Shown piece by piece: positions 1 to 64,000 of a stretch of DNA of 64,000 nucleotides; the stretch's first letter is position 1, and every line of letters starts with the position of its first letter. The notes under the pieces are model-generated. The model saw only the letters and a list, made by a program, of their open reading frames with translations, was not told where the DNA came from and searched no databases. Origin of the DNA: Methanospirillum hungatei (lineage in GTDB: Archaea; Halobacteriota; Methanomicrobia; Methanomicrobiales; Methanospirillaceae); contig NZ_CP077107.1 of the NCBI RefSeq assembly GCF_019263745.1, forward strand, positions 2,046,001 through 2,110,000, in the 5' to 3' direction. The translations under genes were made by a program, and so were the position numbers.

Positions 1-873
1 GGGAAAGGTTTTGATAATCCTGATATCGCAGATTTTCTCATAGAGAACGGACTGCAGGAGATTTCATTTACTGTATTCTCCCATAAACCGGAACTCCGCC
101 GTTCATTTATGAACGATCCTACACCTGATGCTTCATTGGAAGTCCTTCTCCGGCTTGCCAAAGAGATCGATGTATACGCCGCGCTTGTGATACTTCCCGG
201 CGTAAACGATGGAGATGCTCTCTATGATACAATCCGTTGGCTTGAACAGGCAGGAGTCAAAGGAACGATTTTAATGAGGTTTGCAAATGCTCCAGAGCAG
301 GGTCTTATCCTCAATAATGCTCCTATCATATCAGATCAACCGGTTCATTCAATAGAGGAGTTCTCAAGGCTTGTCAGGAGTGTTAAAAAGATAACACACA
401 TGAGAATCTCCGGAACACCCTTATGTGATCCCGACCTTGAATCCCCATTTATTCTATTGAAAGAGAATAAGCTTCTGCAGACACTCCCAAAAGTCGCCAA
501 ACATGCAACAATCATCACTGGAAGCATCGCAGCCCCATATATCTCTCAAATAATTGAAAGCAGAGGGGGAAAAAAACTCGTAACACCAGTGAAGAAAGAA
601 ATTGCAGATCTCATAACTATTGATGATTTGAAGGAACTCAACCTTCACGAATTACCTGAAACAATAATCATACCAGGAAGATCCTTTGTCCATAACTCTG
701 AAGCTGAAAGAATATTATCCGCTGACGGAGTCCAACGGACAATTATCCGCGGTCCTGACATGCTGACAGCTGATGGGGAAACGTCTATGGGCATGACTCG
801 GGATGAAGTTCTCTCCCTGGAACTGGAAGGATTTCGAACACTCATAAACCTCATCAACCAATGGGGTTCCTGA
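1..873 (+). CDS. mmp10: Mmp10, methyl-coenzyme M reductase arginine methyltransferase (5' truncated)
   Basis: The reading frame is open from base 1, so the start and the radical-SAM cysteine motif lie outside the window. The visible 290 residues begin with GKGFDNPDIADFLIENG and contain an ISFTVFS strand and a MRISGTPLCDP segment, which I recognise from methanogenesis marker protein 10. Family knowledge: Mmp10 is a cobalamin-dependent radical SAM enzyme that C-methylates an arginine in the alpha subunit of methyl-coenzyme M reductase. It is confined to methanogens and related archaea and is the best lineage marker in the window. The stop is TGA at 871-873. The next gene follows after a 188-base leader, so the two are probably separate transcription units. 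Confidence 0.85.
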   Translation, partial: GKGFDNPDIADFLIENGLQEISFTVFSHKPELRRSFMNDPTPDASLEVLLRLAKEIDVYAALVILPGVNDGDALYDTIRWLEQAGVKGTILMRFANAPEQGLILNNAPIISDQPVHSIEEFSRLVRSVKKITHMRISGTPLCDPDLESPFILLKENKLLQTLPKVAKHATIITGSIAAPYISQIIESRGGKKLVTPVKKEIADLITIDDLKELNLHELPETIIIPGRSFVHNSEAERILSADGVQRTIIRGPDMLTADGETSMGMTRDEVLSLELEGFRTLINLINQWGS

Positions 874-897
874 CAGTACCCTTATCATCTGTAAAGA

Positions 898-910
898 TTT
901 ACTATATACC
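898..910 (+). promoter_or_regulatory. TATA-box promoter of the rps15 operon
   Basis: A TTTACTATATACC stretch matches the archaeal TATA box. It predicts a start near 928-932 and a leader of about 130 bases before rps15. No transcript data are available. Confidence 0.45.
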
Positions 911-986
911 GCACTTTTCATAGTGCTGGCAGACGCAAATCCGACGTGATTACAATCACTGCCCTCAATCCGGGGCTTTGGGATTG
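911..986 (+). promoter_or_regulatory. Structured leader of rps15 (three short inverted repeats)
   Basis: Three consecutive dyads lie between the TATA box and rps15: GCACT/AGTGC (911-915 with 922-926), GTGATT/AATCAC (946-959, 2-base loop) and CAATCC/GGATTG (966-971 with 981-986). The last two would be in the mRNA. Ribosomal protein genes are often autoregulated through leader structures, so a control role is plausible. This is inference. Confidence 0.4.
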
Positions 987-1061
987 CAGAGAGTTAGCAG
1001 GTTATATTATCTGGCTCTTTTCTCTCTCAGGATTTTGCTCTGTTTACAGGAGGATATAGAA

Positions 1062-1520
1062 ATGGCACGAATGCATGCCCGTAGAAGAGGTATTTCACGT
1101 TCAGTCAGACCCTACCGGACACAGGCACCGGAATGGTCCAATACTGACAAGGAAAGCATCATCAAGCAGATTGTCGACCTGCGAAGACAAGGAAGTTCAA
1201 CCGCTGAAATTGGGCTTGTTATGCGTGACAAGTACGGAGTCCCCAGCGTAAAACTTGCCACAGGCAAGAAAATTACACAGATACTCCGTGAGAATGACCT
1301 TGGAACAGAAATTCCTGAGGATCTTCGCAACTTGATTCAGAGAGCACTCGGTATGAGAAAACACCTCTCTGAGAACAAACGTGATGTTCATAACAAACGC
1401 CAGCTCATGCTGACCGAGTCAAAAGTTCGCAGACTTGTAAAATATTACGTGAAAAGCAAAAAACTTCCAAAAGGCTGGGTTTACAAGCCAGATACAGCAG
1501 AAATTCTCCTGTCCAGATAA
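1062..1520 (+). CDS. rps15: 30S ribosomal protein S15 (uS15)
   Basis: A 152-residue protein starting MARMHARRRGISRSVRPYR, with the long N-terminal extension typical of archaeal/eukaryal uS15. The C-terminal helices hold the conserved LRNLIQRALGMRKHL segment. It binds 16S rRNA in the platform of the small subunit. I chose the ATG at 1062 because AGGAGG lies at 1048-1053, nine bases upstream. A longer frame opens at 978, but its extra residues resemble no S15. It is the first gene of a likely rps15-recJ-pcc1-rps3ae operon. Confidence 0.95.
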   Translation: MARMHARRRGISRSVRPYRTQAPEWSNTDKESIIKQIVDLRRQGSSTAEIGLVMRDKYGVPSVKLATGKKITQILRENDLGTEIPEDLRNLIQRALGMRKHLSENKRDVHNKRQLMLTESKVRRLVKYYVKSKKLPKGWVYKPDTAEILLSR

Positions 1521-1533
1521 TCCTGCGATTGAT

Positions 1534-2760
1534 ATGTCCATTGATACTGCTGCAAAAGATCTTGCAAATGAGTTATTAAGACAGAGATACGTTGAAGTGC
1601 TCTGTCACCATGATGCAGATGGTATTGCAGCAGGATCGATCATGGCAATGGCACTATACCGTGCCAGCATCCCATTCAGACTCCGGATAACCCATCGGTT
1701 ATCTGAAAACGACCTCCCGAAAACAAAGCCTCTTTTATTATGTGATCTTGGATCAGGTCTTGCAGAACTGCCTGAGGATACTATGGTCATTGATCATCAT
1801 CTGTCATTTTTTGAGGGGCCATACCATGTCAATCCAAGACTTGACGGAATCGATGGTGATAAGGATTTAAGTGCAGCAGGTGCTGCCTATCTTGTTGCAA
1901 ATGCCCTGGGAGATAACAGAGATCTTGCAGGTCTCATCCTTCTTGGGATTATCGGGGACAATCAGACTCTTACCGGAAAAAACCAGGAAATTTACCGTGA
2001 AGCCCTTGGAAACGGGATAATCAGTAAAAAAAGAGGCTTTACTCTTCCTGGCAGAAATCCAGCCGAACAAATAGAGCTTGCAACAAAACCCTTTCTCAAC
2101 GGATTGTCAGGATCAGAAGAAGAGTCTAAAAACCTGATCCAACAGGTTTCATCAGGAGATACCCTCCAGACAGATCTCCTCTGTTCACTCCTGGTTCTTC
2201 AGGCTTCAGAAATCTGCCAGACAGAAACGTTGAGTTCTATATGGGGAGATGTATGGGTATTAGAGCGTGAAGTTGTTGAACACGCACAGGATATGGCATT
2301 TGTTGTTGATTCATGTGGAAAAGCAGGTGCAGGGAGTACAGCGGTATCCCTTTGTCTGCGTTCATCTAAATTGACTGAAAAAGCCTTTGATGTAGCACGA
2401 TCACATCGAAAGGCCTTGATTCATGAGATGAACCAGTTTCTTACCATACCGTCATCAGATGCCACCACACCTGTTTTATGTTCAAATCAACATCTCGCCA
2501 GTGATCTTGCTGACACAATCTTCTATAATATCCCTCTTTCATTCCCTGTCATTGTCGCAGTGAAGAAAGAGGATGGCAGTTGTTCCTGTTCCATCAGATC
2601 AAATCCAAAAAAGGGAATAAATCTAGGAGAGGTAGTCCATGACATCGCTCTGGAATTTGGTGGTCATGGTGGAGGTCATCAGAGTCGGGCTGGAGCAACA
2701 TTCGACTGTGAACATCTGGATAAATTCGTTTCAGGAATAGCAGAGGTTTGTGGGTCATGA
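1534..2760 (+). CDS. recJ: DHH/DHHA1 phosphoesterase, archaeal RecJ-like exonuclease
   Basis: A 408-residue DHH-family protein. Motif I is HHDADG (25-30), DLGSG is at 71-75, motif III is DHH (87-89), and the C-terminal DHHA1 domain carries GGHGGGHQSRAG (about 376-387). Family members use two metal ions to cleave single-stranded nucleic acid from one end. Archaeal homologues associate with the GINS/CMG replication machinery or act in RNA turnover. The gene starts 13 bases after rps15, and its TGA overlaps the next ATG (ATGA). A co-transcribed S15-RecJ-Pcc1 order recurs in methanogens. The precise substrate, DNA or RNA, cannot be told from sequence. Confidence 0.85.
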   Translation: MSIDTAAKDLANELLRQRYVEVLCHHDADGIAAGSIMAMALYRASIPFRLRITHRLSENDLPKTKPLLLCDLGSGLAELPEDTMVIDHHLSFFEGPYHVNPRLDGIDGDKDLSAAGAAYLVANALGDNRDLAGLILLGIIGDNQTLTGKNQEIYREALGNGIISKKRGFTLPGRNPAEQIELATKPFLNGLSGSEEESKNLIQQVSSGDTLQTDLLCSLLVLQASEICQTETLSSIWGDVWVLEREVVEHAQDMAFVVDSCGKAGAGSTAVSLCLRSSKLTEKAFDVARSHRKALIHEMNQFLTIPSSDATTPVLCSNQHLASDLADTIFYNIPLSFPVIVAVKKEDGSCSCSIRSNPKKGINLGEVVHDIALEFGGHGGGHQSRAGATFDCEHLDKFVSGIAEVCGS

Positions 2761-3020
2761 AGATTGAAGGTATAATAAAGACCTGCCATGCACAGTCAGA
2801 ATGTATTGCCGGATCGGTTGCAGCAGATAATCTGTCGGAGATGTCAACGACTGCAGAAGGTAATTATGTTATTACCCGATTCTGTAGCACAAAAACCAGA
2901 TCTGTTATCGCTTCAATGGACGATTACCTCATGAATATCATCGTAGCTGAAGAAGTATGTGAAAGCCCTGCGCAAACTGGGAAAATTTCAGGAGAAAAGG
3001 GCATTATAAATCCGGATTGA
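2757..3020 (+). CDS. pcc1: KEOPS complex subunit Pcc1
   Basis: An 87-residue Pcc1/CGI-121-partner fold protein with the pattern KIEGII...SVAADN...ITRFCSTKTRSVIASMDDYL. Pcc1 dimers hold Kae1 in the KEOPS complex, which makes the t6A modification at position 37 of ANN-decoding tRNAs. I chose the ATG at 2757, which overlaps the recJ stop as ATGA and has AGAGGT at 2742-2747. A GTG at 2748 would add three residues. It sits in the rps15-recJ-pcc1-rps3ae cluster. Another KEOPS subunit, Cgi121, is encoded at 50.7 kb. Confidence 0.85.
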   Translation: MKIEGIIKTCHAQSECIAGSVAADNLSEMSTTAEGNYVITRFCSTKTRSVIASMDDYLMNIIVAEEVCESPAQTGKISGEKGIINPD

Positions 3021-3098
3021 GACAAAAGCCGGTTCATAATTAATTCATCAATAGAGGAAGTCAGAACATATGCATCATTATGTAAAAAGGTGTGAATA

Positions 3099-3695
3099 AT
3101 GGCAGCGAAAAAACCAACTGGAAGAAGAGTTGACGGATGGAAAGCAAAATCCTGGTACAAAGTATATAGCCCTGACAATGTAGGGAAAGTATACCTTGGG
3201 GACACTGTGGCTGATGATCCTGGCAAACTGATTGGCCGGGTAATGCATGCACCACTTTCAGAACTAGTAAATGATTATACAAAGCAGAACGTGAAGATGA
3301 AATTCGCAATTACGAATGTTGCAGGTGATGCCGCATACACATCATTCATCGGTCATGAACTTGCGCGTGATTTCATCAGATCACTGGTAAAACGCCGGAC
3401 CTCAAGAATTGACTGCGTGGTAAATTTTGTCACAAAGGATGGATGCAAAGTACGTGCAACAGTCACATGCTTTACCCTTACTCGTGCAGATCAGAGCCAG
3501 CAGCACGAAATTCGGAGAATACTTACCGAAGATGTTCTGGTATTTGGTAAAGAAAATGAGTTAGGTGTATTTGTAAACAATATCATTAATGGGGACCTTG
3601 CAAAGGAACTCTTTAAGAAAGTAAAAGAGCTTCATCCAGTCCGCCGTGTAGAAGTAATAAAGACGAAAGTAGAACTACCGAAAAGTTCTGCATAA
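3099..3695 (+). CDS. rps3ae: 30S ribosomal protein S3Ae (eS1)
   Basis: A 198-residue protein starting MAAKKPTGRRVDGWKAKSWY, with the YSPDNVGKVYLGDTVADDP region of eS1. This ribosomal protein is found only in archaea and eukaryotes and sits at the platform near the mRNA exit site. AGGTGTG at 3089-3095 precedes the ATG. It ends the rps15 operon and is followed directly by a T-rich stretch. Length and motifs are complete. Confidence 0.95.
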   Translation: MAAKKPTGRRVDGWKAKSWYKVYSPDNVGKVYLGDTVADDPGKLIGRVMHAPLSELVNDYTKQNVKMKFAITNVAGDAAYTSFIGHELARDFIRSLVKRRTSRIDCVVNFVTKDGCKVRATVTCFTLTRADQSQQHEIRRILTEDVLVFGKENELGVFVNNIINGDLAKELFKKVKELHPVRRVEVIKTKVELPKSSA

Positions 3696-3706
3696 TCTTT
3701 TTTTCA
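3696..3706 (+). terminator. T-tract after rps3ae
   Basis: A run of seven T residues (3698-3704) starts three bases after the rps3ae stop. Archaeal RNA polymerase terminates at such T-tracts without needing a hairpin. The next gene, serS, begins 150 bases later. Confidence 0.4.
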
Positions 3707-3855
3707 ATCATTTGCAGCAAATCTACGATAGGAACCTTATTTCGTTGCATATAGTACCCATTCATAGATCTGTGATCATGGTGATGTATGGGTAAAACCA
3801 ATGGTAATGGCAATCCTAACCTTTATGGCATTTTCGAAGGATCCAGGTGTACTCA

Positions 3856-5133
3856 ATGCTAGATATACGATTCATTCGCGCTAATCCTGATATCGTGAAA
3901 GCAGATCTCAGGAAAAGAAATGATTTAGATAAAATAACTTGGGTTGATGACCTGATAGCGCAGGATATTCGTCACCGTGAACTTATTGGGCTAACGAATG
4001 AACTGCGTCATAGAAGAAATTCTATCTCCTATGATATTAACCGGGCAAAAAAGGCTGGAGAAGATGCACGTTCACTCATCACCGAAGCAGCAAATCTGCC
4101 AAAACGCATTAAAGAAAATGAAGCTGAAATGGAAGAGATATCAGCAAAAATCCGGAATTATCTGATGCGGCTGCCGAACATCCTTCATGAGAGTGTCCCT
4201 GTTGGAAAAGATGATTCAGCAAATGTTGAAGTAACGAAAGTAGGCACTCCACGAAATTTTGATTTCGACCTGAAAAATCATGGACAGCTTGCAGCAGATA
4301 ATAATTGGGCAGACTTTGAACGGGCAACAAAAACCTCGGGTGCCGGATTTTACTTCCTGAAAGGAAACCTGGTGTTGCTCGATCTCGCTCTTCAGCGCTT
4401 TTCCCTTGATCTTCTGATGGAGAAAGGATACATTCCGGTTATCCCTCCGTACATGATCAACCGAAAATCTTACGAGGAAGTTACAGATCTTGACGATTTT
4501 GAAAAGGTCATGTATAAAATTGAGGATGATGATGCATACCTGATTGCTACCAGCGAACATCCTATGGCTGCAATGTACCAGGATGAAATATTTGAAGAAA
4601 AGGATCTTCCTCTCAAACTTGCTGGACTATCCCCCTGTTTTAGAAGAGAGATTGGATCACATGGATTGGATACCAAAGGTCTTTTCCGCGTCCATCAGTT
4701 CCATAAGGTAGAACAATTTGTTTACTGCCATCCGGATGATTCCTGGACAATACACGAAGAACTCCGGGAGAATGCAGAAGAAATATTCCAAAAACTCGAG
4801 ATACCATATCGTCTGGTAAACATCTGTACTGGAGATATTGGAACTGTTGCAGCGAAAAAATATGACATCGAGGCCTGGATGCCAAGAGAGAATGAATATC
4901 GGGAAGTTGTTTCATGTTCCAACTGTACGACGTATCAAGCAGTCAGGCTGAACATAAAGGTAAGAGATAAGGAAGATTTTGAGTCCAAACAATATGTTCA
5001 TACTCTCAACTCGACAGCAATTGCTACATCTCGGGCAATGCGGGCAATTCTTGAAAATAATCAGCAGGAAGATGGATCCGTGTTAATACCAAAGGTATTA
5101 CGGCCGTATATCCATAATAAGGAATTTCTCTGA
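3856..5133 (+). CDS. serS: Seryl-tRNA synthetase (canonical type)
   Basis: A class II aminoacyl-tRNA synthetase of 425 residues that charges tRNA-Ser. The N-terminal 110 residues form the long coiled-coil tRNA-binding arm (LRHRRNSISYDINRAKKAG). The catalytic core shows motif 2 (CFRREIGSHGLDTKGLFRVH) and motif 3 (NSTAIATSRAMRAILENNQ). It is the common SerRS, not the zinc-dependent methanogen-type SerRS2. The ATG at 3856 is preceded by AGGTG (3845-3849). A GTG at 3847 would add three residues but overlaps that site. It has its own transcription unit. Confidence 0.95.
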   Translation: MLDIRFIRANPDIVKADLRKRNDLDKITWVDDLIAQDIRHRELIGLTNELRHRRNSISYDINRAKKAGEDARSLITEAANLPKRIKENEAEMEEISAKIRNYLMRLPNILHESVPVGKDDSANVEVTKVGTPRNFDFDLKNHGQLAADNNWADFERATKTSGAGFYFLKGNLVLLDLALQRFSLDLLMEKGYIPVIPPYMINRKSYEEVTDLDDFEKVMYKIEDDDAYLIATSEHPMAAMYQDEIFEEKDLPLKLAGLSPCFRREIGSHGLDTKGLFRVHQFHKVEQFVYCHPDDSWTIHEELRENAEEIFQKLEIPYRLVNICTGDIGTVAAKKYDIEAWMPRENEYREVVSCSNCTTYQAVRLNIKVRDKEDFESKQYVHTLNSTAIATSRAMRAILENNQQEDGSVLIPKVLRPYIHNKEFL

Positions 5134-5163
5134 TACTTGAATGAAATTTTCATAAAATATCCA

Positions 5164-5175
5164 TTTTTATATAGG
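5164..5175 (+). promoter_or_regulatory. TATA box upstream of the 5239 gene
   Basis: TTTTTATATAGG fits an archaeal TATA box and predicts a start near 5196, giving a leader of roughly 40 bases. A T8 run at 5202-5209 lies just inside the predicted transcript. Confidence 0.35.
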
Positions 5176-5238
5176 TATCATGCAGGTTAAACCGGCAGCT
5201 CTTTTTTTTCTTACTTCTAATTCTTTCTGGCCTGCAAT

Positions 5239-6075
5239 ATGAAAATTACAGAAATGCTGGAACTTGAAGAAATCTCTCTCATAGAACCGATGTTTTCTGA
5301 CCTCGTATACCCGGATATGGATGAATTTATGGTGCAGAGACCTGGAACATCTGGAAAAATCCTGGTTGATGAAGATGAAAGACCGGTAATTTTTGCTCAA
5401 AAAGATGAGAATGATGGGTGGATAGGATGTTGCACCCTCCTGAGAGAACCCTCTTTATCTCTCATTGAACATTTTGAGCAGTTTGATTGTGACATGTACC
5501 AGGAAGATAACGAAATTGCCCAAGATGCGATAAGGAATTATTTTAGTACAATTTTATGCAGTTCTGTTCAACCCGGACCAAATGATCTGAATCCTGCCAG
5601 GGTACATAGTATTGAATCATTACTGAAAAAAACCATAGGAACAGATTCACACCAGACCGGTCTTGACTGTTGTTGCGGAACCGGGGTCGGTGCAATGGTT
5701 ATGGAACAATATGGGATGCATCCCCTTGCTTTCGACAATGATGAATCTCTTCTGGTCAGGGGGATGATGGAAAAAAGATTACGACCTGAACGGATTATGT
5801 GGATAGATGGCAGGATGATTTCCCACTATCTTACAAAAAAGGTTTCAATTGCCTGTGGTTTCATGATAGGAGAGATTCATTCATTTAATGCACACATATG
5901 GCAGGAGATAATTTCTGCAACATGCTTGGTTTCTGATAACATCTTATTCACTACCGGAACTGAACCTGAAATAAATCTGATAAAAGAATGGGTTTTAAAT
6001 TCTGGAAAAAAAGCGGAGATATTTGAATCAGATTCTGATCCGATTTATGATAGATGGGTATGTTATTCAGAGTAA
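5239..6075 (+). CDS. Unrecognised protein with a methyltransferase-like glycine loop
   Basis: A 278-residue soluble protein. Near residues 135-150 it has LDCCCGTGVGAMVMEQYG, followed by an acidic strand end (AFDNDESLLVRG). This is the layout of motifs I and II of class I SAM-dependent methyltransferases. No NPPY, DPPY or other catalytic motif IV is visible in the second half (ACGFMIGEIHSFNAHIW), so a substrate cannot be named and the fold may only bind SAM. The N-terminal 100 residues resemble nothing I know. It is monocistronic, between serS and the convergent glnK. It could be a lineage-specific Methanomicrobiales protein. Confidence 0.6.
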   Translation: MKITEMLELEEISLIEPMFSDLVYPDMDEFMVQRPGTSGKILVDEDERPVIFAQKDENDGWIGCCTLLREPSLSLIEHFEQFDCDMYQEDNEIAQDAIRNYFSTILCSSVQPGPNDLNPARVHSIESLLKKTIGTDSHQTGLDCCCGTGVGAMVMEQYGMHPLAFDNDESLLVRGMMEKRLRPERIMWIDGRMISHYLTKKVSIACGFMIGEIHSFNAHIWQEIISATCLVSDNILFTTGTEPEINLIKEWVLNSGKKAEIFESDSDPIYDRWVCYSE

Positions 6076-6117
6076 AAGAGGATAATCAAAAATCCTGTAC
6101 AACCTCTAAGGGAAGAT

Positions 6118-6147
6118 GGGGGGTGTCATAATCACTGACAATCCCCC
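6118..6147. terminator. GC-rich hairpin between convergent genes
   Basis: GGGGG-TGTCA (6119-6128) pairs with TGACA-AT-CCCCC (6136-6147) around a 7-base loop, with a two-base bulge. It lies between the stop of the 5239 gene and the stop of glnK, where a shared terminator or a 3'-end stabilising structure is expected. Confidence 0.5.
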
Positions 6148-6167
6148 GTTCATTCATTTAATATCGT

Positions 6168-6503
<336 letters not shown>

Positions 6504-6512
6504 TCAACCACC

Positions 6513-7706
6513 TTATGAGCGGGCCCGTTCTCCATGCTGGGAGATGTCAAGTCCCACATATTCTTCATCTTCTGATACACGCAGTCCGATTGTTTTGTCG
6601 ATGACAAGTGCCAGAATATAGGTCACTACAAAGGCATATGCCGCAGCAATGAGTGCATCTACTGTGTTGATGCCAAACTGGTATACATTACCAGCGAGAA
6701 GACCACTCTTTCCAACACTTGCGAATATTCCAGTTGCGATTGCACCCCACAGACCACCAACACCGTGGATGGCCCATGCATCAAGACTCTCATCAAATCC
6801 TCTCTTAAGGCGCCAAAGCAGAGCACTATAACATATCAGACCTGCAACAGCACCGATAATCAGGGCTGCCGGAACATCAACAAATCCAGCTGCAGGAGTA
6901 ATTCCGACCAACCCTGCAATAGCTCCAGATACCATTCCAACCGAACTTGGTTTACCACGAATGCTGCTTGCAAGAAGCCACGTAAGCGCTCCGGCTGCAG
7001 CGGCAGTGTTTGTTACCATAAAGGCATTTGAAGCCAGACCATCGGCAGCAATTGCACTTCCGGCATTAAATCCGAACCATCCAAACCAGAGTAACGCTGC
7101 ACCGAGCAGAGTCATCGGAATGTTATGAGGTTCCATCGAACTTTCTCCAAAGCCCATCCGCTTTCCAATCACCAGGGCAATTGCCAGAGCACCAAATCCT
7201 GAACTGATATGAACAACTGTTCCTCCTGCAAAGTCCAGAGCTCCAAGGGAAGCTGCCCAGCCACCACCCCAGGCCCAGTGTGCCAGGGGATCATAGACAA
7301 GTGTGGTCCAAAGTAATCCGAACAATACAAATGCTGACAGACGAATCCGTTCAGCTACACCAGATGTCAGGATTGCCAGTGTAAGGGCAGCAAAGACCAG
7401 TTGGAACGCAGCAAACAGGATATCCGGTATAGGAAGATTTGTTGCTTCCATCCCAATCCCAGCCAGTCCAATATAATCAAGGCCACCTATGAATCCTCCA
7501 ATATCAGAGCCAAATGCGAGTGAATATCCGCAAAAGACCCACTGTACACTCACGAGAGCATAACAGAGGAACGCTAACGCCACCATTGAGATGACATTTT
7601 TCCTCCGTACCAAACCTCCATAGAACAGCCCGACCCCCGGAGTCATGAGCATGACCAGGCAGGTAGAGGCAAGTATCCACGCAGTTGCACCACTATCTAG
7701 CGTCAT
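6513..7706 (-). CDS. amtB: Ammonium transporter AmtB
   Basis: A 397-residue Amt/Mep/Rh channel with about eleven hydrophobic membrane segments. It starts [19 protein letters not shown] and contains [11 protein letters not shown] early on. The two pore histidines are recognisable in [15 protein letters not shown] and [14 protein letters not shown]. It conducts ammonium across the cytoplasmic membrane and is gated by GlnK, encoded immediately downstream. Transcription probably begins at a TATA box about 150 bases upstream, which gives a long leader carrying a stable hairpin. Nitrogen-dependent control is expected. Confidence 0.95.
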
Positions 7707-7761
7707 TTTCTAATCACCTGATTGATCACCAGTATTGCTGATCCTGTATCTACCTGATTAG

Positions 7762-7809
7762 AGGCTTTCGCCTGATAAATTATCCACAGGCGACTGATAC
7801 TTTCAGCCT
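7762..7809 (-). promoter_or_regulatory. Hairpin in the amtB leader
   Basis: A perfect 7-bp inverted repeat, TCGCCTG (7768-7774) with CAGGCGA (7787-7793), encloses a 12-base AT-rich loop. An outer pair AGGCT/AGCCT (7762-7766 with 7805-7809) could extend it. It lies 60-100 bases upstream of amtB and inside the predicted transcript. It could be an RNA control element or an operator. I did not find the GGAA-N6-TTCC operator of NrpR. Confidence 0.45.
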
Positions 7810-7854
7810 TCCCCAGTGGGTCTCATCCACATGGGTAGTAAGAAGTTATCTTCT

Positions 7855-7870
7855 ACCATATATAAAATTA
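7855..7870 (-). promoter_or_regulatory. TATA-box promoter of amtB-glnK
   Basis: On the minus strand the sequence reads TAATTTTATATATGGT, a strong archaeal TATA box. It predicts a start near 7836 and a leader of about 130 bases. Confidence 0.45.
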
Positions 7871-7956
7871 ACTATAGTGCGAAAAATAACCGACAACTCA
7901 ATAAAGAATAACTATGATATTAAAAATTAAAATTCCTAAAAAATCAAATTATAATA

Positions 7957-10059
7957 TTATTTTCGCTTTACCCTTCTTCCCCGGCGCTTTTTCTTTTTCT
8001 TGGAAGTATCGTCTTCCAGATTATTTTTATGCTTTTTATCTTTGGCTGCTTCTTCATCAGTTGCGCACTCGAGATCGGCCAGAATATCCAGAGGATCTTT
8101 CATATCATTTACCAGCCGGATGATGCGTGATAACCTCTCAACACCAATGAAATGCTCAGCCATCACTCGTGCAAGGGGCGTGAGACGGATATCTCCATTC
8201 TCCTTATAGACAAAATTTTTGTCAAGCAAAAGTTCTTCAACAGGTTCAGATTCACCAACCAGGTTTCCCTCAATTTTATCTATTGCACTCTGACTGCCTT
8301 TCGAGATAACCGCATTAGCTACATAGAGCTCAGAACTCTGTTCCAGAGTGTATTGAGGAGCGACTTCACCCATTTCCCCTTTCAAAAGACCCATTGCAAC
8401 TTCTTCTTCAGTAAGTCGGGACCCCCTTATATAACTGGCTCCGGGCTCTGCAAGAAGTACAACCTTTCCAAGGTCATGAAAATCAGGTCTTCCGGCTCGA
8501 CCTGACATCTGCTGAAATTCCTGAACGGTAAGCCATTCTATCCCCATCGCCAAGGAATCAAAAATTACCTGGGATGCTGGAAAATCCACACCCGCTGCAA
8601 GTGCTGCAGTTGTAACGACGGCACGAAGTTGTCCTTTTTCGAACTTTTCTTCAACCAGACGTCGTTCTGACTGAGTAAGACCGGCATGATATGGCGCAAC
8701 ACCATCACCAATCTTCTCAGCAATAATATGACACCGGGCCCGGGAATTGGTGAATATTATAGTCTGTCCATGGTAGCCCTTATCAGATATTCGATTATAC
8801 TCTTCTGCAACTAAGGTCCGTTCGGTTGGAAGCTTCTGTTCTCGTTCAGAAAAGATCAGATAGCGTTCGAGAGTTACAGGACGATCATCATACCTGACAA
8901 GTTTAGAATTTAACTTGCCTGCAAGTAATTTCGGATGTCCAATCGTCGCGCTCAGATACAAGAACTGAGCTTTTGGTGAAGAATATTTCATGCGGGCTAT
9001 TAAACCATCGACCCGGTGACCACGGTCGCGATCCTCAAGCATCTGCACTTCATCGATAACAACCGTCCCAACATTGGTAAAGGACTCGCCGAGGCGCATG
9101 AGATGATCCACACCCTCATATGTAGCAACAATAATTCCACCATCCCGGTTCCTGTTGGCAGCTCTCCGGTTTTCCTTAACAGCTATGCGACTTGTACCGG
9201 TAATAATAGATACATCGGTTAAATGCCCGTATTTTTGAGAGAAACGTTCATATTTTTGATATGCAAGGGCAACCAGAGGGACCAGGAAAAGAACGCGACT
9301 TCGTCTTTCCAAATAATTTTTTAGACCGGCCATCTCACCGATGAATGTCTTACCACTCGCGGTTGCAGAAACAACAAGCAGGTCTTTTCCATATAAGAGT
9401 CCGGCTTCTACAGCCAGTTGTTGAACTGGCATAAGTGATTCAACACCACAGGCAGTCACAAACTCATGGGGAAATGGTAGTTCCTCAATCCTACTGGTCT
9501 GCACTACAGGGTGAGCTTCAAGGCGGTCATACATTGTATGTCCAACCGTTAGCCGGTCTGGTTCAATCGTCGCTAAAACTCTGTCAACACTTCGGTACTT
9601 TTCTAAAAGTTCGTCTAAATGAGAGAGTGCAGATCGGCCAAGACGGCCCATGTGAACCAGTTCTCTACGAAGCTCTTTCCTCGCACAGTCCATACAAATC
9701 TGCTCATTTTCCCCAAATCCTACAGTATTTTTTTTATCAAGTTCCGTTATCCGGTCATCCATCAGACAAAATCTGCATAATGAGACAAAGGCAAATGAAA
9801 TCTGAAGATCCTGCAGGAATGACTCAAATGGTTTATCTCGTCCAGTCAGGTAAACCCGAGCCCGTCGTAAATGGGTAATGAGATCCTTGCTGGGAGTGTT
9901 GCGATACCCACCACTTTTTGTGTGCCTGATCCGGTACTTTACTGGTCTGATCCCTTTTGGGGTATCAACAAGTTCAAGCATCCCGGTAATCCGGATGTGA
10001 TGAGTGTCAATATATAAAATCCGGTAATATTTTTTTGTCGGCTGAATTATCGCCTTCAT
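7957..10059 (-). CDS. Ski2-like DEAD/DEAH-box helicase with N-terminal zinc-finger domain (DUF5814-like)
   Basis: A 700-residue superfamily 2 helicase. The first 200 residues form an archaeal-specific domain with two CxxC pairs (C95/C98 and C122/C125), likely zinc binding. Then come Walker A SATASGKT (231-238), motif II DEVQ (336-339), SAT near 378 and motif VI QMSGRAGRP near 510. The C-terminus is a lysine/arginine tail (KKKKKRRGRRVKRK). The fold suggests 3'-5' nucleic acid unwinding, but the substrate is unknown. The start ATG overlaps the stop of the preceding HTH gene by 4 bases, making it the third gene of an operon with two putative regulators. Confidence 0.8.
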   Translation of the reverse strand: MKAIIQPTKKYYRILYIDTHHIRITGMLELVDTPKGIRPVKYRIRHTKSGGYRNTPSKDLITHLRRARVYLTGRDKPFESFLQDLQISFAFVSLCRFCLMDDRITELDKKNTVGFGENEQICMDCARKELRRELVHMGRLGRSALSHLDELLEKYRSVDRVLATIEPDRLTVGHTMYDRLEAHPVVQTSRIEELPFPHEFVTACGVESLMPVQQLAVEAGLLYGKDLLVVSATASGKTFIGEMAGLKNYLERRSRVLFLVPLVALAYQKYERFSQKYGHLTDVSIITGTSRIAVKENRRAANRNRDGGIIVATYEGVDHLMRLGESFTNVGTVVIDEVQMLEDRDRGHRVDGLIARMKYSSPKAQFLYLSATIGHPKLLAGKLNSKLVRYDDRPVTLERYLIFSEREQKLPTERTLVAEEYNRISDKGYHGQTIIFTNSRARCHIIAEKIGDGVAPYHAGLTQSERRLVEEKFEKGQLRAVVTTAALAAGVDFPASQVIFDSLAMGIEWLTVQEFQQMSGRAGRPDFHDLGKVVLLAEPGASYIRGSRLTEEEVAMGLLKGEMGEVAPQYTLEQSSELYVANAVISKGSQSAIDKIEGNLVGESEPVEELLLDKNFVYKENGDIRLTPLARVMAEHFIGVERLSRIIRLVNDMKDPLDILADLECATDEEAAKDKKHKNNLEDDTSKKKKKRRGRRVKRK

Positions 10060-10859
10060 GAAGACACCAGGTCATGGATCTCATACGTGAGATCCGCCTG
10101 TTCAAGCTGTTTCAAAAAGTCTGTAAAAAATTCATCAACAATTACAATAGCACACGGAATTCCATGAAGAGCTGCCTCAACCGCTCCTTCCCGTGAACCA
10201 TAATATAGATCCGGAACTCTGTCAATTTTTTTCAGGGATACCCATGCTTCAAGACCAACACAAGCAACAACTGTCACCCTGTTGATAACCTCTTTCAGAG
10301 CATCTAATCTGACCTTGCGTGAACCACCCCGTTCTACCCTTGGAACCTTACATACAAAAACAGTTGATTCACGATGGGTGATGATTCCTTCAAGACCAGA
10401 TACCCCGGCGTCCTCACCCTTAGGAGTGTCGGACACTACCATACCATTTGCTGACTGTGGTTGTTTTGAGGCATACAACAGACCATTTTTCATGTATACC
10501 CCAACAGAATCTCCTATTGTCAGATTTTCAGCAGCAATGGCTGTCCATACAGAGACCTGCTTAATTACATCATTTCTTATGTGGCGTGCATATGATTCAA
10601 GAACCTCAGCATGATGCAGAATCCATTCAACACCCTCCCTTGTGACTTCATATCTACCTCGCCCGGGTGCTTTTAGCATTCCCTCATCTGTTAATTCCCG
10701 TACATAATCGGAAATAGCCTGAGGGGTGACGCCTAGACCTGCTGCAATCTCCTGTTGTCGTATTGCAGGCTGATGGGCTGCGATATCTACCAAGATTTGA
10801 AACCTGGTGACATCACGCTTATTTTTCAGGATGGTGTATCCTGGATCATTTTCATTCAT
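10056..10859 (-). CDS. HTH regulator with C-terminal ligand-type domain
   Basis: A 267-residue protein. Residues 18-75 form a winged helix-turn-helix (IRQQEIAAGLGVTPQAISDY followed by a basic wing GRGRYEVTREG). The remainder (DVIKQVSVWTAIAAENLTIG onward) resembles the conserved archaeal COG1497-type regulators with a predicted effector domain. Family members are annotated as transcriptional regulators without known ligands. It overlaps the upstream HTH gene by 8 bases and the downstream helicase gene by 4, so the three are almost certainly translated from one mRNA. Confidence 0.7.
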   Translation of the reverse strand: MNENDPGYTILKNKRDVTRFQILVDIAAHQPAIRQQEIAAGLGVTPQAISDYVRELTDEGMLKAPGRGRYEVTREGVEWILHHAEVLESYARHIRNDVIKQVSVWTAIAAENLTIGDSVGVYMKNGLLYASKQPQSANGMVVSDTPKGEDAGVSGLEGIITHRESTVFVCKVPRVERGGSRKVRLDALKEVINRVTVVACVGLEAWVSLKKIDRVPDLYYGSREGAVEAALHGIPCAIVIVDEFFTDFLKQLEQADLTYEIHDLVSS

Positions 10860-11358
10860 TCAAAACGACCAGTCCCTGACCTTTCACATCAAGATGTGGA
10901 ATTCTCTTTGCAATTCCTTTAATAAACACTGGTGATACTCCGAACTTTCTGGCAATATCACTAATCGAACTATTCCCTCTGGATAATTCAGCTTCCACAC
11001 TGTCACCTTTCATCCTGAGATCATCCCCGTTCGTAAATGCGATGGCAAGAAGATCCCCAAGATCTGAAAAGTTACACTGGAAGTTAGCACGGACCTTACT
11101 ATAATTAGCCCGGTATTCCTTCTCCGGTTTTTTCCCTGGTTCGGGCATTCTCCATTTCTCCTCAATGAGATTCCCTTTTCGAAGAAGAAGTAGCCCATCT
11201 CTGACATATTCTGCTCCGACAACGTCACTCAGCTCCGTTGGGGTCATCCAATTTTTATTCAGGAGTTCGAGAATTTTCTTATAATGGGTATTATTAAATA
11301 CCACGAAAAGGGGAACCAGTTCTACCGGATCATTCACAATCCGCACATGACCCGTCAA
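10852..11358 (-). CDS. Small protein with two predicted HTH segments
   Basis: A 168-residue protein. The N-terminal half looks like an ArsR-type winged helix (MTPTELSDVVGAEYVRDGLL, then LLRKGNLIEEKWRMPEPGKK as the wing). The C-terminal part has a second possible helix-turn-helix (SISDIARKFGVSPVFIKGIA). I do not recognise a characterised family member. It is first in the HTH-HTH-helicase operon and divergent from hypF across 57 bases, so it could autoregulate or influence hypF. Confidence 0.6.
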   Translation of the reverse strand: MTGHVRIVNDPVELVPLFVVFNNTHYKKILELLNKNWMTPTELSDVVGAEYVRDGLLLLRKGNLIEEKWRMPEPGKKPEKEYRANYSKVRANFQCNFSDLGDLLAIAFTNGDDLRMKGDSVEAELSRGNSSISDIARKFGVSPVFIKGIAKRIPHLDVKGQGLVVLNE

Positions 11359-11415
11359 TTCAAAACCCTATTATAATAACGTTGGATAAAAAATTAAAGG
11401 TTTGTTGTAATAAAA
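11359..11415. promoter_or_regulatory. Divergent promoter between the HTH operon and hypF
   Basis: Only 57 AT-rich bases separate two divergent start codons. CTATTATAATAACG (about 11370-11383) can serve as a TATA element for the minus strand, and AAAAATTAAAG for the plus strand. The spacing forces short or no leaders and overlapping promoters. Confidence 0.35.
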
Positions 11416-13641
11416 ATGCCAAAACAGGGCTATATAATAATACGGGGAATTGTTCAGGGCGTAGGATTTCGACCATTTGTATATGCCCGGGCGATTGCGC
11501 ATAGCATTCATGGATCAGTCTGGAACACCGGATCAGAGGTCCGCATAAATGCATGGGGGGATAAGTTTGACGATTTCATAGAAGACTTGAAACGAGGAAC
11601 CCCCCTTTCCATTATCGATTCAATAGAAATTCATCCATTGTCTGGATCACCCCCAGACTCATTTTCTATTCTAAAGTCGCATGACGGCATACGAACAGGT
11701 CTCATTCCACCGGATATTGCCACCTGCCCGGAGTGTGTGCATGATATCTTTACTCAAGGAGGGAGATATGAAGGATATTTTGCAACATCATGTGTAAATT
11801 GCGGACCAAGATATTCCATCATCAAAACTCTTCCATATGACCGGGAAAGAACAGCAATGGATATTTTTCCACCCTGTCTGGAATGCTCAGATGAATACAG
11901 TGATCCCTCCTGTAGACGACATCATGCACAGACAATCGCCTGCGAATTATGTGGACCGGTTCTTATGCTACATACAGGTGATCGTCAGGTAATCAATGTA
12001 AGTAATCCAATCCAAAGGACTGCAGAACTCCTTGAACAGGGTAATATTGTTGCTATCAGGGGAATTGGGGGATTCCATATCGCCTGTATTGGAGAGAGCT
12101 CAAAAGAGTTAAAAAACCGGCTCGGAAGAACAGAACAACCCTTTGCCATAATGGCCCGGAAAGAGTGGATAAAAAAGGAAACGATGATCTCACATGAAGA
12201 GGAAGAAATGCTTCAAAGTGAGATCTCACCAATAGTTATCCTTGATAAAAAAAACTCACGAGCGCATGACCATATCAGCAGCCTCCATACCCTTGGCTGC
12301 ATGGTTCCCTATACCGGTCTTCACCATCTTTTATTCAGCCATCTAAAGGCTCCATATCTCATCATGACCAGTGCCAATGCACCAGGTTACCCCATGATAA
12401 CTACTCTGAATGATGCATTCGTAAAGTTAACCGGTATTGTTGATTATTACCTGACTCACACCCGCGATATTGTTAACCGGTGTGATGATTCAGTAATCAG
12501 AAATGGATACATTATACGATTGTCACGTGGATTTGCACCCAAAAGAACTAAGATTTTTCTTGGGGAAAAAGCAATACTCGGGACTGGTCCTGAACTTAAT
12601 TCAACGGTGACTCTGTATACACATGGGTTTTGTATTACTTCTCCTCATATTGGAAATGTCAGAAATCCTGGAACATATGGATATTTGAAAGAGACCATTG
12701 CATGTCTTCGGGATCTTATGCAACCTGATATTTCCATAATAGCACATGATCTGCATCCTCAGTTCCTCTCAACCAGGTATGCAAAAGAACTTAGTGAGGT
12801 AACTGATGCTGTTTTAATTCCTGTTCAACATCATCAGGCACATATTGCAGCAACCTGTCAGGAAGAATGTATCGGAATAGCGATTGATGGTGTTGGGTAT
12901 GGATCAGACGGAACTATCTGGGGCGGCGAGATCTTTGAAGGAGCTGCCCCAGAATACAATCGTGTCGGACATTTAATGCCGGTACTTATGCCTGGAGGGG
13001 ATCTTGCGACAACCTGGCCGGAGAGGATGCTATATGGTATTCTCCCGGATGAAAAAACCAAAGAATTGTTGTTAACACGAACATGGACTGAGCAGGATCT
13101 CTCAATTCTTGAAAAACAAGTCTCAAGAAGGTTTAATACAGCAATTACAACCAGCACCGGAAGAGTCCTCGATGCAGCAGCTGCTCTTCTTGGTATCTGT
13201 AGAAAAAAGACATATGACGGAGAACCTGCAATGAAACTAGAATCTGCTGCTTTTGGATCTTCTCCTGATACATGGGAAATTCCGTTAACCAGAATCGGTG
13301 AAGCTCAGGTACTTGACACACAGAGCCTTCTGAAAAAAGCAAGGGACTTATATTTACAAAATCCGTTTGATACCAGTGCAATAAAGCAGATTGCAGCATC
13401 TTTCCAATATAATCTAGCCAGAGGAATCGCAACCATCGCTTGTAATGCCGGGGCAGGTGCAGGAATTAATACCATTGCACTGTCTGGAGGAGTTGCTTAT
13501 AATGAAATGATCCGAAAGACTATTGGGGATGTTGCTCAGCAAAATGGATACACTCTCATAATAAACCATGACATGCCACTGGGTGACGGATGCATATCAT
13601 TCGGCCAATGTGTTTTTGCAGGGAAAAAAGATAATTTATGA
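11416..13641 (+). CDS. hypF: Carbamoyltransferase HypF
   Basis: A 741-residue protein of full family length. An acylphosphatase domain with GIVQGVGFRPFVYAR opens the protein. Two zinc-finger motifs follow (CPECVHDIF...CVNCGPRYS, and CLECSDEYSDPSCRRHHAQT then CELCG), then a YrdC-like domain (about 190-370) and a Kae1-like C-terminal domain with VQHHQAHIAA and AIDGVGYGSDG. HypF makes the carbamoyl group that HypE converts to the cyanide ligands of [NiFe]-hydrogenases. No other hyp gene adjoins it, but hypB lies at 36.4 kb. Its stop overlaps the stop of the convergent surface-protein gene by 6 bases. Confidence 0.95.
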   Translation: MPKQGYIIIRGIVQGVGFRPFVYARAIAHSIHGSVWNTGSEVRINAWGDKFDDFIEDLKRGTPLSIIDSIEIHPLSGSPPDSFSILKSHDGIRTGLIPPDIATCPECVHDIFTQGGRYEGYFATSCVNCGPRYSIIKTLPYDRERTAMDIFPPCLECSDEYSDPSCRRHHAQTIACELCGPVLMLHTGDRQVINVSNPIQRTAELLEQGNIVAIRGIGGFHIACIGESSKELKNRLGRTEQPFAIMARKEWIKKETMISHEEEEMLQSEISPIVILDKKNSRAHDHISSLHTLGCMVPYTGLHHLLFSHLKAPYLIMTSANAPGYPMITTLNDAFVKLTGIVDYYLTHTRDIVNRCDDSVIRNGYIIRLSRGFAPKRTKIFLGEKAILGTGPELNSTVTLYTHGFCITSPHIGNVRNPGTYGYLKETIACLRDLMQPDISIIAHDLHPQFLSTRYAKELSEVTDAVLIPVQHHQAHIAATCQEECIGIAIDGVGYGSDGTIWGGEIFEGAAPEYNRVGHLMPVLMPGGDLATTWPERMLYGILPDEKTKELLLTRTWTEQDLSILEKQVSRRFNTAITTSTGRVLDAAAALLGICRKKTYDGEPAMKLESAAFGSSPDTWEIPLTRIGEAQVLDTQSLLKKARDLYLQNPFDTSAIKQIAASFQYNLARGIATIACNAGAGAGINTIALSGGVAYNEMIRKTIGDVAQQNGYTLIINHDMPLGDGCISFGQCVFAGKKDNL

Positions 13642-14745
13642 GGTTGCTTTCAGCATAACCTTTGGAATAAGCTTCATCTCATTCGGGCGTATCGTTACAG
13701 TTACCGTCTTTTTCTGATACCCCTCTTTCTGGTATGTAAGTGAACGTGAGCCTGCAGGAACGATTAATGTTGCCGGGGTAGTCCCAAGATATACATCACC
13801 CATGTACACTTCTGCTCCTGTAGGTTGTGAAGTTACCATGGCAAATCCAGCAGGGCCTGTCGGGTAATCCCCTACAATCCTGATAATTTCAGGTTTGCGT
13901 TCAACTGAAGAGTAATTATCACTAATTACTTCAAGAGTGACAGTATACCGCCCGATTCCTCCATACACATGGCTCGGGTTCTGGATAGTTGACATTGTTC
14001 CATCACCAAAGTCCCATCTCCATTTTTTCGGACTTCCGGTGGAATGATCAGTGAAGTTCACTGTCAGAGGAGGGGTTCCAGTCATTGGCATTGCGGTGAA
14101 TGCTGCAACAAGGGTTTCTGTTACTTTGGGTTCAGGAGTTGGTTCTACGGTCGGTGTTTGTGTAGGCTGTGTTGTAGGGATTTCAGTTGGAATAACTGTC
14201 GTTGGAACAGCCTCTGGTTCTTTTGTAGGTTCTACGGTAGGTGATATCGTTGGCGACACCGTGGGAGATGTAGATCCAACCTTAATGTGTGGACTATCTA
14301 CAGTAACCGATATAGGATTACCTGAATCATCTGTGAGTTCAGTTATTTGCACCTGAACATCTGCTTCTCCATCTGTTAGCCCCTTTATTCCTAGAGTAGC
14401 AAGGATGATATTTGAGGCTCCGGATTTAATCTGGTCAACCAAATCCACTGCCACAATATTCACTGACGAGCTAGGTAATTTAGATGCCGAATTCATGCTG
14501 AAACTAGCCGGAAAATTAACAGAGATTATTTCAGCATTAGATCCAGGATTTATCGAGATTTCAAGCTGGTATCCCGCTATTCCGGATGGGGCCTGATCCA
14601 GCATAATATCCATGGTTCCAGATACACCTGACGAAACAAGATTCAAATCAGTTCCAGATATTGTTGCCCCATTCACTGCAGATCCTATGAAAAGGATCAG
14701 GCATAGTACAGTGATGATTACAGATTTTTTTGTCATATCATTCAC
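13636..14745 (-). CDS. Secreted cohesin-like / PKD / PEGA protein
   Basis: A 369-residue exported protein. A signal peptide (SVIITVLCLILFIGSAVNG) is followed by a cohesin-like domain (about 25-152: GIAGYQLEISINPG..., then LATLGIKGLTDGEADVQVQI and ITELTDDSGNPI). A Pro/Thr linker comes next (155-210), then a PKD domain (213-293, with WRWDFGDGTMS) and one PEGA domain (300-369). There is no C-terminal membrane helix or dockerin, so attachment must be by domain contacts. It is third in a same-strand series after a dockerin-bearing giant and a paralogous protein (65-base gap). The cohesin assignment rests on pattern and length. A generic cell-surface adhesin is the alternative. Confidence 0.7.
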   Translation of the reverse strand: MNDMTKKSVIITVLCLILFIGSAVNGATISGTDLNLVSSGVSGTMDIMLDQAPSGIAGYQLEISINPGSNAEIISVNFPASFSMNSASKLPSSSVNIVAVDLVDQIKSGASNIILATLGIKGLTDGEADVQVQITELTDDSGNPISVTVDSPHIKVGSTSPTVSPTISPTVEPTKEPEAVPTTVIPTEIPTTQPTQTPTVEPTPEPKVTETLVAAFTAMPMTGTPPLTVNFTDHSTGSPKKWRWDFGDGTMSTIQNPSHVYGGIGRYTVTLEVISDNYSSVERKPEIIRIVGDYPTGPAGFAMVTSQPTGAEVYMGDVYLGTTPATLIVPAGSRSLTYQKEGYQKKTVTVTIRPNEMKLIPKVMLKATS

Positions 14746-14810
14746 CTGTCCTGACCATCTGACATGATGGTATTACCACATCATAAAAAAAATGGATGGG
14801 TTTTCTCTGC

Positions 14811-16211
14811 TCAGGGATACTGAACATATTCAACCGTCCTGTTCAATGGGAAGTATGGCTCTTCAAAGTGATATGTCTGAATCACTGCAAGACCATTCTT
14901 TATCTCAAGGGTATCATTCCAAGGTTCATAACCGGCTTTTTCCAATGTCAGATTGTGTGTGCCCACTGCAAGGTTCATAATCATGATATCGGTTTTTCCA
15001 ACCATTGTTCCATTAATCCGGACATTAACAAGCTCCGGATATGAGACAATATATGCTGCACCTGTTTGTGGTGGATCTGCAGATAATTTCCCAATTTCTG
15101 CCAGATGTGGCATCATCTCAAATCCAGATATAAAGGTTGGAAGGACATTTTCAAGTATCCTTATTGGCGATACAACATCGTAATACCCTTCTTTATGCAA
15201 CCGGAGCTGATAATCACGTGTTGAGAGATTGGAGAGTTCTACCGGAGTAAGACCCTGATATGCATTATTAAGATAAACCTCTGCTCCGTCAGGAACAGAA
15301 AAGATAGTAACATTGTTTTTTGCACCTCTTGTTGGAAGATGCATCGGTTTTACAGATATGAACCCCGCTTTTTGTGTCGAATTCGTGTACACACTGTTAG
15401 AAGCGGTGAGAGAAACGGTGTATAAACCGGGGATCCGATAGATGTGCTGTGGGTTTTGTAAAGGTGACGTATTATCACTTGAACCATCTCCAAAGTCCCA
15501 TAAAAATTTCGTTGGGTAGCCGGTTGAATTATCAGTAAAGAATACTGTCATCGGTGCTGATCCTTCCTGAAGCTGAGCTTTAAAACCTGCAACAACTGTT
15601 GGAACTGGTGTAGGGGTTACTGTCGGAGTAATTTCCACAGTAGGTACAGTGTTATCAGTGATCTCCGGGGTTACTACAGGAGTAGGAACCGGAGTAGAAG
15701 AGGTTTGAGGAGTTTGAACAGGTAATGGGCTGGAATTCTTACTTCCGACCTTGACAGATACCGGTGCAATTTCAACAGCTATCGGACTTCCGGTATCATC
15801 GGTAATTTCTGCTATCGCCAAGCTCATAGAGGTGGTTCCTTCAGATAGCCCCTCAATACTCAGCTTACAGATTTCAGTTTTTCCAGCACCTGCTTCGACT
15901 TTCATGTTAAGATCAACCGCAGATACCAGAACCTTTTCCCCGGGAGTCCCCTCAATAACTTTAATTGGAGCCCATTCAGGCATTGTTACTGCTGAAACAC
16001 GGGCAATCCCTGTTGGTTCAAAGGAGGTGTTGAATTTATATCCTGATATTCCAGCAGGGGCCGTATCAATAGTGATGGGGAGATCTACTTTCTGTCCAAC
16101 TGTACTGATATGGATATCCTCAAGGGAGATCTTCACAGCACTTCCTGCTCCACACATGAACAGGAGAACCATACACATGGTCAGGAAACTTGTAATGATT
16201 GATTTTTTCAT
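14811..16211 (-). CDS. Secreted cohesin-like / PKD / double PEGA protein
   Basis: A 466-residue paralogue of the next gene downstream. Its signal peptide reads SIITSFLTMCMVLLFMCGAG. A cohesin-like domain spans about 24-153 (GISGYKFNTSFEPTG, ICKLSIEGLSEGTTSMSLAI, ITDDTGSPI). A Pro/Thr linker (155-205), PKD domain (206-290, FLWDFGDGSSDN) and two PEGA domains (about 298-360 and 385-450) follow. No transmembrane anchor is seen. It starts 17 bases behind the dockerin-bearing gene, so translation from the same mRNA is likely. The shared N-terminal domain in two tandem genes suggests duplication. Confidence 0.7.
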   Translation of the reverse strand: MKKSIITSFLTMCMVLLFMCGAGSAVKISLEDIHISTVGQKVDLPITIDTAPAGISGYKFNTSFEPTGIARVSAVTMPEWAPIKVIEGTPGEKVLVSAVDLNMKVEAGAGKTEICKLSIEGLSEGTTSMSLAIAEITDDTGSPIAVEIAPVSVKVGSKNSSPLPVQTPQTSSTPVPTPVVTPEITDNTVPTVEITPTVTPTPVPTVVAGFKAQLQEGSAPMTVFFTDNSTGYPTKFLWDFGDGSSDNTSPLQNPQHIYRIPGLYTVSLTASNSVYTNSTQKAGFISVKPMHLPTRGAKNNVTIFSVPDGAEVYLNNAYQGLTPVELSNLSTRDYQLRLHKEGYYDVVSPIRILENVLPTFISGFEMMPHLAEIGKLSADPPQTGAAYIVSYPELVNVRINGTMVGKTDIMIMNLAVGTHNLTLEKAGYEPWNDTLEIKNGLAVIQTYHFEEPYFPLNRTVEYVQYP

Positions 16212-16228
16212 AAGATCACCAATAATGA

Positions 16229-19200
16229 TTACCAGATTAGGTTGTAGTATTTGACAATATCATCAGGATCAATTACACCATTTCGATTATAGTCAAACGG
16301 TGCAGGAGTTAATCCATCTAAATGCCCATGAGCATAGGCATTAAAGAACACTACAACATCCTTTGTGTTCCGTTCACCATTGCCGTCAAAGTCATCGAGC
16401 AAACCATCATGAACTAATAACGGCCACAAATCTTTCGGCTGATTCTGATATCCTGGGAGAGCCGGAACTGCTGATGTTGTAATAGTTGCATCAATTCCAC
16501 TAATTACCATCGATGAAGATTCGTACCATATCTGGGGTTTGTGTTTGTCAGTTTTGTTAAACCTTAAGACATCTGAACCAGGAGATGTTCCAAGTAGACT
16601 GATATTTCCTAAAGAAATATCACGTGATCCGGCAGGCCAACTCCAGGTTTTGTTCATACCAGTAATTGTCATAGATCTGAACGAATCAGAACTGGTATAA
16701 CTTGAATCTGAAACCCAGGTCGGAGGGAGATACCAGTTCTTAATTTTAGCGTGATCTACCGAATCAAGATCAATTCTTAATTTAAATGAATGTAAACCGA
16801 AATCTGCTTTTTTGAGAAGTATATTCAATTGCCTGTCATTTTGAGATCCGTTAATGAGGCTTACTGAACTTGGAACAAATACCAGATCACTTGTGTTTGT
16901 TGCTGAGTTTATAACGATTTGTTTGGATGTCCAGGCACCTGCATCATATTTATTCCATCCAGTGAGCACAACCGGGAAGGTGCTACTTGAATTGTAAATA
17001 TGCTTCACAACTGATGAGCCATTTGCAGTCTTCGTATCTCCAAAATTCCATTCCCAATCAATCAAATCATCAGGACTGGTATCAGTGAAAGTAAATTCCT
17101 GCCCAACCACTCCCGGAGGGGATGGACTTATACTAAAACTCACTGTTAATGGGTTGTACACCCCAACATGATCTTCATAAACCCGATAGCCATTTTTATA
17201 CGTCGTGTTCGAAATTGCTACCATCGGAGAATAATCTCTGACTGTTGTATAGTTATGTGAGATATATGTCCAGAGATTATTTTTTGATCCAGCAGGACGT
17301 GTTTTTGTTGATTTAGTTCCATCACCAAAATCCCACTCAATGCTGTCTATCAAGGTTCCATCTCCAGTATCTGCGAGAAATGTCACATTCAGCTTGGGTG
17401 TTCCATTTACTGGGTTTTGAGAGTTTGGATATGTATTATTTCCGAAAAGACAAATCGGAGTCATATTACCATTAACGGCAATATATTTTTTACTTGAAGT
17501 ATGTTCATTCCCACAAGGAGATGTAACAGTAAGATATGCTGGATAGAGTCCAGGCTTCTCATAGATGTGATAAGGATTCGATTCGTGGCTATTTGGTGTA
17601 TTATCTCCAAATACCCATGTATATGCACCTACGGTACCTTTTGACATATCTGTAAAGTTTACTCGGAGTGGGGCGATGCCGGTTTGTTTATCAGCAGAAA
17701 AGCCTGCAGTAACATTTCCACTGATAACAACATACCCTGGCTTTTGAACGGTGCTGGATCCGGCGATATTCGATACGGTCATTGTGATAGTATAGACCCC
17801 TGCTCGATTGAATCTATGAGTGACATCTGCTTGAGTTGCATTATCTGTATTATCTCCAAAATTCCACTGCCATGCTGTTGGTACTCCACACGTTACATCA
17901 GATGTTGAGAGATCTTCAAAAGACACATCTTGCGGTGCACAGAAAGCCAATCCATCCCGCTGTGTTGTATTCTGGAAATCTCCACATGGAGGCGCCAGGA
18001 CACGGATTTGCTTCGAACCATGCTGTATGTAAGAATCACAACATGTCCCAGTGGTTGCCGTAAGATTTACAGTATACGTTCCTTGTTCGTAGAATGTATG
18101 CCTGATCGCTCGGGAAGAACTCGTCTGGTTTTCTGTTCCATCATCAAACTCCCATTTGTACTGGGTAGCAGTAAAATTATCAGATATGGCATTAAAAGTG
18201 ATTTCCCGGTTAATTGGAACATCAATAATCCCATTCGGATTCGTTTTGTTACTATATCCGACAAGAGTAAAATTATCACTCATGGAGGGCTGACAAACAG
18301 TGATTCTTTTTGGATCACTCACCATCATGTCGGTGTATGTGTAAATCGTTAATGTGGCATCATACTGCCCCGGACTCGTATAATTATGTTTGAGATTATA
18401 GGCTGGTTGAGTCCCGGCATCATGAGAGGACTGATCACCAAAATGCCAAATTCTATTCACAACATTTCCTGAGCCGATTGTTGTATCATTAAAAGTAACC
18501 GTGAGATTCTTAGTACTTGGATCAACAGGTCCACATAATGTGGATACATTAAACGATGGGCGTATTGAGGGTTGGCCAAACTTCATTACAAAAGCATCAA
18601 AACTGCCCTGATAGTTACCAGTGAAATTTCCTCCAATATATCTTCCTCCCTGGATGGTCTGATTAATCCATTTGTAGACAGGAAATGCGTCGTTTTCACA
18701 GTCATCACCACAAATGAGATTGTTTATTGTCGGAGAACTGGTATAACCAGTCACAAAACTCGTGTTTCCATTTGGTTCAATCGCTACTCCTCTCCCAACC
18801 TCATCGCGATATCCACCAAAGAGGGTAGAAAATTCTGCAGATCTTCCATCCTCTTTTATTATTGTAAGAAATCCATCCTGACCACCAGATGCATATTTAA
18901 TCGGATTGACAAGGCTATCCCGGGGAATGCTGGTAGAACGGCTATATCCAGTAACAAAGGCTCGCCTCTTGTCATCTACCTTTATGTCATATCCCCAGTC
19001 ATCCATGCTGCCACCTAGATAGGTAGAGTAAATCAGGCCCCTTCCATCAGTGCTGAATTTTGTAACATATGCATCCTTTTCAAATGCATCATATTGCCAT
19101 CCCTTCACCGTCTGTAAGGCCATATTGGTAACCGGAAAATCTGTGGAAGCTGTTGCTCCGGTAACATATGCACTTTCTGAAGAATCCACCGTAACTGCTT

Positions 19201-20839
19201 CACCATAATCATAACCGGTAGATCCTCCCAGATATGTGGCATAGACCGGTTGCACTCCAGCCTGGAAATTCAATTTGAAAAGGAAAGCATCCTGCCCACC
19301 CTTTATTGATTTCTGGTATCCAGGAGTTGTAGCTGGAATTAGATTTGTGGAACTGGTTGTTCCGACTATATACGCCATCCCCTTACCGTCAACGGTTATC
19401 CCATTGCCATAATCCTGTCCAGAACCAGATATATATGTAGAATATTCAAGTCTTTTTCCGTCTGGACTTATTTTTACTGCAAATGCATCACCCATGACAG
19501 CATCAGGATTTGGTGCAGTTTGATACGCAGAGGGAGTTGTGGGGAATACCTGTTCCAACTTTTTATAAGGACTGTTTCCGACCGTCTGACCTGTCAGATA
19601 TACAGCATTCAAACTGTCAAGAGCAATATCATTCGCCTGATCAGCAAAGTTACCTCCAATATAATCAGACCACCATATATTCGCTCCATCTGCTCGAATT
19701 TTTATGACAAAAGCATCGTTGGATCCATGAAGCTGGTTCCCGTAGGAGAAAGGAAATACAATGGGGAAATCCTCTGAAAATGTATCTCCAGTTACATACA
19801 TATTTTTAAGAGAGTCAACTTCTATCCCCCTTCCAAAATCAGCTTTTGTACCACCCAGATAGGTAGAAAATGCAATAGTTGCATTTCCGGTAGCAGAATC
19901 AACTGAAATTTTCGTTACAAAAATATCCCGGCTATTATGACAGTATGAACCATTGAATTTCTTAGGAGAAGTAGTTATGAGAGGTTTATATACTGGAAAA
20001 TTACAGGACGATGTGTACCCTGTCACGTATACATCACCATCAGAGTCCCTGGCAATATCCATACCGTAATCTTCGAGAGAACCTCCTAGTAAGGTTGAAT
20101 ATTCAAGATATGGATCTATGACAAGAGGATATGCAGGATCATAATCTCCTAAAGCGTACCCCACCTCACCATTTTCAAATAATTGGTATGATGATTCTAC
20201 CTGAACAGTGGTTCCATTTATCTTCTGATAAGAGTACGGTGCCCGCTCAGTCAGATTACCAAAAGATGTAGACACCTGGAGTGAACCATCATCAGTAATT
20301 GATAGGCCATCAGATCCCTGGTACACCAACTTGATGATTGAGGGATCCACCTCTTTATTTACAATGAATTCTCGTTTAAGAACACCTTGTTTTCCAGAAT
20401 ATGTAAGATTAATTCCTGGAAGGATGTTCACATACCGGATTCCTCCATACCAGGGAACGTATTTCTGCCAATCGGTCTCATTTTGACCGATAAGAAAGTT
20501 TGCATACCCCTCAAGCTGATCAAATGCTTCAACAGAAACATTACTGTCCGTTCCGGCAACGGTAACGATTATCGGAGAGGAGACTGCTTGATCACATTCT
20601 TCACAATCTTCTATCGGTCCATTCACCAAAAGAGAATCATGGGTAAAATCAAAAGAAAATTCAGCAGATTTTACCTGGTAGAGAATATCCTCATGTGCCT
20701 GCCCGGCATTTATTATAAACTGCACAGGATGAGCAGAAATATCAGGATTTACCCCGTCCTGAGTATCTGCCATCCCTGGATAACAACAGAGTATACATAA
20801 GAGCGCAGCAAGCACTCCTTTAGTAATATTCCGGTTCAT
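16229..20839 (-). CDS. Giant secreted SBBP-propeller / PKD / cohesin-like protein ending in a dockerin
   Basis: A 1536-residue exported protein. Order: signal peptide (1-25); an N-terminal domain found before SBBP repeats (30-240); seven SBBP repeats with YSTYLGG...YVTGYTSS signatures (about 242-755), probably a beta-propeller; six PKD domains (about 763-1305, e.g. WQWNFGDNTDN, IEWDFGDGTKS); a cohesin-like domain (about 1316-1455); and a dockerin (1475-1536). The two dockerin loops are DFDGNGERNTKD (1483-1494) and DYNRNGVIDPDD (1516-1527), with calcium ligands at positions 1, 3, 5, 9 and 12. Dockerins bind cohesins, and the next two genes encode cohesin-like domains. AGGATGA precedes the ATG. 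No catalytic domain is visible. Confidence 0.8.
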   Translation of the reverse strand: MNRNITKGVLAALLCILCCYPGMADTQDGVNPDISAHPVQFIINAGQAHEDILYQVKSAEFSFDFTHDSLLVNGPIEDCEECDQAVSSPIIVTVAGTDSNVSVEAFDQLEGYANFLIGQNETDWQKYVPWYGGIRYVNILPGINLTYSGKQGVLKREFIVNKEVDPSIIKLVYQGSDGLSITDDGSLQVSTSFGNLTERAPYSYQKINGTTVQVESSYQLFENGEVGYALGDYDPAYPLVIDPYLEYSTLLGGSLEDYGMDIARDSDGDVYVTGYTSSCNFPVYKPLITTSPKKFNGSYCHNSRDIFVTKISVDSATGNATIAFSTYLGGTKADFGRGIEVDSLKNMYVTGDTFSEDFPIVFPFSYGNQLHGSNDAFVIKIRADGANIWWSDYIGGNFADQANDIALDSLNAVYLTGQTVGNSPYKKLEQVFPTTPSAYQTAPNPDAVMGDAFAVKISPDGKRLEYSTYISGSGQDYGNGITVDGKGMAYIVGTTSSTNLIPATTPGYQKSIKGGQDAFLFKLNFQAGVQPVYATYLGGSTGYDYGEAVTVDSSESAYVTGATASTDFPVTNMALQTVKGWQYDAFEKDAYVTKFSTDGRGLIYSTYLGGSMDDWGYDIKVDDKRRAFVTGYSRSTSIPRDSLVNPIKYASGGQDGFLTIIKEDGRSAEFSTLFGGYRDEVGRGVAIEPNGNTSFVTGYTSSPTINNLICGDDCENDAFPVYKWINQTIQGGRYIGGNFTGNYQGSFDAFVMKFGQPSIRPSFNVSTLCGPVDPSTKNLTVTFNDTTIGSGNVVNRIWHFGDQSSHDAGTQPAYNLKHNYTSPGQYDATLTIYTYTDMMVSDPKRITVCQPSMSDNFTLVGYSNKTNPNGIIDVPINREITFNAISDNFTATQYKWEFDDGTENQTSSSRAIRHTFYEQGTYTVNLTATTGTCCDSYIQHGSKQIRVLAPPCGDFQNTTQRDGLAFCAPQDVSFEDLSTSDVTCGVPTAWQWNFGDNTDNATQADVTHRFNRAGVYTITMTVSNIAGSSTVQKPGYVVISGNVTAGFSADKQTGIAPLRVNFTDMSKGTVGAYTWVFGDNTPNSHESNPYHIYEKPGLYPAYLTVTSPCGNEHTSSKKYIAVNGNMTPICLFGNNTYPNSQNPVNGTPKLNVTFLADTGDGTLIDSIEWDFGDGTKSTKTRPAGSKNNLWTYISHNYTTVRDYSPMVAISNTTYKNGYRVYEDHVGVYNPLTVSFSISPSPPGVVGQEFTFTDTSPDDLIDWEWNFGDTKTANGSSVVKHIYNSSSTFPVVLTGWNKYDAGAWTSKQIVINSATNTSDLVFVPSSVSLINGSQNDRQLNILLKKADFGLHSFKLRIDLDSVDHAKIKNWYLPPTWVSDSSYTSSDSFRSMTITGMNKTWSWPAGSRDISLGNISLLGTSPGSDVLRFNKTDKHKPQIWYESSSMVISGIDATITTSAVPALPGYQNQPKDLWPLLVHDGLLDDFDGNGERNTKDVVVFFNAYAHGHLDGLTPAPFDYNRNGVIDPDDIVKYYNLIW
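16232..16395 (-). other. Dockerin-coding segment
   Basis: This part of the giant gene encodes two 12-residue calcium loops about 21 residues apart, the duplicated F-hand layout of dockerins. It is the final element before the stop codon. Confidence 0.75.
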
Positions 20840-21154
20840 CTCATCCTAACCCCCTAGTCTTGTATTGACCCCATGGTAAAAATCCTGCATTTTTTCCCGA
20901 TTTATAATTATCAAGAGATATCATCTCTAAATAATTTCATCAAACAATGCAGGGTTAGTTCTCCCGCAAGACACCTGTTTTATGCCATGTACAATATGAC
21001 AAGGATGTTTTTTATTGACGTATAATATTTTCTAAAAAATATTAGATAAAAACATAGATATTGAAAAAAAAATGTCAGGAACCATCTTATATCTAAAACA
21101 AAAATCTCATTAATTTTGAAATATTTTGGCAAATAAAAGGATTAGGATAAAAAT
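20840..21154. promoter_or_regulatory. 315-base AT-rich gap with promoter and palindrome for the surface operon
   Basis: No gene is visible here. On the minus strand a TATA-like AATTATAAAT lies at about 20900-20911, predicting a start near 20880 and a 40-base leader. Directly upstream of it is the dyad AGAGAT-ATC-ATCTCT (20914-20928), at a position where a regulator could bind. A second AT-rich dyad, TCTAA...TTAGA, lies near 21031-21046. The rest, toward lysS, is A/T runs. Confidence 0.45.
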
Positions 21155-22690
21155 TTATTGAGTCTCATCAGATAAATTAGATGATTTATCATCTTCTTCA
21201 TCAGATGTGATGACTTCCCGTTTCATGGATGGGAAAAGAATGACTTCCTTAATTGAGGTATTTCCGGTTATGAGCATAACTAACCGATCAATTCCAATTC
21301 CTACTCCACCTGTTGGTGGCATCCCATACCCAAGTGCATTTACAAAGTCATAATCATGCATCTGTGCTTCTTCATCACCAAGGCGCCTTTTCTCTTCCTG
21401 GGCCTCAAATCTCTGAACCTGATCAAGAGGATCATTCAATTCAGAGAATCCATTTGCAAGTTCCATTCCGGCGATAAACAATTCAAACCGCTCAACAAAT
21501 CCTTCTTTTTCCCTATGACATTTGGCAAGTGGTGAATTTTCAACAGGAAAATCGGTAATGAAGGTCGGTTGGATAAGTTTTTCTTCAACAAGAGACTCAA
21601 AGAAGAGAACAAGCATCTCTCTTTGTGAATGGACATCTTCGACGCCCTCAACACCTTTCTCATTCCCTATTTTTTTGAGAACATCTACGTCATGAGCAAA
21701 TATATCAACTCCGCCAATTGTCCTGACGGCATCTTCCATACTCATAACTCTCCACGGAGCAGCATATGAGATAGAATTATCCTCAAAAATTACTTCAGAA
21801 CCACCCGTGATATCCTTGACAATAGTGCTGATGACTGACTCTGTCAGTTTCATCATATCTGAGTAATCAGCATATGCCTGGTATATTTCAACCATTGAAA
21901 ATTCAGGGTTATGACTGGTATCAATGTCCTCATTCCGGAAATTCTTTGCAACCTCAAATACCTTCTCAAAGCCACCAACGACCAGTCTTTTTAAATATAA
22001 TTCAGGGGCAATACGAAGGTAGAGTTTTTGTCCAAGGAAATTATGGAAAGTGGTGAACGGGCGAGCATTTGCCCCACCATAGAGTGGCTGCAAAGTAGGT
22101 GTTTCAAACTCAAGAAATCCATTTCCGGTAAGGTAATTCCGTAAGAGAGAAATGATCCTGCTTCTGGTTCTGAATGTTTCACGACTCTCTTCATTCACTA
22201 TGAGATCCAGATATCGCTGCCTGTACCTCTTTTCAAGATTGGTAAGGCCATGGAATTTTTCAGGCAGGGAGCAGAGTGTTTTTGTGAGTAAGATCAGATC
22301 ATCAACAAAAATGGATATTTCTCCTACTTTCGTCTTAAAAATCCTCCCAGTGACTCCAATTATATCACCTCTTTCTATACAGGCCTTAAATGTCTGAAAT
22401 TTTCCTTCCGGAAGGGCATCCTTGCGAATATATAATTGAATTCTTCCGGTTTCATCGCGAAGATCTGCAAAAAAGGTCTTCCCATGATCCCGTACCCCAT
22501 ATAGTCTTCCTGCTGTTGTAACCACTTCTACCGAGGGGTCATGACCTGCCTCACAAAATTCTGACCGCACACCTACTATATTGTGGGAACGTCTAAACTC
22601 ATGAGGATACAACGGGATACCCGCCTCTATGAGCTGGTTACGTTTTGCAAGTCTCTGATCATCAAACTGAATAGATGGATTGTCCTGCAT
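21155..22690 (-). CDS. lysS: Lysyl-tRNA synthetase, class II
   Basis: A 511-residue class IIb synthetase that charges tRNA-Lys. An N-terminal OB-fold anticodon-binding domain (about 55-150) precedes the catalytic core, with motif 2 in VAKNFRNEDIDTSHNPEFSM and motif 3 in GVGIGIDRLVMLITG. Many archaea use an unrelated class I LysRS. This bacterial-type enzyme points to transfer in the lineage, though some methanogens keep both. Residues 490-511 form an acidic, low-complexity tail. A TATA box at 22787-22798 suggests its own promoter and a leader of about 75 bases. Confidence 0.95.
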   Translation of the reverse strand: MQDNPSIQFDDQRLAKRNQLIEAGIPLYPHEFRRSHNIVGVRSEFCEAGHDPSVEVVTTAGRLYGVRDHGKTFFADLRDETGRIQLYIRKDALPEGKFQTFKACIERGDIIGVTGRIFKTKVGEISIFVDDLILLTKTLCSLPEKFHGLTNLEKRYRQRYLDLIVNEESRETFRTRSRIISLLRNYLTGNGFLEFETPTLQPLYGGANARPFTTFHNFLGQKLYLRIAPELYLKRLVVGGFEKVFEVAKNFRNEDIDTSHNPEFSMVEIYQAYADYSDMMKLTESVISTIVKDITGGSEVIFEDNSISYAAPWRVMSMEDAVRTIGGVDIFAHDVDVLKKIGNEKGVEGVEDVHSQREMLVLFFESLVEEKLIQPTFITDFPVENSPLAKCHREKEGFVERFELFIAGMELANGFSELNDPLDQVQRFEAQEEKRRLGDEEAQMHDYDFVNALGYGMPPTGGVGIGIDRLVMLITGNTSIKEVILFPSMKREVITSDEEDDKSSNLSDETQ

Positions 22691-22786
22691 GAGAAAATCT
22701 CCGATATTTCAGACAGGATACTGAGGTACCATACACTGGTCAATCCTGCCGTCTATAATCTAAGCTCTCTACATATTGCCCGGCAC

Positions 22787-22798
22787 GGTATATATCTG
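22787..22798 (-). promoter_or_regulatory. TATA-box promoter of lysS
   Basis: CAGATATATACC on the minus strand predicts initiation near 22766. It lies in the 128-base gap between lysS and the PEGA membrane protein gene. Confidence 0.4.
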
Positions 22799-22818
22799 CA
22801 CGGAAAGAAAGGAGAGGA

Positions 22819-24135
22819 TCAATCCTCTTCGATTTTTCTAGAAAAGATAAGAAGAGCAGCGACCAGGACCATAATGATAACAGGAACAGCCGTGGCAGGA
22901 GTTTCTTCAGGTTTTTCAGCCAGTGGATTCAATATAGTATTTATCTGAAGAACCTGTCCGGGGATAAGCTCCACTTCTGATGAATATTCCTGATAACCGG
23001 CTAGAATGAACCGATATGTGTGTTTACCTGAGCAGACAGAATCAACTGTGGCAGGAGTTACCCCGACAAATTTTCCATCTACATATATATCGGCTCCAGC
23101 AGGTTCTGTGTTCAGGATGAGTTTTCCACAGTCCTGAGGCATCGGACTTGGGTTAAGCTGGGCAGATACCGGAGTTACCTCACCGGCTCTCACCTCCACT
23201 GTTGTAGAGAAATCCTCATAATTACGGGTACTTATATAGACAGTATGGGAACCTGGAGGGATACCTGTTAATTCGAGTGGACGACCCATTTCAGTAGTAC
23301 CCCTGAACTGATCATTCAGAAATACTGATGCTCCAGGTGGATCAGAGGTAATAACCAATGCACCTCCGGATATTTTTGTAACCGGATTGAGTTTCTTATC
23401 AATGATGGTCACCTGCCGGTTCGCAACAACCGCCCATTCCTCGTAATCATCATATCCGGCCCGGGTTATTAAAACTCTACGTTTTCCTGGAGGAACATTC
23501 CCAATGACCGTGTTTGTTGTACCTGAATATACTCCATCGACATAGACCGATGCTCCACCTGGAACCGTGCTGATCTGAAGTGACCCAGCTCCAGATCGCA
23601 CAGTCATGTTCGCGTGAAGTCTTGTTACCTGCCCAGGAATAACATCCATATTAACAACATAAGGCTCAAAACCAGAGAGGAAAAGTGAAACCAGATGGGT
23701 GCCAGTGGTAATGTCACGATATGTCCAGGGAGTCATCTGTCCCATACCATTATCGATCGTGACTAAAGCTCCGGAGGGAGAGGATGTCACCTCAAGAGTA
23801 CCAAATGGAGAAACTGGAATGAGGGCTGCTTTAATAGGAACAACCTGTCCGGCTGCAGGTGTCCCGGCGATGGTCTGCTCCCATATCTCATATCCCTGCA
23901 TCATGATCCGGATTTGCGTTCCATCACTTTGATTTCGTGCTGGTATCAGGACCGGAGTTTCACCCATGAATTGAGAGCCGATAAAAACATCTCCACCTTC
24001 AGGCACAGATGTTACTTCAAAGTATCCTGTTTTTTCATCTGCAATACCCGGACTACAGACACACCACAGACCTGCTGTCAGGAAAAGGATGAGTATTCCA
24101 AAAAACCGTACTGATGGATGCTCCATATTAAACAT
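22819..24135 (-). CDS. Membrane-anchored protein of five PEGA domains
   Basis: A 438-residue exported protein. A signal sequence (FFGILILFLTAGLWCVCSPG) is followed by five tandem PEGA domains, each opening with a G-x-(L/F)-x-(V/I)-T-S-x-P-x-G-A motif (GTLEVTSSPSGALVTIDNG, GSLQISTVPGGASVYVDG and so on). A C-terminal transmembrane helix (VPVIIMVLVAALLIF) ends in a short charged tail (SRKIEED). PEGA domains are surface beta-sandwich modules common in Methanomicrobia, of unknown function. The architecture suggests a stalk-like spacer held in the membrane. It lies upstream of lysS on the same strand and divergent from the subtilase-like gene. Confidence 0.8.
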   Translation of the reverse strand: MFNMEHPSVRFFGILILFLTAGLWCVCSPGIADEKTGYFEVTSVPEGGDVFIGSQFMGETPVLIPARNQSDGTQIRIMMQGYEIWEQTIAGTPAAGQVVPIKAALIPVSPFGTLEVTSSPSGALVTIDNGMGQMTPWTYRDITTGTHLVSLFLSGFEPYVVNMDVIPGQVTRLHANMTVRSGAGSLQISTVPGGASVYVDGVYSGTTNTVIGNVPPGKRRVLITRAGYDDYEEWAVVANRQVTIIDKKLNPVTKISGGALVITSDPPGASVFLNDQFRGTTEMGRPLELTGIPPGSHTVYISTRNYEDFSTTVEVRAGEVTPVSAQLNPSPMPQDCGKLILNTEPAGADIYVDGKFVGVTPATVDSVCSGKHTYRFILAGYQEYSSEVELIPGQVLQINTILNPLAEKPEETPATAVPVIIMVLVAALLIFSRKIEED

Positions 24136-24498
24136 TTATGTATTTTTTTCAACGAGATTATAGTGCATTCCATTTTTATCATATCTCAATGGCGCTTAAA
24201 ACCTCATCATAAATACAATCAGATAATTCATAAGTCAGATTTTTAATTTTTACAGCATATTCTTTAATGTTGACATTGTATTTGTCGAATCAATAAAACT
24301 CAGCCTGATTGAGCAATTGCCATCAGGCGCAGGATGATATGGATATAATCCAGTAATATTTCTTCACTATCTCAATCATATCTGGCAATCAATTTGATAG
24401 GATAAAACAGAGCATGTTTTTATTTCCTCTGTACATAGTATGATTCAGGCCAGACAATCAGATAGACCTGTCTGTGTTCTGTGTGGGGGATGTGTAAA
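24136..24498. promoter_or_regulatory. 363-base divergent intergenic region with a dyad
   Basis: AT-rich spacer between two divergent exported-protein genes, with no gene visible. It contains the inverted repeat GCCTGAT (24303-24309) / ATCAGGC (24322-24328) with an 8-base palindrome, GCAATTGC (24313-24320), between the arms. This looks like an operator or a stem-loop. No convincing TATA box could be assigned to either gene. Confidence 0.35.
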
Positions 24499-25887
24499 AT
24501 GAAAAGCAGAAAGATCCTGGTACTCATATGTGCCATTTTTCTCTTATCCATGAGCACATGCGCTTTTCAAAACATCCATGCATCCCAGACATTCACGAAT
24601 GATGACCGGACAATTGCGTCATGTGTCGGGACTCTGCAGACTGAAGGGGATCTTCTTGTTCGAAGCAATGGCATCCGTGAAGTTTTTGGTGCATCTGGAA
24701 AAGGAGTGAAAGTAGGAGTGATCGGAAACGGGGCAGAGTCACTTCAATTATCACAAACACTTGGAGAGCTCGGACCTGTTACGGTATATGATGCAGGAAC
24801 AGGTGATGAGGGTACAGCGATGCTTGAGATTATCCATGATATCGCCCCCGATGCAGAGTTATATTTCCATGCATATGGAGGAAATTCTGAATATTTTAAA
24901 CAAGCAGTGTCTACTTTGGCTAATGCGGGATGTAACATAATATGTGATGATCTCTACTTTTTCCGTCAACCATTTTTAGAAGATGGTGACGTGGCTGATC
25001 ATATCAGAGATGTGCTCAAAACATACCCTAATCTGATTTATGTAACCGTATCAGGAAATTTCGCTTCACTTCATTATCAGAAACCATGGAAAAGTGGAAT
25101 TAGTATCGGACCGGATCAAACGCTTCATGATTTTGGCGAAGGGAACTCTGCAGTTCAACTGACTCTGGTTCCGCGAGATGAAGTAATTGTTACCCTGCAA
25201 TGGGATGATCCATGGGGAGGGGCAGTGCATGACTATGACCTCTTTCTTACTGATCCATCCCGAGGTGAAGTTGTTGCTACAAGTATGAATATCCAGAATG
25301 ATACTGCAGAACCTTTTGAACATCTTGTATTCCGTAATGATGGAACTGAATCCAGGCGGGTATCATTATCAATTGTGAGAAATGGAGAAAATGAGACTCC
25401 AAATATTCTTGAAATGTTCATCAGGAATATTGATGCACGTCAGGTTGACTCAGATGTCATGAAAGATCCGGCTGATTCTATTTTTGGTCATGCTGCACTG
25501 GAGGATGTAATAACGGTCGGATCAGTTGGAATTTCAACTCCATACGCAATTTCTCCGGACTCATCACAAGGGCCGGTTACCATCCAAATACCAGAGGCAT
25601 CCCGAAGATGGAAACCAGATATCTGTGCACCAACAAATGTCCAGGTGAGTGGAGCAGGAAGTTTTCCAGTTCCATTTCCTGGAACGAGTGCAGCTGCACC
25701 TCATGTTGCAGGTGTCATTGCCCAGCTTATAGGTTCTTTTCCAAATTTCTCAAGAGAAGAAGTCATTCAGGCTCTCTATACCAATGCGTTCGACTTGGGA
25801 GATCCAGGATGGGATCCTGCATATGGGTATGGACTCATTGATGCAGTAAAATCATTTCAGGCGCTATTAGAAGCAAATCAGGAATAA
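24499..25887 (+). CDS. Secreted subtilase-like (S8 fold) protein with altered triad
   Basis: A 462-residue exported protein. A signal peptide (KILVLICAIFLLSMSTCAF) precedes an S8-like domain. The serine motif is intact (GTSAAAPHVAGVIAQL, S397). Where the catalytic Asp is expected the sequence is VGVIGNG (N77), and where His-Gly-Thr is expected it is DEGTAMLEIIHD (E104). The His-to-Glu change recalls the Ser-Glu-Asp chemistry of sedolisins, or the protein may be inactive. A jelly-roll-like insert (about 200-315) sits in the middle. I chose the ATG at 24499 for the GGGGGATG ahead of it; an ATG at 24490 is possible. Confidence 0.7.
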   Translation: MKSRKILVLICAIFLLSMSTCAFQNIHASQTFTNDDRTIASCVGTLQTEGDLLVRSNGIREVFGASGKGVKVGVIGNGAESLQLSQTLGELGPVTVYDAGTGDEGTAMLEIIHDIAPDAELYFHAYGGNSEYFKQAVSTLANAGCNIICDDLYFFRQPFLEDGDVADHIRDVLKTYPNLIYVTVSGNFASLHYQKPWKSGISIGPDQTLHDFGEGNSAVQLTLVPRDEVIVTLQWDDPWGGAVHDYDLFLTDPSRGEVVATSMNIQNDTAEPFEHLVFRNDGTESRRVSLSIVRNGENETPNILEMFIRNIDARQVDSDVMKDPADSIFGHAALEDVITVGSVGISTPYAISPDSSQGPVTIQIPEASRRWKPDICAPTNVQVSGAGSFPVPFPGTSAAAPHVAGVIAQLIGSFPNFSREEVIQALYTNAFDLGDPGWDPAYGYGLIDAVKSFQALLEANQE

Positions 25888-25895
25888 ATATGGAT

Positions 25896-27944
25896 TTAAT
25901 TCAAATAAACGACATCTATATCCTGAATAACATGTATCAAATGAGGAATGTGAAGATCATCTATACACCATTGTTCCCTGATACAGGATTGCGGGAGTAA
26001 TTCCAGATCTTTACCATATGTGGAGGGAGGGGCAGCACTTTCTGCCAAATCCTTAACAGAAATCTTCCGAATTGTAGAAAACATTTCTTCAAGGGATTTT
26101 CTTGATATCTCTCCGGAGAGGATTATCTGATAAGAGTTCACATCTCTGCATGGATATCCAAGATTTTTAGTCAGATAGGTACTTAAAATCCGGTTCCAGG
26201 TTTTTCCAAAGAATGTATAGATAGTGATCTGGTTTTTATGCAGATAAATTGAAATGGCATCAGAAGATAATCCTTCTGGAAAGTTCCCTCTGAATGTGTC
26301 CAAGTCTTTTTGAATCGGCTCAGGAATATCAAACGGGGGCGAACATCCAGCAACAAGAGTTCGAATTCCGGATAAAATAAGGTGGCTTTCTTCCACTGGT
26401 GAACCAGACCATGCCGGGGGATTTGCAACCGTTGTTGATGATTGTACAACTACATTTTTATTATCCTGCAAAGTGCTTTCCCATGAGAAACCCCCAAGAA
26501 GAAAGCGGTTTTTTCCTGATTTCATCTGGATAAAGCCAATCTCATCTCCTTCATTTGTGATAACCGGTAACACTTGTGTATCTCTGATAACTGAAAACAA
26601 TAGGCCTGGTTTTTTTATAAATCTCTCATATTCAGGTCCTGGAATGAACAGATCTCCATCTTTCGACAACCATCCATTCTGGAGGAGATGACTAATTATT
26701 TCCTTCATTTTTGTATTCTTTATAGAGAGGTATGGCTTTTTTCTGATCATTGACTCAATTTTAACCATTGATACCCGCTTACTAGCAAAAACACAAAGTA
26801 ATATCTCACGAGTAAGAAGATGGTATGGATATCTGACTGGTATTACAGGTTCTACCATTCCTGACATGGCATTCATGAGAGCTGATACTGTAATACAGGT
26901 ATCTTCCGGAGATGTCGTCAGGCAATACATCACAGGATTCCCATTTCTTCTTCCAGTCCTACCAAGACGCTGAAGAAATGAGGATACACCAGAAGGTGGG
27001 CCGATTTGTACAACGATATCAAGATCACCGATATCAATTCCAAGCTCAAGAGTGCTTGTGCAGACTATAGTGAAAGGTAGCCCTTTACGTGCAATATATT
27101 CGATATTTCTTCTGATATCTGAAGAAAGTGAGGAGTGATGAACAAATACAGATGGTAATACCTTTTTCAGGATGAATCCCAGTGTTTCAGTTTTTTTTCT
27201 ACTACCAGTAAAAATGAGAGAACGTTTTCCTGCAAGATTTTTGCTGAGAATTTGAGGAATATAAAAAGGATCGCATGAATGAAGATGAAATTCATGACTT
27301 CTTGGTTCACGCTCCTCGCATATCAGAACAGGCTCATTATCTCCAAACCAGGCAAGAATAGTATCCGGGTTCCCTATTGTTGCAGAAAGTCCTATCCTGG
27401 TAATCCTGTTTTTTGTTTTTTCCTCGATTCTGCTCAGAGCAGCAAGTATTTGTGAACCCCGCTCTGAACCCGCAAGAGCGTGGAGTTCATCAATGATACA
27501 AAACCGGATTGATGAGAGCAATGATGAATCTTTCCGGTATAAAAGAACCATAAGTGACTCTGGGGTTGTCAGAATAAGGACCGGTGACTCTGAATCATCT
27601 TTATGAAAGGGAGCATCCCCATGACAGACCAAAAGATCTAAATGAAGAGGAGGAAAGAGATGGAGAAGACGTTCGGCCATGTCATTGATGAGTGCTTTTT
27701 GAGGTGCGATATATAGGCAGACCGGATTATGATCCTCATGTTTGAGTATGTTATCAAGAACAGGTATGAATGCAGACTCACTTTTTCCTCCAGCAGTAGG
27801 TGATATGATAAGGAGATCTCTGCCAGGTTTAAATGTCCGGATTGTTTTTTTCTGGATATTTCTCAAGTCTTCCCATTTCAACCATGATGATAGAACAAAC
27901 CGCAGTGAGGGGTGAAGACTGGAATATATCTCCTCTTCGGTCAT
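25896..27944 (-). CDS. Lhr-like DEAD/DEAH-box helicase
   Basis: A 682-residue superfamily 2 helicase. It has Walker A SPTAGGKS (48-55), motif II DELH within CIIDELHALAGSERG, SATIGNP, and motif VI LQRLGRTGRR. The layout (long inserts after motif II, GSERG after DELH, C-terminal region beyond 430) fits Lhr-type helicases, though it is shorter than bacterial Lhr-core proteins. Lhr enzymes translocate 3'-5' on DNA and unwind RNA-DNA hybrids in repair. It lies 8 bases downstream of a thioredoxin gene. Its stop nearly meets the stop of the convergent subtilase-like gene. Confidence 0.8.
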   Translation of the reverse strand: MTEEEIYSSLHPSLRFVLSSWLKWEDLRNIQKKTIRTFKPGRDLLIISPTAGGKSESAFIPVLDNILKHEDHNPVCLYIAPQKALINDMAERLLHLFPPLHLDLLVCHGDAPFHKDDSESPVLILTTPESLMVLLYRKDSSLLSSIRFCIIDELHALAGSERGSQILAALSRIEEKTKNRITRIGLSATIGNPDTILAWFGDNEPVLICEEREPRSHEFHLHSCDPFYIPQILSKNLAGKRSLIFTGSRKKTETLGFILKKVLPSVFVHHSSLSSDIRRNIEYIARKGLPFTIVCTSTLELGIDIGDLDIVVQIGPPSGVSSFLQRLGRTGRRNGNPVMYCLTTSPEDTCITVSALMNAMSGMVEPVIPVRYPYHLLTREILLCVFASKRVSMVKIESMIRKKPYLSIKNTKMKEIISHLLQNGWLSKDGDLFIPGPEYERFIKKPGLLFSVIRDTQVLPVITNEGDEIGFIQMKSGKNRFLLGGFSWESTLQDNKNVVVQSSTTVANPPAWSGSPVEESHLILSGIRTLVAGCSPPFDIPEPIQKDLDTFRGNFPEGLSSDAISIYLHKNQITIYTFFGKTWNRILSTYLTKNLGYPCRDVNSYQIILSGEISRKSLEEMFSTIRKISVKDLAESAAPPSTYGKDLELLPQSCIREQWCIDDLHIPHLIHVIQDIDVVYLN

Positions 27945-27952
27945 TGAACCAT

Positions 27953-28357
27953 CTAGAGTTGATACACCGTTTTGATGTGATAATTCAGCTGTTCTTTAGG
28001 AAGAACCCCGGAAATTCTGTGGATTATTATTCCATTCTGATAAAAAAACAGAGATGGAATAGCAGAAATCCCAAACTGGTATGCTATTTGTTGATTTTCA
28101 TCGGTGTTGCACTTGGCAAACTGTATCCTTCCAGCATAATCTGCAGACAATTGTTCAATAACAGGTGTCAGCATGCGACACGGTCCACACCAGGGTGCCC
28201 AGAAATCAATTATTAAATTTGGATATTCCCGGATAACAGACTGATAATTATCCTGATTCGCGACAAGAATTCCCCCATGATCTGATGGAGGGATCATTAT
28301 GCGCTGTTTGATCTCTTCCAATCGTTTCGCCCTGATTCGTTCAAGTTCCTCATCCAT
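27953..28357 (-). CDS. trxA: Thioredoxin
   Basis: A 134-residue thioredoxin-fold protein. The active site is WAPWCGPCRM (C57 and C60), with the cis-proline region ISAIPSLFF. A helical extension of about 30 residues (MDEELERIRAKRLEEIKQRI) precedes the domain and is longer than in standard thioredoxins. It reduces protein disulfides in the cytoplasm, since no signal peptide is present. The downstream helicase gene starts 8 bases later, but a functional link is not obvious. Confidence 0.9.
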   Translation of the reverse strand: MDEELERIRAKRLEEIKQRIMIPPSDHGGILVANQDNYQSVIREYPNLIIDFWAPWCGPCRMLTPVIEQLSADYAGRIQFAKCNTDENQQIAYQFGISAIPSLFFYQNGIIIHRISGVLPKEQLNYHIKTVYQL

Positions 28358-28409
28358 ATTGCATCATAGGTCAATTATGAGTTTAAGAATTCGCATTCTC
28401 CCATCGATA

Positions 28410-28419
28410 CTTATATATG
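28410..28419 (+). promoter_or_regulatory. TATA-box promoter of initiator tRNA-Met
   Basis: CTTATATATG is centred about 35 bases upstream of the tRNA 5' end, which fits a TATA box with a start near 28440. Confidence 0.5.
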
Positions 28420-28449
28420 CTCATGCGTGAGACATTAATATCCGCATTT

Positions 28450-28524
28450 AGCGAGGTGGGGTAGTCAGGATATCCCGACGGGCTCATAACCCGTAGACCG
28501 ATGGTTCAAATCCATCCCTCGCTA
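28450..28524 (+). tRNA. Initiator tRNA-Met (CAT)
   Basis: A 75-base cloverleaf. The acceptor stem AGCGAGG/CCTCGCT starts with an A1-U72 pair. The anticodon arm ACGGG-CTCATAA-CCCGT gives anticodon CAT with three stacked G-C pairs. The T-arm is GATGG-TTCAAAT-CCATC. A1-U72 plus the GGG:CCC anticodon stem identifies the initiator rather than an elongator. CCA is not encoded. A T6 run follows at 28529-28534. Confidence 0.95.
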
Positions 28525-28535
28525 TACCTTTTTTC
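28525..28535 (+). terminator. T-tract after initiator tRNA
   Basis: Six T residues (28529-28534) directly follow the tRNA and would act as an archaeal terminator. The next start codon is only 14 bases further on. Confidence 0.4.
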
Positions 28536-28548
28536 TGGTTTTCATTTT

Positions 28549-30792
28549 ATGAGTTCTGATACGTGTCAGTTTCTTAATAGGTATATACTCAGTACCACAG
28601 GTCTTGATAGTATACCATATACTGTCAGAAAAAAGAGTGTTACCCCCAATAATCCATGGTTTGGCTCTTTTTCATTATATCTGGTCACGTTGTCAGATCT
28701 AAGACAAATTATTTTTTTTCTCTGTTCAGGGAAAGAAGAACCAGGTGACGATTTAAAAGAAGAACTCGCAATATTTTTTCAGAATTCCGGTGCAGTAACA
28801 GGGTTTATCTGTTTCCATGATTCAGTTCTTCAGATAATACCACATCCTGGGAAAAATCCGGATTTCAGTCCGAATATTATTCCTGTATCTTCTTTCAAAA
28901 CCGATGGAATAATTACAGAACATGCTCTCATAGCAGAAGAACTGAGTCAATATTTAGAAAATCTGCATAAAATCGTATCCAGAATTTTCTATCAGATTTT
29001 CGGTGAGAATGAAAAAAAATTCCGTGAACGGACGATTCTATCAGGCATCCTGGAAATCATACTTACACATATCTTACTTGATTATGGTATTGATGAAAAT
29101 GCCATAAAAAGTAATGAAAATTTTCAAAATTTTATATACTTTGGATCTACGATTCCTGCATATCTGTTTGATGAGAGGAACATATCATCTGAAGATCAAG
29201 AGCTCCATTCAAAATTTATTGAAGAAGCATCTCATGTAAAAATTCCAAAAAATCTCCGAATCGGATGTATTGATCCGGTCATTTTTATAAGGGCACTTCA
29301 TCTCCTTTTAAAACGAAAACGAACTCTTCAGAAACGAAAAAAAGATGATTTATTCCGGGATTGTGATATCTCATCACTCACTTCTTCTCCTGTTTTTCAT
29401 CTCGCAATACAGGAGGTACAAAAAAATCACAGTGACATCGCAGATATTATTGATCCAAATTCTGGAACAGGTGAATTAGTCCTATTATTTCTCCGATTAC
29501 GAGATCATACAGAAAAATCCCCACTTTCGCAAATGGAGAATGTAACCAGTTCCTTATTCTGTTCAGATCCCTCATATTCGTCGATCATGATTACAAGATT
29601 TGGACTGGTTCTTCATCTACTGAATGGAGAATTTCCTGAATCTAACATGAGCAATCGATTTAAAAACGAAATATTTGAATCAATTAATTCGCACATCAGG
29701 GTTGGTGATACCCTGTATACAAAAAAGATTCAAGAGGAGTTTATTTCAGAACAGGAAGCGAGATCTGCTATTTATGCGGTACGACCTCAATTTTCAGGCT
29801 GGCCTTGTATCTCATCCGAAAAACCAGGACTCATCATTACTGCCCCTTGTAGACAAACACCATTAATAGCAACTGAAATTCGGCAATATTTATGCAAGAG
29901 CTATTCTTCTTATTCTCATGAAGCGATGACATCTCTTTATATTGCTGAGAATGCAATCAGAAACCAGACATATTCATCTTTTATTTTCCTGCCTGCATCA
30001 TGGCTGTCTGACCACCATGCCGGACCATTTCGAAGGATGGTTCAAACAAGTCGAATAACACACCTTATTATTGAAGAGTCCTCACGTCTGTCAAAAACAT
30101 CTGAGTTATGGTCATGTATTATTACAGGGAATCCCTCATCTTCTATCAAAATTACCCGTATTCATGAAGATGGTACCAGTACTGTTTTTTATATGGACCG
30201 GTTGAGTCTTCCGAGGGATGATGGATGGAGTCTGGAAGATCCCACAGGGACACAGATTCTTACATTCCTTGAGACCGACTCTGTTCCTTTATCTGAATAT
30301 TGCCTGGGAGCTTTGTACAAACCCACAGATATTTCCTGTGTCTACGATGGAATATGGATCTCCCTCAAAATAACAGATGATAAAATCTCTACGATATCCG
30401 GTGAAATACCAGATCCGAATGCCAATATTATTATAAGAGGGCCTGATTTCTATCTGGAGGGTATTCTTCAATCACCGCTTATTCAATGGTACTGGAAATT
30501 CATCTCTCATACTCATCGCCCATTGCATTCTTATATTCTGATCCAGTCCATTCCAATTCATCAACCAGACTGGTTTGATCAGGATGAAAGGGACAGTGTC
30601 AGAAAGATTACTTCATGGATGAAGGAGCGGACATTTCTTCTCAGGAGATTGAATTGTGCACGGGCATACCACGATAAAAAAAGAATTCAAAGACATCTTC
30701 AAAAGATCGGGGAAGAATTGCACGCTGAAATATGCCAATTATATCAGATACCTGAATCTTTTCAAGACTGGGTGTTACAAAACAGCGAATGA
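28549..30792 (+). CDS. Decayed N6-adenine DNA methyltransferase-like protein
   Basis: A 748-residue protein that resembles type I/IIG DNA methyltransferases but with degraded signatures. Motif I is DPNSGTGEL (302-310; usual DPACGSG). At the motif IV site the sequence is LIITAPC (428-434) where NPPY is expected. The surrounding pattern is kept: a SYS...AENAI region, then FIFLPASWL corresponding to the usual FIVP-N-WL. The C-terminal part resembles a target-recognition domain (GALYKPTDISCVYDG). Loss of the NPPY Asn and Pro suggests it no longer methylates DNA. The ATG at 28549 starts 24 bases after the initiator tRNA, with no restriction gene nearby. Confidence 0.55.
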   Translation: MSSDTCQFLNRYILSTTGLDSIPYTVRKKSVTPNNPWFGSFSLYLVTLSDLRQIIFFLCSGKEEPGDDLKEELAIFFQNSGAVTGFICFHDSVLQIIPHPGKNPDFSPNIIPVSSFKTDGIITEHALIAEELSQYLENLHKIVSRIFYQIFGENEKKFRERTILSGILEIILTHILLDYGIDENAIKSNENFQNFIYFGSTIPAYLFDERNISSEDQELHSKFIEEASHVKIPKNLRIGCIDPVIFIRALHLLLKRKRTLQKRKKDDLFRDCDISSLTSSPVFHLAIQEVQKNHSDIADIIDPNSGTGELVLLFLRLRDHTEKSPLSQMENVTSSLFCSDPSYSSIMITRFGLVLHLLNGEFPESNMSNRFKNEIFESINSHIRVGDTLYTKKIQEEFISEQEARSAIYAVRPQFSGWPCISSEKPGLIITAPCRQTPLIATEIRQYLCKSYSSYSHEAMTSLYIAENAIRNQTYSSFIFLPASWLSDHHAGPFRRMVQTSRITHLIIEESSRLSKTSELWSCIITGNPSSSIKITRIHEDGTSTVFYMDRLSLPRDDGWSLEDPTGTQILTFLETDSVPLSEYCLGALYKPTDISCVYDGIWISLKITDDKISTISGEIPDPNANIIIRGPDFYLEGILQSPLIQWYWKFISHTHRPLHSYILIQSIPIHQPDWFDQDERDSVRKITSWMKERTFLLRRLNCARAYHDKKRIQRHLQKIGEELHAEICQLYQIPESFQDWVLQNSE

Positions 30793-30827
30793 TTCATGTC
30801 CCTTTGAGCTAAGTCTTCTTACGTGAC

Positions 30828-32201
30828 ATGATAATCAGGCAATTTTTCATCCCAGGTATTGCTCATAGTTCATATCTTCTTGGTGGAGTCTCATCTTGCG
30901 TAATTATTGATCCGGCCCGGGATCCTGAACCGTACCTCATGGCTGCAGATGAAGAAGGATTTAAAATTACTGGCATCCTGGAGACCCACCTTCATGCAGA
31001 TTTTATTTCCGGGCATCTCGATCTCCACAAAAGAACTCATGCCCCAATTTATGCACCACAACGTGCTTCGTGTGAATTTTCTCATACCCCTGTCAGTGAA
31101 GGGAGCTTAATATCCCTTGACGATTGTTCGATATCAGTTATTGAAACACCGGGTCATACCCCTGAGCATATCAGTTATGTTGTAACTCATCTAAGCAGGG
31201 GTGACGAACCGGTCGCACTCTTCCCAGGTGATACACTCTTTGTGGGAGATGTTGGCAGACCTGATCTCTTCCCTGGGAGGGCTCATGAGCTGGCTGATGC
31301 ACTCTATACATCCCTGCATGAAAAAATCATGACATTACCGGATCACTGCGAGGTGTATCCTGCTCATGGTGCTGGATCATTTTGTGGCAGGGCATTATCA
31401 GCCAAGCGATCGACCACAATCGGATATGAACGTAAATTCAATCCAGTTCTCCAAATAAAAGACCGGAATAGATTTATTCTGGAACTAACTGAGAATATGC
31501 CACCTTCTCCAGACCATTTTCGCAGATGTTCTGATATCAATAGGAAAGGTCCCACTCTGCTCTCCACACTTCATGATATTCAGCCCATCCCTCCCAGAAA
31601 CGTTATGGATTACCTCAGAGAAGGAACATGTGAGATCCTTGATACAAGAAGATACGATGCTTTTGGATCAGCCCATATACCAGGGAGCTGGAATCTTGAT
31701 AGTGAGATAAATTTCTCAACATTCACCGGATGGGTGATCCCTCCTGACAAGGATATTCTTCTTGCGGTTCATCGAGCGGATGAGATCACAAGGATTATTC
31801 CCATGCTTCACCGTGTGGGTATTGACCGGGTAATCGGATATATAGACGGCGGAGTTGTGAGATGGGCTCTGGCTGGAAATGTATTAGATCACATCCGGAC
31901 GATATCAGTTCATGAACTTGATGCCCTACTCAGCGAGAAAGAGACTGTAGTACTTGACGTAAGAACAGCAGGAGAGTTCGCTGGATATCACATTCCTGGT
32001 TCAATTAATGTACATTGGCCAGATCTACGAACACGGGGGTCTGAACTTTCCAGAGATACACAGATTGCTGTCATCTGTGCAACCGGATCCAGATCCTCCA
32101 TCGCCTGTAGTATTCTGAAAAGAAACGGCTTTTCAAAGCTTTTAAATGTAGCTGGAGGATACACCGGATGGATTGCCGGGGGATTCGGAGACAAAAAATG
32201 A
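30828..32201 (+). CDS. Metallo-beta-lactamase / double rhodanese fusion (persulfide dioxygenase type)
   Basis: A 457-residue cytoplasmic protein. Residues 1-240 form an ETHE1-like metallo-beta-lactamase domain with THLHADFISGH (54-64) and the iron/zinc ligands of persulfide dioxygenases. Two rhodanese domains follow. The first (about 265-355) has no catalytic cysteine (LLAVHRADE at the loop). The second (about 360-457) has an intact active loop, ICATGSRS. Related fusions handle glutathione or protein persulfides and sulfane sulfur. An oxygen-dependent step seems odd in a strict anaerobe, so the activity here may differ. Its TGA is immediately adjacent to the stop of the convergent 2TM gene. 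Confidence 0.8.
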   Translation: MIIRQFFIPGIAHSSYLLGGVSSCVIIDPARDPEPYLMAADEEGFKITGILETHLHADFISGHLDLHKRTHAPIYAPQRASCEFSHTPVSEGSLISLDDCSISVIETPGHTPEHISYVVTHLSRGDEPVALFPGDTLFVGDVGRPDLFPGRAHELADALYTSLHEKIMTLPDHCEVYPAHGAGSFCGRALSAKRSTTIGYERKFNPVLQIKDRNRFILELTENMPPSPDHFRRCSDINRKGPTLLSTLHDIQPIPPRNVMDYLREGTCEILDTRRYDAFGSAHIPGSWNLDSEINFSTFTGWVIPPDKDILLAVHRADEITRIIPMLHRVGIDRVIGYIDGGVVRWALAGNVLDHIRTISVHELDALLSEKETVVLDVRTAGEFAGYHIPGSINVHWPDLRTRGSELSRDTQIAVICATGSRSSIACSILKRNGFSKLLNVAGGYTGWIAGGFGDKK

Positions 32202-32474
32202 TTACTTTTTCTTTTCCATATATTCCTGGATCTTCTTTTCTTCCCAGTCTTTTCCAAGCATTCTCTCGTTTCCGAAGACATCATATGCCTGCCATACAAC
32301 AGCTATTCCCCAGAAGATAGTGACCCAGTAAAACCACAGGCTATCCGGACTCATTATCAGGTTTATGGCTATGAGAATCGCATTAATGACAACGAAAAAG
32401 CCTAAATGCTGGTAAAATCCTTTAAGCTTCGCGACTTTTCTTTTTGCTTCGTGATACTCTTCACTTTGGTCCAT
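32202..32474 (-). CDS. 2TM-domain membrane protein
   Basis: A 90-residue protein. A short charged N-terminus (EEYHEAKRKVAKLKGFYQHL) is followed by two closely spaced hydrophobic helices (FVVINAILIAINLIM and FYWVTIFWGIAVVWQAY) and a basic, glutamate-rich tail (WEEKKIQEYMEKKK). This matches the small 2TM family also found fused to sensor kinases. Its role is unknown. It is monocistronic and convergent with the MBL-rhodanese gene at zero spacing. Confidence 0.75.
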   Translation of the reverse strand: MDQSEEYHEAKRKVAKLKGFYQHLGFFVVINAILIAINLIMSPDSLWFYWVTIFWGIAVVWQAYDVFGNERMLGKDWEEKKIQEYMEKKK

Positions 32475-32611
32475 ATTTTGATATAGAGCAGCAGAATACA
32501 GAAAATTATCGGTATCACAGAATTATCGGCTAAAATTTAAATCTTTCTAATTACTGGCATCAGAAGGAAAAACCAAAAATGACTTTCATAAAAAAGTGAA
32601 TAAAATTGTCA

Positions 32612-32683
32612 GGCCTGGACCGGGAATTGAACCCAGATCGAGGGAACCACAATCCCTTAGGATAGCCATTACCCCACCCAGGC
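32612..32683 (-). tRNA. tRNA-His (GTG)
   Basis: On the minus strand the acceptor stem is GCCTGGG/TCCAGGC and the anticodon loop is ATTGTGG, giving anticodon GTG. The T-arm is CTGGG-TTCAATT-CCCGG. The discriminator is C73, as expected for tRNA-His. The genomic base before G1 is T, so the obligatory G-1 does not appear to be encoded and would have to be added after transcription. CCA is not encoded. Confidence 0.93.
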
Positions 32684-32937
32684 AGGTTGCACCATATATG
32701 TAACACTCTAGATGACTTGAAACTATCCATGCGTTGGGCAGACCTCTTTCATTACGGATCATGAGATTCATATAATTGGAATAATTGTATCCTACAGGAA
32801 TCTGCCCGGTGTTGTGAATGATTATTAGCCGTGACCACCGATGTATACCACATTATCAGATCCTCCCCCGGCAAGGATATCTCCTGTTTTCAAATAGTAT
32901 CGGGGCCGGATGAAAAAATATTGGTGGTGGTGTAAAG

Positions 32938-34752
32938 GTGGGAAAAAAAGCAGTGAAAAAAAATAAAGACGCAGGGGATGTGCCCCATATCAGGACGCCG
33001 ATTGTCTGCGTTCTGGGACATGTTGATCATGGAAAAACATCCCTCCTTGATCGCATCCGGGGATCTTCAGTGGTTTCAGGTGAAGCGGGTGCAATCACAC
33101 AACATATAGGTGCGACAATAGTCCCGATAGACTCAATTACCAGCATGAGCGGGAGCATGAAGAGTCTGAACATCAGCATCCCAGGTCTCCTCTTTATTGA
33201 TACACCCGGTCATCATGCATTTACTACCCTCAGGGCTCGTGGTGGGGCACTAGCAGACATGGCAATCGTGGTTGTTGATATCACAGAAGGATTTCAACCA
33301 CAAACAATTGAAGCAATTCAAATCCTGCGTAATTGTAAGACACCATTTGTTGTTGCTGCAACAAAACTTGATAGAGTCCCTGGATGGCGATCAACAGAAA
33401 AATCTCCATTTCTAAAGAGTTTTGGAAACCAGAATGAACGGGTGACGCTTCTCATAGAGACTAAAGTTTATGACATTGTTGCAACCCTCGCTGAGCACGG
33501 TTTTTCTTCTGAACGGTTTGACCGTGTTTCTGATTTTGCGCGAAATTTAGCAATTGTTCCAGTCAGTGCACATACTGGTGAAGGAATTTCCGATCTCCTT
33601 ATGGTTCTTATCGGACTTGCTCAGCGCTACATGGAAGAAGCCCTGACCCTGACAGTTGACGGACCTGGAGCTGGAACTGTTCTTGAGGTAAAAGAAGAGA
33701 AGGGTCTTGGCGCTACTATTGATGTCATACTATTTGACGGGACAATCCGGGTAGGGGATGAAATTGCAATTGCTACTACTGACGGAGTTTCAACAACAAA
33801 AGTCAGATCTCTTCTTCAGCCGCGTCCCATGCAGGAGATACTTATTGAAGACAGATTTCTGCGAGTGAAAGAAGTTGTCGCTGCAGCAGGGGTAAAAGTG
33901 AGTGCCCCTGGTCTTGACCAGGTTATCGCAGGATCACCTGTCAGAGTTATCGGGGATGAGCCTGAGGATGTAAAAGCCAGCATTGCCAGAGAAATGACAG
34001 AAATCAATGTCACCCTCTCTCCTGAAGGTCTCATAATAAAAGCAGATACTATCGGTGCGCTTGAGGCATTATGTAAAGAGTTATCCGCGCATGAAATTCC
34101 GGTTATGAGAGCAGAGGTTGGTCCGGTAAGCAGGCATGACGTAATTGAGACCGAAACAATAAAAGATCCACTCTATCGTGTCCTGATAGCATTTAATACA
34201 CCGGTTCTTCCAGATGCACAGGATCTTTTAAAAGAACCTGCATATGCTGATATGATTCAGTTTTTTACCGGGAATGTCATCTACCATATTCTTGAGGATT
34301 ACCTTGAATGGAGAAATAACCTCAAGAGAATAATGGACCAGAAAAAGTTTGAAAAGATTATATTTCCAGCAAAACTTCTCATTCTGCCCGGATGTGTTTT
34401 CAGACAGAATAATCCTGCAGTTGTCGGTGTCAGAATCCTTTCTGGAACACTCCGGACCGGCGTAAATCTTGTAAAAAGAGATGGAAAAAAAGCGGGAACC
34501 CTGAAATCAATGCAGCTTCGAAAAGAGAATATTCAGGAGGCACACGCAGGGGATGAGGTTGCAATCTCCATTGAAGGCGCTACAGTGGGCAGACAATTTG
34601 ATGTTGAAGATGAATTGCTCGTTGGTATTCCTGAACGCCATGTAAAAGTGCTTGAAACTGAAATGCTCTCACACCTGAATGAAGATGCGAAGGAAGTTCT
34701 TGATGAGTATACCCGGTTGTTCAGACGAGACAATCCCTTCTGGGGGAAGTAG
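32938..34752 (+). CDS. infB: Translation initiation factor aIF5B (IF-2 homologue)
   Basis: A 604-residue translational GTPase. It has G1 GHVDHGKT (27-34), a switch II region DTPGHHAF and G4 TKLD. Domains II-IV follow, ending in the archaeal helix-rich C-terminus. It promotes subunit joining and initiator tRNA placement on the 70S ribosome. The start is GTG at 32938, preceded by GGTGGTGG (about 32922-32930). It has no bacterial N-terminal extension, consistent with the archaeal/eukaryal type. It is followed by rps6e after 126 bases. Confidence 0.95.
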   Translation: MGKKAVKKNKDAGDVPHIRTPIVCVLGHVDHGKTSLLDRIRGSSVVSGEAGAITQHIGATIVPIDSITSMSGSMKSLNISIPGLLFIDTPGHHAFTTLRARGGALADMAIVVVDITEGFQPQTIEAIQILRNCKTPFVVAATKLDRVPGWRSTEKSPFLKSFGNQNERVTLLIETKVYDIVATLAEHGFSSERFDRVSDFARNLAIVPVSAHTGEGISDLLMVLIGLAQRYMEEALTLTVDGPGAGTVLEVKEEKGLGATIDVILFDGTIRVGDEIAIATTDGVSTTKVRSLLQPRPMQEILIEDRFLRVKEVVAAAGVKVSAPGLDQVIAGSPVRVIGDEPEDVKASIAREMTEINVTLSPEGLIIKADTIGALEALCKELSAHEIPVMRAEVGPVSRHDVIETETIKDPLYRVLIAFNTPVLPDAQDLLKEPAYADMIQFFTGNVIYHILEDYLEWRNNLKRIMDQKKFEKIIFPAKLLILPGCVFRQNNPAVVGVRILSGTLRTGVNLVKRDGKKAGTLKSMQLRKENIQEAHAGDEVAISIEGATVGRQFDVEDELLVGIPERHVKVLETEMLSHLNEDAKEVLDEYTRLFRRDNPFWGK

Positions 34753-34835
34753 AATTAATAAGGATATTGGCTAACCTGTAAGGAGACTTCTCAGCAAAGC
34801 CTGAGTGATGGGTTCTTCGGATCGGACGATAATTA

Positions 34836-34867
34836 AAAATTTGCAACGATCGTTGAATTTAAAAATT
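34836..34867 (+). promoter_or_regulatory. Palindromic promoter element upstream of rps6e
   Basis: A perfect 12-bp palindrome, CAACGATCGTTG (34844-34855), is flanked by AAATT on one side and AATTT on the other, giving a nearly symmetric 23-base site. It sits 24-35 bases ahead of the rps6e start, between an AT-rich TATA-like stretch (34831-34840) and the predicted start. A repressor at this position would block transcription. Confidence 0.4.
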
Positions 34868-34878
34868 GGTGATAATAC

Positions 34879-35286
34879 ATGGTTGATTTTAAGGTAGTCC
34901 TTTCAGATCCGGCAACCGGCAAGGCATACAATATTGATGCCAGTGGCGCAGGAGCCGGTTCTTTTATAGGCAAGCGTATTGGCGATGAAATTGATGGCTC
35001 ATCTCTTGGGTTTGAGGGATATAAAATACAGATTACCGGTGCTTCTGACCGCAATGGAACTCCGGCAAGAAAAAGCCTTCCTATCGCCGGAAGACGGAAA
35101 GTTCTGATGGCTGGTGGCATCGGATTTCATCCACGAGTTGAGGGAGAACGCCGCAGAAAAATGGTCCGTGGAGCAGAAATTACCCAGGATTTTGTTCAGA
35201 TTAATGCAAAAGTTACCTCCCAGGGTTCAAAGAGCCTTGCAGCATACTTTGCACCACCGGAACCGGAAACTCCGGCAGCAGAATAA
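34879..35286 (+). CDS. rps6e: 30S ribosomal protein S6e (eS6)
   Basis: A 135-residue protein starting MVDFKVVLSDPATGKAY, with FIGKRIGDEIDGSSLGFEGY and ITGASDRNGTPARKSLPIAG, the eS6 hallmark. It belongs to the body of the archaeal small subunit. GGTGAT at 34868-34873 precedes the ATG. The C-terminal tail (YFAPPEPETPAAE) lacks the phosphorylated serine extension of eukaryotic S6, as usual in archaea. It is convergent with the next gene, with two bases between stops. Confidence 0.95.
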   Translation: MVDFKVVLSDPATGKAYNIDASGAGAGSFIGKRIGDEIDGSSLGFEGYKIQITGASDRNGTPARKSLPIAGRRKVLMAGGIGFHPRVEGERRRKMVRGAEITQDFVQINAKVTSQGSKSLAAYFAPPEPETPAAE

Positions 35287-35288
35287 CT

Positions 35289-35753
35289 TCAATCTTTTTT
35301 AAGTAACGCCTGTTTAAGAGAGGGTAACAGGTCTTTCACATCGATATCATACATTTTAGCAACAATTACCAATGCTGCTTCAGGTCTGATATTACCATCA
35401 AAATTATCTGATTTTACCTGATTCATCTGTGCAATTATCTCCTCAGGCTCTTTTCTGGCATATCTGGTGATCCGATCCAAAAGCTGTTCAAATGGATCAT
35501 GCGCGTCAAATATTGATGAAGATGGTTTATAACCGATAGGAATCTGGACTTCTGCAAGATCAAAGAGAGGAAAATACATATCACCATCAGTACCCAGGAG
35601 CTGTTGTTCAATTCCACGATGGATGAGAAGATCAACCTGTTCACGGGTCATCCATCGCCTGTCAAAGAAATAATAGTAAATTAATTCACTTTTTCCAAGT
35701 TTTTGAACTCTGCTGTGATAAAATGGAGCTGCTAACGCTGTTTTAAGTGTCAT
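35289..35753 (-). CDS. DUF2240 family protein
   Basis: A 154-residue protein resembling the archaeal DUF2240 family. It opens with TLKTALAAPFYHSRVQKLGK and a winged-helix-like segment (MTREQVDLLIHRGIEQQLL). An acidic helical second half (DPFEQLLDRITRYARKEPEE) and a short helix ending QALLKKD follow. The role is unknown. Some members are thought to bind nucleic acid because of the HTH-like first half. It is monocistronic and not obviously linked to its ribosomal neighbours. Confidence 0.7.
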   Translation of the reverse strand: MTLKTALAAPFYHSRVQKLGKSELIYYYFFDRRWMTREQVDLLIHRGIEQQLLGTDGDMYFPLFDLAEVQIPIGYKPSSSIFDAHDPFEQLLDRITRYARKEPEEIIAQMNQVKSDNFDGNIRPEAALVIVAKMYDIDVKDLLPSLKQALLKKD

Positions 35754-35938
35754 ACCCGGATACCAGAAATAATCAGTCCTCTATCTATTGCAATTGTATA
35801 TTCATCACACTTTTTATGTGCAAAACGTTTAGAAATTGAATATACCAGATGGAAAAATAATGTATCAAAAAATTTTCAGAGTAGTATCTAATTAAAAAAA
35901 CTCAGGTAATCAATCTGATTTACAGAAAAATAAAAAAA

Positions 35939-36316
35939 TTATTCAATCAGAACGGCATTAATAATGCCATGCTGACCTGGTCTGCTGGTAATTCGTGCAC
36001 GGCCCAGTTCAGTTCTGATGATTGCACCGCGGGTGAGAAGGTTACGCCGGACATAGTTCGGATTGGCTGCATTCTCTTCTACAGTCTCAATCTTTACTTT
36101 CTTGGTTTCGCCGGTTTTTACATTGCTGATTGCAGCATATTCGCACCGAAGTGCCCGGACCTTGTTATTCCCGCCATATGTACGGGATATTTTTCTCCGG
36201 TCAATACCAATATGGGTTTCAGCTGGAGCTGACCCGATCTCCCTTCGTCTTTTTCCCCGGGATGGGCTGTACCTGCCCCCGGTTGATTTTCGAACAGAAC
36301 GTCCTTGCCATTGCAT
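35939..36316 (-). CDS. rps8e: 30S ribosomal protein S8e (eS8)
   Basis: A 125-residue protein with the eS8 start MQWQGRSVRKSTGGRYSPSR, a KKRRE-like basic segment (GKRRREIGSAPAETHIG) and the LTRGAIIRTELGRARITSRP core. It is an archaeal/eukaryal small-subunit protein. The mRNA leader carries a strong hairpin. It is transcribed alone, between DUF2240 and hypB on the same strand. Confidence 0.95.
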   Translation of the reverse strand: MQWQGRSVRKSTGGRYSPSRGKRRREIGSAPAETHIGIDRRKISRTYGGNNKVRALRCEYAAISNVKTGETKKVKIETVEENAANPNYVRRNLLTRGAIIRTELGRARITSRPGQHGIINAVLIE

Positions 36317-36338
36317 AATATCTCATCCTCAAGTATCA

Positions 36339-36366
36339 TTTACCCGGAGTGGGAGAGCCGGGTAAA
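36339..36366 (-). promoter_or_regulatory. 9-bp hairpin in the rps8e leader
   Basis: TTTACCCGG (36339-36347) and CCGGGTAAA (36358-36366) form a perfect 9-bp stem with a 10-base loop, reading CTCTCCCACT in the transcript sense. It lies 23-50 bases ahead of the start codon and about 10 bases into the predicted mRNA. This suggests a protein-binding control site, possibly for S8e itself. Confidence 0.5.
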
Positions 36367-36396
36367 CCACGGAGTCTTATACATATCCCCCGCGCC

Positions 36397-36409
36397 AGTA
36401 TATAAGATT
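36397..36409 (-). promoter_or_regulatory. TATA-box promoter of rps8e
   Basis: AATCTTATATACT on the minus strand predicts initiation near 36376. It sits in the short gap just after the hypB stop codon. Confidence 0.45.
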
Positions 36410-36413
36410 CCGC

Positions 36414-37061
36414 TTAGGAGAGGATCTCATCAATCAGGGGATCGATTCCCTCACCTGTCTTCATATTCGTTCTGAAGATCTTCATAGAAGGATTGTACCG
36501 GCGCATATCCTGTTCCATCCTGTTCAGGTCGGCTCCCACTGCGTCTGCGAGATCAATCTTATTCAAAACTCCAATGGAACAGCCCCGGAACATCATCGGA
36601 TGTTTATTAACAACATCATCACCCTCTGTAGAGGAGACCACAACAATTCGTTTCTCTGCACCAAGCTCAAAATCAGTTGGACACACCATATTTCCGACAT
36701 TTTCTATGAACAGAATATTCACACCATCTAGTGGAAGGTGGTCAAGTGCATGTTCTATCATGTGTGCATCAAGGTGACATTCTTTCCCGGTATTCACATT
36801 TTCAGCTGGAATGCCAAGAGCAATTATTCGTTGAAAATCATCATCACCATATACATCACCAGCAATTGCTGCAGCATGCATACCCCTGTCTTTTAATTTG
36901 GGTACAACTTTTTCTATCAAAGCTGTCTTTCCAGATCCGATTCCTCCTAGCAGATCAAAGGCCCTGACACCATGAGCATGAAGGTGCGCGGCATTCGCAT
37001 CAGCCAGTTTCTTATTTGTTGAAAAAATATCTTTCTCAATGGAGATATCGATATGATGCAT
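36414..37061 (-). CDS. hypB: Hydrogenase nickel incorporation GTPase HypB
   Basis: A 215-residue SIMIBI-class GTPase. The P-loop is GGIGSGKT (39-46). The metal-binding ECHLDA is near 105, followed by ENVGNMVCPTDF, SSTEGDD and NKIDLADA (G4). HypB delivers nickel to the [NiFe]-hydrogenase large subunit with HypA. There is no long N-terminal histidine stretch, only HH at 2-3. hypA is not adjacent. hypF is at 11.4 kb, so the maturation genes are scattered here. Confidence 0.95.
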   Translation of the reverse strand: MHHIDISIEKDIFSTNKKLADANAAHLHAHGVRAFDLLGGIGSGKTALIEKVVPKLKDRGMHAAAIAGDVYGDDDFQRIIALGIPAENVNTGKECHLDAHMIEHALDHLPLDGVNILFIENVGNMVCPTDFELGAEKRIVVVSSTEGDDVVNKHPMMFRGCSIGVLNKIDLADAVGADLNRMEQDMRRYNPSMKIFRTNMKTGEGIDPLIDEILS

Positions 37062-37116
37062 ACCATAGCATCTCTCCCGCTGGTACTTTATAGGTTCAGA
37101 TTGCAGATCTGTGATG

Positions 37117-37398
37117 ATGGATAAGGGAGTAATACTCTATCCCTGTTACTTTGACAGTGAGCTCATGCGGTCAGAGGGGCGCAGAGTCTCCCGTGAGACT
37201 GGCGTCGCTCAACCTGAACCTGGAGACATTGAACGTATTTTAAAAACCAGTCATATCCCATACACCCGGGAGGCAAAGTCCCATCCCGCATATTGGTGGA
37301 AACACCAGGGGAGATTTGTAGTGGAATATGCAGGTTCGAAACGGGAACTCATTCGTCTCATTACTACTTCACTAAAAAATTCCGGTAAAAAGGTTTGA
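37117..37398 (+). CDS. srp19: Signal recognition particle protein SRP19
   Basis: A protein of about 93 residues with the SRP19/Sec65 pattern VILYPCYFDSELMRSEGRRV, then ILKTSHIPYTREAKSHPAYWW. It binds the tips of helices 6 and 8 of 7S RNA and lets SRP54 assemble. Three candidate starts lie in a row (GTG 37111, ATG 37114, ATG 37117), and no Shine-Dalgarno sequence decides between them. The next gene begins one base after its stop, so the two are co-transcribed. Confidence 0.9.
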   Translation: MDKGVILYPCYFDSELMRSEGRRVSRETGVAQPEPGDIERILKTSHIPYTREAKSHPAYWWKHQGRFVVEYAGSKRELIRLITTSLKNSGKKV

Positions 37399-37399
37399 A

Positions 37400-38050
37400 A
37401 TGTACGATTTTCACACCCATACGCTGCTTTCAGATGGAGACCTGCTCCCAACCGAACTCCTTCGAAGAATGCAGGTTTTAGGATACACGGTAGTTGCAAT
37501 AACAGATCACGTTGATAAGAGCAATATTCATGAAACCTTATCTGCAGTAAACCGGGTAGCAGGATCAGCCCGGGAGATGGGAATAAAGCTTCTTACCGGA
37601 GTTGAAATTACACATGTTCCACCTGGAGAAATTTCAGAACTTGCCCGTTTTGCAAAAGAGAATGGGGCCGATATTGTAGTTGTGCATGGAGAATCTCCAG
37701 TGGAACCTGTCATGCCAGGAACAAATCATGCTGCGGTCTCTTGTCCTCACGTTGATATTCTCGCCCATCCAGGGCTCATATCAGAAGAAGATGCACAATT
37801 GGCTAAACAACATAAGGTTGCCTTAGAGATTACAGCCAGGGGTGGCCATAACCGGACAAATGGTCATGTGGTTCGTATCGCAGATAAAACAGGATGCCTG
37901 CTGGTTGTTGATTCAGATGCCCATCATCCTGGTGACCTGATGTCAGCCCGGGATCGTGTGGTAATTTCATCAGGTGCCGGAATATCAAATGAAAAACTTG
38001 AATTACTCCTCTCCACGGAGAGAAATGAATTCTATCAACGGTTTACGTAA
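37400..38050 (+). CDS. PHP-family phosphoesterase
   Basis: A 216-residue PHP-domain hydrolase with metal ligands in FHTHTLLSDGD (4-14), ITDHVDKSN, VEITHVPPGE, VVHGESPVEP, DILAHPG and VDSDAHHPGD. Members are annotated as histidinol-phosphate phosphatase-like, but the archaeal substrate is not established. Histidine biosynthesis is one possibility, and RNA or nucleotide phosphate cleavage another. It starts one base after srp19. Confidence 0.8.
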   Translation: MYDFHTHTLLSDGDLLPTELLRRMQVLGYTVVAITDHVDKSNIHETLSAVNRVAGSAREMGIKLLTGVEITHVPPGEISELARFAKENGADIVVVHGESPVEPVMPGTNHAAVSCPHVDILAHPGLISEEDAQLAKQHKVALEITARGGHNRTNGHVVRIADKTGCLLVVDSDAHHPGDLMSARDRVVISSGAGISNEKLELLLSTERNEFYQRFT

Positions 38051-38090
38051 TACTTAATAATTGCCATAAATGTTAAATACTTCTTATTTG

Positions 38091-38103
38091 CACATATATA
38101 GGT
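38091..38103 (+). promoter_or_regulatory. TATA-box promoter of gar1-tfb
   Basis: CACATATATAGG predicts a start near 38123, about 30 bases ahead of the gar1 start codon. Confidence 0.4.
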
Positions 38104-38154
38104 TGCTTATCTTATCTCCGGTGGGGGGATACAGGCATTTTTGGGGGCGATGCA

Positions 38155-38385
38155 TTGGTACGGGCTATTGGACGAGTTAAAAGTAAATTTGGTCATCACA
38201 TTCTGATTGTTGAATGTGATGCTGCGAAACTTCCCCGCCTGTACAGCAAAGTTCTTGATAAACGATGGAAACCAGTGGGGAAGCTTATCGATATTTTCGG
38301 TAATGTCAATTCACCGTATGCAGCGGTTTTAACCAATATCGAGGAGCCTTCACGCCTTATTGGCGAAAAGCTCTTTATTAAATAG
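38155..38385 (+). CDS. gar1: H/ACA ribonucleoprotein subunit Gar1
   Basis: A 76-residue beta-barrel protein with [40 protein letters not shown] and SPYAAVLTN, the Gar1 core. It helps the Cbf5-Nop10-L7Ae H/ACA particle turn over during RNA-guided pseudouridylation. The start appears to be TTG at 38155; an ATG at 38151 is out of frame. The next gene, tfb, begins 8 bases downstream, a conserved archaeal pairing. Confidence 0.88.
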
Positions 38386-38393
38386 AGGAAAGA

Positions 38394-39407
38394 ATGTCAG
38401 AAGAGATAGAGAAACTCCGGACCCTTCAAAAGGAACGTGAAGCCTTAAAGAACAGGCTGACCGGGAAGGTAGTTGAGAAACAGAAAAAAATTGAGAACCA
38501 GACCGAATCTCAATGTCCAGAGTGTGGCAGCCGACAGCTTGTTCATGATTACGAACGGGCAGAGTTGGTTTGTCAGCAATGTGGTCTGGTTATTGATGCC
38601 GAATTTATCGACCGTGGTCCGGAATGGCGTGCTTTTGACCATGATCAGCGGATGAAGAGATCCCGTGTCGGTGCACCAATGACCTTTACTATCCACGATA
38701 AAGGTCTCTCAACCATGATTGACTGGAGAAACCGGGACAGTTATGGAAGAGCAATATCATCAAAAAATCGTGCTCAACTCTACCGTCTAAGAAAATGGCA
38801 ACGTCGTATCAGGGTTAGCAATGCAACAGAACGTAACCTAGCATTTGCATTATCTGAACTTGACCGGATGGCTTCAGCTCTTGGTCTGCCGAGAAATGTC
38901 AGGGAGACTGCAGCAGTTGTATACCGTGACGCAGTTGATAAAAACCTCATTCGGGGTCGGAGTATTGAAGGAGTTGCAGCAGCCGCATTATATGCTGCAT
39001 GTCGTCAGTGTAGTGTTCCAAGAACACTTGATGAGATTGCAGAAGTATCACGAGTATCAAGGAAAGAGATTGGACGAACCTACCGGTTCATATCCCGTGA
39101 ACTTGGATTAAAGCTTCTGCCTACTTCCCCGATTGACTATGTTCCCCGGTTCTGTTCAGGACTTCAACTGAAAGGAGAAGTACAAAGCAGGGCAGTGGAG
39201 ATCCTGAGACAAGCAGGTGAGCGAGAGCTGACCTCTGGTAGAGGGCCAACCGGAGTTGCAGCAGCTGCCATATACATCTCTTCTATTCTTGGCGGCGAGC
39301 GAAGAACACAGCGTGAAGTTGCAGAAGTTGCCGGTGTGACTGAAGTCACCATCAGAAACCGGTATAAAGAACTGGCAGAAAAATTAGATATCGAGATCAT
39401 TCTCTGA
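38394..39407 (+). CDS. tfb: Transcription initiation factor TFB (TFIIB)
   Basis: A 337-residue TFIIB homologue. The N-terminal zinc ribbon has CPEC (41-44) and CQQC (60-63). The B-reader/linker follows ([20 protein letters not shown]), then two cyclin-like repeats, with a recognition helix in the second ([20 protein letters not shown]). TFB recruits RNA polymerase to TBP-bound promoters and reads the BRE. GAGGAAAG at 38385-38392 precedes the ATG. A tRNA-Ala gene starts 10 bases after the stop. Confidence 0.97.
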
Positions 39408-39417
39408 TCTCATTTTT

Positions 39418-39489
39418 GGGCTCGTAGATCAGTGGGAGATCGCTGTGTTCGCAACGCAGAGGCCGCGGGTTCAAATCCCGCCGGGTCCA
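39418..39489 (+). tRNA. tRNA-Ala (CGC)
   Basis: A 72-base cloverleaf. The acceptor stem GGGCTCG/CGGGTCC contains the G3-U70 pair that defines alanine identity. The anticodon loop TTCGCAA gives CGC, reading GCG codons. The T-arm is GCGGG-TTCAAAT-CCCGC. CCA is not encoded. It starts 10 bases after the tfb stop and is followed by a T5 run at 39497-39501. No separate promoter is evident. Confidence 0.95.
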
Positions 39490-39508
39490 TAAAACCTTTT
39501 TAAAGAAT

Positions 39509-40654
39509 TTACTTCACCAGTGCCTGACTCACCATGCAGTCCAGGCTGATGATGCTCCGTAGTGTTCCTGGCAGGACATGATTTTGCATACCCTCAATCC
39601 CCATGACTGAGAAGTATAAATAGACTGTTCCATCTTCCTCAATTATTTCCGGATCCATAAGCCATACACCAGGTTCAGTCGTCTCTAACACCTGAACTGG
39701 CTCATACTGAGAAAAGTCAAGACCATCATCAGATACAGTAAAGAAGATCCGTTGGCCTTTAGACTTCGGGGTAGTATCAACGTAAAAGATACCAGTTTTT
39801 TCATCAGGAAGAAGTAAAACAGTTGGGTCAGTTCCATACTTTAATCGGGTTCCATCCTCATGTTCCCAGGATACTCCCATATCTTCTGAAATAGCACTCT
39901 GAATCCCAATTCCCGGATTGTGATAATAAATCCTGATTGTTCCATCAGCATACATAATTCCTGCCGGAACCGAAGGATAATCAGGTGAACCGGATTTTTG
40001 TTCACTTTGAACGGTGATAGGTTCTTCACCTGAAAACATTACTCCATCTGGTGATGAAGCAGAATAGAGTGAATGTTGATTCCCGGACGTTTGCCGATAA
40101 ACCATACGGTAACTCCCATCAGGGAGAGAAAACACCCATGGCTCAGTCCTGAATACTGTACCCTTTAACGGAACAGAGAGACATGCATCAGTCTTTTTAT
40201 CCCAGTGGATGCCGTCAGAGGATTCCATACACAATATCCCCTCTTCCCATCCACTATAGTACGCCATCATGGTACCATCATCCAGAGTGAGAAGGTCAAA
40301 TGATGTTCCATCGAGATCAGATGGTTCAGGTGTCCCGACACATTCCCCAATCCTGACCATAGCTGGAATCTGCAACCGATCAGAATAGACAAAAGAAAAA
40401 GAGATCGTGGATTTTTCACCAGACTTCACGGATATATTCTGAGTCTGCGAAAAGAATCCCTCTGGAGACACCTGTATCAGGTGGTTGCCGGCATCAATAT
40501 CTGATAATGTAAGTGGTGTTACTCCTGCATACACCATATCTAAGTAAACTGGCACTGAGGGAATATCAGCAGTCACCTCTATTGTTCCGGATTCCGCTAC
40601 TGTAGGAACCATGATGAAAAGAAGGGCAGGAACTATCAGCAGCAGAATCTTCAT
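39509..40654 (-). CDS. Secreted PEGA / beta-propeller protein
   Basis: A 381-residue exported protein. A signal peptide (MKILLLIVPALLFIMVPTVA) is followed by one PEGA domain (about 22-90: GTIEVTADIPSVPVYLDMVY). Residues 105-375 then form repeated strands such as GTMMAYYSGWEEGILCMESS, GSYRMVYRQTS and GTIRIYYHNPGIGIQSAISE. These look like the blades of a five-bladed propeller of glycosidase (GH43/GH32-like) or sialidase type. Catalytic acids cannot be assigned, so carbohydrate binding or hydrolysis is only a possibility. It stands alone, convergent with the tRNA-Ala gene. Confidence 0.7.
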   Translation of the reverse strand: MKILLLIVPALLFIMVPTVAESGTIEVTADIPSVPVYLDMVYAGVTPLTLSDIDAGNHLIQVSPEGFFSQTQNISVKSGEKSTISFSFVYSDRLQIPAMVRIGECVGTPEPSDLDGTSFDLLTLDDGTMMAYYSGWEEGILCMESSDGIHWDKKTDACLSVPLKGTVFRTEPWVFSLPDGSYRMVYRQTSGNQHSLYSASSPDGVMFSGEEPITVQSEQKSGSPDYPSVPAGIMYADGTIRIYYHNPGIGIQSAISEDMGVSWEHEDGTRLKYGTDPTVLLLPDEKTGIFYVDTTPKSKGQRIFFTVSDDGLDFSQYEPVQVLETTEPGVWLMDPEIIEEDGTVYLYFSVMGIEGMQNHVLPGTLRSIISLDCMVSQALVK

Positions 40655-40818
40655 AACTTGAGATCTGTCAGATAGAGATATCTATTTTCGGTTATCCTGA
40701 TCCAGTCATCATTCAAAAACTCTCTGGTTTCATGCGGTTTTTTAGACTCTCATAAGCTTCGCATACAAGTGGTATAAGCCCACAAAGAAATCTCCAATTA
40801 ATCCATGAAACATCACAT

Positions 40819-40828
40819 ACTTATAAGG
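40819..40828 (+). promoter_or_regulatory. TATA-box promoter of the secreted subtilase
   Basis: ACTTATAAGG predicts initiation at about 40850. This leaves a leader of roughly ten bases for a TTG start at 40862, or an essentially leaderless mRNA for a GTG start at 40853. Confidence 0.4.
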
Positions 40829-40861
40829 CGCCGCATAATCTCCTAGTATCAGGTGAACTCA

Positions 40862-43174
40862 TTGAAGACATGCAGTACCGGTTGGAAAAAAAGAACATAT
40901 CCCAAAATTATGTTCTTCCTGATTCTGGTTGTATTGGTAATGCCCTTTACATCGGCAATGCCGACACTTCCACCTGAATTACATCTAGAACAAAGCCAAA
41001 ATTCAATCGATTCGTATATGCCTGGTGTCTTATTGGTGAAAGCTGGAGGGGAAGATAGTACACACCAGGAATCTGTCCTCGCATCAGCACACACATCGAT
41101 AGGGGCAACAGTTGCAAAGGACTATTCAGCAGAAGGATTTGCAGGATTACAACTTATCGAGCTTCCTGAAATTATGAGTGTAAATGATGCAGTTGCATAT
41201 TATTCAGCAATTCCTGGAATCGAATATGCGGAACCGGATTATTTCAGAACCAATACAATCATACCAAATGATCCTGATCTCTTCAGGCAGTGGGGTCTTT
41301 TAAATACCGGTCAGATCTACAAGGAAAACACCAATCCTGGTATTCCTGGAGCAGATATTCATGCACCACAAGCATGGAACACGAGTACCAAGTCTCAGGT
41401 TCCCATTGCTGTCCTGGATTCTGGTGTAGATTACCTGCACGCAGACCTCTCTAATAATATATGGACAAATACCGCCACTGGAACACATGGATATGATGCC
41501 ATAACAGGGACACTTGATCCTATGGACCTTGCATCACATGGAACTCATTGTGCTGGCATTATCGGCGCCGTTGGAAACAACGGAATTGGTGGTTCAGGTG
41601 TTAACTGGAATGCAACAATCCTTCCTGTCAGGTTCCTGAATAGTTTTGGAACCGGAACAGTATCAGATGAGATCGAGGCAATATTATGGGCTGAAAGAAA
41701 TGGTGCCAGAATATTTTCATGCTCATTCGGAGGAAAAAATCCGAGTCAGGCAGAATATGAAATAATTGCCGAAACAGATGGCTTGTTTATTTGTGGGGCA
41801 GGGAACAATGGTCAGGATAATGATGTAACTCCTCTCTACCCGACATCCTATGATCTCGAGAACATCATCTCTGTTGCAGCAACGAATGCTCAGGATGAAC
41901 TGGCCTCATTTTCAAATTATGGGAAAAAATCAGTAGATATTGGTGCTCCTGGTGAAGCAATTTACTCAACCAAGCATAATCTTTACACTCCAGAACCGAT
42001 ATGGCGTGATTCCTTTGATACATTGAACAATTGGACAATTCATGGAAACTGGACGCTGGATACTGAGGACTTCATCTCTCCACCATCAAGTGCCCGGGGA
42101 ACAGTGAACAACACCGTCCTGAACCAGACACAGCCAACAGCCATTATTTCATTAAAAGAACCATTAGCAATTTCAAATCTGACTAATCCAATCATTTCAT
42201 ATCAGCTTCAGATGGTCGGAGCTTATTCTACATTCTCCATTGAAGCTTCCAATGATAATCTGACCTGGAAAACACTTGAGTATGACAGGAAACAAATAAC
42301 CTTACTTCCCTGGATTTATCGTGAAAGCAAAATCCCGACAGATATGAAGGAAGCACCGCTCTATATCAGATTCGCAGCAGATGGTACATTTATTGCGTGT
42401 TTCCTTGATGATATTACTCTCTCCGATGGATATGGGGCGCTTACTGAAACCAGGTATGGATATATGGATGGAACATCTATGGCTGTACCATTCATCAGTG
42501 GAATGGCAGGATTCCTTATAACCTATGCTCCAGATGACCCATACTCTGCAATAAAGGATGCCATTTTGAAAACAGTTGACCCAGTGCAGGGACTCGAGAA
42601 CAAAACGACAACTGGGGGTAGGGCTAATCTTTCAGCTGCTCTTACCTATTTGAAAAAACCGGATACAGACACAATCAACCTATATCCAGGATGGAACCAT
42701 GTCTCTGTTGCAAAAAAACTGATCTCAGGCAATGATACTGCATACGATCTCTTCGGGAAGGTCACCAATACCTCTGGACACTCGGTCCTAAGATATTACA
42801 ATACAAGTTGGATTACTGTCCCAGCAGATGAGACAATTACTCCACTCTCATCATATTGGATCTGGACCGGAATGACGCAGAATATCACTCCATTACCTGA
42901 TTTGAATCAAAATGGCACTTACTCAAAAAATCTGTCAAAAGGATGGAACGGATTTGGGGTTCTTGGCACCGATTCAGAGTCAGCAAAAACCCGCTTAACT
43001 CCGATTGGAAATACCTGGACCTATCTCATCGGCTATGATTCCAAGAACCAGCAGTACGAAGAACCAATTATCAGAGATGGGACAGGAAACCAAAGTGACA
43101 GCCGGAACCTCTTACCATGGCATGGATACTGGCTATACGTCACCGATAATGTAACCTACCAGGTTACAAACTGA
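40862..43174 (+). CDS. Secreted subtilisin-like serine protease (S8)
   Basis: A protein of about 770 residues. A signal peptide (FFLILVVLVMPFTSAMPTLP) and an inhibitor-like propeptide (about 40-125) lead into an S8 catalytic domain with a full triad: AVLDSGVDYLH (Asp), HGTHCAGIIG (His) and MDGTSMAVP (Ser), plus the oxyanion Asn in GAGNNGQ. About 140 residues of jelly-roll type (starting IWRDSFDTLNNW) are inserted between GAPGEAIYST and the Ser motif. The C-terminal 165 residues hold two GWN-type surface repeats (YPGWNHVSVAK, SKGWNGFGVL). The start is uncertain: TTG 40862 has AGGTGA six bases upstream, and GTG 40853 is the alternative. Confidence 0.85.
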   Translation: MKTCSTGWKKRTYPKIMFFLILVVLVMPFTSAMPTLPPELHLEQSQNSIDSYMPGVLLVKAGGEDSTHQESVLASAHTSIGATVAKDYSAEGFAGLQLIELPEIMSVNDAVAYYSAIPGIEYAEPDYFRTNTIIPNDPDLFRQWGLLNTGQIYKENTNPGIPGADIHAPQAWNTSTKSQVPIAVLDSGVDYLHADLSNNIWTNTATGTHGYDAITGTLDPMDLASHGTHCAGIIGAVGNNGIGGSGVNWNATILPVRFLNSFGTGTVSDEIEAILWAERNGARIFSCSFGGKNPSQAEYEIIAETDGLFICGAGNNGQDNDVTPLYPTSYDLENIISVAATNAQDELASFSNYGKKSVDIGAPGEAIYSTKHNLYTPEPIWRDSFDTLNNWTIHGNWTLDTEDFISPPSSARGTVNNTVLNQTQPTAIISLKEPLAISNLTNPIISYQLQMVGAYSTFSIEASNDNLTWKTLEYDRKQITLLPWIYRESKIPTDMKEAPLYIRFAADGTFIACFLDDITLSDGYGALTETRYGYMDGTSMAVPFISGMAGFLITYAPDDPYSAIKDAILKTVDPVQGLENKTTTGGRANLSAALTYLKKPDTDTINLYPGWNHVSVAKKLISGNDTAYDLFGKVTNTSGHSVLRYYNTSWITVPADETITPLSSYWIWTGMTQNITPLPDLNQNGTYSKNLSKGWNGFGVLGTDSESAKTRLTPIGNTWTYLIGYDSKNQQYEEPIIRDGTGNQSDSRNLLPWHGYWLYVTDNVTYQVTN

Positions 43175-43187
43175 TTTTTAAAAAAGA

Positions 43188-44321
43188 TTAGAGAACTGCG
43201 GATATTCTTCTCATCGCTTCTTCTAACCTATCCATAGATGCAGCATAACTTACTCGAATCCATCCCGGATGGTTAAATGCAGAACCATGAGTCACTGCAA
43301 CATGGCCTTTCTCAAGCCATTTGTTTGCAACGTCCGCATCATTGCCCTCAACTTTTACATAGGCATAGAACGCCCCATCTGCCGGAGCATATGAAAGACC
43401 CATCTCTTCCATTTTTTTAAGGACAAAAGCCCGTCTCTTCTCAAATTCAGCTCGCATCTCCTCGATGCAGCTCTGAGGGTCTTTCAGAGCAGCGACCCCG
43501 CCATACATGGCAAAGGTTGTCGGATGAGAAATGGTATGCTGCTGGACTTTATTCATATACCCGATAATTTCTTTCGATGATACAGCATACCCAAGCCTCC
43601 ATCCGGTCATTGCATATGCTTTAGAGAAACCGTTCACCGTGATAGTCCGTTCTTCCATTCCTGGAAAAGAACCGATGGATAAATGAGTCTTTCCATAGAT
43701 GAGCTTCTCATAAATCTCATCAGACAAAGCAATGAGATCATGATCCTGACAAATATCAGCGACCAGTTGAAGTGATTCACGGCTTAAGATAGCACCAGAT
43801 GGATTTGATGGGGTATTGATTATAATCATCCGGGTCTTGTTTGTTACCTTTTCAAGAAGACTGTCATCAACCTGGAAAGTTTCATCATTTAGCGGATGAT
43901 GAACAGCAGTGCCACCAGCAATCTGAACACATGGTTCATAACTGACCCAGGAAGGATCTAATATGATGGCTTCAGCTCCCGGACTTAAAACTGCTTCACA
44001 TGCTTCGTAGATAGAGTCTTTCGCTCCACATCCAACAATCACCTGATCAGCAGTACAAGGAATCCTGTTCTCCTGTTCAATTTTTTCTGCGACAGCCTTT
44101 ACCAGTTCAGGAATACCCTTACCTGGTGCGTAATGGGTTTCACCCCGGCGCAAGGCATCAATACATGCTTCAGTGATATGGGCAGGAGTAGGAAAATCAG
44201 GCTCCCCAATAGACAAGCTGATAACATCAGTTCCGGCGGCCTGCATCCTGCGGGCTTTTTCAGTGATCTCGATCGTTGCTGAAGGAGCAATTGCAGCAAG
44301 TTTTGTCGAGAGTGGTCTCAT
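43188..44321 (-). CDS. Class I/II pyridoxal-phosphate aminotransferase
   Basis: A 377-residue fold-type I aminotransferase of the aspartate aminotransferase I-gamma group. Visible features are [36 protein letters not shown], the PLP lysine in [16 protein letters not shown], and WIRVSYAAS near the C-terminus. It transfers amino groups between an amino acid (aspartate, aromatic or other) and 2-oxoglutarate; specificity cannot be read from sequence. Its ATG overlaps the stop of ribH by 4 bases, so it is the last gene of the riboflavin operon. Confidence 0.88.
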
Positions 44322-44746
44322 GCTAACCGCTGTACCAGTTTTATTGCGGATTCTACCGCACGCTTTCCATATTCTATCCGATCTGTCGCTTCAAGCCTTG
44401 TCATTCCCGGACCAGAGATACCTAAAGTGACCGGTTTTCCAAATTCTAAAGAGAGATCAATGATCTTCCGGGCTGCATGCTGGACAACAATTTCATCATG
44501 CTGGGTTGCTCCTTCAATAACACACCCAATGGTTACAACAGCGTCAACTTTGTTGTCTTTCAGCATCTTTTTGATTGCAAGCGGCATATCATAGGCACCA
44601 GGTACATACAGCCGTTCTGCGACCCTGGCTCCTAAAAATTTTGCATGCTCTTCAGCTTCGATCTCCATCATATACGTGATGTCTCGGTTAAACTCCGCTA
44701 CAACAAATCCAAGTTTTATTTCTTCTTTTGATTTTTGTTCTGCCAT
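44318..44746 (-). CDS. ribH: 6,7-dimethyl-8-ribityllumazine synthase
   Basis: A 142-residue lumazine synthase. It has [13 protein letters not shown] at the N-terminus, [15 protein letters not shown], and the catalytic histidine region [14 protein letters not shown]. It condenses 5-amino-6-ribitylaminouracil with dihydroxybutanone phosphate. The shared intermediate is also used for F420 in methanogens. It lies 13 bases after ribC and overlaps the aminotransferase gene by 4 bases. Confidence 0.94.
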
Positions 44747-44759
44747 GTTTCATCCTCCT

Positions 44760-46348
<1,589 letters not shown>

Positions 46349-46401
46349 AAAAATCGAGTATACTATTTTACTTCCAGACTGATTATATTCGTGTAGGGAC
46401 C

Positions 46402-46794
46402 ATGCCTCACGTAAGCATCATCTGTGGCTCATCATCTGATGAAGAGATAGCAAAAAAAGCCTGGGAAGTTTTAAAATCATATCAGATCGGGTATGATTAT
46501 CAGGTCATTTCAGCCCACCGTGACCCGGACAGACTGGATGAGTATATCTCAAAATCTAGTGCAGAGGTCTTCATCTGTATCGCCGGACTTGCTGCTGCTC
46601 TTCCAGGTGTTGTAGCATCCAAAACAAAAAAGCCGGTAATTGGTGTTCCGGTTTCAGGAAAACTCATGGGAGGTCTGGATGCCCTGCTCTCGATCGTCCA
46701 GATGCCCAAAGGGGTTCCTGTTGCCTGTGTCGGTGTTGATAACGGAGAAAATGCCGCACATCTTGCGGCACGGATACTTGGAATCAGTGTATAG
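46402..46794 (+). CDS. purE: N5-carboxyaminoimidazole ribonucleotide mutase PurE
   Basis: A 130-residue PurE protein with [33 protein letters not shown] and [16 protein letters not shown]. The SAHR motif marks the active site. It moves the carboxyl group of N5-CAIR to give CAIR in purine synthesis; archaeal class I or II assignment is uncertain. It is shorter than most bacterial PurE (about 160) but complete at both ends. It has its own promoter, divergent from the aminotransferase. Confidence 0.92.
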
Positions 46795-46825
46795 AAAAAA
46801 GAGCCTTTTTATAATTATTCAGAAT

Positions 46826-48037
46826 TCAGGGTAAAGACCTGATAAACTCATCCATTCTTCTTATTGCCTCAGTTAGTTCCTGTCTTGAAACCGCATACGA
46901 GCACCGGACATGCCCTATACCGCCGGCACCAAAGACACTGCCAGGAACAACCGCTACACCAGCCTCAGTTATCAAACGTTCCGCAAACTCATAATCGGTA
47001 AGACCAGTTCCCTTCACTGAAGGAAAAGCATAAAACGCTCCTTCTGGGGTGTGACAGGAGAGGCCTATACGGTTGAGACCATCAACAAAGAGGTTTCTTC
47101 TCAGATGATATTCCCTTACCATCTCACGCATTGCCTCCTCTCCGTTTTTGAGTGCCTCAAGAGCTGCATACTGACTCATCGTAGGAGCTGAAAGCATCAC
47201 ATACTGATGAATTTTGAGTGCTGCAGCAGTGATATCATGTGGAGCGCAGATATATCCCAGTCTCCATCCGGTCATTGCAAAGGCTTTCGAAAAACCAGAA
47301 AGAGTGATTGTCCGGTCCCACAGACCTTCTATTGAAGCGGTTGCCGTATGGTGTCCTTCATAAGTGAGTTCTGCGTAGACCTCATCTGAAAGGATTAATA
47401 GATCATGATCAATAGCGACATCCGCAATTGTCTCAAGATCCTCTCGCCGCATTACACCTCCAGTCGGGTTATTTGGAAAATTCAGAACTAGGACCTTTGA
47501 CTGGGGAGTGATATGCTCCATCAGGACATCCGCAGAAAGCCGGAACCTATTCTTCTCCGTGCAGGGAACAGGAACCGGAGTGCCACCAGCCATAGTGACA
47601 CAGGGGGCATAACTGACATAGGATGGATCAATAACCAGCACCTCATCACCAGGGTTGGTTACAGCCCGAATGACGATATCAAGCCCTTCAGAAACCCCGG
47701 TGGTGACAATCATCTCAGACTTTGGATTATACTCAACCTGGTACCGGTCTCTAATGAACCTGGATAGTTCATTCCTTAGGGATTCCATTCCCGTATTTGA
47801 GGTATAGGCAGTATGTCCCTGTTCTATCGAAGTAATTGCAGCATCACAAATATGCCAGGGTGTTGAATAATCCGGCTCTCCAACACCAAGAGAGATGACA
47901 TCCTCCATTTGGCCAGCCAGATCAAAAAAACGACGTATGCCGGAGGGTGGTATTAATTTCGCCCGGTCAGAGACGAAATCACGTTTTCTTTGATCAGAAC
48001 GAGAATGGCAGGCGTTGTCCGTCTTCACGCTCAACAT
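46826..48037 (-). CDS. Class I/II pyridoxal-phosphate aminotransferase, second paralogue
   Basis: A 403-residue enzyme of the same family as the one at 43.2 kb. It has ISLGVGEPDYSTPWHI, TTGVSEGLDIVIRA, NFPNNPTGGVMRRED, the PLP lysine in [16 protein letters not shown], and GGIGHVRCSYAVS. The natural substrate is unknown. Aspartate, aromatic or branched-chain amino acids are candidates. The best start (48037) lies 44 bases inside the upstream lrp gene; TTG 48034 and GTG 48028 also exist. Coupling to an Lrp regulator suggests control by amino-acid supply. Confidence 0.88.
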   Translation of the reverse strand: MLSVKTDNACHSRSDQRKRDFVSDRAKLIPPSGIRRFFDLAGQMEDVISLGVGEPDYSTPWHICDAAITSIEQGHTAYTSNTGMESLRNELSRFIRDRYQVEYNPKSEMIVTTGVSEGLDIVIRAVTNPGDEVLVIDPSYVSYAPCVTMAGGTPVPVPCTEKNRFRLSADVLMEHITPQSKVLVLNFPNNPTGGVMRREDLETIADVAIDHDLLILSDEVYAELTYEGHHTATASIEGLWDRTITLSGFSKAFAMTGWRLGYICAPHDITAAALKIHQYVMLSAPTMSQYAALEALKNGEEAMREMVREYHLRRNLFVDGLNRIGLSCHTPEGAFYAFPSVKGTGLTDYEFAERLITEAGVAVVPGSVFGAGGIGHVRCSYAVSRQELTEAIRRMDEFIRSLP

Positions 48038-48485
48038 AGAGCACCCCGTTTTCTTTGTATGTTTTCATGATAATATGTGTAGCAGTCTCTCGAATTCGCT
48101 CCATTGGAGCGATCTGTTCAGAAACAAACCTGGCAATCTCTTGCATACTCTTCCCTTTCACAAGAAGCTGCAGGTCATGTGTTCCGGTACGAAGCCTCAG
48201 ATTCCGGACATTTGAAAACCGTGATATCCGTGCTGCGATCCGGTCATACCCATAGTCCCGCTCAGGCGCCACTTTAAGCTCAATAATTGCATAGACAGCA
48301 CCCTTGTCTACCTGTTCCCAGTTGATGACTGCAGAATATCGACGAATAATACCATCTTTTTCAAGTTGCTGCCTGCGTTTTTCTACATCTTCATCGCTAC
48401 ATCCCAACATCACTGCCAGTTCATGAAGCGGTGTAGAACAATTTTCTTCTAAAAGAGAGAGTAATGACCGGTCTATATCATCCAT
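47994..48485 (-). CDS. Lrp/AsnC family transcriptional regulator
   Basis: A 163-residue regulator. The N-terminal HTH reads STPLHELAVMLGCSDEDVEKRRQ, with a wing GIIRRYSAVINWEQVDKG. A C-terminal RAM/ligand domain follows (AIIELKVAPERDYGYDRIAA, LRTGTHDLQLLVKG). Lrp proteins form octamers and sense amino acids. It overlaps the following aminotransferase gene by 44 bases, an unusually long overlap that favours translational coupling. The likely target is this operon, and the effector may be that enzyme's amino acid. Confidence 0.9.
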   Translation of the reverse strand: MDDIDRSLLSLLEENCSTPLHELAVMLGCSDEDVEKRRQQLEKDGIIRRYSAVINWEQVDKGAVYAIIELKVAPERDYGYDRIAARISRFSNVRNLRLRTGTHDLQLLVKGKSMQEIARFVSEQIAPMERIRETATHIIMKTYKENGVLYVEREDGQRLPFSF

Positions 48486-48506
48486 GAATTTCAGTCCTAT
48501 ACTGAT

Positions 48507-49781
48507 TTATCTCATTATCTGGATTACTATCTGTTCATCTACCTGTGCCAGACGTCCATCTGACTCTTCCATAATTACTTCCCATATTTTTTCTGTACTG
48601 GTATCAAACCACATCTCTTTTGTTCTGCCATGTCTTCCACGATTGACAAGGCGGGTATTTATTACTCCCAGCATATTTAACTCAGATATAAGATCAGATA
48701 TTCTTCTGGCCGTCAGAACATCAATCTCAAGAAACGGAGTTAGTTCTTTATAAATACGGGTTACATCTCCAGAAATAAAAATTCGTTGACCTGCCCGATG
48801 AAGTAAAAGCATACAATATAATACGATTTTACTTTGTGTCGGAAGAGTTTTTATGCACTCGACCATACTATCTGTTTCAATTTTTGCCTGGGCCTTTTTT
48901 ACATGTTCAATGGTTACTTTTGATCCATTTTCACGATCAGCCAGTTCGCCAGAGATGCGGAGTAAATCCAATGCCCTTCGCGCATCCCCATGCTCTTGAG
49001 CTGCCAGAGCTGCACAAAGCGGAATCACTTCATCATCAAGAGCATCTTCTGCAAATCCGATTGCTGCTCGTTGCTGTAAAATATCGCAAAGTTGAGGTGC
49101 ATTGTATGGAGGAAAAACTAGTTCTTCTTCTGATAAGGAAGATAAAACTCGTGGATCTAGGAATGTCTTAAAACCAAGATCATTTGAGATGCCTATTATC
49201 GATACTTTTGAACGACTGAGATCAGTATTAATCCTGGTCAGATTGTAAAGAGTGTCATCTCCACTTTTTTTCACTAACTTGTCTATTTCATCAAGAATAA
49301 TTATGAAAACGCCTGTACTAGTGTCAATCTGATTTTTGAGTTCGCTATATACCTGATCAGTTGGCCATCCAGTCATCGGGATATGAATTCTGGTTTTATC
49401 ACTTGATGGATCCTCTTCACCAAGAATCATCTTTGAGATTTGTGCTAAAACCCGGTACTGAGTATCAATAACTTCACAGTTGAGATGAATGACCCTACAG
49501 ATAGTGCCTCTTCTGGCACTAACCGATTCTAATTCTGTTCCAACGTATCGAACTGAGGCTGTCTTACCTGTTCCGGTTTTTCCATATATAAGAATATTAG
49601 AGGGGGTTTCCGTCTGAAGGGCTGGAGCCAAAATTGCTGCTATCTGATCTATTTGTGGTTTTCTGTGAGGGAGAATGTGAGGCCGATATGAGTGTCTTAG
49701 TACTTCGCGATCCCGGAATATTCGATTTTCTGAAAGGAATTTATCAAATAAACCAGGACTATCGTTTGTATCATGTGTCAT
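48507..49781 (-). CDS. cdc6: Orc1/Cdc6 replication initiator
   Basis: A 424-residue AAA+ initiator. Walker A is YGKTGTGKT, Walker B is IILDEIDK, sensor 1 is SIIGISND, and sensor 2 is GDARRALDLLRISGE. A C-terminal winged helix follows (about 330-424). It binds origin recognition boxes and loads MCM. The ATG at 49781 starts MTHDTND. The frame also runs upstream to an ATG at 49880, but that part translates the ORB element and is not expected in the protein. It is transcribed away from the adjacent origin. Confidence 0.93.
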   Translation of the reverse strand: MTHDTNDSPGLFDKFLSENRIFRDREVLRHSYRPHILPHRKPQIDQIAAILAPALQTETPSNILIYGKTGTGKTASVRYVGTELESVSARRGTICRVIHLNCEVIDTQYRVLAQISKMILGEEDPSSDKTRIHIPMTGWPTDQVYSELKNQIDTSTGVFIIILDEIDKLVKKSGDDTLYNLTRINTDLSRSKVSIIGISNDLGFKTFLDPRVLSSLSEEELVFPPYNAPQLCDILQQRAAIGFAEDALDDEVIPLCAALAAQEHGDARRALDLLRISGELADRENGSKVTIEHVKKAQAKIETDSMVECIKTLPTQSKIVLYCMLLLHRAGQRIFISGDVTRIYKELTPFLEIDVLTARRISDLISELNMLGVINTRLVNRGRHGRTKEMWFDTSTEKIWEVIMEESDGRLAQVDEQIVIQIMR

Positions 49782-49860
49782 GAACCAGGTAATCCTAGTA
49801 TTGTTCGATGGGTATTCCAATAATACTAGTGGCGTGATACAAGAGTGATGATCAACAATG

Positions 49861-49885
49861 CCCCACCCCTTTGTTTCCACTGGAA
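49861..49885 (-). other. Origin recognition box, left copy
   Basis: On the minus strand it reads TTCCAGTGGAAACAAAGGGG and continues with TGGGG. This matches the archaeal ORB consensus, with the GGGG G-string that Orc1/Cdc6 contacts. It is identical to the right copy over 25 bases, in inverted orientation. Confidence 0.85.
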
Positions 49886-50083
49886 CTCACATTTTTGACT
49901 CATGAATAACTTTTAAAAAAAAAAATCATATCGACTCTCTGTTGTACAGGTCAGCTTGAGTACATAAATAGTTTTTGTTATTATTATAAAATATTATGAA
50001 ATTGTAAAAAAATATTAAAAAAACATACTATAAGTAAAATTTAGAATAACAGCAAAGAAATTACAACAACCTTGTTCTATTTC

Positions 50084-50108
50084 TTCCAGTGGAAACAAAG
50101 GGGTGGGG
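50084..50108 (+). other. Origin recognition box, right copy
   Basis: Identical to the left ORB in inverted orientation, with the G-string pointing outward. A frame through this box (from 50089) reads the same residues METKGWGI as the left one, a consequence of the shared DNA rather than shared protein coding. Confidence 0.85.
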
Positions 50109-50169
50109 TATCAGTGAACACAATAACTTTAATCGAACATTATATTTCCTGTACTATCAACATTCTTTC

Positions 50170-50658
50170 ATGGATTCCTCTCATATCCAAAAAATATCAG
50201 TACAAGTAGCTATACTTGTTATATCAACAACCAGATCTGAAAAGGAAGATACTGCAGGGAAAAGTATTCAATCATTATTTCAAGAATCTTCAATTCCTGT
50301 TGTTCGATTAGATGTAATACCTGATGATATTAAATTAATTCAAGCGGGCTTGAAAAAAGCACTTACTGAAGCAAATTGTATTATTCTGACCGGAGGAACA
50401 GGGATTACCCATGATGATTGTACAATTGAAGCAGTTGACCCACTTCTTCAAAAGAAATTAGATGGATTTGGAGAGTTATTCAGATTAAAAAGCTTTTCAG
50501 AAGTTGGGACAAGAACTGTCCTCAGTAGAGCAGTAGGAGGTATTATTGATGGTAAAGCCGTATTTTGTATTCCAGGTTCAAAAAATGCAGCTGAGTTAGC
50601 TACCCGTGAAATAATAATTCCAGAAATATTTCATATACTCACTCATGCCAACCGATAA
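50170..50658 (+). CDS. moaB: Molybdenum cofactor biosynthesis protein MoaB/MogA family
   Basis: A 162-residue MoaB-like protein with VAILVISTTRSEKEDTAGKS, LTGGTGITHDDCTIEAVDPL, SEVGTRTVLSRAVGG and FCIPGSKNAAELA. The family adenylylates molybdopterin before Mo or W insertion. In a methanogen it would supply the tungsten/molybdenum pterin of formylmethanofuran dehydrogenase and formate dehydrogenase. I chose the ATG at 50170. Upstream in-frame codons run into the ORB. Its 5' flank is the replication origin. Confidence 0.85.
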   Translation: MDSSHIQKISVQVAILVISTTRSEKEDTAGKSIQSLFQESSIPVVRLDVIPDDIKLIQAGLKKALTEANCIILTGGTGITHDDCTIEAVDPLLQKKLDGFGELFRLKSFSEVGTRTVLSRAVGGIIDGKAVFCIPGSKNAAELATREIIIPEIFHILTHANR

Positions 50659-50723
50659 TTTTCCACTCATTTTCAAATGCTTTTTACCCATTGCATATTG
50701 GGGAGAATCTCTCCTTTATTGTA

Positions 50724-51260
50724 TTACCTATTCACAGCAAGCAGAGCCGTACGTTCACAAATAAGATCAACCAGCTGCTCTTCACCGGTGACGATAATTT
50801 CTTCTGGGGTGATTCCAAAGAATTGAATAAGACGCTTTTTTTTCTCTTCAGAGATAATATTCCAGTCTTTATCATCGACTTCCTGTATCCAGTCAGGAAG
50901 GGTTGTAATTATTTTTTTTTCTGCTGGTGTTATACACAGATAATAAAAATTTTCACCAATTTGTGGTCCGAATGGGGCGATCTGACCAGTCTGTCGTGTA
51001 CCGGCAACATAGAGCAGGACCTCCATCTCAAGACTTCGTGCTATGTTTTTTTCTTCTTTCCAAGAACGAAGAGCGTGTATCATAGCTGTCTTTACATGGC
51101 TGTAACCTGCTATCATATCCCGATTAAGGCATATGATGGTGACATCATACTGATCACCAAGATTCCTTATATGGTTGAGAAATTCTTGCCGATCATTGAG
51201 AGTTATTCTGACCGGAATGATGCAGAAATCCTCTGAACGTCTATTTTTTTGATTTAACAT
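50724..51260 (-). CDS. cgi121: KEOPS complex subunit Cgi121
   Basis: A 178-residue Cgi121-type protein. Its core reads HALRSWKEEKNIARSLEMEV, LLYVAGTRQTGQIAPFG and FYYLCITPAEKK, the KEOPS subunit that binds Bud32 and the tRNA 3' end. It takes part in t6A37 synthesis with Pcc1 (encoded at 2.8 kb), Kae1 and Bud32. Its start overlaps the hel308 stop by 7 bases. It is the last gene of a tyrS-rio1-KH-hel308 series. Confidence 0.85.
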   Translation of the reverse strand: MLNQKNRRSEDFCIIPVRITLNDRQEFLNHIRNLGDQYDVTIICLNRDMIAGYSHVKTAMIHALRSWKEEKNIARSLEMEVLLYVAGTRQTGQIAPFGPQIGENFYYLCITPAEKKIITTLPDWIQEVDDKDWNIISEEKKKRLIQFFGITPEEIIVTGEEQLVDLICERTALLAVNR

Positions 51261-53665
51261 CCAAAATCCTCCCAGGATGACTGACCTCTGATTTTTATTT
51301 CTTTATCATTGATTTTTGGTGCCAGATTTTTTTCTTTTTTTAGAGAATTTTCCACCAGATATCCAAGGATTTTTTGAGTTCGTGCAGACCCCAGCACCTG
51401 CGAGAGGAGCGTTTCATCCGCATTTAACAGATCAGCAATGGTATGAATACCAGAGTCTTGTAACTTGGTGGCCATTTTATTGCCAATACCAGGAATGTCT
51501 GTCAGGTATTGAGTTTTTTCCCTGGATTCACCATCATTATTATATTTCTTTTTCCCTGAATTCTTCACTCCGGAAATATCTTCAATTACCTGTCTTGCTA
51601 TGCCCTCTCCAATAATTCGTGCTATAGTTGGGATCCCTGCATTAACCAGAGATTGGGGATCCTGATATCCGGCATTATACAGGCTTCGTGCACGTACCCG
51701 TCCGATATTTCGAAGAGCGACCAGGGGAAGAAGTTCAGGTTTTACTCCATGCTGAACCCTGATTGCAAGAGTTGAAATAACTGAACTTAATTCTGAAATC
51801 TGCGTAGAAACAAGTCGTTCTGTAGCATGAAGGAGCCATTTTCCAGAATCAACGATATTATACAGGTCACCTGCACCAATCCCATATCGTTCTTCTATCT
51901 GCTTTTCTGACACTTCATCAGCCCAGTCAGTCAGAACTAACGCGGTTTTAAGACCGGAGAGCCAGAGTTCTTCTTCTTCCTGTTCAAAGGGAAGCGGGAG
52001 AATAAGGTCATCCTTATTTTTAAACAGAAATGTTCGCAAGAGCTGGGTATCGGCTGATTTCAGATAAAGCCGCTGCATATCAGGTGAAACACAGATGACA
52101 TGAAGCAGACCGATCAATGTCGGCGCCTCACACGATTTGAGATTATCCAGTATCAACCGTGCAGTACAGGGATTCAAATATAGTCTGGAGACCAGATTGC
52201 CAAGTTGTGTTGCAGAAAGTCTGCCCTGACTCTCCTGTACCATTTCTGCTGCAATCAGGAACAGGACTGCATCAGAAACCAGTCTGGGGAGAGAACGGGT
52301 TTTTGGATGTTGATAAAAATAAAATGTCCGTTCCATAAATGATGCCAGGGCACCCTGATCATGTGCAAATCCTGTTGCTATCAGGGAGAGTATGTGTGCA
52401 CACAGCGATGAATCATCAACACACTGTGAGTCAATCCGTTCTGCTTCAGCATCAATGAACGTCTCAAAAAGTCGTTCGACTGTTGGGGCATCTTTCGCTA
52501 AAAGAACTGCTTCACCATAAGGATCCAGATGCGGTCTTCCTGCTCTTCCTGCCATCTGGTGATATTCTCCAACTGGTATCGGAACCATTCCAAGACCTGA
52601 AGAGAACCGGGAATAATCCCTGATAATGACCCGCCTGGCCGGGAGATTCAGACCTGCAGCAAGTGTCGGGGTTGCAGAGATCACCTCGATATATCCATTC
52701 CGAAATCCTTCTTCAATGATGGTTCTTTCTTGTCTGAGAAGTCCGGCATGATGAAATGCCGCTCCCCGCTCAACACAATCAGCCAGGATATTACTCTCAT
52801 CCCGATCGCGTAGTTTACGTAATTGATCTGCGAGACTTCGGGAGTCTGGGCTACCGGTTTTCAATGCTCCTGCAGCTTTTTTTGCAAAACCTTCAGCATT
52901 TCTCCGTGATGATACAAAAACCAGACACTGCCCTCCCTCTTCAATCGTATCAAGGCATAAATTCAGATCGTCATGCTTGGTTTTTGCCTGGATAGGGCGT
53001 TCTGAATTCTGAAAACGGATCTTTCCATTGTAATACACACCCTGCCTGAGGTCAACAGGGCGCCAGGTACTGGTAATCAAAGCGGCGTTTAACCACTCCG
53101 CCAGCTGAGCCGGATTTCCAATTGTTGCAGACAGGCCAATAATCTGCATTCCAGGATTTGTGTAGCGAAGTTTGGTAATAACCATCTCAAGGGTAGCCCC
53201 CCGGTTTTCAGATCCGATGAGATGAACTTCATCAAGTATGATGCAGGTGATATGTGACAACCATGGTGTTTTATTCCTGAGCAGAGAGTCTGTTTTTTCA
53301 CTGGTTGCAACGATGATATCGTTTTCACCAAGATATGCATCTGTCCGATCAAAATCACCGGTTGCAATACCGACCCTGATCACTCCCTTCCTGGAAAATT
53401 CTTCATATTTTTCAGATGCCAAAGCTCTGAGAGGCACAATATACAGACATTTCCCACCATCTGCAATCCGTGCCCACATGGCCATCTCTGCAAGAAGAGT
53501 CTTTCCACTGGCCGTTGGAATAGAAATGAGTTGGTTTTTTCCTTCAAGCAGTCCCTGGTTCACACATTCTGCTTGCGGGGGATACAGGGATGTAATCCCC
53601 TTGGCAATACAAGCACGAATAAATGATTCGGGAAGGGGAAGTGACTGCAGGTCCACCTGGATCAC
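51254..53665 (-). CDS. hel308: ATP-dependent DNA helicase Hel308 (Hjm)
   Basis: An 803-residue Ski2-family helicase with Walker A TASGKT, motif II DEVHLIGSENRG, LSATIGNP and motif VI MAGRAGRP. A ratchet/winged-helix part and a C-terminal helix-hairpin-helix end (LTDIPGIGNKMATKLQDSGI) follow. Hel308 unwinds lagging strands at stalled forks. It belongs to a series with a KH protein and Rio1 and overlaps cgi121. Length is slightly above the usual 700-750 because of the extra C-terminal HhH. Confidence 0.94.
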   Translation of the reverse strand: MIQVDLQSLPLPESFIRACIAKGITSLYPPQAECVNQGLLEGKNQLISIPTASGKTLLAEMAMWARIADGGKCLYIVPLRALASEKYEEFSRKGVIRVGIATGDFDRTDAYLGENDIIVATSEKTDSLLRNKTPWLSHITCIILDEVHLIGSENRGATLEMVITKLRYTNPGMQIIGLSATIGNPAQLAEWLNAALITSTWRPVDLRQGVYYNGKIRFQNSERPIQAKTKHDDLNLCLDTIEEGGQCLVFVSSRRNAEGFAKKAAGALKTGSPDSRSLADQLRKLRDRDESNILADCVERGAAFHHAGLLRQERTIIEEGFRNGYIEVISATPTLAAGLNLPARRVIIRDYSRFSSGLGMVPIPVGEYHQMAGRAGRPHLDPYGEAVLLAKDAPTVERLFETFIDAEAERIDSQCVDDSSLCAHILSLIATGFAHDQGALASFMERTFYFYQHPKTRSLPRLVSDAVLFLIAAEMVQESQGRLSATQLGNLVSRLYLNPCTARLILDNLKSCEAPTLIGLLHVICVSPDMQRLYLKSADTQLLRTFLFKNKDDLILPLPFEQEEEELWLSGLKTALVLTDWADEVSEKQIEERYGIGAGDLYNIVDSGKWLLHATERLVSTQISELSSVISTLAIRVQHGVKPELLPLVALRNIGRVRARSLYNAGYQDPQSLVNAGIPTIARIIGEGIARQVIEDISGVKNSGKKKYNNDGESREKTQYLTDIPGIGNKMATKLQDSGIHTIADLLNADETLLSQVLGSARTQKILGYLVENSLKKEKNLAPKINDKEIKIRGQSSWEDFGC

Positions 53666-53703
53666 CAGTCTCTGGAGAGGATAGAACGGAGCATGGAGAT
53701 TCT

Positions 53704-54243
53704 TTAATAATAGTAACTGATCATATCCTGTTTTAACTCTCGCCGTTTCTTTTCAAGGAATGAAAAAACCGATTCGTGAGAGACACCTTTTATGAGCATT
53801 TCAACAGCTTCCCGTGCAATTTTAACCTGTTCCACAGTTCCAATAATTCCAACAGTTTTTCCATACACTGAAATCTCTGTTGCAGTCATATCCTGTATCT
53901 GGGATCTGGATTTACCATCTCTTCCAATGATCCTGCCCCGGATACGTTCAATTTTTGAGTCACTTCCGGCAAATTCTGATAGTTCGATGATCTCGAGGTA
54001 TAAATCCGGATCTTCAAGTAAAATTGCTGCTCTTTCAGGAGAAAATCCCCGTGCAATAGCTTTTACTGCTTCAACAGCCTGAATAAATCCATCAGCATCC
54101 TCACCTTCTATACTGACAAGTCCTTCTTCGCTGTCAACCTGAATCCTGGTTTTTGTTTTTTCCTCAATCTCTCGCTTTGTCTGTCCTTTCTTTCCAATTA
54201 GAACCCCGATTCGCTCCTGGGTTATTCGTGTTTCCTGTTGCAT
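53704..54243 (-). CDS. KH-domain RNA-binding protein (archaeal Dim2/Pno1)
   Basis: A 179-residue protein with two KH domains. The first has RIGVLIGKKGQTKREIEEKT and the second GRIIGRDGKSRSQIQDMTAT, each with the GxxG RNA-binding loop. It is the archaeal counterpart of Pno1/Dim2, a 16S/18S rRNA maturation factor that works with Nob1 and Rio1. The latter is the adjacent upstream gene (21-base gap), a strong contextual support. Confidence 0.88.
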   Translation of the reverse strand: MQQETRITQERIGVLIGKKGQTKREIEEKTKTRIQVDSEEGLVSIEGEDADGFIQAVEAVKAIARGFSPERAAILLEDPDLYLEIIELSEFAGSDSKIERIRGRIIGRDGKSRSQIQDMTATEISVYGKTVGIIGTVEQVKIAREAVEMLIKGVSHESVFSFLEKKRRELKQDMISYYY

Positions 54244-54264
54244 AAAAATCTCTCCATTCTCATA

Positions 54265-55035
54265 TTATCGCGGTGAGGAGCCGCATAGTTCTTCAAGTAT
54301 TTCAGATACCTCATGAGTACTGCACCGTTCATGAAAGAACCGGTTCAGCTGTTCAAGATCCCGTTTTAAAAATCCAGGAGCATGAGGATGATCCAGGGTG
54401 ACCGCTTGTCCCATATCAATGAGATATGAGTGGCCTCTTCCATAGAGAATATTATATTCAGATAGATCCCCATGAACCAGCTTGGCTTTTTTCCATAACG
54501 TCCGGATATAATCCAGGATCTCATCATAGGTCTGCTGCGGATCTTCAAACTCAGCAAGCCTGAGTTGGGGAAATGCTCCCTTTTCATCTCCCAGATACTC
54601 CATGACCAGGACGTTACGGTCAAAAATGAGGGGATGAGGAACAGGGATTCCAGCATCTTCTGCCCGTTTCAGATTTGAAAATTCTTTTCTGGTCCAAGCA
54701 AAGATTACATCTCTTCTGCTCTTTCCGATGTTAATAAATCTCCTGTCTGCAGCAATATAGTCCTGCATTTTTTTAAAATTTGCAGTTCTAGTCAAGTAGA
54801 TCTTTACTGCAACCAAATTCTCATTCCGATCAGCAAGGTACACATTCGCTTCCTTGCCAGTAGAAATCGGGCCACCCATGGCAGTGATCCACCCTTTCGA
54901 GAGGAGTTTGTACAACCCAAGGAGGGTATATTCATCAAATACGTCATCCCTGACCTTGAGCTGATCCAAACCCTTGATTTTTGTCTTGAGCTCATCGACC
55001 CGTTTATCAAATTCATCGGTATGTCGATCTCTCAA
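54265..55035 (-). CDS. rio1: RIO-type kinase Rio1
   Basis: A 256-residue atypical kinase. It has the nucleotide loop STGKEANVYLADRN, lysine in VAVKIYLTRT, hinge VMEYLGDEKG, catalytic loop HGDLSEYNIL and metal site IDMGQAV. Rio1 drives final steps of small-subunit maturation, probably using ATP hydrolysis more than phosphorylation. It sits between tyrS (17 bases upstream) and the KH protein, a conserved archaeal grouping. Confidence 0.94.
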   Translation of the reverse strand: MRDRHTDEFDKRVDELKTKIKGLDQLKVRDDVFDEYTLLGLYKLLSKGWITAMGGPISTGKEANVYLADRNENLVAVKIYLTRTANFKKMQDYIAADRRFINIGKSRRDVIFAWTRKEFSNLKRAEDAGIPVPHPLIFDRNVLVMEYLGDEKGAFPQLRLAEFEDPQQTYDEILDYIRTLWKKAKLVHGDLSEYNILYGRGHSYLIDMGQAVTLDHPHAPGFLKRDLEQLNRFFHERCSTHEVSEILEELCGSSPR

Positions 55036-55052
55036 GTATTCATCTCCTGCTT

Positions 55053-55994
55053 TTATTTGAGATATTCTCGAACCGGTGCAAGAACTGATATCAAACCTTC
55101 AGCCACTGCAGTTTTCAAATCAGCCGGATGAACCTCGCCATTTGCATATGCCTGCTGCATCTCTTCATATGATTCAAATGTTCTGTTCCCACCGAATTTT
55201 TCCGGCCGTTCAATGGTTACGGTTTCAAGTCTAGGGAAGATATGATGCTGAAGAACCTGGAGAACAGGATTATCCTCGATCTCAGGCGGACAAAATGCCT
55301 TCTTCATCTTTTTCCTGATATCTTCCTCTGATTCTGCGACAGATATATAATTACCCTGTGATGAGGACATCTTTTTCCCATCAAGCCCATGCAGAATCGG
55401 AACATGTATGCAGACCGGAGAAGGATAATTCTTTGTCGGCAGATACTCTCTGGCAAGCATGTGAATCTTGCGCTGATCTATACCTCCAAGAGCAGCATCC
55501 ACATCCAGCATGGCAATATCGGCCATCTGCATGATTGGATATACCATCTGTGATACCGTCGGGTTATCCATCTGTCTCCCAACCTCGTCCATACTCCGTT
55601 TGGCACGGTTTAATGTAATTGCCTGAGACAATTCATGAACCAGAAGTTGATATTCTGCTGAAAGCTGAAAACTGGAACCCAGGACATAGGTAATATCTGT
55701 CAGCCCAAGTCCTTCAAAACAGCGGCGATTATATTCTGCCAGTTTTTTTACATCTTCCATTGTTCCTTTCCGGTTAAGAAAGGCATGAAGATCAGCAAGA
55801 AGAACAGTGACTTCAAAACCTGCATCTCTCAGGTCTATCAGTTTATTGATCGTTACCAGATGTCCAAGATGGATCTCTCCACTTGGTTCATATCCAGCGT
55901 ACACCTTTTTGACCGGACGGTCAAGGAGGGAACGCAGTTCCTCATCAATAACAACCTCGACCGTGTTCCGAATTACACGGGCGTATGTATCCAT
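55053..55994 (-). CDS. tyrS: Tyrosyl-tRNA synthetase
   Basis: A 313-residue class I synthetase of archaeal/eukaryal type. The HIGH motif is HLGH within PSGEIHLGHLVT, and KMSKS is KMSSS within GKKMSSSQGNY. The tyrosine pocket includes YAGYEPSG. The protein lacks the bacterial S4-like tail. It heads the tyrS-rio1-KH-hel308-cgi121 series and starts 42 bases from the stop of gap. Confidence 0.95.
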   Translation of the reverse strand: MDTYARVIRNTVEVVIDEELRSLLDRPVKKVYAGYEPSGEIHLGHLVTINKLIDLRDAGFEVTVLLADLHAFLNRKGTMEDVKKLAEYNRRCFEGLGLTDITYVLGSSFQLSAEYQLLVHELSQAITLNRAKRSMDEVGRQMDNPTVSQMVYPIMQMADIAMLDVDAALGGIDQRKIHMLAREYLPTKNYPSPVCIHVPILHGLDGKKMSSSQGNYISVAESEEDIRKKMKKAFCPPEIEDNPVLQVLQHHIFPRLETVTIERPEKFGGNRTFESYEEMQQAYANGEVHPADLKTAVAEGLISVLAPVREYLK

Positions 55995-56036
55995 TCTGAA
56001 CAGGTTTGTTTTAGACGGTGATAATAGGATGAGTGA

Positions 56037-57056
56037 TTAGAGGGCAGTAAACTGCATTGCCTCATTTGTCATCCTGATTGATGTCTCCGGGTCCTTAACT
56101 TCACCCATCATCGCGCGGATTGCATCCACATTTTCAATAACCACGTCAGCTTCCTGGTGGATTGCCTGGAAGAAGAAGAGTTCTTTTCCAACCATGTTCA
56201 CTGATGCTTCAAAGATACCATTTTCCCATAAATCAGATCGTGGCCGGCCCATATCCATGACATATTCTTTGAGCTCGGCTGTGCTCTTGATTGCAGTCTT
56301 TGGCTCGACAAGCCCAATCCGGTTGTGTTCTCTCATGATGGCCAGAACTTCATCACGACTCACTTCTTTTTTGAGTTCAATGGTAATCGCATGCATGTGC
56401 ATCTGGGTTGTTGGAACGATCATTGCCATGGTGACAATGTCGATATGCGGGAGAACGGTGTTGACATCAGGACCGTGGTGACTTGGAATAGTTGGTGGGT
56501 CAAGAACTACTGCATCTATTGGTCCTTTTTTCACAACATGCGGATCAGCTCCTCGTCTGACCATAACTGCCCTGACTTTTGTAACACCAAATGCATCATC
56601 CATAGCTTTTATGACACGACATAGTCCGGTCGTATTGCATGAGACAACCCGGACAAATTGTCTGCCAATGGCATCTTTGTAGTTGGCATGAGCGTTAAAA
56701 GAAAATCCAGCAACTTCATGATCCTCGCCACCCTGCCAGATTGCTTTTACACCGGCCTTCTCATACAAAGCTTTGTTTGACTCACCAACTCCACCCGGAG
56801 TTCCGTCAACCACAATATCTGCTTTTTTCAGCATATCCTCTACAGAACCTGCAACCGGAATACCTGCTTTCACAAAAGCGTCTTTCTTACTCATATCTGC
56901 GATATAGATGGGATATCCTCTCTGAACTGCAATCAGGGCCTCTGCAGATGGTTTAGTCTTTGAAACCCCGATGATCTCCATATCTTTCTGTACAGAAACA
57001 GCATCTGCGACACGCTTTCCTATGGTTCCATATCCATTGACTGCAACTTTGATCAT
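56037..57056 (-). CDS. gap: Glyceraldehyde-3-phosphate dehydrogenase, type II
   Basis: A 339-residue archaeal GAPDH. It starts MIKVAVNGYGTIGKRVADAV (NAD(P)-binding loop), has the catalytic cysteine in SCNTTGLCRV, and VVPTTQMHMHAI toward the active site. It interconverts glyceraldehyde 3-phosphate and 1,3-bisphosphoglycerate, mainly in gluconeogenesis in methanogens. The frame extends to 57134, but the ATG at 57056 gives the canonical start, so I discard the 26-residue extension. Confidence 0.95.
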   Translation of the reverse strand: MIKVAVNGYGTIGKRVADAVSVQKDMEIIGVSKTKPSAEALIAVQRGYPIYIADMSKKDAFVKAGIPVAGSVEDMLKKADIVVDGTPGGVGESNKALYEKAGVKAIWQGGEDHEVAGFSFNAHANYKDAIGRQFVRVVSCNTTGLCRVIKAMDDAFGVTKVRAVMVRRGADPHVVKKGPIDAVVLDPPTIPSHHGPDVNTVLPHIDIVTMAMIVPTTQMHMHAITIELKKEVSRDEVLAIMREHNRIGLVEPKTAIKSTAELKEYVMDMGRPRSDLWENGIFEASVNMVGKELFFFQAIHQEADVVIENVDAIRAMMGEVKDPETSIRMTNEAMQFTAL

Positions 57057-57135
57057 CTTGTAGACCTCTGAATAACGGTGGATGAGTTTGGTATCTGCTT
57101 TATAAATACATATAATATCCCTTTGCTTCTTCACA

Positions 57136-57594
57136 TCACGATTCAGGGTCTGGGGACCATATTTCTACCCGGTTAATACATTCATTTTTTTCTGAAATCG
57201 AATGAAGGATAGACAGAATATCCTGATGTGGATCATTATAGAAATAAAAGAGATGACCAGAACAAACGCAGTCTGATGAGCCAAAACCCGGAATAACAGT
57301 CCCGGTTATGCATTGAGCGATGGTACATTCTATTTTTTGATCGGTGTGAATACAATACACCCTGCTCACCTGAAAAAAGGGAGAAAGTAAGAGGGAGTCG
57401 ATGTGCCATCGGGGTCTCTTACTTTTTTCAATATTCAGCCTGATATGCCTCGTTACCCGCGAAAATCCACCAGTTCCGAATGCAGATCCAACATATGCAT
57501 GCCATCCGGGTCCATATGCTCTCTCTCCAAGAGCTCCGGTCTTAATCAGACAGGCATCATTCTTTAAAAGGAGAACATATACTCCTTTATCCAT
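57136..57594 (-). CDS. GIY-YIG-like DUF123 protein
   Basis: A 152-residue protein starting MDKGVYVLLLKNDACLIKTG, then YVGSAFGTGGFSRVTRHIR and RWHIDSLLL. This matches the DUF123 family, related to GIY-YIG nucleases (G-V-Y and Y-V-G in the expected places). Two histidines and cysteines in CIHTDQKIECTIAQCI are conserved in relatives. Activity is unproven and it may cut DNA. The start overlaps the stop of the MBL hydrolase by 8 bases. Confidence 0.75.
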   Translation of the reverse strand: MDKGVYVLLLKNDACLIKTGALGERAYGPGWHAYVGSAFGTGGFSRVTRHIRLNIEKSKRPRWHIDSLLLSPFFQVSRVYCIHTDQKIECTIAQCITGTVIPGFGSSDCVCSGHLFYFYNDPHQDILSILHSISEKNECINRVEIWSPDPES

Positions 57595-58192
57595 ATCCTG
57601 ATTGTATAAGGGTTGCAGCACCCTTAATGAATCGATCCCCGTGTTCACGTACAGGAATGCCATGACCTGGATAGAGTCCATTCACTTTGAGTTCAGTCAG
57701 TTTTTGTATAGACTCAGAAAGTCTGGTCCTGCTTCCTCCAGGAAAATCATATCTCCCAAATGCACCATCAGAAAAGACCGTATCACCTGAGATGAGTTCT
57801 GCTGAATCCTGGTCATACAGGCAGATACTACCAGGAGTATGGCCGGGAGTATGAATTATCTCATATCCTTCTATCACTTCTCCTCCCTCAAGTATCATAT
57901 CTGGAATAATGCCTGGTGAATGTGCACCAAAATGCATCGAGAGACTTAAATTATCATTCATGAGCCCTTCTGCATCTGCCTGGTGGATATAGATTTTTGC
58001 TCCGGTCATCTTCTGAAGTGCAGGCAGGTAGGCAATGTGATCAAAATGACAATGGGTAAGGATGATATGAGTGATTGTGTTCCTATGCGCCTCAATTGCC
58101 ATTGGAGTTACTCCGGCATCAACGAGGATAGTTCCCCGTGCGACATAGGCGTTTGCATACATCCCTCTTCCCGGGATGAATTTTACTACCAT
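57587..58192 (-). CDS. Metallo-beta-lactamase-fold hydrolase
   Basis: A protein of about 201 residues with the HCHFDH metal motif (THCHFDHIAY), a distal histidine (HTPGHTPGSI), SGDTVFSD and GHGIPV. It is a glyoxalase II/ETHE1-like hydrolase of unknown substrate, without the extra domains of the fusion at 30.8 kb. The ATG at 58192 is chosen; a TTG at 58222 would add ten residues and leave only 7 bases to the divergent thiC start. The DUF123 gene follows and is co-transcribed. Confidence 0.8.
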   Translation of the reverse strand: MVVKFIPGRGMYANAYVARGTILVDAGVTPMAIEAHRNTITHIILTHCHFDHIAYLPALQKMTGAKIYIHQADAEGLMNDNLSLSMHFGAHSPGIIPDMILEGGEVIEGYEIIHTPGHTPGSICLYDQDSAELISGDTVFSDGAFGRYDFPGGSRTRLSESIQKLTELKVNGLYPGHGIPVREHGDRFIKGAATLIQSGYG

Positions 58193-58229
58193 GTGACTAT
58201 CATATTCCCCTGCATACAACAAGTAGGAT

Positions 58230-59510
58230 ATGGTAAATTACCGGGATTACCTTCCTGATACATCTCTTGTCAAAGCAATTGCAGAGGCCGAATCACTCGA
58301 TAAAGATCGCATATTTCGGCTGATCCAGTCAGGGAGAGTGGTAATTCCACATAATCCAAGAAGACCCCATCCTCCCTGTGCAATTGGTGAAGGATGCAGG
58401 GTCAAAGTAAATGTCAATGTCGGCACATCACAGGATCTGTGCGATCCAACTCTCGAAAAGGAAAAAGCACAGGCGGCTATACTCAATGGTGCTCACACCC
58501 TGATGGATCTCTCCACCGGTGGTGATATACCGGCAATTCGCCGCATGATTTTATCAAACAAAGTTCCTGTTGGTACAGTCCCCATATACGAAGCCGTCCG
58601 GCGGGCAGGATCAGTCAGGGATGTGGATGCCGATCTCATTTTTCAGGTTATCAGAGAGCATTGCAGGGATGGTGTAGATTTCCTCACCCTACATTGTGGC
58701 GTAAATCGGGATGTGTTCCGTTCTCTTCAGGAGGATCCACGGCGCATGGGAGTGGTATCACGGGGTGGAGCATTTCATATAGCCATGATGGCCGCCCGTG
58801 AAGAAGAAAATCCACTCTGGTCTGAATTTGATTACCTGTGTGAAATTCTTGCAGAATATTCTGTCGTTATTAGTCTGGGTGATGGCATGCGGCCGGGTTG
58901 TCATGAAGATGCTTCCAGGGAAGCAAAGACAGTTGAGTACCTGAATCTTGGCCGACTTGCACGAAAATCTCAAAGCCTTGGGGTGCCCCGGATGATAGAA
59001 GGTCCGGGACATATGCCTCTTGAACAGATTGGGTATAATGTCCGGATGATAAAAGAACTGACAAATCATGCCCCACTTTATCTTCTCGGTCCGCTGGTCA
59101 CTGACATAGCATCTGGATATGATCATGTTGTTGGGGCTATCGGTGGGGCTATTGCATGTAAACATGGGGCCAATTTCCTTTGCATGGTATCACCCAGTGA
59201 GCATCTTGCACTTCCCCGTGTACATGATATTGTTGAAGGCACACGGGCATCAGTCCTGGCTGCACATATTGGAGATTTGTTATCCGGCCGAACAGATGCA
59301 AAAGATCGTGAACTCATGATGGGAAAGGCACGACAGGAGTTAGACTGGGAAAAACAGTTCAATACTTCATTGTTTCCGGAAGTAGCCCGTAATATCCATG
59401 ACCGTGATCCGAAAGGAGAGACCTGCTCTATGTGTGGAGATCTCTGTGCAGTGAAAATGGTCCGGGATCTATTTAAGACTCCTGACATTTCACGAAATGA
59501 GAAATGCTGA
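58230..59510 (+). CDS. thiC: Phosphomethylpyrimidine synthase ThiC
   Basis: A 426-residue ThiC of archaeal length that lacks the bacterial N-terminal extension. Conserved parts include VNVNVGTSQDLCDP, SLGDGMRPGCHEDAS and IEGPGHMPLEQI. The C-terminal cluster motif CSMCGDLCA has spacing CX2CX3C, one residue shorter than bacterial CX2CX4C. ThiC converts aminoimidazole ribotide to the thiamine pyrimidine with a radical SAM cluster. No TPP riboswitch is visible in the 37 bases to the divergent MBL gene. Confidence 0.95.
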   Translation: MVNYRDYLPDTSLVKAIAEAESLDKDRIFRLIQSGRVVIPHNPRRPHPPCAIGEGCRVKVNVNVGTSQDLCDPTLEKEKAQAAILNGAHTLMDLSTGGDIPAIRRMILSNKVPVGTVPIYEAVRRAGSVRDVDADLIFQVIREHCRDGVDFLTLHCGVNRDVFRSLQEDPRRMGVVSRGGAFHIAMMAAREEENPLWSEFDYLCEILAEYSVVISLGDGMRPGCHEDASREAKTVEYLNLGRLARKSQSLGVPRMIEGPGHMPLEQIGYNVRMIKELTNHAPLYLLGPLVTDIASGYDHVVGAIGGAIACKHGANFLCMVSPSEHLALPRVHDIVEGTRASVLAAHIGDLLSGRTDAKDRELMMGKARQELDWEKQFNTSLFPEVARNIHDRDPKGETCSMCGDLCAVKMVRDLFKTPDISRNEKC

Positions 59511-59683
59511 TAAATGACAGACACATATGATAGATTGCAGACGCAGGAAAGACCTGAATAGTAATGTACATACCTCCCGCTGGTGGCAGGTTCTCATACA
59601 TGGCTATTTCCGTCGCCTTTGGCACTCAGAAAAAAAATCTTCTGAAGAGCTATCTGCGTTATGCATCGACATTGTGAATTCGT

Positions 59684-59995
59684 ATGGAAGGCAAGCGTTT
59701 GTACGTTGGTAATCTGACGTACTCTGTAAAAGAAGACCAATTGAAAGATTTATTCTCTCAGTATGGTGAAGTTGTCAGCGTAAAAATTATTGAGCAGAAA
59801 GGGTTTGGATTTGTAGAGATGGCCACCAGCGAAGAAGCCCAGGCAGCAATGGATGCACTGAATCAAACCGTATTTGAAGGAAGAACAATGCGGATTGATG
59901 AGGCAAGACCCATGCAGCCAAGACGGGAGTATGACCGCGGATCAGGCGGCGGTTATAACCGTGGTGGGGGATACGGCCAAGGCCGCAGATACTAA
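59684..59995 (+). CDS. RRM-domain RNA-binding protein with glycine-rich tail
   Basis: A 103-residue single-RRM protein. RNP2 is LYVGNL (6-11) and RNP1 is KGFGFVEM (about 40-47), with FEGRTMRIDEARP ending the fold. The tail (about 83-103) is Arg/Gly/Tyr rich (GGGYNRGGGYGQGRRY). The type is common in cyanobacteria and other bacteria, where it acts in cold response, but RRMs are rare in archaea, so transfer is likely. A 173-base gap precedes it. An overlapping frame (59527-59712) ends inside the gene and has no support. Confidence 0.85.
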   Translation: MEGKRLYVGNLTYSVKEDQLKDLFSQYGEVVSVKIIEQKGFGFVEMATSEEAQAAMDALNQTVFEGRTMRIDEARPMQPRREYDRGSGGGYNRGGGYGQGRRY

Positions 59996-60004
59996 ATTTT
60001 CCTT

Positions 60005-61417
60005 TTATTTCACAGTTATAACTTTTTTATACGGTCTCCCAAAGGTAACCGAGACACCCTGTCCTCCCCGTGCCGCCTGATATGAAAGTTCGTAGGTTCC
60101 CGGAGTTGATGGAGACATTAGTTCAAAATTGAATGTGTACGATTGCTTGGATTTGACAATTGAAGGGACAACCAACCATTCAGGTCCACTTGTTGCAGCC
60201 TGATCCGTTGCTTTAATTCCTACTGCATGCATGTCCAGCCAGTCATCAGAGCCGTCATTGAAAATAGTGATTGTAACCGGATAGGAAGTTTTGGTCTGCA
60301 TTTCAGAGGGTATGGTATCTCCGATAATAATGGCATGAATTCCAGTTATAATTGACAATGGTGTTGAGACCGGGACAGGCGTGTGAGTTACAGGTACTTG
60401 TTCTACAGGTTCGGCATCAGTCTCAGGTGGTGAATACCCGGTCCCTGAAGGAACGAGTGTATATTGATCGATAAGTCCTGCTTCAGTGTAAGGGATATCT
60501 CCGATACCATTGTGATCAACATCAGTAATTTTATGCGAAACGTATACTGGTATTCCCCCCATCGCCCAGAGGTTACCCCCGGTAAGGTCTCCCTTAATAA
60601 TGTTCGTCTGATTTAAAAGGGGATGGAAAAGTGTTGTTCCTTCACTTTCATTATTTTTAATATTTACCAGATTATCCAGGATGTTGTTCCAGATATGAAC
60701 TCCGGTCGTTTGATCAAGAAGGATTCCTGGAGCATGGTTACCCTCAATTCTGCATCCGGTAATATCCCCACCGGATGTTTTCTGAAGATGCAGTCCGATA
60801 CCGGAATTATCCGAAATAATTACATTCCTGATGTCTGGAATTCCCCCAATAATCTGCAGACCGATTTCATTATTTCTGATTTCTGATTGCCAGATCGATA
60901 ATGCTGCCAGATCTTTTGACACCATTCCTATCCTTGAACCGGTAATTGTAACTCCACTGGTTTTAATGTCACGTCCAAATTCCTGTGCATTTTTCATCTT
61001 CTCATCAGATGTTCTGTCACTCCCCCAGGGAAATTCTGATGAGTCAGTTCCCTCAAGATAAATCCCTGATACTTCATCTAAAATGGTAATATTCTGAATC
61101 CTTACACCAGTCACAGGTTCTCCTTTTGCATCAAGGAGGGAGACCCAAATCCCAACAGAAGGTCCCCCTGTTGATGCGGGTTTTATCTGAAATCCCTGTC
61201 CGTCAAGGATGACAGATGATGAAGTAATGATAACACCGACCGGGTATGTGTGAGTGATATTGTGCTCAAGCGTATACCTGCCCGGTTCTGAGATGAGAAC
61301 ATAATCACCGGTGTATGGACCATCATTCGGGGGAAACTGAATTGGTATTCCAAAGCAAGGTTGAATAATGAACAGTAAAGCAAAGCACAGGGTAAAAAAT
61401 GTTTTCCGGATCATCAA
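60005..61417 (-). CDS. Secreted NosD-like parallel beta-helix protein
   Basis: A 470-residue exported protein. A signal peptide (FFTLCFALLFIIQPCFGIPI) is followed by a right-handed beta-helix of NosD/CASH type (about 65-300). Repeats such as GVITGSRIGMVSK, NEIGLQIIGGIPDIRNV and CRIEGNHAPGILLDQT are visible, as is NGIGDIPY, a NosD hallmark. A proline/threonine linker (about 345-360) leads to a beta-sandwich of CARDB type (ITGIHAIIIGD...PVTITIFNDGSDDW). It is probably a cell-surface protein. The helix could bind or process carbohydrate, but no catalytic residues can be named. Confidence 0.75.
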   Translation of the reverse strand: MMIRKTFFTLCFALLFIIQPCFGIPIQFPPNDGPYTGDYVLISEPGRYTLEHNITHTYPVGVIITSSSVILDGQGFQIKPASTGGPSVGIWVSLLDAKGEPVTGVRIQNITILDEVSGIYLEGTDSSEFPWGSDRTSDEKMKNAQEFGRDIKTSGVTITGSRIGMVSKDLAALSIWQSEIRNNEIGLQIIGGIPDIRNVIISDNSGIGLHLQKTSGGDITGCRIEGNHAPGILLDQTTGVHIWNNILDNLVNIKNNESEGTTLFHPLLNQTNIIKGDLTGGNLWAMGGIPVYVSHKITDVDHNGIGDIPYTEAGLIDQYTLVPSGTGYSPPETDAEPVEQVPVTHTPVPVSTPLSIITGIHAIIIGDTIPSEMQTKTSYPVTITIFNDGSDDWLDMHAVGIKATDQAATSGPEWLVVPSIVKSKQSYTFNFELMSPSTPGTYELSYQAARGGQGVSVTFGRPYKKVITVK

Positions 61418-61499
61418 TACTCCCCCTGATCAGGTTGTTGTCAAAGCATGGGTGTTCTCAGGGTTTATGGCTTCTGAGTTCTTGAGGGGTACAATTGAA

Positions 61500-62183
61500 T
61501 TAATCCAGGGACGGATCGAGTATTCTGATTCCTTCATGAACAAGGACAACATCGATGTACGCTCCTTCAGGCCTTGCATGATGTTTTACAACCCGGATTC
61601 GACGGGCGTTGTCCCGGCGTTCAATCCGAAGAATAACTTTACAAAGATGATAAAGGCTGGTTCCCCCGAGTGGAGCAAATTCTCCCCGGCTAATGTCCAT
61701 ATATACCTGGTTTGAGATAAGAACCGGGATATCATACCGCTTTGCATACCCAAGGAGTACGGTCATCTGCCGGTTAAACCGCTGAAGAGCTTCCTGGACA
61801 TGTTCGAGTTCGGTTCGATACAATCCGGTTGCAGAATCCAGAATAATAAGGCCGGCTTTATTGTCCCTGATTACATTCTCTGATTCATGGATCATCAAGG
61901 CCTGCTGATCAAAATCAGAAGGTTCATACAGATACAGCCGTTCTGCAAGTTTTTCTGCATCATCACCGGCAATCTGGCTGAACCGTTCTACAGAGAAACT
62001 TTCCGTATCAAAATATACAACCGTTTCATCTTTTTTCAAGGCAGAAACTGCAGCAAGAAGGCACAATGTGGATTTTCCGGTTCCAGGTTCTCCATAAATC
62101 TGGGTGATCATCTTCCTTGGATAACCAGTCCCAATCAGATCATCAAGAGCCTCATTCCCTGAGTATAACCCGGTCAGTTTCAC
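61500..62183 (-). CDS. radB: DNA repair and recombination protein RadB
   Basis: A 227-residue RecA-fold protein. Walker A is GEPGTGKST (31-39) and Walker B is AGLIILDSA, with ALQRFNRQMTVLLGYAKRYD and GGTSLYHLCKVILRIER. It lacks the N-terminal HhH domain of RadA, so it is the RadB paralogue, a recombination mediator that binds DNA and RadA but hydrolyses ATP weakly. Its start overlaps the stop of larC by 4 bases. Confidence 0.93.
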   Translation of the reverse strand: MKLTGLYSGNEALDDLIGTGYPRKMITQIYGEPGTGKSTLCLLAAVSALKKDETVVYFDTESFSVERFSQIAGDDAEKLAERLYLYEPSDFDQQALMIHESENVIRDNKAGLIILDSATGLYRTELEHVQEALQRFNRQMTVLLGYAKRYDIPVLISNQVYMDISRGEFAPLGGTSLYHLCKVILRIERRDNARRIRVVKHHARPEGAYIDVVLVHEGIRILDPSLD

Positions 62184-63367
62184 GCATCTTCTCCTTGTTT
62201 AAGATACTCTCGGCCTGCCTCTTCCACAATGTGGAGTACATCACGTACTGGCATCGCATGCTCCCGTGCAAAACTTTCGGCGAAATCATATTCTGGTTTG
62301 ACAAGATAACATACACCGCCGATATATCCGAATTTTACAGGAAAAATGGTACTGCTTCCCTCTATTACAACCGGAATATTCTGAATAATCCTCTCTGCTA
62401 TGAACCGGTGAACAGCCGGAGAAACTCGAACGCCCAGTGTTCCCAGTTCCCGTGCGAGGAGTTCTGCCAGGGCAGATGTTCGATCTGGTGGTGATATAAC
62501 CCTGACAAGAGATCCTGGTCTTCCTTTTTTCATCAGGACTGGAATTACACTTGCATCTCGTGCACCTGCCTCCATTACTTTTCCAAGGACGGTTCCAATA
62601 CATTCACCAGATATATCATCCACATTTGTCTCAAGAATATCAACGGTATCAGTGGAAAAGCCCTGAAACTCCATAAGCATAGCCCTGAGCACATTTGGAG
62701 ACTTGGGATCATCTCTTGTTCCTGCTCCATACCCTATCTCTAGTATTTTTCCAATAGGAAGAGACGGGAGTGACTGATGCGTAATTTCAGCAAGGATCGC
62801 TGCTCCGGTCGGGGTGAGTTGTTCACCGACATGGTTCCCTGATAGTACGAGAAGATTTCCGGCTTTCAATATTGCTGCTGTTGCAGGTGCAGGCACCGGT
62901 AGAGTGCCATGAGCACAGGTAATAGTCCCGGTCCCGAGTGCGATAGGCAGGGTGATGATCCTCTCAGGGGCAAGCAGGTACAGGGCCATACAGGATCCAA
63001 TCACATCTGCAATGGCATCATCTGCACCGACTTCATGAAAATGGACATGATGATCCCCGTGAACAGACTCTTCTGCCTTTGCAATATGAGTGAATATTCT
63101 TTCTGCACGAGTGATAACCACCCTTGGTGCATCAGCGGCTTTTACAATATCAAGCACTTCTTCAAGGGTCCGGTGAGCAGGACCGGCATGAGTATGAACC
63201 TTGATTGCAGAAATGCCGGTTCGTGAGACTTTTTCAATCTCAGGTACCTGAACTACCGAACCCATTGCTCGCATGACCGGCTCATGTGGTATCCCAAGTC
63301 CAAGCAGAGCTCCACATATCATGTCACCTGCAGCGCCGTGAAAAGGGTCAAATGCGAGAAGACGCAT
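62180..63367 (-). CDS. larC: Nickel-pincer cofactor biosynthesis protein LarC
   Basis: A 395-residue LarC/DUF111 protein. It starts MRLLAFDPFHGAAGDMICGA and contains VHFHEVGADDAIADVIGSC, a metal-rich histidine segment (HGDHHVHFHE) and LETNVDDISGE. LarC is a CTP-dependent nickel insertase that completes the Ni-pincer cofactor of lactate racemase. In methanogens the recipient enzyme is unknown. No larB or larE is adjacent; the neighbour is radB, with a 4-base overlap. Unlike in some bacteria, the gene shows no frameshift. Confidence 0.9.
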   Translation of the reverse strand: MRLLAFDPFHGAAGDMICGALLGLGIPHEPVMRAMGSVVQVPEIEKVSRTGISAIKVHTHAGPAHRTLEEVLDIVKAADAPRVVITRAERIFTHIAKAEESVHGDHHVHFHEVGADDAIADVIGSCMALYLLAPERIITLPIALGTGTITCAHGTLPVPAPATAAILKAGNLLVLSGNHVGEQLTPTGAAILAEITHQSLPSLPIGKILEIGYGAGTRDDPKSPNVLRAMLMEFQGFSTDTVDILETNVDDISGECIGTVLGKVMEAGARDASVIPVLMKKGRPGSLVRVISPPDRTSALAELLARELGTLGVRVSPAVHRFIAERIIQNIPVVIEGSSTIFPVKFGYIGGVCYLVKPEYDFAESFAREHAMPVRDVLHIVEEAGREYLKQGEDA

Positions 63368-63410
63368 GGTTCCTATACTTTTAAGTCCCGGCGTATATGA
63401 TGGTTAGGTA

Positions 63411-64000
63411 ATGGAATTGTATCTCAGGGTTGATAGTGCATATCCCGGAGACCAGGGGGGAGGAAAAGCTCGCCTGGATCCTGAAACTATGAACCAGATG
63501 CGGCTTTCACCGGGCGATATAATACGGATCTCCGGCAGGTCGACAACAGTTGCTAAGGTCTGGCGAGCCCAACTTGCTGACTGGAATCAACAGAAGATCC
63601 GGATTGATAACTTCACCCGGATGAATGCAAATGTATCGATTGGTGACACAGTAAAGATCACAAAGGTCGATGAAACCATATCAGCAGCAACGGTAGTTCT
63701 GGCTCCCCCGGAGGATCTTCCAAAAAATATTCCAATGGCCGAACCACCAGCAATTCTCCATAATCTCATTGATTTTCCGGTTGCAATTGGGGACTCTGTT
63801 CCGATATCAATAGGCATGCCCTTTGTCCAGCCCCAGATGGTGGCATACAAGGTCATCGAACTGGATCCTCCGGAAGCAGTTATCATCACCCAGCGAACAG
63901 AAGTGATTGTATCAGACAGCCCTATTAGCGGGTTTGAAGGGATCAGTCAGATCACCTATGAAGATATTGGAGGTCTTCGTGATGAGTTACAGAGACTTCG
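63411..64000 (+). CDS. CDC48/VCP-type AAA+ ATPase (3' truncated)
   Basis: The first 196 residues of a CDC48-family unfoldase; the rest lies outside the window. It opens MELYLRVDSAYPGDQGGGKA, and a double-psi beta-barrel N-domain (MNQMRLSPGDIIRISG, ARVWRAQL-like) is followed by a second N-subdomain (VAIGDSVPISIGMPF). The linker reads ISQITYEDIGGLRDELQRL, the standard start of the D1 ATPase domain. CDC48 hexamers extract proteins for the archaeal proteasome. GGTTAGGTA precedes the ATG at 63411. It is divergent from larC. Confidence 0.93.
   Translation, partial: MELYLRVDSAYPGDQGGGKARLDPETMNQMRLSPGDIIRISGRSTTVAKVWRAQLADWNQQKIRIDNFTRMNANVSIGDTVKITKVDETISAATVVLAPPEDLPKNIPMAEPPAILHNLIDFPVAIGDSVPISIGMPFVQPQMVAYKVIELDPPEAVIITQRTEVIVSDSPISGFEGISQITYEDIGGLRDELQRL

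Follow-up and report, generated by a model that had tools for sequence, protein, structure and literature searches.

Cohesins and dockerins are already known in archaea (PMC5244752; PMC9012536), and their function in these organisms has been a standing question since their discovery in A. fulgidus. There, ORF2375 supplies the dockerin and ORF2376 the cohesin of the pair singled out from published array data as the strongest and most specific (PMC9705933), a neighboring pair that, like the archaeal domains themselves, belongs to prior knowledge. According to the PLoS Biol 2022 study, ANME archaea have extracellular dockerin and cohesin proteins, including scaffoldin-like proteins and substrate-binding proteins with dockerins (PMC9012536). 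The locus examined here combines a dockerin gene with two cohesin genes.

Organization of the locus

The window, i.e., the whole stretch of 64,000 nucleotides analyzed here, belongs to a genome of the sheathed methanogen Methanospirillum hungatei, 3.39 Mb in size and assembled as a single contig, and contains three genes, C, B, and A, arranged in tandem on the minus strand. The open reading frame (ORF) coordinates agree with those of an earlier annotation made from the letters alone (hereafter, the sequence-only reading), with gaps of 17 bases between C and B and 65 bases between B and A. The true start of A is probably the ATG at 14736, located behind an AGGTGA, which would give a 366-aa product and a gap of 74 bases to B. 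The features considered in the following are listed below.

16229 to 20839, minus strand: gene C, exported 1536-aa protein; DUF7948, SBBP beta-propeller, six PKD domains, cohesin-like module, dockerin
20765 to 20839, minus strand: probable signal peptide of C (residues 1-25; hydrophobic N terminus)
20111 to 20719, minus strand: DUF7948 of C (residues 41-243; Pfam PF25778, E 1.5e-51)
18575 to 20104, minus strand: SBBP beta-propeller repeats of C (residues about 246-755, end approximate; Pfam PF06739, 7 stretches)
16910 to 18562, minus strand: six PKD domains of C (residues about 760-1310, ends approximate; Pfam PF18911, 6 stretches)
16484 to 16885, minus strand: divergent cohesin-like module of C (residues about 1319-1452; profile and model)
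16232 to 16462, minus strand: dockerin of C with two calcium-type loops (residues about 1460-1536; profile and loops in the sequence)
14811 to 16211, minus strand: gene B, exported 466-aa protein; cohesin, Thr/Pro linker, PKD, two PEGA domains
15747 to 16130, minus strand: cohesin of B (residues about 28-155; AlphaFold2, Foldseek, VIA-align)
15390 to 15602, minus strand: PKD of B (residues 204-274; Pfam)
14937 to 15314, minus strand: PEGA domains of B (residues about 300-425; Pfam PF08308, E 8.9e-26, two stretches)
13636 to 14745, minus strand: gene A, exported 369-aa (probably 366-aa) paralogue of B; cohesin, linker, PKD, PEGA
14278 to 14661, minus strand: cohesin of A (residues about 29-156; profile and identity to the cohesin of B)
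13915 to 14070, minus strand: PKD of A (Pfam)
13678 to 13839, minus strand: PEGA of A (Pfam)

Upstream of C, at a distance of 315 bases, is a lysS-like class II aminoacyl-tRNA synthetase gene (21155 to 22690, minus strand). On the other side, a plus-strand gene (11416 to 13641), which we call hypF-like from its sequence without a family search, runs toward the end of A. Past the tRNA synthetase gene, a 438-aa gene on the strand of the operon (window positions 22819 to 24135) encodes five PEGA domains. The hydrophobic N termini of C, B, and A, called by eye as signal peptides, fit the earlier claim that all three proteins are exported. Neither a glycosidase nor a carbohydrate-binding module was matched by Pfam in A, B, or C, and a C-terminal membrane segment is absent from all three proteins, in line with the lack of a glycosidase and of an anchor proposed from the sequence.

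Cohesin and dockerin modules

The N-terminal module of B is a cohesin fold according to its AlphaFold2 model (pLDDT 87.3, pTM 0.80), whose best Foldseek match in the PDB is 2XDH, a non-cellulosomal cohesin of A. fulgidus (E 1.2e-10). All 50 of the 50 matches listed are cohesins, and VIA-align gave Z scores of up to 14.4; this is the structure prediction that the sequence-only reading had proposed as a check, and its outcome supports the cohesin-like N terminus assigned to B. As for A, a cohesin profile containing no Methanospirillum sequence matched it with an E value of 4.7e-34 (4e-32 for B), and the two cohesins are 32% identical, in agreement with the same assignment. Downstream of the cohesins, the expected succession of PKD and PEGA was confirmed by Pfam, with one PKD and two PEGA domains in B and one of each in A.

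The Pfam cohesin model gave only a weak match on the whole of B (E 0.022), and PF00963 on its isolated module reached an E value of 0.0018, both below the cut-off; nothing was matched by this model in A or C. Of the 38 diverse sequences that represent this archaeal cohesin family in alignment A3, it recognized 1 at an E value of 0.01, and it follows that counts based on Pfam would be too low. Furthermore, a search of PDB sequences with the 38-member profile matched no cohesin, so that the cohesin assignment rests on predicted structure.

In C, we confirmed the two-loop dockerin that had been read at the end of the 1536-residue protein. Its loops, DFDGNGERNTKD and DYNRNGVIDPDD, are the two duplicated calcium loops of the DxNxDxxxxxxD type by which a type I dockerin is recognized, and the region (residues about 1460-1536) matched a dockerin profile from which C orthologues had been left out with an E value of 2.2e-14. 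Pfam reported weak EF-hand matches and no Dockerin_1 on this dockerin, while other dockerins of the same genome pass Dockerin_1. Directly before it lies a cohesin-like module (about 1319-1452) that the sequence-only reading had missed, and which matched the cohesin profile without Methanospirillum sequences (E 5.4e-9) as well as a profile of stand-alone cohesins (E 4e-7). Two motifs conserved in the cohesin family, AVDL and DD.G, have been lost in this module. In the model of residues 1314-1536 (mean pLDDT 70), the best matches of the cohesin part are cohesins, with a confidence below that obtained for B, and the dockerin part, based on 8 sequences, is poorly modeled (pLDDT about 45-65). C thus carries a cohesin-dockerin tandem, and the separation of the three proteins into scaffold and ligand understates the locus, in which the large protein has a cohesin in addition to its dockerin. 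We also considered a bacterial-type X module before the dockerin and rejected it; the insert of 93-96 residues present in some relatives reads as a PKD domain.

Conservation of the operon and of the gene order

The C-B-A order is kept in all seven Methanospirillum genomes read (the window and loci L091, L116, L128, L140, L151, and L165), a count that leaves out G058, an eighth genome of the genus. Within the genus, C orthologues are 49 to 65% identical; in six other genera of the family they are about 32 to 36% identical over most of their length. In those six genera, a gene for a protein with DUF7948, SBBP, PKD, cohesin, and dockerin lies upstream of a cohesin-PEGA gene, and the partners of C orthologues scanned outside Methanospirillum are cohesin-PEGA proteins with 2 to 11 PEGA domains. 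A second cohesin partner like A occurs, among the loci scanned, in Methanospirillum only. The cohesin profile is present in 46 of the 61 genomes of the family, and the search of genome contigs for related loci yielded only five.

The same order of genes recurs well beyond C orthologues. Among loci fetched for containing a cohesin, a dockerin-bearing gene lies immediately upstream, on the same strand, of at least 60 of 123 stand-alone cohesin genes (33 dockerin and 27 cohesin-dockerin proteins), downstream of 1 of the 123, and upstream of 14 of the 1252 other ORFs used for comparison. Sixty is a minimum, as one or more pairs, such as that at L122, were masked by a short spurious ORF. With 23 of them in Methanospirillum and 37 outside, the independent events are fewer than the counts, and Fisher values overstate independence. 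The placement of scaffold and ligand genes side by side holds as a pairing and turns out to be a recurrent archaeal order rather than a local oddity. A cohesin-dockerin gene followed by a cohesin gene was also found in other families, at loci chosen in part for paired hits.

Three dockerin-then-cohesin pairs occur in the genome carrying the window, C-B-A included. One of the others consists of a subtilase-PKD-dockerin protein followed by a 173-aa cohesin protein (L020:6338-8653; G000, about 3.207 to 3.210 Mb), the second gene beginning without a spacer, in the same frame after the stop, and its product being almost only a signal peptide and a cohesin. The description of the assembly as one without visible enzymes is valid for the locus, but this paralogous pair has a subtilase as the dockerin partner. 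In the remaining pair, a repeat protein with a dockerin precedes a 330-aa cohesin protein; at L019:3799-6386 the two genes overlap by 4 bases, and the C-terminal domain of the cohesin protein has no Pfam match. In pairs other than C-B-A, the proteins on the dockerin side include a subtilase, a papain-like protease with a lectin-like domain, NHL and PD40 propellers, and a beta-helix protein, and such varied cargo indicates a general pair system that is not bound to one kind of cargo.

Some further arrangements were noticed. At L023, two divergent genes (4107-5360 and 6759-8009) encode ABC-transporter substrate-binding proteins with dockerin loops near the N terminus. At L081:6601-11781, a cohesin-PKD-dockerin protein with a molybdopterin-oxidoreductase domain match is followed by a membrane-anchored cohesin protein, and in a more distant genome three cohesin modules share one 770-aa frame, resembling a scaffoldin (G077:C1:382346-383629).

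Distribution of anchors between the partners

Of the stand-alone cohesin proteins whose end is intact, 26 of 110 have a C-terminal membrane segment, which was observed in none of the 88 dockerin proteins (0/43 cohesin-dockerin and 0/45 dockerin proteins). Cohesin partners from beyond the family frequently have a PGF-like tail; one such partner has a PGF-pre-PGF domain (E 2e-53) and another a sub-threshold PGF-CTERM match. Furthermore, all 22 DUF7948 proteins at cohesin loci bear a dockerin (21 also a cohesin) and none ends in a membrane segment, whereas DUF7948 proteins without a dockerin end in one in 6 of 16 untruncated cases, a contrast that is consistent with the dockerin replacing a membrane anchor. 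Methanospirillum DUF7948 proteins without the cohesin-dockerin tandem (L198, L199, L202, L203, and L217) also have no C-terminal membrane segment, unlike several from other genera. Since neither B nor A has a membrane segment or a sorting signal, their anchoring would rest on the PEGA domains, which we infer to hold both proteins at the envelope; this counts against the cassette proposed below.

Possible function of the C-B-A proteins

In our judgment, the operon probably encodes a two-part surface-attachment cassette, in which the cohesin protein acts as the envelope-side receptor and the dockerin protein as the displayed cargo. C would be exported with the C-terminal cohesin-dockerin tandem in place of a membrane anchor, and B and its genus-specific duplicate A would be exported receptors whose N-terminal cohesin may grip the dockerin of C in a calcium-dependent manner. 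The C-terminal PEGA domains of B and A would keep the complex at the cell envelope, and the propeller and PKD stalk of C would face outward, giving C a structural or binding role; an adhesive role of the assembly is possible. Of what was first proposed for this locus, we retain the assignment of cohesins and a dockerin as well as the idea of a non-enzymatic assembly outside the cell, but the picture of scaffold and ligand holds only in part: the small proteins do carry cohesins, yet with one cohesin each they look like envelope-side receptors and not like a multi-cohesin scaffold.

The chief rival, which we regard as unlikely, is a homotypic fiber, in which the dockerin of each C molecule binds the cohesin-like module of the next, forming head-to-tail chains started or capped by B and A; it matches the structural or adhesive assembly first imagined. 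The tandem present on C and its orthologues would suit such chains, and in a mirror-tree analysis given DUF7948 the dockerin of C covaried most with its own cohesin (partial r 0.80, compared to 0.37 for the cohesin of B). However, the adjacent PKD region also reached 0.52, and neighboring C-terminal modules covary as a block, so that linkage explains much of the dockerin covariation and the partner cohesin is not singled out. Moreover, the cohesin of C has diverged at the AVDL and DD.G positions and is missed by Pfam, and in other pairs the dockerin partner often lacks a cohesin of its own. The more specific proposal that, through its tandem, C polymerizes into calcium-dependent surface fibers nucleated by B and A, which would make a non-covalent archaeal filament system, appears somewhat less likely still.

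A similarly low probability is given to a mix-and-match complex, with B and A as general receptors for several dockerin proteins on a minimal cellulosome-like platform without a scaffoldin. The dockerin proteins of the genome do outnumber its cohesin proteins and include two subtilases and two substrate-binding proteins, which together with repeat proteins are the candidate ligands in view, but cognate specificity is favored by the tight gene pairing and by the presence of three distinct pairs in a single genome. That C, B, and A help to build the sheath, S-layer, or end plugs of Methanospirillum seems improbable: even though PKD proteins from sheath preparations have been named as candidate plug proteins (PMC6242892; PMC11641113), the pair of cohesin-dockerin and cohesin-PEGA proteins is also present in six further genera of the family. 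The sheath is therefore an unlikely explanation of the pair, but it could account for the extra gene A. Finally, the divergence from bacterial cohesins and the failure to reach Pfam cut-offs could be taken as signs that the modules are relics and have lost their mutual binding, a reading to which we give hardly any credence in view of the intact calcium loops of C and of the fold and gene order conserved across genera.

For the surface-attachment cassette, the recurrent order and the division of labor between the partners lead to a testable statement, namely, that large exported proteins use these modules instead of a membrane anchor.

Comparison with known cohesin-dockerin systems

The ordered pair as a rule that recurs from genus to genus and in several families, the anchor split, and the C-B-A operon were not found in the literature searched, which did not extend to key reviews, and this is not proof of absence. 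The ANME proteins resemble those of the locus in being archaeal extracellular dockerin and cohesin proteins, but differ in that the sections of PMC9012536 drawn on here do not describe an ordered dockerin-then-cohesin pair or a split of the anchor.

With the clostridial cellulosome, the locus shares the cohesin fold and the duplicated dockerin loops, and the anchoring step, in which a scaffoldin dockerin sits on a cell-bound cohesin, likewise brings a large exported assembly onto a surface receptor. Different from the cellulosome, the locus has one cohesin per partner and lacks a multi-cohesin scaffoldin, a carbohydrate-binding module, and a glycosidase, on which grounds a cellulosome proper was rejected; furthermore, the archaeal anchors are PEGA domains, a membrane segment, or a PGF-type tail.

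The closest counterpart is the A. fulgidus pair, which is archaeal and non-cellulosomal and has its dockerin and cohesin on neighboring ORFs (2375 and 2376, respectively); at our locus, too, a dockerin gene is followed by a cohesin gene without cellulosome enzymes. The structure of that A. fulgidus cohesin, 2XDH, is the one most similar to the module of B, even though sequence kinship is too weak for the PDB profile search. Strong and specific binding is known for the A. fulgidus pair only. Here, the pair is elaborated into a 1536-aa dockerin protein with DUF7948, a propeller, and PKD domains, accompanied by two cohesin-PKD-PEGA partners.

Follow-up and report, generated by a model that had tools for sequence, protein, structure and literature searches.

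We propose, with a probability of roughly 93%, that a site of 248 bp, two inverted origin boxes (ORBs) included, is the main chromosomal replication origin, of the oriC1 type, of a Methanospirillum species. The stretch of DNA analysed here, the window, is 64 kb long and covers positions 2,046,001-2,110,000 of a single contig of 3,393,136 bp from a Methanospirillum genome. The assignment is based on what we observe in the DNA: the arrangement of the boxes, the weakness to melting of the DNA between them, the gene neighbourhood, the conservation throughout the genus and a breakpoint in composition skew. Since the ORBs fit the published Methanomicrobia motif, this is an ordinary oriC1-type origin, and it is built in the ordinary way. 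Less expected are the single ORB copies at other places in the genome.

Architecture of the probable origin region

The two ORBs are exact reverse complements of each other across 25 bp (Table 1), just as the first-pass annotation had described them. Each has its G-run at the 3' end, and on both sides the run points outward, away from the middle, again in agreement with that description. When the window was searched with the 25-mer at up to 3 mismatches, the two ORBs were the sole matches, and 100 shuffles searched in the same way gave 0 matches. The next best ORB match in the window, at 14380, agrees with the degenerate core at 17 of 20 positions. The claim that only two full boxes are present therefore stands for the window and the origin; it does not stand for the genome, where solitary ORBs occur at other places.

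The 198 bp between the ORBs had been called an A+T-rich unwinding region, and its composition and stability make this likely. Its A+T content is 77.8%, compared with 56.8% for the window, and only 41 of 63,802 segments of this length in the 64 kb exceed it. The least stable 60 bp of the whole window, as located by a nearest-neighbour stability scan, also lie here, starting at 49978.

Table 1. Positions of the origin, of its flanking genes and of ORBs found at other sites. Plain coordinates refer to the window; G000 is the genome of the window.
Feature	Position	Strand	Likely start	Remarks
ORB, cdc6 side	49861-49885	(-)		Extended G-string, GGGGTGGGG; exact inverted 25-bp copy
ORB, distal side	50084-50108	(+)		Extended G-string; exact inverted 25-bp copy
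A+T-rich likely unwinding element	49886-50083	none		A+T content and nearest-neighbour stability scan
orc1/cdc6 initiator gene	48507-49781	(-)	ATG 49781	Pfam Cdc6_lid, Cdc6_C
MoCF_biosynth-domain gene, divergent	50170-50658	(+)	ATG 50170	Pfam PF00994
ORB at grpE-dnaK	G000:C1:1232048-1232067 (L255:3001-3020)			Outside window; full core
LysE-side solitary ORB	G000:C1:3226381-3226400 (L256:3001-3020)			Outside window; beside LysE-type gene
Third ORB, far side of cdc6	G003 L148:17050-17069; G007 L149:2963-2982; G001 L146:7119-7138			About 6.8 kb from the pair

By analogy with Sulfolobus and Haloarcula, we can outline how the ORBs would be bound, the DNA melted and the origin fired. Most likely, each ORB is occupied in a fixed polarity by one monomer of the Orc1/Cdc6 protein from the adjacent gene; its winged helix would read the TTCCAGTGGAA dyad and its AAA+ domain would read the G-string. 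Together, the two proteins would bring MCM helicases to the A+T-rich DNA between the ORBs, which melts easily, and replication forks would depart in both directions.

Neighbouring genes and their starts

The boxes had been placed next to cdc6, and the Pfam domains of the adjacent gene, a lid domain and a Cdc6 winged-helix domain, confirm its identity as orc1/cdc6. The closest named relatives of the protein are from Methanospirillum hungatei M59 (91%) and M. stamsii (90%). Its best solved relatives in the PDB are 2v1u and 2qby_A, which we take to be DNA-bound structures. The MoCF_biosynth neighbour is no part of the origin machinery.

A GTG within each ORB (49880 and 50089) opens the longest ORF on either side, and the longer cdc6 ORF accordingly reaches 49880. 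Because of these GTGs inside the boxes, both neighbouring ORFs begin METKGWGI, and we do not believe that they are true gene starts. Gene starts inside origin boxes may be an artefact of automatic annotation. The Cdc6 alignment begins at about residue 32-39 in most of the more distant relatives, and the ATGs given in Table 1 are, judging from the sequence, the likely real starts. Measured from these, the distal ORB is 62 bp upstream of the MoCF gene and the cdc6-side ORB is 80 bp upstream of cdc6. Since the latter lies at this distance from the likely start, cdc6 is likely to be autoregulated through it.

A second, distant Cdc6 paralogue (27% identity, Cdc6_lid) is encoded at G000:C1:864750-865715 (L007). 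No ORB was found near this gene, the best match being 13/20.

Position on the chromosome

The ORBs lie at 2.0959 Mb on the contig. We took skew from 60 evenly spaced 20-kb samples of the contig and fitted a model with two breakpoints to G-C and A-T skew, corrected for gene direction. In the best fit, the origin falls at 2.06-2.10 Mb and the second breakpoint at 0.30-0.44 Mb. A skew minimum far from 50 kb in the window had been named beforehand as evidence against an origin here; the breakpoint instead falls where the boxes are. When the sign was left free and the arc was required only to span 20-80%, the model fitted best with breakpoints at 0.30 and 2.06-2.08 Mb, and under these settings 0 of 300 permutations matched the observed fit (0.289; permuted maximum 0.184). 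A-T skew by itself fits slightly better at 1.96-1.98 Mb, and an unconstrained bootstrap of the breakpoint gives a wide 5-95% range of 1.72-2.68 Mb. For G002, a closed sister genome of 3,544,738 bp sampled at 40 points, the model was not significant (0.130; permuted maximum 0.220) and showed no preference for the oriC of that genome. Of the features that mark an oriC1-type origin, the clade's ORB motif, inverted ORBs around A+T-rich DNA and an adjacent orc1/cdc6 gene are all present, and the extreme of composition skew is found in the genome of the window and is not significant in the sister.

Conservation within the genus and the order

We compared 12 genomes of the genus, including that of the window, and 10 of them have both sides of the site. 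All ten carry two inverted ORBs, 207-228 bp apart from start to start, with an A+T content of 0.69-0.83 between them. Conservation of the boxes in sister species, which the first-pass annotation had proposed as a check, is therefore borne out. In G001 there is a single ORB near a contig end, and in G006, where cdc6 extends to the contig end, no ORB was found. The DUEs have no motif common to all members of the genus beyond A/T runs; a ucm-like motif in all of them was considered and rejected, as shuffled sets did nearly as well.

The two ORBs of a pair are identical across 25 bp in only two of the ten genomes (G000 and G008). Perfect identity is thus no feature of the genus and is not special. 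The suggestion of a simple, symmetrical origin that could serve as a genus reference is fair for the layout, since this is kept in every intact genome; it does not hold for the identity of the boxes. Gene conversion between the two arms, that is, concerted evolution beyond shared selection, is an unlikely source of this identity. The ORBs do differ less within a genome than across genomes (1.5 vs 2.1 mean differences; permutation p = 0.028, 10 genomes), but this signal is weak and its p value ignores relatedness. Moreover, the boxes of a pair differ in 8 of 10 genomes, and selection for the preference of one initiator explains equally much.

For the order Methanomicrobiales, 80 cdc6 loci were fetched, of which 63 have at least 1 kb upstream. 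A reverse ORB followed by a forward ORB, with the G-strings outward, is found in 51 of the 63, and the opposite order in none of them. At 12 loci, boxes are on one strand only or absent at the cut-off. Other genera often have an extra cdc6-proximal box that runs into a TTTATA-like sequence, and this box is absent from the three Methanospirillum loci in the set.

Comparison with known origins

We found no origin work devoted to Methanospirillum in the open-access literature, and the genus now gains a clean two-box origin with genus-wide support. The general layout of archaeal origins has been reviewed (PMC4010727). The ORBs fit the motif given for Methanomicrobia from DoriC / Ori-Finder 2, TCCA[GC]T[GT]GAAA[CT][AG]A[AT]GGGGT, and their second G-run (TGGGG) lies outside the motif in that form (PMC4164010).

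The site is like oriC1 of Haloarcula hispanica as described in PMC3936714, with an inverted ORB pair, extended G-strings, an A+T-rich middle and cdc6 beside it. There, each of the two inverted ORBs is needed. The extended G-string is termed halophile-specific in that account (PMC3936714); its presence in a methanogen genus means that it is not confined to halophiles. The same source reports a G-rich repeat in most, not all, haloarchaea (PMC3936714), and between the Methanospirillum ORBs none was seen in the sequence or by a repeat scan. Likewise, oriC1 of Sulfolobus (ORB3-DUE-ORB2) has A+T-rich DNA between inverted ORBs, each of which is reported to be needed in vivo (PMC12141716). A third ORB and a ucm motif are also described for it, and its ORB3-DUE-ORB2 region measures 130 bp (PMC12141716), whereas the Methanospirillum origin has two boxes over 248 bp and no DUE motif common to the genus was found.

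ORBs away from the origin

A search of the 12 genus genomes with a degenerate 20-bp ORB core, allowing at most 2 mismatches, gave 58 matches compared with 1 for the reversed control. Of these, 21 belong to oriC pairs, 3 lie on the far side of cdc6 and 34 are solitary ORBs. Among the solitary ORBs, 20 have at most 1 mismatch, and 4 lie within ORFs of at least 100 codons (L253, L257, L267, L268). The sites were read as single boxes, with no cluster of several initiator sites among them, and they are scattered as far as about 1.1 Mb from oriC.

Ten of the 12 genomes (G000, G002, G003, G005-G011) have such an ORB at grpE-dnaK, the genes being identified as GrpE and HSP70 by Pfam. In G001 and G004 the contigs end too early for it to be seen: upstream of the grpE match they hold 1,468 and 1,184 bp, and in G003 and G007, their nearest relatives, the ORB is at about 1.48 kb. 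Where no gene is inserted, in 8 genomes, the distance from the end of the ORB to the grpE start is 429-433 bp. In these genomes it is invariant at 17 of 20 columns, compared with 54 of 349 for the DNA as far as the promoter region (Fisher p 9e-11, relatedness ignored), and the best other 20-column window of the intergenic region has 10 invariant columns. Outside the genus, no ORB was found within 1.5 kb of grpE at any of 18 loci (30 grpE loci scanned; 11 further genomes gave no locus). We found no paper in the open-access literature that deals with solitary ORBs at grpE-dnaK.

A second group of solitary ORBs shares a neighbourhood in six genomes (G000, G002, G005, G008, G009, G010), represented in Table 1 by the site beside the LysE-type gene. 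We rejected the idea that these are plain promoter operators, since the ORF layout places at least 5 of the 6 sites between convergent 3' ends; at the sixth (G005), the convergent ends rest on a tblastn match.

Two classes of box and other readings of the site

The sequence T[GA]GGG follows the core/GGGG in 21 of 21 origin boxes, in 0 of 3 far-side boxes and in 0 of 34 solitary ORBs, all of which derive from few independent loci. Since the search pattern ends before the bases of this second G-run, the split does not follow from the search itself. It would be explained by two classes of initiator site, one for origin firing and one for titration or regulation. Selection probably maintains the solitary ORBs, and the protein that binds them is probably the same Orc1; the second Cdc6 paralogue could be their reader instead. 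Their role may be titration, regulation or structural, all of which are compatible with the present data. As a tentative and rather doubtful extension, a two-class Orc1 code can be imagined. The GGGGT[GA]GGG inverted pair, found only at oriC, would license firing. Single boxes with one G-run at conserved sites, chiefly the one about 430 bp upstream of grpE-dnaK, would act as sinks for Orc1 or as switches that couple initiation to the expression of chaperones or to fork passage. Initiator sites that are not origins are known, for example datA of E. coli and oriC2D of H. hispanica (PMC3936714), with which the solitary ORBs can be compared. According to that source, 11 ORBs follow directly downstream of the cdc6 gene of oriC2D, and titration by the clustered ORB region has been reported in Haloarcula (PMC3936714), whereas the solitary ORBs here are single and dispersed. 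Orc1-2 has been described as a damage regulator (PMC9738581). The conserved solitary ORBs offer a direct test of whether the archaeal initiator has jobs away from the origin.

The paralogue and the solitary ORBs also bear on whether the site is one of at least two active origins, with another at or near the paralogue (864,750) or at a solitary ORB. Both exist, but we consider this improbable. One pair of skew breakpoints fits well (a single-pair model being the only one fitted), the paralogue has no ORB nearby, and the solitary ORBs have neither the second G-run nor a partner box. It is less probable still that the inverted ORBs are merely operators of cdc6 and the divergent MoCF gene, with replication starting elsewhere: they do lie just upstream of both genes and ORB cores do occur away from the origin, but the skew breakpoint coincides with them, the least stable DNA of the window sits between them, and the extended G-run is found at the origin only (21/21 vs 0/37 other sites). 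We therefore retain the reading of the site as the main chromosomal origin.

Further ORB-like sites

The third ORB on the far side of cdc6 is absent from the window analysed here. A match at 2,197,112 was set aside as a probable coincidence; it is within a long ORF that resembles an ion-pumping ATPase, as named from its sequence. A weaker ORB-like site with 2 mismatches is located outside the window at G000:C1:2019363-2019382 (L258:3001-3020), directly before a CheW-domain gene and divergent from a peptidase M50 gene. G009 and G010 also carry an ORB-like site in this CheW/peptidase M50 neighbourhood.
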